In this document: one piece after another, positions 1 through 33,549 of the stretch
Layout of the letters: each line of letters starts with the position of its first letter
How positions within the stretch are numbered: position 1 is the stretch's first letter
NCBI GenBank assembly: GCA_027488855.1
Contig: JAIYAV010000092.1
Span: 1-33,549, forward strand
Source: Saprospiraceae bacterium
GTDB lineage: Bacteria > Bacteroidota > Bacteroidia > Chitinophagales > Saprospiraceae
Length of the DNA: 33,549 bases
Reading direction: 5' to 3'
Notes under the pieces: model-generated
What the model was told of the DNA's origin: nothing
The model's database searches: none
Seen by the model: only the letters and a program-made list of their open reading frames with translations
Program-made: the position numbers and the translations under genes

Positions 1-2
1 AA

Positions 3-731
3 CTAAAAACGGCCTTGCTCCAACGCTTCGACGAGCTGAGTCCCAAGGAGCAAATTACCCAGCTACTTTCTTTGATCAATGATGCCAAAATGCTCATCAA
101 AGCAGGGATACTCGATATTACGGAGAGTTTGCCTTTGTACCAGTTGGGCTTGAGCAGTGGAGCTATATTGTCACAGGGAAAAATCTCGACCAACACCTAT
201 ATGACCATCGTTAGTGCAAGCAACACGAAGGGTTCATTTGATTTTACCAGCCATTTTATGGATACCTACACGCCCTGCTTGCCTGCCGAAGCCCAGAACG
301 ATTGTGCGCATTGGGCCAAAGCGCATACTGCGTATTGGCAAAAAGACCTGCAAGCCTGTTTGGCCATTTTGCAAATGTATCCATTTGAAGCGCTTCAATT
401 CCAATTGACTGGCCGGGTATTGTGTACCCAAGCACATTTTGACCTGTACCTTTCCGACCCCAGTTATCAATTTTATTTACTCAATTACCTTGATGCTTTT
501 GAAAAATGGCTGAGCCGCGATAAAATTTGGGCCAAGCCCAATACCCTGTCTTTTTTACGTTTTGTGCAAGCCTGTCGAACGCTGGTGCGCTACCACAGCG
601 ACCCTGAACCCAATGCCCAAAAAATAGAAAAACTGCTGTGCAACGATGAAAATATTCAAGCCTTGAATTGGTTGAAGCAGAAAACTAGCGCGGTACTGGG
701 CCTAAAAAAGAAGCGGCCGTCCAAAACCTGA
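3..731 (+). CDS. Uncharacterised helical protein, 5' end outside window
   Basis: The reading frame is open to the left window edge (CTA AAA ACG GCC TTG...), so this is the C-terminal ~242 residues of a longer gene. A TTG at 15 is in frame but has no visible ribosome binding site, so I treat the gene as truncated by the window and not as starting there. The protein is soluble, rich in Leu, Ala, Gln and aromatic residues, with helix-like segments (for example LQACLAILQMYPFEALQFQL) that suggest TPR-like helical pairs, and it has a basic tail (LKKKRPSKT). It has no signal peptide or membrane segment in the visible part. I do not recognise a named family; similar long helical proteins of unknown role are common in Saprospiria. 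The next gene lies 509 bases downstream, so no operon partner is visible on that side. Confidence 0.65.
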   Translation, partial: LKTALLQRFDELSPKEQITQLLSLINDAKMLIKAGILDITESLPLYQLGLSSGAILSQGKISTNTYMTIVSASNTKGSFDFTSHFMDTYTPCLPAEAQNDCAHWAKAHTAYWQKDLQACLAILQMYPFEALQFQLTGRVLCTQAHFDLYLSDPSYQFYLLNYLDAFEKWLSRDKIWAKPNTLSFLRFVQACRTLVRYHSDPEPNAQKIEKLLCNDENIQALNWLKQKTSAVLGLKKKRPSKT

Positions 732-1240
732 ACGGCCAGCTTGAATAAAAAAAATTGAGTTTTACGTGCTGTTTTTTGTTGAGATCTAGGAGAATGACAT
801 TTATGGTCAATTGACTACGATGTCTTCCGTAACAACGTTTGGAATAGGCACTGTATGGGGTTGCTGAAGAGGGCAGATGATCAGGTGCTGTGCCATAGAA
901 AACGAGTTTATAGGTAAAAAAAGGGTATTGCCAAGCTTGTAGTCATTGTGGCAGGTACAGTTCTATGAAGGTTAAGCTTCAATCAAGGAAGGGGCATAGG
1001 TACGTGACAGCCAAAAAATTATAAATTATTTTTTGGCTGTCACGTACCTGGTTCTGAAGGTAAAAATGAGAAAGAATAGCCGGAATGCCAAAAAATAGCC
1101 CACTAGATGAAAAATATCTAGAGCTATTCCTAGTATTGGCTAGGGTTTTTACTAAAAACGGATCGGGCGTTTTTTTTACTGCCTGACATGTTATACTTTT
1201 ATCATGATTGTATGTACCAATCATTAAAAATCCTAAAATC
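732..1240. other. Intergenic region with a perfect hairpin
   Basis: This stretch of about 500 bases holds no convincing gene: the reading frames crossing it are short, lack ribosome binding sites and have no family-like composition. Its main content is the 22-bp-arm palindrome at 998-1049 (listed separately). A shorter hairpin (CTAGAT/ATCTAG) lies near 1104-1122. The last 60 bases before the lipoprotein are AT-rich (TTATACTTTTATC at about 1190-1203) and could hold its promoter, but no full Bacteroidota consensus is present. Confidence 0.6.
998..1049. repeat. Perfect 22-bp inverted repeat, 8-base loop
   Basis: The arms at 998-1019 and 1028-1049 are exact reverse complements (AGGTACGTGACAGCC followed by an A-run; the other arm has the T-run first), separated by an 8-base AT loop. 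The A and T runs lie inside the stem, so a transcript in either direction would fold into a very stable hairpin. It is about 190 bases upstream of the lipoprotein start and 270 downstream of the preceding gene. It could be a bidirectional terminator or a small mobile palindrome; the sequence alone does not decide between them. Confidence 0.85.
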
Positions 1241-2089
1241 ATGACCACTACACGTCAACTTTCGCGAACATCGAAATCCCTGCTGTTTTTTGTATTGCTG
1301 TTGAGTTTATTCTGGCAGTCTTGCGGCAATTCTAACAAGCAGAGCAGTCCCAACGAAACTTTAGCCATGGATACCCTGCCAGATGAGGTACGCAGCATTA
1401 CAGCGGCTACTTTAATCAAAAACTTTCAATCTGCGGATGATAAACTTGCTGGCGATTTTTATTTTGGCGGAGATGAATCCTCAGGCAATCGAGCAGTTTG
1501 TTTTCGGCTCAACTCCAGTCAGGTCAAGTCCTTTTTTGAGGAACTCAAACAACAAAAAAACGTTGCTGCACCAGGTGACTCTTTGCAAATCCGCATTCAT
1601 CCGGCACTGCTTGGGAAAGAAGGCAGCAAACGACCTGACCAACCTAACCTCACCCTCTTGATGGACATATTAAAAAATGGTAAGGCCCCCACTGCTGATG
1701 ACCATATCTATTTTCCATTGCGGCCTCGTGGAGGGCTAAATCAAGCCATTAGCGGCAAATTAGCCGATTCTTTAACTCAAAATTGGACAGAAATCCCTAC
1801 AGAGAACTTGGTTCAACAACTCTACCTAAACGGCAAAATTGGTGATGTCAAAAATCGAATTCGGCACTATACTTTTAATACCCAAGATACCGAGGCTATA
1901 TACGCCTATTGGGGGCGCAATCCTGATTGTGGCATGTTTATCTATTTAGGGCAGTATGAAGAAGCAGGCCATGTACCATTCCGGGTCATTATTCGCCTTA
2001 CCCCCAATCCAAATACGTTGCCGCAAGGTAAAAATGGAGGTGAGGAGAATTTTGAGTTTGCCGGACAATGCCCACCGGTTTGTCAATAA
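1241..2089 (+). CDS. Lipoprotein of unknown function
   Basis: This is a 282-residue protein starting at the ATG at 1241. A TTG 33 bases upstream is in frame but would add a non-signal leader. The start gives a classic lipoprotein signal: MTTTRQLSRTSK, a hydrophobic stretch (LLFFVLLLSLF) and the lipobox WQSC, with Cys at about residue 28. A low-complexity Asn/Ser/Gln tether follows (GNSNKQSS). The rest is a mixed alpha/beta domain with 'YFPLRPRGG' and 'YWGRNPDCGMFIYLGQYE' segments and ends in GQCPPVCQ, so a C-terminal disulfide is possible. The protein should be exported and lipid-anchored. I do not recognise a family. It stands alone: 69 bases separate it from the downstream two-component operon, in the same direction, with no strong terminator between. 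Confidence 0.8.
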   Translation: MTTTRQLSRTSKSLLFFVLLLSLFWQSCGNSNKQSSPNETLAMDTLPDEVRSITAATLIKNFQSADDKLAGDFYFGGDESSGNRAVCFRLNSSQVKSFFEELKQQKNVAAPGDSLQIRIHPALLGKEGSKRPDQPNLTLLMDILKNGKAPTADDHIYFPLRPRGGLNQAISGKLADSLTQNWTEIPTENLVQQLYLNGKIGDVKNRIRHYTFNTQDTEAIYAYWGRNPDCGMFIYLGQYEEAGHVPFRVIIRLTPNPNTLPQGKNGGEENFEFAGQCPPVCQ

Positions 2090-2158
2090 TGTGTTCAGGG
2101 ATAAAGTACTTCCTGTATTTCTATAACTAGAGGTACTTTTCCACTAATTCAACAGGGA

Positions 2159-2794
2159 ATGAAATTGAGTATAGCAATACTACTGATCAATATAGCCACC
2201 TTCATTGGGTTGATCCCTTCATTACTTGCCTTTTTTAAAGTCAAAAATTCCACCAGAGCTTATCTTATTTTAGCAGTGCTTGTTTGGCTGGGAACGATAA
2301 TTAGTCTTTTGGCCAGGTTTATAGGTGGTGTGCTGCACCAACCCAACTTATATCTCCTCCATTTTTACACCATCGCCGATTTTATTTTACTGAGTCTTAT
2401 TTTCAAACCCGTACTGCCAGGCTATTTAAGCAGGTTTTTGTTGTATGGTTTTCCGGTTTTTGCGGCCATCAACAGTATTTTTTTTGAACAACTCAAAACT
2501 GAAAATGTCCTGAACCGCTCGATTAGCGCACTGATTCTGATGTTTTATGCCCTCAGCTTTTTTACCAAAACCCTGCGTGAAATGAAAATACTGAAGTTGG
2601 AGCAAGAGCCTTTATTTTGGATCAGCATCGGCGTTTTGTTTTACAATGCAGCAAGTTTCTTCTTCTTTTTATTCAATCATTATCTTGTCGTCATTCCAAA
2701 TTTGTGGCAAACCTATTTTGGAATACACGCTATCTTTACGATTCTCTTATACACTTTTTATACCATCGCATTATGGGTTCATCCGAGGCACTAA
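2159..2794 (+). CDS. Polytopic membrane protein, likely accessory to the kinase
   Basis: This 211-residue protein is almost entirely hydrophobic, with about seven predicted membrane helices starting at residue 4 (LSIAILLINIATFIGLIPSL) and ending at IFTILLYTFYTIALWV. It has no enzymatic motif. The start ATG at 2159 follows an AGGGA-like ribosome binding site. Its 3' end overlaps the next gene, a histidine kinase, by 22 bases, which implies translational coupling. That kinase has only one short membrane helix and no extracellular domain, so this protein is a plausible sensory or membrane partner for it; this is inferred from position alone. In Bacteroidota such small multi-helix proteins next to NarL-type kinases are usually annotated as hypothetical. 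Confidence 0.8.
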   Translation: MKLSIAILLINIATFIGLIPSLLAFFKVKNSTRAYLILAVLVWLGTIISLLARFIGGVLHQPNLYLLHFYTIADFILLSLIFKPVLPGYLSRFLLYGFPVFAAINSIFFEQLKTENVLNRSISALILMFYALSFFTKTLREMKILKLEQEPLFWISIGVLFYNAASFFFFLFNHYLVVIPNLWQTYFGIHAIFTILLYTFYTIALWVHPRH

Positions 2795-3585
2795 ATAGCC
2801 TTCCTTTTCTGCTTACCTTGGGAATTACGGGTATGATCATGCTGGTCACATTCATCATCGTTTTTTTCATCGTCTACCAACGGCGGCTACTCCAGCAACA
2901 ACTGACCTCGCAACAAATGGAAGTATCCTATCAAAAAGAACTATTGACCGCAGGTATTCTGGCCCAGGAAGCCGAGCGCAAACGTATGGCCATAGAACTG
3001 CACGACAGCATTGGCGGCTTGTTGTCGGCGGCGAAGATTTATGTATCCAATGTGAGTCAGGAGCTGGCGGCACCCCAATTTGTACTTTTCAAAGAAAAAG
3101 CCCTGCAAGCCCTCAATGAAAACATCCAGGAAATACGCACCATCACCAATGACCTGTTGCCCCAAAGCCTGGAGCGCCTGGGCATCGTGAGCGCTACCCG
3201 TGGCCTGCTGGAGAAGCTGGAAGAATTGAAACAAATCAAGATCGATTTGCAGGCCAATGCCGAGGAGCGATTTGAAGGAGACCGAGAAAAAGCGCTCTTC
3301 AGGATTTTGCAGGAATTGGTACACAATGCGCTGAAATATTCAGAAGCCAAACACGTAGCCATCCACTTTCAGTTCAGCGACACCCAACTCATGGTGCAGT
3401 ACAAAGACGATGGACAAGGTTTTGACCGAGCAGCTTACGAGCAAAGACCGGGTAGAAAGAGTTTTGGCCTGAAAAACATCGAGCGCCACATGGCTTTTTT
3501 GAACGGAGAACTGAACTATGAAACCTCCCTAGGAAATGGCGTGGAGGTGAATTTAAACCTTCCCATCAATGCCATAAACAAGTAG
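2773..3585 (+). CDS. Sensor histidine kinase, NarL/DesK type (HisKA_3)
   Basis: The protein has about 270 residues. The start is the ATG at 2773 (MGSSEALNS), inside the end of the membrane-protein gene; a longer reading from 2617 would only translate that gene in another frame. Residues 10-34 form one membrane helix, followed by a coiled linker. The HisKA_3 box is ERKRMAIELHDSIGGLL with phospho-acceptor His77. The HATPase_c domain shows the N box (ILQELVHNALKYSEAK), the G1 box (DDGQGFD) and FGLKNIERH. Kinases of this type phosphorylate LuxR-type regulators, and one is encoded 6 bases downstream. With no extracytoplasmic domain, the input probably comes through the overlapping membrane protein or from inside the cell. 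The cognate pairing is well supported by spacing; the signal is unknown. Confidence 0.93.
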   Translation: MGSSEALNSLPFLLTLGITGMIMLVTFIIVFFIVYQRRLLQQQLTSQQMEVSYQKELLTAGILAQEAERKRMAIELHDSIGGLLSAAKIYVSNVSQELAAPQFVLFKEKALQALNENIQEIRTITNDLLPQSLERLGIVSATRGLLEKLEELKQIKIDLQANAEERFEGDREKALFRILQELVHNALKYSEAKHVAIHFQFSDTQLMVQYKDDGQGFDRAAYEQRPGRKSFGLKNIERHMAFLNGELNYETSLGNGVEVNLNLPINAINK

Positions 3586-3591
3586 CAACCC

Positions 3592-4254
3592 ATGGAAACA
3601 CCCATTAAAATCGGCCTGATAGACGACCAAAACCTGTTCCGGGAAGGCATGAAACTCATCCTGAGTACCTTCGCCGAATTGGAGGTTACCCTCGAAGCCG
3701 ATAGTGGCCCCAGTGTATTGACACAATTGGAAAACCATCAACCCGATGTCATCCTGCTGGATTACACCATGCCCGAAATGGATGGGTTTGAAACCATGCA
3801 AAAAATCCAAGCCGCCTACCCTACCATCAAAGTTATCCTACTCACCATGCACTTCGACGAAGCTTTGATGGCCTTCATGATGCAAAACGGCGCCAATGGG
3901 TATCTGCTCAAAGATGAAAATTCAGTGACAGTAAAAAACGCGATTGTTCAGGTGATGGAAAGTGGTCAGTACTTCCCGGATTATGTGTCCAAAGCCTTGT
4001 TGAAACAACTCCAAATCCAGAGCCAAAAACCACGGCGGAGTGTACCTCTGACAAAAGAAACCAGCTTCTCCGAGCGCGAGCGTGAAATACTGGCCATTGT
4101 GGGGAAATACGGTAGACAAGAAATGGCCGACAAGCTGTTTTTATCCATCAAAACGGTGGATTTTCACCTGAAAAATTTACGGGATAAGACGAATGCCAAT
4201 AGTACCGCAGAGTTGGTGCGGTATGCGATGCAGCATGGGTTTCAGGGGGATTGA
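3592..4254 (+). CDS. Response regulator, NarL/FixJ family (REC-LuxR HTH)
   Basis: This 220-residue protein has a receiver domain at residues 5-120, with acidic pocket IDD (10-12), phospho-acceptor Asp57 in ILLDYTMPEMDG, and a conserved Lys in GYLLKDEN. A LuxR-type helix-turn-helix follows at about 157-215 (FSEREREILAIV ... SIKTVDFHLKNLRDKT). It is the partner of the kinase just upstream (6-base gap) and should bind DNA when phosphorylated. Its last codons (ELVRYAMQHGFQGD) are of interest because a nearly identical 35-base stretch recurs at 9432-9466 as part of a gene fragment. A strong terminator follows about 190 bases after the stop. Target genes cannot be read from the sequence. Confidence 0.95.
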   Translation: METPIKIGLIDDQNLFREGMKLILSTFAELEVTLEADSGPSVLTQLENHQPDVILLDYTMPEMDGFETMQKIQAAYPTIKVILLTMHFDEALMAFMMQNGANGYLLKDENSVTVKNAIVQVMESGQYFPDYVSKALLKQLQIQSQKPRRSVPLTKETSFSEREREILAIVGKYGRQEMADKLFLSIKTVDFHLKNLRDKTNANSTAELVRYAMQHGFQGD

Positions 4255-4256
4255 GC

Positions 4257-4424
4257 AGCTTACTCAACATCGGCATTTTAAAAGTGGATGAAGGGGCTTT
4301 TGAACAAAATCAATGGAAAGTGCTACGGCATTTGAATAGCGACCAAACGCACCAGTGGCGGCATGTGCGGATTCCGTATGGGCAGTATGGGGTGCAGCGG
4401 GTGGAGTTGTATGGGTATAAGTAA
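4257..4424 (+). pseudogene. 3' fragment of a DUF5597-type glycosidase gene
   Basis: Directly after the regulator stop, an open frame without a start codon runs to TAA at 4422-4424. It reads LLNIGILKVDEGAFEQNQ, then WKVLRHLNSDQTHQWRHVRI, then PYGQYGVQRVELYGYK and stop. The pattern (E-G-F..W..-RxLNxDxTHxxRHxRxPxxxxGxQRVxLY.Y) matches my memory of the C-terminal end of the DUF5597 domain found after GH35-like beta-galactosidase catalytic domains. Only about 55 of several hundred residues remain, so it is a remnant, probably left by a deletion or by the rearrangement that placed the next genes here. The frame itself is plain; the family call is from recall and moderately sure. Confidence 0.6.
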
Positions 4425-4442
4425 GGCTCCCGCTATGGAAGA

Positions 4443-4487
4443 AAATCATCGCAGCCATTCAGCTGCGATGATTTCGAATGATTTTTT
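4443..4487 (+). terminator. Rho-independent terminator of the two-component operon
   Basis: A perfect 13-bp stem (AAATCATCGCAGC at 4443-4455, complement at 4462-4474) with loop CATTCA is followed 7 bases later by a run of six T. It should end plus-strand transcription from the kinase/regulator operon and the remnant. It also lies just beyond the end of the convergent lectin-protein gene and may work for both. Confidence 0.85.
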
Positions 4488-4529
4488 GTAAAAGTTTAAA
4501 ATTAGAGGGCTTGAAGTAATGGATAGCAA

Positions 4530-6248
4530 CTACTTACTTGACCAAACCGCTCTACCATAAGCCGCGTATAATACCAATGCGCCCGTATCTTCTAATATCA
4601 TTTTCACCGGAACATTTGCTGGATCGCTAAATTTTGGATCGAAGTGTGAATGTGTTTTAGATGACCATTTAGCAGCATTACTTCCATCATATACTACAAG
4701 ATTTCCATCCGTTTGCATTTTCAGGGAAGCTCCTTGAAAATTATACATCATTGAAGCCCATACAAAACCATTATCTGCTGTTTTGTAAATACATAGGTTA
4801 CCATCGCCTTGCATGACCAAGTAATACTGACCATTTGCAGATCTCAACATTTGTAATGTTTTTAAGGTTTCGCCGGCATTTAGTGTGTTGGTTTCAAGCC
4901 CAGAGATGAGCCATTGGCCTGAGGAATTATCAGCTCTACCCGCCTTGGTAATATAGGGCGACTCACCAGAGAGCCAGACGTATTGGTTGTACTTGACGCT
5001 TTTGATGGCGTAATTTCCGTTCGTTTGCTTCTCCAGGCTAAAGTTTGCTCCTTCTGCTGTACTCCAGAGCTTTACCGACCCTGTTGACTCCTTATAACTA
5101 AAGAACAGGCCCTCCCCTTTGACCCTGAGATTACAGTTATTTAGCGGGCCTTGCACGATGAATGACAACGGGGTACCTTTTTTGCAATAGAGCCACTCAT
5201 TGTCTCTAAGTCCGTCTGTAGCACAGAGAAACTCGTTGTTTGCGGCGCTTCGAAGCGTAATGATTTTCTCTGCCACTGCGACTTTGGGAATCGGTAGCGG
5301 CCCTCCCCCTAAAACCATCGGGGTTGTGAGAGTAGACAAAGGCTCAAGGTAAGCTGGCATCTGCTCTGGTATTTTGAACTGAGCACAGACACGTTGGAAA
5401 TTATCTCTGACTTTCCCATAAATTGCCTCATTCGAGGTGTAGTATCCGGTATAGTTAGGGTTTCCAAATTCAATACCGTTTGTATAGGAGTCAATCTGTG
5501 CACGAATCAGGGTCGTAGTAAATTCGCGCGCAGTATTAGATTTGTCAATCAGGATCTGGTTAATGTACTTTCCTTTTCCTCCCCATTGAGTATCCACTTC
5601 TCCTACGGCTGGGCTGTAATTATTGAACAGCGCGCTGGGGGTTTCATTGAGTCCTTCGGCCATGAAACGGCGTACATAATTAATTCCTTCCTCAAGGCAG
5701 CGCAAGGCACACACAGGATCAAAAGGAGGGCGATCTGGTTGATGTCCCATTAATCCATGCCCAAGCGGCTGATAATAAGGGGAGAAATTATTGGCGCTGG
5801 AGTTTGGGTGTACCCGGTGTGCCCAGGTGTCCTGCTGGTAATGAAAAAACACCCCGAGGTACTGGAGCTTTCGAAGACGATCAGGCATACTGATAGCATA
5901 TTTAAACATCAACTCCTTGCGTGCAAGGACGAGATTGGGGTCTGAGCGTTCAGGAAGGGCATGCCAGTAGCCCTCTTCAGGAATATTGGGAATAGCACCA
6001 CCAGGGCCACCGTTGGCAAGTGTCCCGTTGGAATCATCCATCCCCTGGTCACATTGTGCGACAGTCAGGGCATCGTTGTGGTTTAAGCCAGCAGCTCGGC
6101 ACATGACATAGGTCACTTGGTAGTGGGTGTCTGGGTCGTATGCGTAAACCTGCTTGGATGCCAAGGTCAAGAAGAGCATGCTCACGCCGATGATTCGCAT
6201 CGTCGCGAGGGTGAAAACTTTCTTTCTCATAATTTTTGTTTTTTCCAT
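4530..6248 (-). CDS. Secreted HxxxD/H-domain protein with beta-trefoil and B-lectin tail
   Basis: This 572-residue protein has a signal peptide (hydrophobic MRIIGVSMLFLTLA, cleavage near VYA-YDPD, residue 36). The N-terminal domain, about 37-305, carries conserved-looking His/Asp: THYQVTYV (His42), YWHALPE, FFHYQQDTWAH (His136, Asp140, His144) and GHGLMGHQPDRP. This pattern resembles the DUF6765 family and, more loosely, the zinc sites of phospholipase C/S1-P1-type enzymes; enzymatic activity is an inference. Residues about 328-449 look like a ricin/fascin-type beta-trefoil. Residues about 455-572 form a bulb-type mannose-lectin-like domain with motifs QGDGNLCIY and QTDGNLVVY and a degenerate EDTGALVLY. 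Two binding modules on one secreted domain suggest action on glycans or foreign surfaces. The gene is 172 bases downstream of, and co-directional with, the hybrid regulator. The start could also be the ATG six codons in (MRKKV). Confidence 0.75.
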   Translation of the reverse strand: MEKTKIMRKKVFTLATMRIIGVSMLFLTLASKQVYAYDPDTHYQVTYVMCRAAGLNHNDALTVAQCDQGMDDSNGTLANGGPGGAIPNIPEEGYWHALPERSDPNLVLARKELMFKYAISMPDRLRKLQYLGVFFHYQQDTWAHRVHPNSSANNFSPYYQPLGHGLMGHQPDRPPFDPVCALRCLEEGINYVRRFMAEGLNETPSALFNNYSPAVGEVDTQWGGKGKYINQILIDKSNTAREFTTTLIRAQIDSYTNGIEFGNPNYTGYYTSNEAIYGKVRDNFQRVCAQFKIPEQMPAYLEPLSTLTTPMVLGGGPLPIPKVAVAEKIITLRSAANNEFLCATDGLRDNEWLYCKKGTPLSFIVQGPLNNCNLRVKGEGLFFSYKESTGSVKLWSTAEGANFSLEKQTNGNYAIKSVKYNQYVWLSGESPYITKAGRADNSSGQWLISGLETNTLNAGETLKTLQMLRSANGQYYLVMQGDGNLCIYKTADNGFVWASMMYNFQGASLKMQTDGNLVVYDGSNAAKWSSKTHSHFDPKFSDPANVPVKMILEDTGALVLYAAYGRAVWSSK

Positions 6249-6420
6249 GTGGAAAGGTGCTTTTGTTGATGAATGCAGGCCGAGTTGTTTCGGCTGTCAA
6301 AAACTCGCAACAAAAGTGAGGCACCCCGAGTGACATTTTCCGTCAGTCTTGTAGCATTTTCCATCAAAATGAGGGTAAAAAGGGTAAAAACACCCAGTAC
6401 CGGCCAGCATCATCCAAAAA

Positions 6421-9264
6421 TCATGACCCCAACAACTCCGATGGCAGTTTCCCGAAGCGCTGCCGGAAACTCCGGGAAAAAGAGCGAGCATCATCGTAGC
6501 CAACTTTCGAGGCCACTTCTGCGATGGAATTGTACCTGCGGTTTTCCAGCAGGCGGCGGGCTTCGTTGAGGCGCACTTCCTGCAGGTACTGAACCGGCGA
6601 AAGCCCCGTCAGGCGCTTCAACTGGCGCAGCAGGGTGGATTCACTCATGGCGAAGTGGTAGGCCAGCGTGGATACACTCAGGGTGTCGTCGGCCAGATGT
6701 TGCCCGACGTAGCCTTCGAAACCCTCCAACCATTCCTGGTCGGGCTGCGAGCGCAACGGGGCTGTAGCTGGCGGTTCCGTTTCCTCAGCAGTTGCAATGC
6801 GCCGGGCCGCCTGGTTTTTCAACAGGTTTTCGATGCGCACCAGCAATTCTTCTTCGTCGAAGGGTTTGAGCAAATAATCGTCCACGCCGATGCGCAGGGC
6901 TTTCAGTTTGTCCTGTATATCCGCCCGGGCAGTGAGCATGATGACCGGGATGTGCCGGGTGGCGTCGTTGGATTTGAGTTTTTCGAGCAATTGGTAGCCG
7001 TCCATGACGGGCATCATGAGGTCGGAAAGGATGATATCGGGGTTGAATGATGAATGATGAGTGATGAATGATGAATTTTGTGCGCGGCGTTTTTCCTTAT
7101 TCATCATTCCTAATTCATCATTCATCATGGACAATGCAGCCTGGCCGTGTTCGGCAGTGAAGACCTGGTATTTGTCCGACAGGATCGTGCGGATGTACTC
7201 CTGCAATTCGGGGTTGTCTTCCACCACGAGAATGGTCGGTTTGGCTGAGCCAGAAATTCCCGTTGACGCGAGGGCCGGTTCGCGGGTGCCCTGTAGGGCA
7301 GTGAACGGGCTATCGGAAGCGCTGATCGGAACAACTTCCAGCTGCTCTGTAAGCCCCAGAGCGGCGGACGCTTCGGCTCCGGCCAGGATGACCGGGAACT
7401 CTACTTTGAAAACCGTACCTTCGCCGAGCTCACTTTTTACTTCGATATGGCCGCCAAACAGCCTCGCATACTCGTGACACAGGGCAAGGCCAATACCTGT
7501 GCCGCCTTCGGCCGGCTTTTCGGGTCGGGTAGTCTGGAAATAGCGGTCGAATAAGTGGGGTAGATCATCGGGATGGATGCCAGGGCCATTGTCTGCAACT
7601 TCGAGTTGGAGAATGCTTTTATTTACAGATAGTTTGGCCTTAATCTGCCCGCCTGTCGGCGTGAACTTGAAGGCATTGGAAAGCAGGTTGTACAACATCT
7701 GGCGGCACTTCTCTTGATCTATCTGAACCAGTAAATCTTTGTCAGTATTGGTTTCAAATGAAAAATCAATCTGTCGGCTATGTGCCAGCGACTCAAATTG
7801 GGCAGCGTAGTTGCTAAAAAAAGCAGACAGTCGGGTCGGTATTGCGTACACTTCCATTTTGCCCATCTCCAATTTCCGCAGGTCAAGTATCTCTGTCACC
7901 AACTGTTCCAATTGTTTACCGCTCCGGTTGACCATTTGCAGCAATTGGGTCTGTTTTTCGTTCAGGCGGTTTTCTTTCAGCAGTGAGCGGATGGGGCCGA
8001 GGATCAAGGTGAGCGGGGTGCGTAGCTCGTGGCTCACATTGGCAAAAAAGCGGGATTTGGCCACATCGAGGCTTTTGAGTTGATCTGACTGTTGCCGGGT
8101 GATAAGGTTGGCTTTCTGTAGACGCAGATAGTAAAAAGCCAACACCCCCGCAAAGCCGATAACCAGTGCAGCGATGACCAACAGCCAATTCCGATTTCCT
8201 TTCTCCTGCCCTAGCTGAAGGTTTGTGGCCAAAAGTTCCTTTTCTTGTTGGGCTACATTGTATTTGGTGCCTATTTCAACAATCTTTTCCATGTTTTCAG
8301 ACTTGAGCAATTTCAACTCTTTGGAGTGGCCAACTTTCAAATAATAAATAGCAGAATCAAGCTGGCCCATTTGCTGAAAAGCTTCGCCCTTGAGGATAAA
8401 GGCTACGTAAAGTTGATCGATGTTGTTCTCTGTGGTAAGGGGATAAAAAAGGAGAACTGAATCTAAGCTGGTCATGGCTTGCCGTGAATTTCCTCTGGCC
8501 AGATTCAGATTGGCCATATTTAAATGGATTGAACGAAATGAGGTGTATTCTTCGATTTTCCGAAACAGTTTCGCACCAAGCTTGTAATGGTAGATCGCCG
8601 TTTCGGGATCTATTTTTTCGTAATTCAACCCAAGAAGCCACTGCCCGGTGGCTTCTTCAAAGATTTTTCCAAATTTTGGCGCTAAACGAATGGCTTCATT
8701 GGCGTAAAAAATGGAGGAGTCCCGATCGCCAAAAATTCTGTGCCAGGAAGAAATCCGTACTGCAAAGTGTGGATAGATGGAATCCAAATGGTATTGTTGA
8801 ATTGTGGCTTGCGCTTCGCGAAGATTGGCTAAACTTCCCTCTTTCTGCCCGACAAACTCCAATTCAGCGGCGATGATCCGGCAGGTTTCGGCAAAAACCA
8901 ACCACTGTTTTTTTGCCTTGCTGGTTCCTTTTAACGCTAATAAAAAATTCATCCCCGTTCGGGCCGTATCGGCATGAACGAGGGCTGAGCCGTGTACCAA
9001 GCGCACTTTTAAGCCTAAAGGGGAATCATACTGGCCTTTCCTTTTGAGCTGCTCCAGCAACTCGGTGGTAATCGCAAGAGCAGACTGACTTCGCTTCGAA
9101 ATCATCAATTTATTGGCCTGTTCAAGAGACTTCAGGATGTTTTTCTGGGTGGAGGCGCCTGGTTGAGCAGAAATCTTCGGTTGGAAAACTGTCAGGTAAA
9201 ACAACAAATACAACAGAGCGGCCTTTAACACCTTTGTGGTGTTTACACGAATGGATGTGGGCAT
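6421..9264 (-). CDS. Hybrid two-component regulator: TPR-HisKA-HATPase-REC-AraC
   Basis: This 947-residue protein combines sensor kinase and transcription factor. Domain order: N-terminal signal/membrane segment (14-28); extracytoplasmic TPR-like helices (about 40-330); membrane helix (about 358-380); HisKA with His412 in FFANVSHELRTPL; HATPase_c with N box LLSNAFKFTP, DNGPGI and GGTGIGLAL; receiver (676-815) with ILVVEDN, Asp748 in ILSDLMMPVMDG and Lys800; AraC-type double HTH (about 850-947, ending in EVASKVGYDDARSFSRSFRQ and FGKLPSELLGS). Unlike the polysaccharide-sensing HTCS of gut Bacteroides, it has no beta-propeller sensor. The receiver carries about 28 extra residues (713-740, MMNDELGMMNKE... 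HHSSFN) between its second helix and the strand leading to Asp748, encoded by an inserted palindrome. The neighbouring secreted lectin protein is a likely but unproven target. It may be autoregulated. Confidence 0.92.
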   Translation of the reverse strand: MPTSIRVNTTKVLKAALLYLLFYLTVFQPKISAQPGASTQKNILKSLEQANKLMISKRSQSALAITTELLEQLKRKGQYDSPLGLKVRLVHGSALVHADTARTGMNFLLALKGTSKAKKQWLVFAETCRIIAAELEFVGQKEGSLANLREAQATIQQYHLDSIYPHFAVRISSWHRIFGDRDSSIFYANEAIRLAPKFGKIFEEATGQWLLGLNYEKIDPETAIYHYKLGAKLFRKIEEYTSFRSIHLNMANLNLARGNSRQAMTSLDSVLLFYPLTTENNIDQLYVAFILKGEAFQQMGQLDSAIYYLKVGHSKELKLLKSENMEKIVEIGTKYNVAQQEKELLATNLQLGQEKGNRNWLLVIAALVIGFAGVLAFYYLRLQKANLITRQQSDQLKSLDVAKSRFFANVSHELRTPLTLILGPIRSLLKENRLNEKQTQLLQMVNRSGKQLEQLVTEILDLRKLEMGKMEVYAIPTRLSAFFSNYAAQFESLAHSRQIDFSFETNTDKDLLVQIDQEKCRQMLYNLLSNAFKFTPTGGQIKAKLSVNKSILQLEVADNGPGIHPDDLPHLFDRYFQTTRPEKPAEGGTGIGLALCHEYARLFGGHIEVKSELGEGTVFKVEFPVILAGAEASAALGLTEQLEVVPISASDSPFTALQGTREPALASTGISGSAKPTILVVEDNPELQEYIRTILSDKYQVFTAEHGQAALSMMNDELGMMNKEKRRAQNSSFITHHSSFNPDIILSDLMMPVMDGYQLLEKLKSNDATRHIPVIMLTARADIQDKLKALRIGVDDYLLKPFDEEELLVRIENLLKNQAARRIATAEETEPPATAPLRSQPDQEWLEGFEGYVGQHLADDTLSVSTLAYHFAMSESTLLRQLKRLTGLSPVQYLQEVRLNEARRLLENRRYNSIAEVASKVGYDDARSFSRSFRQRFGKLPSELLGS
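7047..7128. repeat. In-frame palindromic insertion inside the receiver domain
   Basis: An imperfect inverted repeat built from the word ATGATGA: left arm from 7047 (ATGATGAATGATGA ... GAATGATGAAT), right arm ending at 7128 with the complement of the same words, and a loop of roughly 20-25 bases around TGTGCGCGGCG. It lies within the hybrid regulator, keeps the frame open, and encodes residues 713-740, which have no counterpart in ordinary receivers. Both strands are full of ATG/CAT words, so translation gives repetitive Met-Asn-Asp on one arm and Ser-Ser-Phe/His-His on the other. Confidence 0.88.
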
Positions 9265-9410
9265 GAATTTAGGGCTAATGAGAATTACCGGGAAAGGAAA
9301 AATAGAAGGAAAACAGAAGGAAAACGATTTTGTTTGTTAATTCGGGCAAACAAAGATCAACTAAATATCGATGAATTCCTTTGAAAAGACTATTTCAACC
9401 ATAAAAATAA

Positions 9411-9467
9411 AAAACGCAAGAGACTGTCGATTTGGTACGGTATGCCCTACAGCATGGGTTTCAAGGA
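9411..9467 (+). pseudogene. Fragment of a LuxR-type response regulator 3' end
   Basis: The frame reads KTQETVDLVRYALQHGFQG and matches the end of the regulator at 3592-4254 (ELVRYAMQHGFQG). At DNA level 9432-9466 and 4213-4247 agree at 30 of 35 bases counted by eye, with most differences at third codon positions. An in-frame TAA stands just upstream (9408-9410), so nothing longer can be translated. It is the remnant of a paralogous regulator gene and lies on the same strand as the intact one, 5.2 kb away. Confidence 0.7.
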
Positions 9468-9497
9468 TGCTGTAGGAAATTTTGTCGGCGTCCCTTT

Positions 9498-11078
9498 TTA
9501 ATCCTCCACCCTCAACGACCCCATCACCAAACGCGGCCGACTCAGCAACTGGTAACGCGTGGTCAGAAAAAAGAGCTCCTCCGGACCGGTTTGTTTACAG
9601 TGGCGTGCTACGACGAGCCCTTTGTTGGTATCGTCTTTCAATTTGAAAGCGAGGTCGCGAGCCATTTGGCCATCCACATTAATGGTCACGATGGTTGCTA
9701 CAGCATCGTTAAAAGAGCTAATCCGTTTAGCGGGTACATTCAGTGGTTTTTTCAAATTGTCTACATCATCATTGTACAAAAAATAGAGGTTGCTACCCGA
9801 AACCATCATGGTATACCCATTAAAAACTGGCGTTTCCTCCATGATTTGCCTTTTGGGAATGGTGCGCACCCATTCTATTTCTCCGGTCGGGCTGATGCTG
9901 GTGACACATATTTCATTGTTGACATAGGTGGTACGCGTGACCCAATAGTTGCCATTCAGGTATCGTCTAATGATGAAATAGGCTTGTTCTGCGGTGACCA
10001 CCGCACCGCCGTCATCGCGCAGGATAATCTGATTGAATTGAAAGGTTCTATCTAGCCCTTCATCGCCACTTTTGTCTTTATCGGTGTCAAACAATGCGAG
10101 GTCACTAGGGGTAAATTCTTTATGGTTGGTGGTAAGCATTTTACCATCTTGTCCGCTGATGCGCGAAAAAAAGACCCCTTGAATCACCCCTCGACGGTCG
10201 TTGGAATAAAATCCTGCACAACTCAAATCTCCTGCGGCATCGAGTTTGAACGTCACATCAGTAGCATATTTTTCACCCAATTGCAATTGGATTTGATAAG
10301 GTACTGTACTTTCTGCGTCCAGGCGAAACACCACCATTTTATAAGCGGGACTGCGTTTGCCGTCTTCTCTTTTGGATTCCTTGTTGTTGTTTTCGTCATA
10401 AATTTTCGCCAACAGGTATACTCTTCCATCGTTGGCCACCGTCCAGTTTTTGAAGCCAAACTGCTTCTGCGAATACGGCAGTGTAAAGACCTTTTCCCAA
10501 AGTTTTTGCAGCTTGTGGTCATGCACGATGACACTGACTTGGGTTTTTACATCGTTGTCATCGTCATCAGCATAGGTCGCCACCATGAGTTTGGTCGTAT
10601 CCTCCGACATTTTCCAATCCACTTCCTGCGGTTCATCGTCTTTGCTTCTCCATTGAATTTGGGCGAGGCGGGTCGTTTTGCCAATCCGTCCATCCATGGT
10701 AATGGGCGTGGCTTGCAACCTGAGCGTTTTATCCCTGGCCTCGTACTGGTGGGTACACAACAAAAATTTATCCAGGGCATAGAAACAATTGCCAAAAGAA
10801 ATGTCCTCTTCCTTTACCACAAGTTCTCGGGAAAAGAGCAATTTGAACTTGTGGTCGTACTTCTGTAAAAGTGGAGGTTTTTTATCGCGAAAAGTAAAAC
10901 CACTGCCATCATTTTCTGTCCACAAAACATAGTGCCCGCTGGCATCGTGGTGGAGGTGTCCCCAAAAATCCAGGCCTTTGTCCTCTTTCATTTCGGGGCC
11001 AAATGCGAAGTTTACTTTTTGGGCAAAAACTCCACCCACACAAAACAGAAACCCGATTAAAAATACAATACGCATCAT
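9498..11078 (-). CDS. Secreted protein of unknown function
   Basis: This 526-residue protein has a clear signal peptide (MMRIVFLIGFLFCVGGVFAQ, cleavage after AQ). The mature part alternates beta-strand-like stretches with acidic loops (SKDDEPQEVDW, ATYADDDDNDVKT) and repeated W/F..DGRVYLL-type segments, compatible with a beta-propeller or similar all-beta fold. It has no T9SS sorting tail, lipobox or membrane segment, so a periplasmic or outer-membrane-facing location is expected. I do not recognise a specific family; similar secreted proteins of this length are common as hypotheticals in Bacteroidota. It stands alone, divergent from the rhamnosidase gene on its right; on the left it ends 30 bases from the LuxR fragment. 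Either of two adjacent ATGs (11078 or 11075) may be the start. Confidence 0.82.
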   Translation of the reverse strand: MMRIVFLIGFLFCVGGVFAQKVNFAFGPEMKEDKGLDFWGHLHHDASGHYVLWTENDGSGFTFRDKKPPLLQKYDHKFKLLFSRELVVKEEDISFGNCFYALDKFLLCTHQYEARDKTLRLQATPITMDGRIGKTTRLAQIQWRSKDDEPQEVDWKMSEDTTKLMVATYADDDDNDVKTQVSVIVHDHKLQKLWEKVFTLPYSQKQFGFKNWTVANDGRVYLLAKIYDENNNKESKREDGKRSPAYKMVVFRLDAESTVPYQIQLQLGEKYATDVTFKLDAAGDLSCAGFYSNDRRGVIQGVFFSRISGQDGKMLTTNHKEFTPSDLALFDTDKDKSGDEGLDRTFQFNQIILRDDGGAVVTAEQAYFIIRRYLNGNYWVTRTTYVNNEICVTSISPTGEIEWVRTIPKRQIMEETPVFNGYTMMVSGSNLYFLYNDDVDNLKKPLNVPAKRISSFNDAVATIVTINVDGQMARDLAFKLKDDTNKGLVVARHCKQTGPEELFFLTTRYQLLSRPRLVMGSLRVED

Positions 11079-11271
11079 GCAGGCTTATTTTTTTTAACGA
11101 GTGTAAACATACTGATGAGTTGCTGGATTTTTATGCATCATTCAACAACTTGTCATGAACAAGTCTGAATGGTGATGGTTGGTCGCTTTTGTACCAAGAT
11201 GCGCAGCATCGTTAGCATGTGCGCATAAATTCTTTTTGACTCCCGATCTTACCTTCACCCCAAATCAAAAT

Positions 11272-11293
11272 AATCCCCTATCTTACCACCAAG
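11272..11293 (+). promoter_or_regulatory. Putative promoter -7 region of the GH78 gene
   Basis: The stretch contains CCCCTATCTTACCACCAAG and lies about 40 bases before the ATG. The TATCTT core resembles the Bacteroidota -7 box (TAnnTTTG). A very similar sequence (CCCCTATCTTCACCGCAAG) precedes the STAND gene at 29842-29863, with 18 of 22 bases identical by eye. No convincing -33 box is seen. Confidence 0.4.
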
Positions 11294-11331
11294 TATCAGG
11301 ACACCTTATTCAACCACAACCTCTCGCAAGC

Positions 11332-14300
11332 ATGAAACACTCACTCCTTGCCCTCTTTATCCTACTGAGCATCGCGGCCAACGCCCAGGTCACCTTGACC
11401 AATCTCAAAACCAATTACCGCAACACCCCCATCGGCACCGACATCGCCACCCCGCAGTTTTCCTGGCAAATGCAAGCCCCCAACACCAGCCGTGGCTTGG
11501 CCCAAAAAGTTTACCAAATTTTGGTCAAAAGTGACAAAGGGCTGAAGGTCTGGGATTCCGGCAAAGTCAATTCCGCGCAAGCACACGCGATCCAATATGC
11601 GGGCGAAGCCTTAAAACCCAGCACTCGCTACACCTGGGAACTCAATGTTTGGGACAACCAAGGCAAACTGAGCAAATCCGCCTCCTGGTTTGAAACGGGC
11701 CTCCTCGATCCTTCGGAAAAAGCCTGGTCGGGTGCCCAATGGATTGGCGGTGGAGCGGCAGATGACGTTTTTTACCCCCACTACCTGTCCGTTTTCAAAT
11801 TCAGTTTTGCCGTTCAATTGGATAAAAATTCAAGTTCCACCAAAGCAGCCTTCGTCTTTGGAGCCAACGATACCCGCTTGTCCAACCGCTACCTCAACCT
11901 CATGGGGGTCGAAAAAGGCAAAAATGAAAGTTATGTCGCCCTGGAACTGGACATATCCGGCTTGAATGACAGCCCTGAATCGAAAGCCAAGCTCAACATT
12001 TTCAGGGTAGGATATACCAACAACGACAAAGCCGATGTGCCTTTTCAATCCTTAGACATCCCGCAAAGCATCATCAAGCAGCAGAATAAGTACGATAAGC
12101 ACCAGATTTATGCAGAGTGCAACTTTGGCTTGTTTGAGTTTTTCATCAATGGTACCGACAATGCGCATAAAATTGCCTTACCCGGACCGGAGCCCACCTC
12201 GCCCTTTGCCCCCCGAGGCCTGAATTTGAACCCCGTTGGTTCTGGCAACAACTTCATCAGCTTCCCCATGTTGGCCGATATGGGTTTTAAAACGGAAGCT
12301 GGGCAGACTGCCTTTTTCTCCGAGTTAACGGTTAAAAATTTCCGCTTTCCCAGCAATGTGATTTTTGAAGACAAGGACAATCAGCTCTTAAAGAACATCC
12401 CCAAAGAAAACGCTGCCTATAAGTTTTCGGGCCAACAATTGGCCACTGCCGATGCTTCCCGCAATGCCACGCCAATGTTGAGAACAGCTTTTCAAACCAA
12501 ACCCAACATCAAAAAAGCCCGCCTGTACGTCACTGCCCGAGGGATTTACGAAGTTTACCTCAATGGCAAAAGGGTCAGTGAGGAGTATTTCAATCCGGGT
12601 TTGACCCAATACAACAAACACCACCAGTACCAAACGTATGACGTCACCTCAAACTTGATCGCCGGCAAAGCAAACGCCCTGGGTGCCTGGCTCAGCGAAG
12701 GCTGGTGGAGTGGCAACATCACTTACAGCGGCGAAAGTTGGAACTTCTTTGGCGACCGCCAATCCTTATTGGCTAAAATGGTCATCACCTATGTCGATGG
12801 CACGGAGCAAATCATCACTTCCAATGCCAAAGACTGGAAACTCTTCACCGATGGCCCCGTTCGTTACGGATCCTATTTCCAGGGTGAAGTATACGACGCT
12901 GGCAAAGAGGCTGCAATCCAAGGATGGACCGCCGCAGGTTTTAATGACGCGGCCTGGAAACCCGCCAGTGTAGTCCCCTTGGAAGGCAATGCCTACCTGG
13001 GCACCTTTACCGAACGAGGCAGAGCGACGACCTTTGATTACAAAGATTTCAAGTTGATCGGCAACATGGACGAAAACGTGAAAATCGTCAGAACCTTGAC
13101 GGCTCGTTCCGTAAAAGAAGTCCGCCCCAAAGTCTACGTCTACGACATGGGGCAAAACATGGTGGGTATCCCTAAAATTTTGATCAAAAACGGCCAAAAA
13201 GGCCAGGTGATCAACCTACGCTTTGCGGAGATTGCCTATCCTGCCTTGCCAGATTACAAAGGCAACGAAGGCATGATCATGTTGGAAAACATCCGCGCCG
13301 CCTTGACCCAAGACCGCTACATCCTCAAAGGTGGTGATGAAGTGATCCAACCCCGGTTCACCTTCCATGGCTACCAATATTTGGAGATTACCGGAATTGA
13401 TGCGGCCATTCCGATTGAAAATGTAAAGGGCCTGGTGCTGAGTTCAGTCCATGAATTGGCTTCCCATTACGAAACCAATAACCCGCTGGTCAACAAACTT
13501 TGGGAAAACATCACCTGGTCACTGAGAAGTAATTTCCTTTCCATCCCCACCGATTGCCCGCAGCGCAACGAGCGGATGGGCTGGAGCGGCGACATTTCCG
13601 TATTTTCAAAAGCAGCCACCTACCTGGCCGATGCACCCATGTTTTTGCGCAGGCATATGCTAGCGATGCGGGACATCCAGTTTGAAAATGGCCGCTTTAC
13701 CGATGTGGCACCCGTAGGTGGTGGTTTTGGTGGCACACTTTGGGGCAGCGCAGGCATCACCGTGGCCTGGGAAACTTACCGCCAGTACGGCGACATCCAG
13801 CTATTGCAGGAGCATTACCCGGCGATGAAGCGATATGTGGATTTTCTGGATACAAAAATTGATCCCCAAACTGGCATCCTCAACGAAGGCCCACTGGGTG
13901 ACTGGTTGAGCCCCGAAGGCAACAAAAACGACAATACCCTTTTCTGGATGGCTTATTATGCCTACGATCTGGACATTTTGAGCCAAATGGCCAATGCCCT
14001 GGGCAAATCCGCCGACGCAACTGAATTAAACCAGCGCAGCGCAAGCATCAAGGCCAAAACCAATGCGGTGTATCTGAATGAAGCGTGCAAAACCGTAAAA
14101 TCGGGTATCAAAACTGGCTTCATGGGTGCCCCCAACGAAAGCGACAGCCGGACCCAGTCTGAAAAAGGCAACCTCATGGATACCCAGGCATCCTATGCCA
14201 TTCCATTGGATTTGGACATCTTCAATGCTACCAATAAAGCAAAGTCCTTGGAGGGTTTACGCGCTACGATCACCCGAACCAATGTAGACGATGGCGGCGT

Positions 14301-14907
14301 AAAACGGCCAGAATACTCCCTGATGACGGGCTTCATTGGTACGGCTTCGATCAGTGAAGCATTGTCCGAAAATGGTGCCGACGATTTGGCTTACAAGCTC
14401 TTGACCAACAAGCAATATCCTTCCTGGTTGTATTCGGTGGTCAATGGTTCTTCATCGATCTGGGAACGACTCAACAGTTACACCGTCGAAAATGGCTTTG
14501 GTGGCAACAACAGCATGAATTCCTTCAACCATTATTCTTTCGGAGCGGTGGCGGCCTGGATGTACAATTTCTCCTTGGGCATTCAAAGAGACCCCAGTGT
14601 GCCTGCCTTCAAATCCTTCATCCTCCAGCCTACCCCCGACCCCAATGGGGAAATCACTTCCGCCAGCGGCCATTATGATTCGATGTACGGACAGATTAGG
14701 AGTGCCTGGAAAATGGAGAAAGGAAAGCTGATTTATACCTGCACTGTTCCTGCCAACAGTTCTGCTACCTTGTATTTGCCCGCGAAAAGTATCAATCAAA
14801 TAACCGAATCTGGAAAACCGATCAGCCAGTGGGCTGGGGTCGCTGTATCTGGGGCTAAGGTGAAAATTCCTTTGGGATCGGGGAGTTATCAGTTTGTGGT
14901 GCTGTAG
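11332..14907 (+). CDS. Alpha-L-rhamnosidase, glycoside hydrolase family 78
   Basis: This 1191-residue secreted enzyme starts at the ATG at 11332 (MKHSLLALFILLSIAANAQ), a typical signal peptide; a longer frame to 11179 is not needed. Family features run in order: an N-terminal Ig-like domain (VTLTNLKTNYRNTPIGTD..PQFSWQM), a long beta-sandwich region including a lectin-like insertion, the rhamnosidase N domain (YLNGKRVSEEYFNPGLTQYNK), the (alpha/alpha)6 catalytic barrel with PTDCPQRNERMGWSGD at about residues 738-753, and a C-terminal beta domain. The DCPQR.ER.GW.GD motif holds the acidic residues used for catalysis and rhamnose binding in GH78. It should release terminal alpha-L-rhamnose from plant or microbial glycans or glycosides. 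No T9SS tail is present, so it is probably periplasmic. A DUF1593 secreted protein follows in the same direction. Confidence 0.95.
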   Translation: MKHSLLALFILLSIAANAQVTLTNLKTNYRNTPIGTDIATPQFSWQMQAPNTSRGLAQKVYQILVKSDKGLKVWDSGKVNSAQAHAIQYAGEALKPSTRYTWELNVWDNQGKLSKSASWFETGLLDPSEKAWSGAQWIGGGAADDVFYPHYLSVFKFSFAVQLDKNSSSTKAAFVFGANDTRLSNRYLNLMGVEKGKNESYVALELDISGLNDSPESKAKLNIFRVGYTNNDKADVPFQSLDIPQSIIKQQNKYDKHQIYAECNFGLFEFFINGTDNAHKIALPGPEPTSPFAPRGLNLNPVGSGNNFISFPMLADMGFKTEAGQTAFFSELTVKNFRFPSNVIFEDKDNQLLKNIPKENAAYKFSGQQLATADASRNATPMLRTAFQTKPNIKKARLYVTARGIYEVYLNGKRVSEEYFNPGLTQYNKHHQYQTYDVTSNLIAGKANALGAWLSEGWWSGNITYSGESWNFFGDRQSLLAKMVITYVDGTEQIITSNAKDWKLFTDGPVRYGSYFQGEVYDAGKEAAIQGWTAAGFNDAAWKPASVVPLEGNAYLGTFTERGRATTFDYKDFKLIGNMDENVKIVRTLTARSVKEVRPKVYVYDMGQNMVGIPKILIKNGQKGQVINLRFAEIAYPALPDYKGNEGMIMLENIRAALTQDRYILKGGDEVIQPRFTFHGYQYLEITGIDAAIPIENVKGLVLSSVHELASHYETNNPLVNKLWENITWSLRSNFLSIPTDCPQRNERMGWSGDISVFSKAATYLADAPMFLRRHMLAMRDIQFENGRFTDVAPVGGGFGGTLWGSAGITVAWETYRQYGDIQLLQEHYPAMKRYVDFLDTKIDPQTGILNEGPLGDWLSPEGNKNDNTLFWMAYYAYDLDILSQMANALGKSADATELNQRSASIKAKTNAVYLNEACKTVKSGIKTGFMGAPNESDSRTQSEKGNLMDTQASYAIPLDLDIFNATNKAKSLEGLRATITRTNVDDGGVKRPEYSLMTGFIGTASISEALSENGADDLAYKLLTNKQYPSWLYSVVNGSSSIWERLNSYTVENGFGGNNSMNSFNHYSFGAVAAWMYNFSLGIQRDPSVPAFKSFILQPTPDPNGEITSASGHYDSMYGQIRSAWKMEKGKLIYTCTVPANSSATLYLPAKSINQITESGKPISQWAGVAVSGAKVKIPLGSGSYQFVVL

Positions 14908-14970
14908 TTCATTCTGTTTCAATTGGATGCTCAACGGGCAATTTGAAAGTATCTCACAAATCTAAGGTCT

Positions 14971-14999
14971 CTCCCCGAAAGTTTTAGACTTTCGGGGAG
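14971..14999 (+). terminator. Hairpin after the GH78 gene
   Basis: A perfect 12-bp stem (CTCCCCGAAAGT and its complement) with a 5-base loop lies 63 bases after the rhamnosidase stop and 88 before the next start. No T-run follows, so it may be a weak or factor-dependent terminator, or a stabilising 3' hairpin. Confidence 0.6.
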
Positions 15000-15086
15000 G
15001 GATTCCAGATCGTGCTAACTGCTAGACATTTGGTGATCTAATCATTACAAGTCTAATTTTCGTTCATCCCTAACAACAAAACCAGT

Positions 15087-16526
15087 ATGAAAAACTCTAC
15101 CAAATTTACAACCCATCCAGCAATCAGCGGTTTTGTACTATTGCTACTGCTGCTAGTGTCAACCACCACTACTTCTGCCCAAACGTCCCCGCAAAAACAC
15201 CGGGTTTTGGTTCTCACCGACATCGAAAACGAACCCGACGACGCCATGTCCATGGTGCGTTTTTTGACCTACGCCAACCAATGGGACGTCGAAGGTTTAT
15301 TGGCCACTACCTCCACCCACCAACGGAACAAAACTGCCGCCTGGCGCATTCGCCAAATCGTCAGGGCTTACGGGCAAGTGCGCAACAACCTATTGCTCCA
15401 TGAAAAAGGTTATCCCGATACCAGCTATTTATTGAGCATCATCAAAGACGGTTTGCCCACTTATGGCATGACTGGCGTAGGTGCTGGTAAAGATTCCGAA
15501 GGCTCGGAGTGGATCATCAAAATGGTGGATAAAAACGATGCCCGACCGGTTTACGTACCCGTTTGGGGCGGTGCAAACTGTTTGGCACAGGCACTTTGGA
15601 AAGTCCGCATGACGCGCACACCCGTAGAGCTGGAAAAATTTGTGGCAAAACTCCGGGTCTACACCATTTCCGATCAGGACGATACCGGCCCCTGGATTCG
15701 CAAAAACTTCCCGAGCCTGCATTACGTCGTCAGCCCGGGTTATTACGAGCGAGGCGCTTACCACTACGCCACCTGGAGCGGCATCAGTGGCGACAAACTG
15801 AACAACTTCAGCGGTGCGGATTTCAGCATCGTGGACAACCCCTGGCTAGATGAAAACATCCGCAAAAACCACGGCCCTTTGGGTGCTCAACATCCGCATA
15901 CCGAGTATTTGATGGAGGGCGACACCCCTAGTTTTTTCAACCTCATTCAAAATGGTTTGAGCGATCCCGAACACCCCGATTGGGGCGGCTGGGGCGGTCG
16001 TTACGAATGGTATACGCCCCGCACCCGCAAGTGGTTTTACGAACCCGAAACCAGACCAATTTGGACCGATGCGGAAGATGAAGTGATCGGTACCGATGGC
16101 AAAATGTACCTTTCCAACAAAGCAAGCATCTGGCGTTGGCGGCAAGCTTATCAATTTGATTTTGCTGCCCGGATGGATTGGTGTACAAAGCCGTACAAAG
16201 AGGCCAACCACCCACCCGTGGTAGCCTTGGGTCATGCCAATAACCTATCCGTAAAAAGTGGAGGAAAAATAAACCTCAGCGCGGAAGGCACCAAAGACCC
16301 CGATGGCAATGCCTTGAGTTACGAGTGGATCTACTACCGGGAAGTTGGGACCTTTGAAAGCAGTCGACCGATGGTCATTGCGGACAATAAGAACAAGACA
16401 GCATCACTAAGCGCCCCGAATGTGACCATCCCCGAAACGCTGCACATTATCCTGGCTGTAACGGATAATGGAACTCCAGCTTTGACAAGATATCAGCGGG
16501 TGATTGTGACGGTGTTTCCAAAATAA
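15087..16526 (+). CDS. Secreted DUF1593 (Sde182-like, nucleoside-hydrolase-like) protein
   Basis: This 479-residue protein has a signal peptide (hydrophobic [17 protein letters not shown]). The mature N-terminal domain begins [20 protein letters not shown], with the aspartate cluster of the nucleoside-hydrolase fold, and continues with [16 protein letters not shown] and [13 protein letters not shown]. This is the pattern of DUF1593, the domain named after the Saccharophagus cellulose-binding protein Sde182. From about residue 375 an Ig-like C-terminal domain follows (HPPVVAL.. [20 protein letters not shown]). The fold predicts N-ribosyl or glycosyl hydrolysis, but the true substrate of the family is not established to my knowledge. 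The gene sits with GH78 in a carbohydrate-related pair; the pair is separated by a hairpin and may be transcribed separately. Confidence 0.9.
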
Positions 16527-16559
16527 TTATCTTGTTTGCTGATCTACCAAATCACACTC

Positions 16560-17006
16560 ATGGAATTTTTAAACACCATCGCCTCATATTTGCAATTGCT
16601 TGGATTCATCGGCACTTACCTGCTGATCCTCTCTTACGATCGTGCACAACTGCCCGAACGGGTAAAAAAAAGAGGGGTTAAAACGGAAGGCACGGTCATT
16701 GAAATCCGCCGCAACCCTGGTCCCTTGTTCAGTAAAACCGAAGGGCAAGGAGACGCTCCTGTAGTTGATTTTAACACCATCTCCGGCTCTCATCGCTACC
16801 ATTCCACCAACTATGTTACGCCCTGTTCCTACCAGGTAGGGCAAAAGGTTACCATTTGGTACTATTTTTATAAGTCAAAACGGGAGATTATTATGGAAAA
16901 CGAAGATGCTGGAAGCCTACCTCGAACCCTCCTGGTTTGGGGCATCGCCTTTTGTGCGATAGGATACCCATTTTTGATTCGAAATCTCTTGGCCTTGGTT
17001 GTTTGA
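16560..17006 (+). CDS. DUF3592 membrane protein
   Basis: This 148-residue protein starts at the ATG at 16560 (MEFLNTIASYLQLLGFIGTY). A membrane helix near residues 8-25 is followed by a soluble beta-rich domain (RGVKTEGTVIEIRRN, PVVDFNTISGSHRYHSTNY, YQVGQKVTIWYYFY) and a second membrane helix at the C terminus (TLLVWGIAFCAIGYPFLI). A small domain of the form TEGTV.EI ... PVV.F ... Y.VGQ.V.I.Y between two helices is the DUF3592 layout; the function of that family is unknown. It lies 33 bases after the DUF1593 gene, close enough for joint transcription. Confidence 0.8.
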   Translation: MEFLNTIASYLQLLGFIGTYLLILSYDRAQLPERVKKRGVKTEGTVIEIRRNPGPLFSKTEGQGDAPVVDFNTISGSHRYHSTNYVTPCSYQVGQKVTIWYYFYKSKREIIMENEDAGSLPRTLLVWGIAFCAIGYPFLIRNLLALVV

Positions 17007-17082
17007 TTGAGACCAAAAGTCAATTATTTGAAAATCGTAAGTTTTGCTTTGAAAATCGTTCTAGACTTGGCAACAAATCCAA

Positions 17083-17289
17083 TTGCTTTGCATTTCATTT
17101 GTAGATGAGCGGGTTTTGCAGGAATCCAAAATCTTGTTGAAACACAGCCACTGGAATGTAGGAGAAGTAGCCTATGCCCTTGGTTTCACCGAAGTGACTC
17201 ATTTTAATAACTTCTTTAAAAAACACGTTCAGCTGAGTCCTACCAAATTTAGGAATGGAAATGAAAGCCTAATTGGTTCAAGCCTGTAA
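17083..17289 (+). pseudogene. C-terminal fragment of an AraC-family regulator gene
   Basis: The frame reads DERVLQESKILLKHSHWNVG, EVAYALGFTEVTHFNNFFKK and HVQLSPTKFR, which is the second helix-turn-helix half of an AraC-type DNA-binding domain with the signature (EVAYALGF ... FFKKH ... SPTKFR). The first HTH half and any sensor domain are missing, and I cannot find them in any frame upstream, where the DUF3592 gene ends. Its last 12 bases overlap the 3' end of queA on the other strand. It is probably a decaying remnant; expression as a 60-residue peptide cannot be excluded but lacks a good ribosome binding site. Confidence 0.75.
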
Positions 17290-18507
17290 GTCAATGTAAC
17301 AGCCATCCCCATAACTCAAAAACCTGAACTCGTGATCCAACGCATACTGGTACATGTTTTTCCACTCCTCCCCTACCAGTGCGGCTACCAATAGCAAAAG
17401 CGTACTGCCCGGTTGGTGAAAATTGGTACACAAGCCACTGATCATTTTAACGGGATAACCCGGAGCAATCAGCAGTTGGGTTTTGGCCACCAAGCGCTCG
17501 TGCTGACTGGCATCTAGCCACGAAAGCAAAGCCTGAAGCGCTTTTTCTACCGAAATGTCCGTTCGCTCAAGTTCATAAGCGTCCCATTGCCGAATTTCTA
17601 AGGCCTCCCGATCCAAATCTGGATTATTGATCAGCTTACACCCCATCAGGTACAAACTTTCCAAGGTGCGCAAGGTAGTAGTGCCCACCGCCACCACCGG
17701 GCGTTGAGCTTGATGAGCCGAGATTAATTTTTGTAGCAAATCCCGCGATACATCAAAATATTCCGCGTGCATGTCATGGTGACCAATCGTTGCTGCACTT
17801 ACGGGTTTGAAAGTGCCTGCGCCCACGTGCAGGGTAACATAATCTAGGTCTATGTTTTTATTTTCCAGTTCAGCAAAAACGGCCTGAGTAAAATGTAAAC
17901 CCGCCGTTGGAGCAGCCACGGAACCTTCTAAATCCGCATAAATGGTTTGGTAACGTTCGCGATCCAGTTCCTCCGCTTCGCGGTCGAGATAAGGTGGCAA
18001 GGGAATTTGTCCGATGGAACTCAATACTTCTGCAAAAGTAAACTCGGCAGGCTGCCAGCGGAATTTGATGCCAAAATGAGTGGTGCCTCGTTCAATCACC
18101 TCTGCGGAGAGTTGGTGAATTTGATCCGTATTGGTTCCCCACGTGGCACTTACTGGCCCCTCTTTCCATTTTTTGGCCCCGCCGACCAGGCATTTCCACT
18201 CACTCTCGCCGTGTTTGGCCATTTCCACGCTGAGTTCGCCGAGGGGTTCCAGGCAAAAAATCTCTACAATCCCCCCAGTTGGTTTCGCCATGTGTAGCCG
18301 AGCTGGGATGACCTTAGTGTTGTTGAACAGCATCAAGGCGCCCGCAGGGATGTACTGAGTCAGGTTGGAATAGATATCTTCTGATAACTTGTTTTGACGA
18401 AACAACAACAACTTCGACGCATCGCGCTGGTCAAGTGGGTATTTCGCAATCCTTTCTGCTGGTAAATCGTATTGGTATTCCTCAATCCGAATCTCTTGCA
18501 CTTTCAT
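17278..18507 (-). CDS. queA: S-adenosylmethionine:tRNA ribosyltransferase-isomerase
   Basis: This 409-residue cytoplasmic enzyme transfers the ribosyl part of SAM to 7-aminomethyl-deazaguanine in tRNA to give epoxyqueuosine, the penultimate step of queuosine synthesis. Family-typical stretches are visible: the N terminus YDLPAERIAKYPLDQRDASK, LMLFNNTKVIPARL, YQTIYADLEGSVAAPTAGLH, VTLHVGAGTFKPV, HAEYFDV, and near the end MISGLCTNFHQPGSTLLLLV and LSYGDGCY. The length is slightly above the usual 340-360 residues, mainly through an insertion after residue 280. It stands alone on the minus strand between a T9SS protein gene upstream and the AraC fragment downstream. No other queuosine gene is in the window. 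Confidence 0.97.
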   Translation of the reverse strand: MKVQEIRIEEYQYDLPAERIAKYPLDQRDASKLLLFRQNKLSEDIYSNLTQYIPAGALMLFNNTKVIPARLHMAKPTGGIVEIFCLEPLGELSVEMAKHGESEWKCLVGGAKKWKEGPVSATWGTNTDQIHQLSAEVIERGTTHFGIKFRWQPAEFTFAEVLSSIGQIPLPPYLDREAEELDRERYQTIYADLEGSVAAPTAGLHFTQAVFAELENKNIDLDYVTLHVGAGTFKPVSAATIGHHDMHAEYFDVSRDLLQKLISAHQAQRPVVAVGTTTLRTLESLYLMGCKLINNPDLDREALEIRQWDAYELERTDISVEKALQALLSWLDASQHERLVAKTQLLIAPGYPVKMISGLCTNFHQPGSTLLLLVAALVGEEWKNMYQYALDHEFRFLSYGDGCYIDLQA

Positions 18508-18525
18508 GGCCTACTTTTTCAATAA

Positions 18526-18571
18526 AACAAAAAGAGTGAGCCGCGAAGATACACGACTCACCCCTTTTGTT
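18526..18571 (-). terminator. Terminator after the T9SS-exported protein gene
   Basis: On the minus strand a 15-bp stem forms between 18571-18557 and 18540-18526 (AACAAAAGGGGTGAG with its partner, two G-U pairs), and the 3' arm ends in a T-rich tract. It lies 30 bases after the stop of the 871-residue protein and 19 bases before the queA start, so it separates the two genes. Confidence 0.75.
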
Positions 18572-18601
18572 ATTAAAGCTTCTTTATTTTATTTCCGTTC
18601 C

Positions 18602-21217
18602 TTAGTTCGAAGAAGAAGCCGTTTTTACAAAGCGCACCGACTTGCCTTTGCCGTTGGTCAGGTAATAGACCCCATTGGGCAAATCGTTGATTTGGAGGTT
18701 GACTTTGTTAAAGCCTTGTACCATATCAACTACTTGCTCCTTGGTTTGTACTCTGCCCATCACGTCAAGGATGTACAAACGGCTCGGGCCGCCTTCAACT
18801 GCATGGAACTCCACGTTCAATACATCTTGAGCAGGGTTTGGATACACCTTGAAATTGGTTTTTTGCAATTCCTTGTCGCTGAGTTTTCCGGCCAGCTCAG
18901 GCGCTACAAATGGAGTAGTGCCATACAGGTCGGATTCCCATACCCCACGGCCATAAGTAGCTGCACGTACTTTACCAAGGCTGTACTGGATTTCGAGATC
19001 AGCAATCTCCACATTGGGCAATTGTGCACTGAACAATACCCAATCGCTCATGGTATTGTCGCGGTAATACACACCTACGTCCATGCCAAGGTATACGCCG
19101 CCATTGCTGCCATTGGAATAGGTTATGCAGTTGGCCGGAATATTGGGCAGGGTTCCGCTGACATTTGTCCAACTGGTTCCACCATCGGTAGACTTGAATA
19201 CTTTTTGACCCACATTGTAGCCAGTGATGACTGCCCAAATGTTGTTGGCATTGGTATTGTCGACGGTAATCCAGGCAACCCGACCAACATTGGTAGGGTT
19301 GGTTAAAGTGGTGGTAGAGGTGAATCCATTGATGGTTTTATACACACGGCTGCCCGAAGACAAGTCGGCATCAGCACACACATAAACGGTAGTGGAACTA
19401 TTAGGTGCCACAGCAATGTGACGGATGTTAAATCCACCAGTGAGGTTGGTGGTTCTTTTAGACCAGCTGGTGCCACTATTCGTTGAGCGCCAAATGTTTT
19501 TATAGCCAATATACATGGTAGCTGGTGCATTTGGCGCCAGTGCAAATGGGGTAATCCATCCACCTGTCTCAGTACCTGTATTGGGTTTGATGCTGCTCCA
19601 GGTTGATCCCGCATTGATAGAGCGGTAAATGTCCCCATAGTACAATTCGCCATACATGTAATTGCCATCGGTAGGATTGATGGCGCAATCCATCCCATCG
19701 CCTCCGATTTCATCCGTCCAAACTCCAGTGGTACTTCTCAATTTAGTGCCGTTGTCTTGCAATCCACCGATCAAAGCGGCAGATGTTTGGGCTACACCCA
19801 AACGATACAATTGACTGATCGCCATGGTGTTGGTCAAATCAGTCCAACTTGTACCACCATTGGTAGTCCGATAAATGCCACCATCATTGCCCTGGAAAAG
19901 GGTGGTATTGTTTTGGAATTCTAAAGCATGTTTATCGGCATGTACCACTGGTACCGTGCCAGAGGTGGTCCACATCGTATTGATGGCCCAGCTGGTACCA
20001 CCATTGGTAGATTTCCAGGTATTCACCCCGCCCAAATAAATGGTATTGGCGTTGGTAGGGTCAGTAACAATGGTGAGATCGTACCAGCCTTGGCCTCCAG
20101 CATCATTGCCTGTTGCATTCCAGCCCAGTAAGTTTGGGGTAGAAGCTTTGAGTGTCCAGGAAGTCCCTCCATTTATAGATGAGTAGAAGCCATTGAAGCC
20201 ACTGTCTGCAGATTTGGAATAAACGACACCTACATAGTTGGTATTCGCTGCCGAAACCGTCAACTCAGCGCGGTTGGAACTGGCCAAAGAGTGCACCTGA
20301 GTCCAGGTTACCCCATTGTCGGTCGAACGGAAAACCTGAGCGGTGGTTCCGTTGACCGCTGAAGCGTAAAAAGTACCTGTAGAACCAGGCATTTGCTCCA
20401 GGTCGTAAAAAACACCCGTATTGGCCTGAGTCCAGCTGGTACCATCATTGTCAGTATAAAAAATACCGATTGAGGTGGCCACAAGGATTCTGCCAGATGG
20501 GTTTTTGACCAATTTGCGGGTATAGCGCAAATCCGAACGAACCCAGTTCAAGCCCGTTGTAGCCCAGGTGGTGCCTCCATCGGTTGATTTAAGAATGCCT
20601 ACGGATGGGGAATCACGACCGTCCCCATCTCCAGTTGCCAGATAAACTGTGTTCGGATTAGCTGGATCGACCAAAATAGAACTAGCGCCCAAGCTGGAAG
20701 AAAAATCGGTCAATGCCGTCCAGGAGGTACCCCCATTGATGGTTTTCCAAACGCCACCACCTGCACTTCCCACGTAAATGATACTCGTATTGGTGGGATG
20801 AAAGGCAATGGCATTGATGCGGCCAACCCCAGCATAACCTCCCGTGGATGAGGTCGGGCCCATGGGGGTCCAATTGCCCACAGGGGTGAGCGCACTGGTG
20901 ACCATGTCTGGCGCAAATCCATGTTCTTTCTGATACTTTTTGTACTCTTCTTCGGTAGCTCCAGCTTTCGGTAGCGTTCCATCAGGCATCAAGCGGTCAT
21001 CCCAGTAATTTTGCCAGCGCAGAAAGGGTTTGAAGCCCTTGCCTTTCTCTGGCGTTTTGTCTTTCCAAAACTCCTTGAATTGATCTTTGGCAGCTTTGAA
21101 ACTTTCTTTGTCTCCTTTTTCCATCAAGTCTACCCAAGGTTGAGCAAAACTTGAAACCGTACAACATGTAGTAAACCATAACAATAGAGCCGCAGCTCCA
21201 ATCAAGCGTCTTTTCAT
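18602..21217 (-). CDS. T9SS-exported BNR/sortilin-type beta-propeller protein
   Basis: This 871-residue protein has a signal peptide (RRLIGAAALLLWFTTCCTV.. FAQ), a charged helical stretch (residues about 30-95), then many repeats of the type VWKTINGGTSWTAL, STDGGTTWAT and RSTNSGTSWSK, each with S/T-x-D/N-x-G-x-T-W, the Asp-box/BNR motif of sortilin- and sialidase-like beta-propellers. The last ~80 residues form a type IX secretion sorting domain (NFKVYPNPAQDVLNVEF ... YILDVMGR ... LPNGVYYL). It should be secreted across the outer membrane and attached to the cell surface. The propeller may bind glycans or proteins; no catalytic residues are evident. Bacteroidota proteins of this build are often annotated as glycosyl hydrolase or exo-alpha-sialidase, which I would not adopt here. 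Confidence 0.92.
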   Translation of the reverse strand: MKRRLIGAAALLLWFTTCCTVSSFAQPWVDLMEKGDKESFKAAKDQFKEFWKDKTPEKGKGFKPFLRWQNYWDDRLMPDGTLPKAGATEEEYKKYQKEHGFAPDMVTSALTPVGNWTPMGPTSSTGGYAGVGRINAIAFHPTNTSIIYVGSAGGGVWKTINGGTSWTALTDFSSSLGASSILVDPANPNTVYLATGDGDGRDSPSVGILKSTDGGTTWATTGLNWVRSDLRYTRKLVKNPSGRILVATSIGIFYTDNDGTSWTQANTGVFYDLEQMPGSTGTFYASAVNGTTAQVFRSTDNGVTWTQVHSLASSNRAELTVSAANTNYVGVVYSKSADSGFNGFYSSINGGTSWTLKASTPNLLGWNATGNDAGGQGWYDLTIVTDPTNANTIYLGGVNTWKSTNGGTSWAINTMWTTSGTVPVVHADKHALEFQNNTTLFQGNDGGIYRTTNGGTSWTDLTNTMAISQLYRLGVAQTSAALIGGLQDNGTKLRSTTGVWTDEIGGDGMDCAINPTDGNYMYGELYYGDIYRSINAGSTWSSIKPNTGTETGGWITPFALAPNAPATMYIGYKNIWRSTNSGTSWSKRTTNLTGGFNIRHIAVAPNSSTTVYVCADADLSSGSRVYKTINGFTSTTTLTNPTNVGRVAWITVDNTNANNIWAVITGYNVGQKVFKSTDGGTSWTNVSGTLPNIPANCITYSNGSNGGVYLGMDVGVYYRDNTMSDWVLFSAQLPNVEIADLEIQYSLGKVRAATYGRGVWESDLYGTTPFVAPELAGKLSDKELQKTNFKVYPNPAQDVLNVEFHAVEGGPSRLYILDVMGRVQTKEQVVDMVQGFNKVNLQINDLPNGVYYLTNGKGKSVRFVKTASSSN

Positions 21218-21708
21218 AAAAATCCGATTATAGTTAAGAGTGATAAAATCTACTGAGTAGTCCTATCCAACATAAAAGTGAATGAGTAGAAACTTGATTT
21301 GGCTGAAATAATATAATGACAAGATAAGTGAATTTTACAATTCGACAAATATATTTTGGTCAAATTAACAAATAATGCAAGAATGGCAAAAAGAAAGGCT
21401 GTAATTGCGAAATCATGTAAAGAGAGGATCAAAAGACAGGTAAGCCGATCCCGAGATTTGGTCTCGGCCTTCCTGCCAATGTTTAGACGAATTACAGTAA
21501 AAGCTAGATAGAGTTAAAGTTGAAATGTTCTATTGCTAGCACAGTGTTAGATGGAGGCCAATAATAAAATCTGTTTCGTTTGGGAAAGGATGGAAGTGTG
21601 GGAAATAAGATAGATGTGAATTGCCGGAAGAAAAATTAGGTAACGTTCTTGTTACTAGCGTAAAATTAGGAATTTTATCATTTATAAAAACAATAATCTG
21701 AGTTTTTT
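21218..21708. other. AT-rich intergenic region between two minus-strand genes
   Basis: No gene is supported in these 491 bases. Visible structures are an 11-base dyad (CTACTGAGTAG) about 35 bases upstream of the T9SS gene start and a 6-bp-stem hairpin (CCGAGA/TCTCGG, 21451-21467) without a T-run. The region probably holds the T9SS gene promoter and the 3' end of the transcript from the small secreted protein, but no consensus boxes stand out. Confidence 0.5.
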
Positions 21709-22305
21709 TTATAAAATCAGAAAAGAATCAAAAAATCGGTCACTGGCGGCATTAATGGCCATGTCTTTGAGGGTAACGGTTTGAATGGAATAAAAGCGAT
21801 TGCGCACCATAAATGCCTTGGTTTTGATGACAGCCTGATCGCGCAGGTAATTGATGCGCCAAATTTTACCTGGGAAGCCCTGCTGTACAATGTCTGCCTG
21901 ATAAGCTAGATCTCCTTTGACACTGCTGGTAGCCTGATCTATACTCGCCGCAAAAAAGTCTTTCAACAAGTCCGTAGAATCGGAATGGATGGTTCCAGGA
22001 GGGTAATCACAAAAAGTGACCATGTAAAACAGGTTTTCTGCATTTTTTTGGGTGTTGTTGTACACCAATATATAATAGGCCAATTTCCCCAGTGGCGTTT
22101 GCACCGAATCCACCGCCTTGTCAAATTCCCCAGGGGTGAGCACGCTGAATTTCCCTTCCAACGATTTGTACTCTTTCCATGGATTGCTTCTCCAATCTTC
22201 AGCCGAGGTTTGAATAAAAGTATCGCGGAGTACTTGTGCTTGGCTAATACTTACCGAGGCCAGCCAGAACAGCCCAAAAAGGCTCAATTTTTGCATTAAG
22301 TTCAT
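21709..22305 (-). CDS. Small secreted protein of unknown function
   Basis: This is a protein of about 198 residues. I place the start at the ATG at 22305 (MNLMQKLSLFGLFWLASVSI, then SQAQ) because it gives a clean signal peptide; upstream codons in the same frame (to 22383) encode a basic non-signal leader. The mature part has an alternating pattern (WKEYKSLEGKFSVLTPGEFD, LAYYILVYNNTQKNAENLFY, MVTFCDYPPG, GKIWRINYLRDQAVIKTKAF) reminiscent of the small lipocalin-like or PsbP-like beta domains seen in many secreted Bacteroidota hypotheticals. The function is unknown. It is transcribed divergently from pncB with 133 bases between the starts, so the two may share regulatory DNA. Confidence 0.8.
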   Translation of the reverse strand: MNLMQKLSLFGLFWLASVSISQAQVLRDTFIQTSAEDWRSNPWKEYKSLEGKFSVLTPGEFDKAVDSVQTPLGKLAYYILVYNNTQKNAENLFYMVTFCDYPPGTIHSDSTDLLKDFFAASIDQATSSVKGDLAYQADIVQQGFPGKIWRINYLRDQAVIKTKAFMVRNRFYSIQTVTLKDMAINAASDRFFDSFLIL

Positions 22306-22389
22306 TTGATAATGTTTCCCCCAATTGAGCGTGTTTTTGCCTAAAAAGTTGTGTCTACAAATTTTTTTTGCAAAAGAGGTCATATTTTT

Positions 22390-22439
22390 TTTGCAAAATT
22401 CATCAAAGCGCCATACCTTAGTTTTAAAATCAAACTAAG
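22390..22439 (+). promoter_or_regulatory. pncB promoter with overlapping palindrome (putative operator)
   Basis: A Bacteroidota-type promoter can be read as TTTG at 22390-22393, 20 bases, then TACCTTAG at 22414-22421 (consensus TAnnTTTG). A palindrome with perfect 8-bp arms (CTTAGTTT at 22417-22424, AAACTAAG at 22432-22439, 7-base spacer) starts inside the -7 box and ends on the first base of the GTG start codon. A site here would block transcription if bound by a repressor; as RNA the same arms could hide the start. Just upstream a 15-base direct repeat (A, eight T, GCAAAA) occurs twice, at 22361 and 22384. Confidence 0.55.
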
Positions 22440-23881
22440 TGACCAATACATCCCATTTATCTACAGTTTATCGCGAGCGTTTTGCACTCGTTGCAGATTT
22501 GTATCACCTGACCATGGCTTATGGTTTTTGGAAAAACGGGGTTCAAGACCGCCCTGCTGTATTCCAATTGTACTATCGCCGGAACCCTTTCGCCAACCAA
22601 TATGCCATCGCAACTGGTCTTGGACTGGCCATTGATTACCTGCAACAGTTTAGCTTTACGGTGGAAGACATTCACTACCTCGGTTCTTTAAAAGGTGCCG
22701 ACGGACAGCCGCTTTTCGAGATCAGTTTTTTGAACTACCTCCAGCGGCTTGAATTCAAATGCCATGTGGATGCCATTCCCGAGGGCACGGCGGTTTTTCC
22801 CAATCAACCCCTGGTGCGGATCGAAGGCCCACTGTTGCAAGCTCAAATCGTGGAGTCTGCTTTGCTCAACCTGATCAATTTTTCCACCTTGATTGCCACC
22901 AAAGCGGCTCGCGTCGTACAGGCAGCGCAAGGGGATCAAATTCTGGAGTTTGGTCTGCGTCGAGCCCAAGGATTGGATGGCGCACTAACTGCCTCCCGAG
23001 CAGCATACATCGGCGGTTGCGATGCCACCAGCAATCTCCTGGCGGGCAAGTACTACCGTATCCCTGTACGCGGCACCCACGCCCACAGCTGGGTGATGAG
23101 CTATGGTAACGAACGGGAGGCTTACCGCAGTTTTGCCAACGCCATGCCCAACAACTGTATTTTCCTGGTTGACACTTACGATACCATCGAGGGGGTCAAA
23201 AATGCGATTGAAGTGGGCAAAGAATTGCGCAGCATGGGCCATGCGCTGCTCGGCATTCGCCTGGATAGTGGTGACCTTTGTGAACTGAGCAAAAAGGCCC
23301 GCAAAATGTTGGACGATGCTGGTTTTACCGAAACAAGCATCGTAGCCAGCGATTCCTTGGACGAAAATTCGATCAATAGCCTCAAAGACAAGGGATCGGC
23401 CATCAACGTTTGGGGGGTAGGCACCGAGCTCATCACGGGTGGCACCCAAGCGGCATTAGGGGGCGTGTACAAACTAGCTGCGATCCAGGGCAAAGACGGA
23501 GCATGGGAGTACCGCATCAAAAAATCCGAAGATTTGTACAAAATGTCCAACCCAGGCATTCATCAGGTGCGGCGTTATTTCGATAAATCTGGTAAACCAT
23601 TGGCCGATGTGCTGTATGATGCCACCCAGGCTGAACCCACGACCGAAGTCATTGACTTACAAACGAGAATAGCAGCCCCCCTACCCTCTTCTGCTCAGTC
23701 CGAAGACCTGCTTGTGCCCATTTTTAGATCGGGAAAACTAGTGTACACTGTGCCCGACATCCACCAAGTACGAGCAAGATCATTGCAACAACAAGCCTTG
23801 TTTAGTGGTACCAAAAAACACTTTGTCCATGGCTTGGACCGTTATTTGTTCGATTTGAAGCAGCGTTTCGCACAAAAGTAG
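22439..23881 (+). CDS. pncB: Nicotinate phosphoribosyltransferase
   Basis: This 480-residue cytoplasmic enzyme makes nicotinate mononucleotide from nicotinate and PRPP, the first step of the Preiss-Handler NAD salvage route. Conserved stretches include LVADLYHLTMAYGFWKNG at the N terminus, EFGLRRAQGLDGALTASRAA, the active-site region GTHAHSWVMSYGNEREAY, FLVDTYDTIEGV, and GIRLDSGDL. The start must be the GTG at 22439 or later: an in-frame TAA lies immediately before it (22436-22438), and the next Met is already within the conserved core. The gene is followed by a long imperfect hairpin and then by an NrtR-family regulator in the same direction, consistent with local control of NAD synthesis. 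Confidence 0.96.
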   Translation: MTNTSHLSTVYRERFALVADLYHLTMAYGFWKNGVQDRPAVFQLYYRRNPFANQYAIATGLGLAIDYLQQFSFTVEDIHYLGSLKGADGQPLFEISFLNYLQRLEFKCHVDAIPEGTAVFPNQPLVRIEGPLLQAQIVESALLNLINFSTLIATKAARVVQAAQGDQILEFGLRRAQGLDGALTASRAAYIGGCDATSNLLAGKYYRIPVRGTHAHSWVMSYGNEREAYRSFANAMPNNCIFLVDTYDTIEGVKNAIEVGKELRSMGHALLGIRLDSGDLCELSKKARKMLDDAGFTETSIVASDSLDENSINSLKDKGSAINVWGVGTELITGGTQAALGGVYKLAAIQGKDGAWEYRIKKSEDLYKMSNPGIHQVRRYFDKSGKPLADVLYDATQAEPTTEVIDLQTRIAAPLPSSAQSEDLLVPIFRSGKLVYTVPDIHQVRARSLQQQALFSGTKKHFVHGLDRYLFDLKQRFAQK

Positions 23882-23887
23882 TGGGGC

Positions 23888-23989
23888 AAAAATAAGTGTT
23901 CATTTTCTCTACGTCAAAGAACTAGGTAAGTAACTTAAAATGAACAATTTACTCATCTAATTCTTTGACAAAATGAAACACTTATTTTT
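23888..23989. repeat. Long imperfect inverted repeat after pncB
   Basis: The arms, about 45 bp each, read AAAAATAAGTGTTCATTTT ... GTCAAAGAACTAGGTAAGT from the left and, as reverse complement from the right, AAAAATAAGTGTTTCATTTT, GTCAAAGAATTAGATGAGT. The differences are a one-base gap, an extra 6 bases (CTCTAC) in the left arm and a few substitutions. The loop is only about 10 bases. It begins 7 bases after the pncB stop, so it may serve as terminator for pncB, but it is much longer than a normal terminator stem and resembles a small palindromic element. Confidence 0.8.
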
Positions 23990-24030
23990 TTATCGCCCTA
24001 AAGAGCTAAATTGCGTTTTATTGTACTTTG

Positions 24031-24066
24031 AGACCTAGATCGCCATGTCAATGGTGATCTAGGCCT
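24031..24066 (+). promoter_or_regulatory. Palindrome upstream of the NrtR-type gene
   Basis: Arms of 13 bp (CCTAGATCGCCAT at 24034-24046, ATGGTGATCTAGG at 24051-24063, one G-T pair) with loop GTCA; two more base pairs lie outside after one mismatch. It follows directly on TACTTTG (24024-24030), a possible -7 box, and ends 21 bases before the start codon. It could be an autoregulatory operator or a 5' UTR hairpin. Confidence 0.55.
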
Positions 24067-24087
24067 TATGAACCTGGAATTTGCACA

Positions 24088-24813
24088 ATGAAATATTGCT
24101 ATGAATATCCACGGCCATCCGTTACAGTAGACTGTATCATTTTTGGCCTCGATGAATCACAAGTACTCAAGGTACTCCTCATTCAACGGGGGCACGATCC
24201 ATTCCAGGGTCAGTGGGCACTACCGGGCGGTTTTGTTGATTTGGAAGAAGACCTGGAGTTTGCGGCCTTGCGCGAATTGGAAGAAGAAACGGGGGTTCGA
24301 GACGTATTTATTGAGCAGCTGTTTACCTTTGGCGCACCAGCGCGTGACCCTCGGGGCCGAGTGATTAGTGTAGCCTATTACGCCCTCGTCAATTTGACCG
24401 AGCACCCCGTGACGCCTTCTACCGATGCACAATCGGCAGAATGGTTTTCCATTACCAAACTTCCACAGTTGGCGTTTGACCACGAGCTGATTTTGGAAAC
24501 CGCCCTGAATCGCCTGCGTGCCAAGGTGCGTTACCAGCCCATTGGTTTTGAGTTGTTGCCTGAAAAATTCACCTTGACTCAATTGCAAAACCTGTACGAA
24601 ACCATTTTGGGTTTGCCCAAGGATTTGCCTTTGAACAAACGTAATTTTCGTACCCGAATCCAAAAAATGGATGTATTGAAGGAAGTGGGCATTCAAGAGG
24701 GCGTTTCTCACCGCCCAGCGAAACTGTACAGTTTTGACAAGGCGCGTTATGAAGAACTGCAAAAGATGAAGTACATGGACCTTGTTTACCGTGGTCTGGA
24801 TTTTGAAATATAA
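24088..24813 (+). CDS. NrtR-family regulator: Nudix domain plus winged helix
   Basis: This 241-residue protein has an N-terminal Nudix domain (about 10-140) with an intact Nudix box: [20 protein letters not shown] followed by LEEETGV, including the Arg-Glu and Glu-Glu metal ligands. A C-terminal winged-helix domain (about 150-235) shows [35 protein letters not shown] and RPAKLYSFD. This fusion defines the NrtR group, in which the Nudix part senses ADP-ribose or related ligands and the winged helix represses NAD-metabolism genes; in some Bacteroidota relatives the regulated pathway is sugar use instead. Placement directly after pncB favours NAD control. Because the Nudix box is intact, hydrolase activity is also possible. 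A 16-base-arm palindrome lies just upstream of the start. Confidence 0.88.
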
Positions 24814-24829
24814 ATATGCTCTTGATGTG

Positions 24830-24859
24830 CAATGTTAATTCTACGTTTCAATGTTAATT
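24830..24859 (+). repeat. 11-base direct repeat upstream of the SixA-like gene
   Basis: CAATGTTAATT occurs at 24830-24840 and again at 24849-24859, a 19-base period, and is framed by GTGCA and TGCAC. Between the NrtR-type stop and the phosphatase start there is little else, so this may be a regulator-binding or promoter region; it has no clear -7 consensus. Confidence 0.4.
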
Positions 24860-24888
24860 TAACTGCACACTATTAATCCTTCTGCTCT

Positions 24889-25386
24889 ATGAAAACTGTT
24901 TTTTTCATTCGTCACGCCAAGTCCAGTTGGGACAATCCTTCCATCAGCGACTTGGAACGTCCGCTCAACGAGCGCGGCCTGCGCGATGCCCCTCAAATGG
25001 GTTTAAAGCTCAAACAACTCAACACCAACATCGACCTCATCGTCAGTAGTCCAGCCAAAAGAGCCTTCACGACGGCTACTTTTTTTGCGGCAGCGCTTGG
25101 TTTGCCACCTGAAAAGATTGTGCTGGAACCCCGTTTGTACGAAGCCATGTCGGAAGATGTGATCAGCGTCATCAATGAGCTGTCGAACGAATCTCACGTA
25201 GTGGCCATTTTTGGGCACAACCCCACGTTTACCTTCATTGCCAATCTTTTTACGGAAGATTTCATCGACAATATTCCCACTTGTGGGGTCTGTCAAGTAG
25301 ATGCCAAAATCAACTCCTGGAAGGAATTTGGCGAAAACAGTGGTCGACTGACCGCATTTTATTATCCTAAACAATTTTTGCATTGA
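24889..25386 (+). CDS. SixA-like phosphohistidine phosphatase (histidine phosphatase superfamily)
   Basis: This 165-residue cytoplasmic protein begins MKTVFFIRHAKSSWDN, with the RHA variant of the RHG motif that carries the catalytic His. The other conserved elements follow: ERPLNERGLRDA, IVSSPAKRAFTTA, an acidic/proton-donor region (PRLYEAMSEDVISVI) and the second His in VVAIFGHNPTFT. Its size and the RHA start fit the SixA branch, which dephosphorylates histidine phosphotransfer domains in Proteobacteria; in Bacteroidota the target is unknown. The stop codon overlaps the start of the DUF4296 lipoprotein gene (TGATG), so the two are translated together. A two-component pair lies 390 bases further on, but a direct link is conjecture. 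Confidence 0.9.
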   Translation: MKTVFFIRHAKSSWDNPSISDLERPLNERGLRDAPQMGLKLKQLNTNIDLIVSSPAKRAFTTATFFAAALGLPPEKIVLEPRLYEAMSEDVISVINELSNESHVVAIFGHNPTFTFIANLFTEDFIDNIPTCGVCQVDAKINSWKEFGENSGRLTAFYYPKQFLH

Positions 25387-25697
25387 TGAATCGCTTGTGC
25401 ATAGGCCTTTTGTTGTTTTTGCTCCCCCTCTTTGCCTGTAACATTGGGCAAAAAAAACTCCCTATTCCTGAAAAACAATTGATCCAAATCCTCACCGACG
25501 CACATTATGCCGAGGCGGCCCTACAAGATGTGTATGGCGTGCAAAAGGACAGCCTCAAAAAAGTGTACTACCAGGAAATTTACCAATTGTACGAAACATC
25601 GGAGGAAGAATTGACCAAAACCATGGATATACTGCGTCAAGACCCAGAAAGATTGGACAAAATCTACCAGGTCATCGTCGACAATCTAAATGGTTAA
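25386..25697 (+). CDS. DUF4296 lipoprotein
   Basis: This protein of about 103 residues starts at ATG 25386, sharing one base with the phosphatase stop. The signal is MNRLCIGLLLFLLPLFACNI with lipobox LFAC, Cys at about residue 18. The mature domain has P-x-P..QLIQILTDAHYAEAALQDV and a regular helix (YYQEIYQLYETSEEELTKTMDILRQDPERLDKIY), the two-helix pattern of DUF4296 proteins, which are restricted to Bacteroidota and have no known function. It should be lipid-anchored in the periplasm or outer membrane. Confidence 0.88.
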   Translation: MNRLCIGLLLFLLPLFACNIGQKKLPIPEKQLIQILTDAHYAEAALQDVYGVQKDSLKKVYYQEIYQLYETSEEELTKTMDILRQDPERLDKIYQVIVDNLNG

Positions 25698-25774
25698 CAA
25701 TTATTTAAACTACTTAGCATCTAGGTCATCTTGGATTAATCCTAGCTTTGCACAAGTTTTTTGAACCTTTGTGC

Positions 25775-26458
25775 ATGGATAACATAAAAATTCTCATCGT
25801 TGATGATGAGCCAGACATCCTGGAGATCCTCCAGTATAACCTCGAAAAGGAAGGCTATCAAGTCGTAACCGCCTCCGATGGAGAAGAAGCGGTGGCTGTG
25901 GCAGAAAAGGAACAGCCCAACCTCATCATTCTGGACATCATGATGCCGAAAATGGATGGTGTGGAAGTCTGTAGAGTCCTGCGCGGCAAACCTGACTTTG
26001 ACCGTACCGCCATCGCCTTTTTGACCGCCCGGGATGAGGATTATTCTCAAATTGCCGCTCTGGACGTGGGTGGCGACGATTACATCACCAAACCGATTCG
26101 CCCGCGAGTGTTCATCAGCCGCATCAAAGCTTTGTTGCGTCGCTCGGATCGCCTCCCCCAAGAGGAAGGTTTGGACGTCATCAAAGTAGGTGATCTGGCC
26201 ATCGATCGGGATCGGGTCAGCGTACAACGCGGCGATGAATTGATTGAATTGGCCAAAAAAGAGTTTGAGTTGTTGTTTTTGCTGGTTTCCAAACCCGGCA
26301 AAGTGTTTTCCCGCGAGGAAATTTTCAACAAGGTATGGGGCACCGATGTTATTGTAGGCAACCGTACCATCGATGTACACATCCGCAAACTTCGGGAAAA
26401 AATCGGCGAAGATTACATCAAAACCATCAAAGGAATCGGGTACAAATTTGAATTTTAA
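25775..26458 (+). CDS. Response regulator, OmpR/PhoB family
   Basis: This 227-residue protein starts at ATG 25775 (MDNIKILIVDDEPDILEIL); the in-frame upstream codons from 25748 do not belong to the domain. The receiver has DDE at 10-12, phospho-acceptor Asp54 in LIILDIMMPKMDG, FLTARD, and Lys in YITKPIRPRVF. The C-terminal winged helix is of OmpR type (ELAKKEFELLFLL, VFSREEIFNKVWGTD, RTIDVHIRKLREKIG, IKTIKGIGYKFEF). The gene shares its last base with the start of the kinase gene (TAATG), a standard co-translated pair. A possible -7 box (TAGCTTTG, 25743-25750) precedes it. Targets are unknown; RprY- and PhoB-like regulators are the nearest general relatives. Confidence 0.95.
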   Translation: MDNIKILIVDDEPDILEILQYNLEKEGYQVVTASDGEEAVAVAEKEQPNLIILDIMMPKMDGVEVCRVLRGKPDFDRTAIAFLTARDEDYSQIAALDVGGDDYITKPIRPRVFISRIKALLRRSDRLPQEEGLDVIKVGDLAIDRDRVSVQRGDELIELAKKEFELLFLLVSKPGKVFSREEIFNKVWGTDVIVGNRTIDVHIRKLREKIGEDYIKTIKGIGYKFEF

Positions 26459-27510
26459 TGCTTAAAAACCCAACGCCCCGGCAAATCGCCATTGCTTCAG
26501 CAGCTCTCATCACTGCGGTAGGTATCGTCATCTTTTTGATGGTTCGGTTTTTGCGTTGGGATGCCTACCCATGGCTGGAATACCTGGTTTGGGTACTCTT
26601 GTTTTTTGTGTTGACGTATAGGGTCGTTTTGTATTTTTTGCAAAACTACATTTACCGCAAAATCAAGCTCATCTACAAAACCATCCACCAGGAAAAAATC
26701 AATCCTGTCGAAAAGAGCAAATCCATCAACGCCGACGCAAAAATCTTTGAAGAAGTGGGTCAGCAAGTGGCCGACTGGGCGGCCAATCAACAAAAAGAAA
26801 TTGACCAACTCCGCTCCTGGGGTGAATACCGCCGGGCTTATTTGGGCGACATTTCCCACGAGCTCAAAACCCCCATTTTCAACATCCAGGGCTACCTGGA
26901 ATCGGTAATTGACAATGGGGTGGAAGACGCCGCTTTTAGCTTGTCTTTTTTGAAAAAAGCGTCCAAAAACGTTGACCGCCTGCAAACGATCATCCAGGAT
27001 TTGGAAACCATCTCCAAACTGGAAACGGGCAACATGCTGCTCGAATTGACCAATTTTGACATCAAAGAACTGGGTAAAGAAGTATTCGAAGACCTGGAAA
27101 TTAAAGCTTCCGAGCGCAATATTTCCCTCGAATTTAAAGAAGGTGCCAATCACAACTACCGGGTCAAAGCCGATCGTGAAAAAATTCGCCAGGTACTCAT
27201 CAACCTCATCCACAACTCCATCAAATACGGCATCCCCAACGGGCGCATCAAAATCGCCTTTTACGACATGGACAAACGGATATTGGTCGAAGTGGCTGAC
27301 AATGGAATTGGTATCCCTAGAGAGCACCTCGCCCACGTTTTTGACCGCTTTTACCGGGTGGACAAAAGCCGCTCACGCACCCAAGGTGGCTCCGGCCTGG
27401 GCCTCTCCATCGTCAAACACATCGTCGAAGCCCACGCCCAAACCATCAATGTAAGGTCGACACCGAATTTGGGTTCTACTTTTGGTTTTACCTTGGATAA
27501 AGCGGGTTAA
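26458..27510 (+). CDS. Sensor histidine kinase, HisKA/HATPase type
   Basis: This 350-residue kinase has two membrane helices close together (about 10-30 and 40-60) with a short loop of some 8-10 residues, so no periplasmic sensor domain. A cytoplasmic linker helix leads to the HisKA domain with phospho-acceptor His134 in YLGDISHELKTPIFNI. HATPase_c follows with LINLIHNSIKYG (N box), DNGIGIPREHLAHVFDRFYR (G1/F) and GGSGLGLSIVKHI (G2). The layout resembles PhoR-like and low-oxygen/envelope kinases that sense within or near the membrane. It overlaps its regulator gene by one base, so they form a pair. A long palindrome starts four bases after its stop. Confidence 0.95.
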   Translation: MLKNPTPRQIAIASAALITAVGIVIFLMVRFLRWDAYPWLEYLVWVLLFFVLTYRVVLYFLQNYIYRKIKLIYKTIHQEKINPVEKSKSINADAKIFEEVGQQVADWAANQQKEIDQLRSWGEYRRAYLGDISHELKTPIFNIQGYLESVIDNGVEDAAFSLSFLKKASKNVDRLQTIIQDLETISKLETGNMLLELTNFDIKELGKEVFEDLEIKASERNISLEFKEGANHNYRVKADREKIRQVLINLIHNSIKYGIPNGRIKIAFYDMDKRILVEVADNGIGIPREHLAHVFDRFYRVDKSRSRTQGGSGLGLSIVKHIVEAHAQTINVRSTPNLGSTFGFTLDKAG

Positions 27511-27514
27511 AATG

Positions 27515-27645
27515 AGTTGAAATGTTTAGGGTTGAAATGTTGAAATGAAGTTTAAAGGTTTTAAAGTATGCACTCAGGGTAAAAATTATGCTGTAATATT
27601 AGGCTTACCAAACTTTTCAACTTTTCAACCTTAAACTCTTCAACT
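27515..27645. repeat. Imperfect inverted repeat of GTTGAA words
   Basis: The left arm 27515-27545 (AGTTGAAATGTTTAGGGTTG, AAATGTTGAAA) and right arm 27615-27645 (reverse complement AGTTGAAGAGTTTAAGGTTG, AAAAGTTGAAA) are about 31 bp and differ at five positions; the loop is about 69 bases. Each arm contains three to four GTTGAA words at intervals of 10-17 bases. The element fills the gap between the kinase and the ABC-F gene. Confidence 0.75.
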
Positions 27646-27652
27646 TTTCTCG

Positions 27653-27660
27653 TACTTTTG
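27653..27660 (+). promoter_or_regulatory. Putative -7 box of the ABC-F gene
   Basis: TACTTTTG matches the Bacteroidota -7 consensus TAnnTTTG and lies 26 bases before the ABC-F start codon, directly beside the right arm of the GTTGAA palindrome. No good -33 box is present; that position falls inside the palindrome arm. Confidence 0.5.
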
Positions 27661-27686
27661 CACCCCGAAATCAAGATTCATTTTTT

Positions 27687-29627
27687 ATGCTCAACATCAC
27701 CAACGTTTACGTACAGTACGGCGACCGGATTTTACTCAATCGCATCAACCTCACCATTTCCGAAAGAGACAAAGTGGGTTTGGTCGGTAGAAATGGTGCG
27801 GGGAAATCGACCCTGCTCAAAATAATCGCTGGCGAGATGAGCCCCCACGAAGGCAAAGTGGTCCGCCCCAATGGCTCTTCACTCGGCTTTTTGCACCAGG
27901 AAATGGACATTCCCAAGGGTCGGACGGTACTCGAAGAAGCCATGACTGCCTTTGCTGAAGCCAAAGACCTGGAAACCCGCATTGCTGAACTGCAAGTAGA
28001 AGTAGAAACCCGCACCGACTACGAGAGCCAGGAATACATGGATCTGCTGGAGGAATTCGCTCACGTCAACGACCGCTTCCACTACCTTGGTGGCGAATCG
28101 GTGCAAGGAGATGCCGAGCGCGTACTCAAAGGTCTTGGTTTTAAACAAAAAGACCTGGATCGCCTCACCGACGAGTTCAGCGGTGGCTGGCAAATGCGGG
28201 TGGAATTGGCCAAAATGCTTTTGGGCCGCCCCGACTTCCTGCTGCTTGACGAACCTACCAACCACTTGGACATTGAGTCCATTATCTGGCTAGAGAGTTT
28301 TTTGAAAGACTACACCGGCTCGGTGATCCTGATTTCGCACGATAAGGAATTTTTGGACAACGTGACCACCCGCACCGTGGAGGTAGAATTGGGCAACGTG
28401 TTCGATTATAAAGCGGCCTACACCAAGTTTGTAGAAATGCGCCGGGAACGCCGCGAGAAACAACGCGCGGCTTTCGACAACCAACAAAAAGTCATCGCGG
28501 ACAAGGAGCGCACCATCAGCCGCTTTATGGCCAAGGCCTCCAAGACCAAGATGGCGCAGTCCATGCAAAAGCAGCTGGACAAAATTGACCGCATCGAGAT
28601 CGACGATGAAGATATTGCGGCCATGAACATCCGCTTCCCTCCGGCACCCCGCGCCGGGCAAATTGTGGTGGAAGTACACAAACTGGAAAAACGTTACGGC
28701 GAGTCCCTGATATTGGACAAGGTAGACTTCAAAATGGATCGGGGCGACCGGGTCTCTTTTGTAGGCCAGAACGGGCAAGGCAAAACCACTTTGGCCAAAA
28801 TCATCGTGGACGAAATCCAATACAGCGGCGGTAAAATCAACCTGGGCCACAACGTCAAAATTGGCTACTACGCCCAGAACCAGAGTGAAACCCTGAAATC
28901 GACCGATACCCTGCTGGAAACCATGGAAAACGCCGCGCCGCCCGAAATGCGCAGCCGCGTGCGCCACATCCTGGGTGCCTTTATGTTCAGCGGCGAAGAC
29001 GCGGAGAAAAAAGTATCGGTGCTCTCCGGGGGTGAACGTGCGCGTTTGGCTCTCGCATGTCTGCTGCTCAATCCCTTCAACCTGCTGGTACTCGACGAAC
29101 CTACGAACCACTTGGACATCATCTCCAAAGACGTGCTCAAAGCGGCTTTGATGGAATACGATGGCTCCTTGGTCGTCGTTTCCCACGACCGGGAATTCCT
29201 CGCTGGCTTGACCAACCGCACCATAGAGTTCCGCGATCGCCACCTCTACGACCACATTGGCGACGTCAACGCTTTCCTCGAAAAACGCCAACTGGACAAC
29301 ATGCGGCAGGTGGAGATGAGCACCAAAAACGCCGCGCCAGCAGTGGTAGCTGCGCCCCAAATGGCCAATGCCTACCCTGTTTCCACCCCAGCCCGCGAAT
29401 TGAGCTTCGACGAACGCAAACGCCTGCAACGGGCCGTAAGCAACGCCGAAAAGAAAATCGAACGGCTAGAAGAAGACCTGACCAAATTCCAGGCGCAAAT
29501 GTCCGATCCTCATTTTTACAGCAAACCGGATTCGAACAAGCTGATGCAGGCGTACGAGGCAAAGAAGAAGGAATTGGCAGTGGCGATGGAGGAATGGGAA
29601 GCGGCGACGATGGAATTGGAGGGGTAG
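27687..29627 (+). CDS. ABC-F family ATPase (ribosome-associated type)
   Basis: This 646-residue soluble protein has two ABC domains and no membrane segment. Domain 1: Walker A GRNGAGKST (about 35-43), signature FSGGWQMRVELAK, Walker B FLLLDEPTNHLD. A charged linker with helices follows (RRERREKQRAAFDNQQKV ... MAKASKTKMAQSMQKQLDKI), the ABC-F P-site-tRNA interaction motif region. Domain 2: Walker A GQNGQGKTT, signature LSGGERARLALA, Walker B LLVLDEPTNHLD. The C-terminal tail (about 573-646) is a coiled coil (KRLQRAVSNAEKKIERLEED). Such proteins bind the ribosomal E site and influence translation or rescue stalled ribosomes; some give antibiotic resistance. The Uup-like coiled-coil tail and housekeeping-like neighbourhood favour a cellular role over resistance. 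Confidence 0.95.
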   Translation: MLNITNVYVQYGDRILLNRINLTISERDKVGLVGRNGAGKSTLLKIIAGEMSPHEGKVVRPNGSSLGFLHQEMDIPKGRTVLEEAMTAFAEAKDLETRIAELQVEVETRTDYESQEYMDLLEEFAHVNDRFHYLGGESVQGDAERVLKGLGFKQKDLDRLTDEFSGGWQMRVELAKMLLGRPDFLLLDEPTNHLDIESIIWLESFLKDYTGSVILISHDKEFLDNVTTRTVEVELGNVFDYKAAYTKFVEMRRERREKQRAAFDNQQKVIADKERTISRFMAKASKTKMAQSMQKQLDKIDRIEIDDEDIAAMNIRFPPAPRAGQIVVEVHKLEKRYGESLILDKVDFKMDRGDRVSFVGQNGQGKTTLAKIIVDEIQYSGGKINLGHNVKIGYYAQNQSETLKSTDTLLETMENAAPPEMRSRVRHILGAFMFSGEDAEKKVSVLSGGERARLALACLLLNPFNLLVLDEPTNHLDIISKDVLKAALMEYDGSLVVVSHDREFLAGLTNRTIEFRDRHLYDHIGDVNAFLEKRQLDNMRQVEMSTKNAAPAVVAAPQMANAYPVSTPARELSFDERKRLQRAVSNAEKKIERLEEDLTKFQAQMSDPHFYSKPDSNKLMQAYEAKKKELAVAMEEWEAATMELEG

Positions 29628-29669
29628 AACCTTTCAGAACATTTCACACAACTCAGATGAGTGATAACC

Positions 29670-29773
29670 CTAAGGTGGTCTAAGGTGCCTAAGGTGGTTC
29701 AAATAAAAACTCTTGCGCGCAAGCGCGAAGAGGACTATTTTTGAACCACCTTAGACACCTTAGGGCACCTTAG
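29670..29773. repeat. Inverted repeat of CTAAGGTG words upstream of the STAND gene
   Basis: The arms 29670-29703 and 29740-29773 (34 bp each) match at 31 of 34 positions as inverted copies. Each arm is three CTAAGGTG words followed by GTTCAAA. The 36-base loop contains its own GC-rich hairpin (CTCTT/AAGAG with CGCG/CGCG). It lies about 40 bases after the ABC-F stop and 106 before the STAND gene. It may end ABC-F transcription, but the word structure is shared with the other elements here and not typical of terminators. Confidence 0.85.
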
Positions 29774-29841
29774 TTGGTTTAAGTCAGTCAGCGAAGCTGG
29801 CTCCAGCATTAAGCGGCCCCCACATTTCCGTTTTTCCTCCC

Positions 29842-29863
29842 CATCCCCTATCTTCACCGCAAG
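29842..29863 (+). promoter_or_regulatory. Putative promoter -7 region of the STAND gene
   Basis: CCCCTATCTTCACCGCAAG, about 20-35 bases before the ATG, closely resembles the sequence before the GH78 gene (11272-11293). The TATCTT core fits a Bacteroidota -7 box loosely; no -33 box is recognised. Confidence 0.4.
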
Positions 29864-29879
29864 ACCAAAACCCAAAGCC

Positions 29880-32771
29880 ATGGCCTTGCAGACCTACCTC
29901 GACCATATCCGCACCCACATCCAAAAGGACGAACTCTCCGCCGCCCTCCAGCAATTGCGTGACCTGCTCGAAAACAGCCCCAAACTCGACGAGGTCATTC
30001 AACAAACTGGCCGTTTCGCCCACATCCGCAAGCAGATCCGCCTGGGAACTGTTCATTTCGAAGACGCAACCGTGACTAGGAACCAAATCAGTGCAGCTTT
30101 GCTGGAATTGCTCAGCGAGATTGAAAAGGAAGGGGTAAAACCGGAACTGGCTGGAGAAGTAGAAAAGGCAATATCAATAATTAACAGCAAAAATGTAGCC
30201 TCTGGCACTTTTTCAGCGGGCGGCGACATCAAAATTGGTGATACCATCACCCATGTCCACCATTACAGCGGAGTAGAAATTCCCCGCCTGCTCACTCCCC
30301 CACCCTTTCTGCCCGAAATCTTTCTCGGCAGAACGGACGACCTCCTCCACATTCACGATTTATTGTTTGCCCCCAATGGCAACCTGCTCCTGCTCGTAAA
30401 TGGCGAAGGCGGCGTAGGCAAAACCTCCATTGCTTCCAAATACTACCATACCTACCAGGAAGAATACGCCCACGTAGCCTGGGTGTTTAAAGAAAACAGC
30501 ATTGCCGATGCTCTCCTGCTCCTGGCCATGCCGCTGGGCGTAAGATTTGATGAAAAATGGGACAGCACGCAACGCCTCGAAGTACTGCTCCAGGCCATGG
30601 CCAACCTCAAAAAACCTTGTTTGTTGATCATCGACAATGCCAATGAGCTGGATGACCTGAGTGCCTATTTGCCCCAATTGCAGCGTTGCAGTAATTTTCA
30701 TGTCTTGCTCACTACCCGCATCAGCAAATACCGCCAAGCTGCTTTTTACAAAATCAATCCGCTCCCGCAAGACCTCGCCTTAAAAGCCTTCAAATCCCAT
30801 TACCTGGCCTTTGAGGCCGTTGAAGAAGCACTCTTTTTCGACATCTACGCGGCGGTGCAAGGCAATACCCTCGTATTGGAGTTGCTGGCCAAAAACCTCA
30901 ACCACTTCAACAACGAGCTAAAAAAACATTACCTACTGGCGGATTTAAACCGCGATTTGGAACAGAGTTTGTTGGGCTTGAGCAAAAGTACCAGCGTACA
31001 AACCATCTACCAGGGCTTGCGCGAAGAGACGCCCGAGTCCATCATCGCGGCCATGTACGACCTGGGTGCCTTACCCACTGAAGAAAGTAGCCTGCTTTCC
31101 GTCTTTGCGGTGCTGCCGGCCGAAAGTATCCCTTTTATGCGCCTGGAAACACTCTTGCCCGACCATGCCGATCTCGATACTCACTTGTTTGCACTGGCCC
31201 AAAAAGGTTGGATAGAATACAATGTTGCTGGAAAAGCTTTTAAATGTAGCCCGGTGGTGCAGGAAGTGGTGCGGATGAAACAAGTTGATCTATTGGAAAA
31301 TTGTAACTCCCTGATCAATGCCCTCTGCGAGCAATTGGATCGTGAAATTTTGCACCTCGACAATTACCAGCACTCGACTTTGTTTGTACGCTATGCCGAG
31401 GCTGTACTTGCTTCTTTTAAGGTTGCAGAAAATAATCTAGGAACTTTGTGCCAAAATATTGGAACGTTTTACAACGATACTGGCGATTTAAATAAAGCTT
31501 TGTCCATCTACCAAAAAATGGAGGCCATTCAAAACGAATTGCTCAATGCTCAACCAGAGAATACTAACTTCAAAAACGGCTTGGCAATTTCGTATGAAAA
31601 ACTCGGGAAAACCCACCGCGAACTGGGCAACCTGAGCCAGGCTTTGACTATCTTTGAAAGCGAGACAAAATTATTTGAGGAGTTGTACAGGGTTTCCCCA
31701 GAAAAAGTAAAATTCAAAAATGGCCTAGCTAGTTCGTATCAATACCTTGGAGATACTCACGGCCGTCTTGGAAATTTGAACTTGGCTTTGACCTTTTTTG
31801 GATTATCAAACAAGCTGGAAAAAGAATTATTTGAGGCTTATCCTCAAAATGTGGCTATCAAAAAAGGCTTGGCAATTTCTTACCAACACCTTGGAAATAC
31901 CCACCGCACTCTAGGCAATTTGCCACAGGCCTTGACTTTTTTTAAAGAAGAGACAAAACTATTTGAAGAACTGTACATGGTCTATACACAAAATATAAAA
32001 CTAAAAAATAGCTTAGCCATTTCTTATCAATACCTTGGAGATACCTACGGCCGTCTCGGAAATTTGAACTTGGCTTTGACTTTTTTTGAATTATCTAACG
32101 AGCTGGAAAAAGAATTATTCGTGGCTTATCCCCAAAATGTAGATTTCAAAAATGGCTTGGCGATTTCGTATCAACACCTTGGAAATACTAACCGCGCTCT
32201 GGGTAATTTGCAAAAGGCTTTGACTTTTTTTGAACAAACCAACGAGCTAGAAAAAGAACTCTACGCGGCTTATCCGCAAAATGTGTCCTTCAAAAACGCC
32301 TTGGCCATTTCGTATGAAAAACTCGGAGAAACCCACAGCGACTTGGGCAATTTGCAAAAGGCTTTGACTTTTTTTGAAAAAGCTATTGAAATATCGAAAG
32401 AACTGTACACGGCTTATCCGCAAAATGTGAAATTCAAAAACGGCTTGGCCATTTCGTATTCAAAACTCGGGCAAACCCACAGCGACCTGGACAATTTGCA
32501 ACAGGCTTTGACTTTTTTTGAAAACTACAACGCTTTAGAAAAAGAACTATACGCGGCCTATCCACAAAATGTGAAATTCAAAAACGGCTTGGCCGCTTCG
32601 TATGCTCAAATTGGTGCATTTTATCGAGATCAAAAAGAAGACCCAAATAAAGCAAAGGAAAATTTTCAACATTGCTACACACTCTGGAAGGAATTATCAG
32701 AGGCATATCCTGCCTATGTGGAATTTAGGAGGAATTTTGATTGGGCGAAAGAGGCGCTGGGAGAGGAATAA
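29880..32771 (+). CDS. NLR-like STAND NTPase: EAD11-like - P-loop NTPase - TPR array
   Basis: This 963-residue protein has no signal peptide or membrane segment. Residues 1-85 form a small helical domain (MALQTYLDHIRTHIQKDELS .. RKQIRLGTVHFEDATVTRNQ) that fits effector-associated domain 11, an adaptor of STAND conflict systems. A beta-type linker with AGGDIKIGDTI (about 113-123) leads to the NTPase: FLGRTDDLLHIHDLL, Walker A GEGGVGKTS (175-183), Walker B PCLLIIDNA (about 246-254), HVLLTTR (274-280). A winged-helix region follows (about 380-500), then TPRs from about 517 to 960, including eight 48-residue units beginning FKNGLAISY. Proteins of this build act as NLR-like sensors: the repeats detect a trigger, the NTPase oligomerises, and the EAD recruits an effector with a matching EAD. 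No such effector lies in the window. The trigger and any defence role are inferred. Confidence 0.87.
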   Translation: MALQTYLDHIRTHIQKDELSAALQQLRDLLENSPKLDEVIQQTGRFAHIRKQIRLGTVHFEDATVTRNQISAALLELLSEIEKEGVKPELAGEVEKAISIINSKNVASGTFSAGGDIKIGDTITHVHHYSGVEIPRLLTPPPFLPEIFLGRTDDLLHIHDLLFAPNGNLLLLVNGEGGVGKTSIASKYYHTYQEEYAHVAWVFKENSIADALLLLAMPLGVRFDEKWDSTQRLEVLLQAMANLKKPCLLIIDNANELDDLSAYLPQLQRCSNFHVLLTTRISKYRQAAFYKINPLPQDLALKAFKSHYLAFEAVEEALFFDIYAAVQGNTLVLELLAKNLNHFNNELKKHYLLADLNRDLEQSLLGLSKSTSVQTIYQGLREETPESIIAAMYDLGALPTEESSLLSVFAVLPAESIPFMRLETLLPDHADLDTHLFALAQKGWIEYNVAGKAFKCSPVVQEVVRMKQVDLLENCNSLINALCEQLDREILHLDNYQHSTLFVRYAEAVLASFKVAENNLGTLCQNIGTFYNDTGDLNKALSIYQKMEAIQNELLNAQPENTNFKNGLAISYEKLGKTHRELGNLSQALTIFESETKLFEELYRVSPEKVKFKNGLASSYQYLGDTHGRLGNLNLALTFFGLSNKLEKELFEAYPQNVAIKKGLAISYQHLGNTHRTLGNLPQALTFFKEETKLFEELYMVYTQNIKLKNSLAISYQYLGDTYGRLGNLNLALTFFELSNELEKELFVAYPQNVDFKNGLAISYQHLGNTNRALGNLQKALTFFEQTNELEKELYAAYPQNVSFKNALAISYEKLGETHSDLGNLQKALTFFEKAIEISKELYTAYPQNVKFKNGLAISYSKLGQTHSDLDNLQQALTFFENYNALEKELYAAYPQNVKFKNGLAASYAQIGAFYRDQKEDPNKAKENFQHCYTLWKELSEAYPAYVEFRRNFDWAKEALGEE
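31569..32720 (+). repeat. Eight 144-base tandem units encoding 48-residue TPRs
   Basis: Units start at about 31569 and every 144 bases after that (protein residues 564, 612, 660, 708, 756, 804, 852, 900), each coding for (F/I/L)K(N/K)xLAxSYxxLGxTxxxLGNLxxALTFF and a charged helix ending AYPQNV. At DNA level units 2 and 4 are closest: 31737-31853 and 32025-32141 agree at about 106 of 117 bases by eye, a 288-base period. Units 3 and 5 also pair. A two-unit block was therefore duplicated more recently than the rest. The last unit is divergent and ends the array. Confidence 0.88.
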
Positions 32772-32825
32772 TGAATGTCATTTAGTACCCATTCCTGAAT
32801 AAAGCAGGTCAACGTGCGGGGTATC

Positions 32826-33014
32826 GACCAGCGGCAGCGCCGCACAACGTCACTAGCCACAATGCCCGAATGTCCGGTAAAGGTGCAGCGCACCGAAACC
32901 CGCAATATTGAAACATTGGCAGAAATCAACGTGCGGCAATGTTCCGCTGCGCTGCAGCTCCAACCCAACTTATCACCTTGCCCCTAGTGACGTTTCGCGG
33001 CGCTGCCGCTGGTC
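32826..33014. repeat. GC-rich inverted repeat after the STAND gene
   Basis: The arms 32826-32856 (GACCAGCGGCAGCGCCGC, then AACGTCACTAG) and 32984-33014 are inverted copies with 2 mismatches in 31. The 127-base interior includes further related palindromic pieces (GTGCAGCGCAC; AACGTGCGG twice). A weaker outer pair (CCTGAAT near 32794 and ATTCAGG near 33024) suggests a longer original element of about 240 bp. It is much more GC-rich than its surroundings. Confidence 0.8.
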
Positions 33015-33099
33015 TTTGCGCATGATTCAGGGTTGCGTAGCAAGGGTAGGGCGCTTATTTGAATTCAACCATAAGCGGCATGATGGGAAAACGGACGAA

Positions 33100-33549
33100 A
33101 CGGATTGAACGGATTTAAACGGATTTTGGCTTTTGCCTTCGGCAACGCCTTCTTTGTTTTTTGTTAAATAACGTGAGTTTTGATTTTATTGATTTTTTTA
33201 CCGCAGAGTTTCGCAGAGTAAACCACAGAGTTTCTCAGAGTTTAATTGGTTTTTAGGAGTTTTACCACCTCTGGTGGCTGGAGGTCGAGTACGATTAAAA
33301 TCTGATTGTTAGCGCCATTTAGTGTTTATTCAATGCGCCTCTGAGTACGCTTAGCCACCAAAGGTGGCCTAAACTCTGAGAAACTCTGTGGTTTACTCTG
33401 CGAAACTCTGCGGTAAAAAATGTGGTGGATGAATAGCTTTTTTGTCAAAAAAATACGATAATTCATTGATATTCAATATGAATAAATCAAAACTCACGTT
33501 ACACTTGCCGCCGTAGGCGGAAAAATCCGTTTAAATCCGTTCAATCCGT
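33100..33549. repeat. Nested composite palindrome reaching the window edge
   Basis: Several inverted pairs are nested in order. Outermost is a 28-bp perfect pair of ACGGATT words (33100-33127 with 33522-33549). Next come a weaker TTGCC-GGC-rich pair, then TAACGTGAGTTTTGATTT (33169-33190 with 33481-33501, one-base gap) and the 51-bp perfect pair at 33194-33244 and 33370-33420. Inside are two small CCACC/GGTGG hairpins around a unique core. No open frame of note lies inside. The element probably continues to the right, because the left side has more ACGG words outside position 33100. Confidence 0.9.
33194..33420. repeat. Perfect 51-bp inverted repeat within the composite palindrome
   Basis: The arms 33194-33244 and 33370-33420 are identical inverted copies, with a 125-base loop. 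Each arm is itself two near-identical ~23-base direct units (ACCGCAGAGTTTCGCAGAGT and ACCACAGAGTTTCTCAGAGT, two differences). The lack of any mismatch in 51 bp implies a recent origin, or active maintenance by gene conversion or copying. Confidence 0.95.

Follow-up and report, generated by a model that had tools for sequence, protein, structure and literature searches.

Palindromes located within other palindromes are not without precedent. In the accessible part of one study, REP dimers are inserted within longer palindromes, and REPs ending in GTAG lie next to RAYT genes (PMC3733652). Template switching has been described as a process that both creates and keeps hairpins, in the case of RNA genes as far as the available text of that source goes (PMC8794818). 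The structure considered here lies at the end of a bacterial contig. The window, by which we mean the whole stretch of 33,549 nucleotides analysed, is the entire contig C158 (1-33549) of an 8.37-Mb genome in 422 contigs. This genome is referred to as G000, and G001, G002 and G004 are congeneric sister genomes. At the contig end (33100-33549) there are three arm pairs, all nested round one loop, and each of them, the perfect 51-bp arms included, was found as an earlier sequence-only reading had written it. We consider it likely that the nest is the result of one insertion of a MITE-like non-autonomous palindrome, here named BC, into the loop of an older palindrome, here named A. The features are:

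33073..33549, + strand, outer element A, left half and inner part of the right half (43 paired copies aligned, solo copies)
33100..33127, + strand, inner part of the left A arm, 28 nt, 100% mirrored at 33522-33549
33128..33149, + strand, first loop hairpin of A (GGCTTTTGCCTTCGGCAACGCC), at the same position in plain A loops
33169..33501, + strand, inserted unit BC (333 bp), matched at 90% identity over its full length by G004 C259:32780-33107
33169..33186, + strand, left terminal inverted repeat of BC, 18 nt, 100% paired with 33484-33501
33194..33244, + strand, left C arm of CGCAGAG words, 51 nt, 100% paired with 33370-33420
33245..33369, + strand, C core, 125 nt, with two small hairpins (CCACC..GGTGG, GCCACC..GGTGGC; alignment of 15 copies)
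33370..33420, + strand, right C arm, perfect mirror of the left C arm (arm pairing)
33484..33501, + strand, right terminal inverted repeat of BC, pairs with 33169-33186
33508..33520, + strand, second loop hairpin of A (CCGCCGTAGGCGG), at the same position in plain A loops
33522..33549, + strand, inner part of the right A arm, truncated where the contig stops (arm pairing)

That two 51-bp arms should match perfectly within 227 bp is in our judgement far beyond chance. The sequence-only reading counted three or more inverted-repeat families. There are indeed three arm pairs, but the TAACGTGAG ends and the CGCAGAG arms recur elsewhere as one whole unit, so that the window holds two mobile units rather than three. 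The same reading took the structure to be cut by the window edge, and C158 does stop at 33549, within the outer arm of the multi-copy repeat A. At least five other contigs of the same genome (C300, C359, C216, C252 and C258) end within such elements, which fits assembly breakage at repeats. Just before A lies a second, unrelated palindrome (32826-33014) with 74-nt arms that are 73% complementary and a 41-nt loop; a relative of it is found in G001 (L156) between CTCACATGACGCAG and GTAATGTGAG ends. Upstream of both, 29880-32771 is occupied by a long ORF (963 aa) with near-identical repeated DNA units.

Element A is a dispersed palindrome of ACGGATT words. Its solo copies in the own genome are roughly 170 bp long and consist of AAAGCGACATGATGG ends, an arm of about 55 nt in which ACGGAT words are spaced 9-10 nt, a loop with two small hairpins and the mirrored arm. 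The alignment comprises 43 paired copies including that of the window (19 from G000, 13 from G002, 10 from G001 and one from G004). Seven further arms are unpaired: the fetched stretch of L205 was too short (its full copy is L260), L229 and L232 lie at contig ends, and L050, L052, L213 and L228 are unexplained or truncated. The window copy begins near 33073 and not at 33100. Since the solo copies have mirrored AAAGCGACATGATGG ends, the absent right-hand end, roughly TTYRTCCGTTTTCCCATCATGYCGCTTT, is predicted to lie beyond 33549. Triplets of the A word occur 29 times in the forward and 23 times in the reverse orientation in the own genome and 0 times in the reversed control; thus the arms are not single-copy, a possibility that the sequence-only reading had named together with an inverted contig end. 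Elsewhere, one triplet each was found in 4 of 118 other sampled genomes of the order.

The inserted unit BC (33169-33501) consists of TAACGTGAG ends and the CGCAGAG-word arms round the 125-nt core. Its G004 relative on C259 is similar over the full length, and the flanks of the two are unrelated. The ends TAACGTGAGTTTTGAWTT define a family with very different interiors: one type (B1) of about 252 bp has GGCAGC words, another (B2) of about 221 bp has GACTTCNNCGAAGTC words, and six two-ended elements bearing C, the window copy among them, are 307-333 bp long. The C arms and core are also found inside other ends, AACTCACATTACGCAG...CTGCGTAATGTGAGTT. The modules thus appear to be exchangeable, and in the window the B ends and C form one unit. 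Several traits of MITEs are seen in the family. There are terminal inverted repeats (18-nt perfect ends in the window copy, paired ends in the relatives), the elements are short (85-333 bp) and present at many sites in G000, G002 and G004, and target site duplications are found at the family level; the window copy itself gave 0 in every register tested. No convincing autonomous TAACGTGAG-ended parent with a transposase was found in 20 stretches of the own genome, 19 of G002 and 21 of G004, nor was a transposase-bearing relative seen at 12 RAYT loci, beside unpaired ends or in the 14 of 25 collection loci viewed (the other 11 are G004 records). Four of these 14 loci have the TAACGTGAG end as part of a recognisable element, namely L241 and L257 (both of the B1 type), L239, which is a short palindrome, and L242, which has other words inside; the remaining matches look like chance matches. 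L242 comes from another Saprospiraceae MAG and shows GCTGGCC words after the TAACGTGAG end. The element exceeds the fetched stretch and is possibly a further interior type. An identity as a known RNA was considered for these elements and rejected, the sole Rfam match being MIR2646 at 51.4 bits, far under the gathering score of 245.

Both A and BC are dispersed, BC has relatives with the same terminal inverted repeats, and it is present or missing at a matching site. The last of these is seen in G004 C309, which carries BC, and C315 of the own genome, which does not; the flanks are 88.7% and 90.9% identical, and a different composite containing A lies near the BC-free site of C315. In the best register, direct repeats of at least 4 nt flank 27 of 51 TAACGTGAG pairs, a set in which one orthologous locus is represented twice, as L066 and L119, some further copies are also orthologous, and at least two pairs, L104 (423 nt) and L123 (125 nt), are probably spurious. 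In 2000 permutations of the right flanks the mean was 2.4 and the maximum 7. In G002 a C element contains a B2 element that is flanked on either side by TTAGTTT. The gene upstream of the nest in the window has its best G002 match at 81%, and neither A nor BC is found behind the gene there; its place is taken by another palindrome between TTACCAG repeats. The gene has paralogues, so this comparison of the window locus is only probably orthologous.

Nesting is recurrent in these genomes. One origin of the structure offered by the sequence-only reading was that palindromes were inserted into the loops of older ones, and this is supported by BC standing whole elsewhere, by its absence at C315 and by other nesting orders. 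Among the 42 paired A copies besides the window, the loop is 28-63 nt long in 36 and 84-251 nt in six, and each of the six long loops holds another palindrome made of other words. The pairing procedure would miss most insertions that break an arm, so 6 of 42 is not proof of a loop preference. In G001 (L088), A lies inside another palindrome, which itself lies inside a C element with the right B end only; hence A can form the innermost layer of a nest and not just the outermost one. A different palindrome occupies the same place in a C element with the left B end only (L079, also G001). A nested A composite also lies in the interior of one sister-genome contig of 8,371,686 bases. Two narrower generalizations were dropped: L056 and L131 do not share one insertion site, the sites being about 22 nt apart, and the six inserts do not all lie between the loop hairpins, as L054, in which the insert seems to cut the second hairpin, is not a clear fit.

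One orthologous A locus, with orthology assigned by flank matches, can be followed through three species. It is 174 nt long and plain in G000, 363 nt and three-layered in G001, and 611 nt in G002. In G002 the additional layer carries perfect ends of 21 nt and is flanked on each side by ACCTTAGAC. This 9-nt repeat is a likely, not a certain, target duplication, because the host layer too consists of CCTTAG words. A strict centre-in-centre rule was rejected, as the extra layer sits in an arm of layer 3, off its centre. Stepwise growth from 174 through 363 to 611 nt is not claimed either: flank identities put G000 and G001 nearest to each other, and the plain version in G000 may accordingly represent a loss and not the starting state. 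The extra palindrome corresponds to L260:1094-1333 (G002 C1), with CTGTCGATTACCCACAAATCC ends and the likely 9-nt duplication in a CCTTAG-word arm; L228 of G004 has a related end.

The two arms of a copy resemble each other more than they do the same arm of other copies on average. Within copies, the arms differ by a mean distance of 0.119 in the 43 copies of A and of 0.090 in the 32 copies of C, and between copies on the same side the means are 0.187 and 0.165, respectively; none of 5000 permutations was as low as observed, also within genomes. The own other arm is closer than the nearest same-side arm in only 8 of the 43 A copies and 12 of the 32 C copies, so that the pattern is not general. 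Among the 15 C copies that were aligned, two-sided changes were counted in 16 of 62 pairs and 41 cells (7.5 and 14.6 in shuffles), with a pairing structure drawn from one alignment row, which favours a two-sided result. The small hairpins of the C core (helices 3 and 4) also have two-sided changes. An internal length variant is present in 16 of the 32 C copies and is common to both arms in nine, most of which are from one genome and may be related, and not in the other seven.

Changes in place are seen at the locus shared by G001 and G002, where nine of 152 predicted pairs are changed on both sides and all nine are still complementary (1.9 expected, hypergeometric P 3e-6); with pairs drawn from the other sequence there are eight of 124, seven of them complementary (1.2 expected). 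All but one of these nine pairs are in the A arms, and most of them form short runs of 2-3 bases. The interior is conserved, the arms are some 270-580 nt apart and the copies are fixed in place. With either pair set, two-sided changes number 0-1 in G000/G001, 6-7 in G000/G002, 1-2 in L057/L129, 5 in L084/L092 (2-4 complementary) and 0 in each of L065/L126, L066/L119 and L075/L124; L058/L120 and L101/L123 were left out of this comparison. Orthologous B elements staying in place decay mainly one-sidedly. It is plausible, not proven, that the arms have been shaped by occasional arm-to-arm copying together with ordinary decay.

The sequence-only reading pointed to RAYT transposases, a hint that applies to the inner words of B1 and B2 and, at the RAYT loci scanned, not to A and C. 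There are 13 matches to PF01797 in the own genome and 16 in G001, G002 and G004 together, and 28 of these 29 loci were scanned (the own-genome match on C366 was left out). The RAYT-2 orthologues (L032, L145 and L149) are flanked by B2 words and the RAYT-1 loci L031 and L143 by B1 words, and by eye the units of the REP arrays at RAYT-1 and RAYT-2 loci end in GTAG. The same repeat flanks the RAYT gene, as in REP/REPIN systems, for B1 and B2 and, at the 28 loci scanned, not for A and C. A third RAYT-1 orthologue in G001 (L142), with a protein 96% identical, has no B1 match in its 1.9-kb locus. Among the PF01797 matches of G002 there is no close RAYT-1 relative (the best is about 48%), and 12 of the 13 two-ended G002 elements have B2 words, the remaining one bearing C; a link between RAYT type and interior is suggestive only. 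RAYT proteins were rejected as movers of A or C, as no match to either element was found at the 28 scanned loci at E 0.001, with the caveat that ACGGAT occurs within CCCACGGATAAATCCGTGGG-type REP-like hairpins at L027, L137 and L138, all of one RAYT group. Beside RAYT-2 in G002 (L145) there is a right TAACGTGAG-type end with 4/20 mismatches, a single case and a hint only.

Across the phylum, CRCAGAGTTTCRCAGAG was found in 17 of 395 genomes, the own one included (reversed controls 0), and 15 of the 28 fetched loci other than the window have at least two words per strand within about 300 nt. L184, which comes from a different genus of the phylum, has arrays of CACAGAG, CAAAG and CACGAATT words strung together. 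We suggest, tentatively, that A and C might represent a class of palindromes built of arrays of 6-8-base words (ACGGATT, CACAGAG, CACAAATT) at about one helical turn. Such palindromes would be thinly scattered over the phylum and without a RAYT link here, would nest repeatedly, and would have their arms rewritten in place by template switching as a self-correcting unit. If this were true, the genus would document how template switching acts in nature between arms that are separated by hundreds of bases.

How the symmetry of the nest arose can be explained in several ways. The sequence-only reading held that random insertion of separate elements would not give symmetry. This is too strong, since a palindrome brings its own symmetry with it when it enters a loop, and for the window a single insertion is enough. 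The alternative it proposed, a fold-back copying process, here taken as template switching that built one palindrome onto another with no transposition of separate elements, could draw on the perfect 51-bp arms and on the arms changing together. We nevertheless find it very unlikely as the origin of the nest, as BC and A are each found whole and apart at many places, BC is present or missing at matching sites, the order of layers varies and there are target duplications in the TAACGTGAG family. While fold-back copying is not needed for the nesting, the co-change of the arms makes it a good candidate for keeping them alike. That the symmetry is an assembly artefact, an inverted contig end, would agree with the contig stopping exactly within a mirrored arm. 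It is scarcely credible given that the arms are multi-copy, that the right half of A has its own loop hairpin, unlike the left, and that layered palindromes of the same make-up, the nested A composite among them, are found inside the 8.37-Mb sister contig.

A third explanation accepts the insertion nests and ascribes the match of the arms to selection on pairing, either in an RNA or in a DNA hairpin that mobility would require. The two-sided changes in helices 3 and 4 of the C core speak for it, as does the mainly one-sided decay of the static orthologous B elements, which is expected if pairing matters for moving copies alone; it is also in line with the seven of 16 C length variants that differ between arms. 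Against it, the two-sided changes between G001 and G002 are mostly in 2-3-base runs in copies that are fixed in place, nine of the 16 length variants are common to both arms, though most are from one genome, and Rfam gives no known RNA, just a sub-threshold match. Selection on pairing is a serious rival that we rate as less likely than not. In the favoured scenario of a single insertion, BC (33169-33501) would have transposed into the loop of A (about 33073 to beyond 33549), presumably moved in trans by a transposase acting on the TAACGTGAG ends, and A would have been moved by a putative enzyme. Replication-linked template switching that copies one arm onto the other in place may then partly keep the long arms alike. 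The elements would be mainly selfish, and what the window holds is probably an intergenic insertion of this selfish kind, at which assemblies also break.

The significance for the window alone is modest. The wider material spans several species, allows the layers of insertion to be taken apart one by one, and includes an orthologous palindrome in which the two arms changed jointly in place. Two questions become testable with it: whether the loops of other palindromes are preferred targets of small mobile ones, and what share template switching and selection have in keeping long bacterial hairpins matched. A search of mainly non-subscription literature for these repeats by exact word found no paper on them, and in the literature searched we met no system that combines multiple layers with exchangeable cargo behind one end pair and with co-change of orthologous arms.

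Compared with described systems, the elements resemble bacterial MITEs, as presented in the accessible portion of PMC2229807, in being short, non-coding and dispersed, with terminal inverted repeats and target duplications in the family. They differ from them in that the interior is a long word-built palindrome that varies behind the same ends, and no parent was found in the scanned loci. As in the REPtron or TnpA-REP systems, judged from the portion of PMC6006769 at hand, RAYT-1 and RAYT-2 are flanked by the REP kinds found in B1 and B2, whereas A and C of the window are without a match at the 28 RAYT loci scanned. Multi-base two-sided changes with complementarity kept are shared with the template switching outlined in the available text of PMC8794818; here, however, the elements are dispersed and intergenic, with arms of about 50 nt that are hundreds of bases apart. 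The closest likeness in structure is to the palindromes within palindromes of PMC3733652, where GTAG REPs also lie by RAYT genes as they do for B1 and B2 here. No such RAYT association is seen for the A and C elements at the 28 loci scanned, and where the accessible part of that study deals with REP dimers in one palindrome of few species, the nests described here reach up to four layers and are built of several word families.
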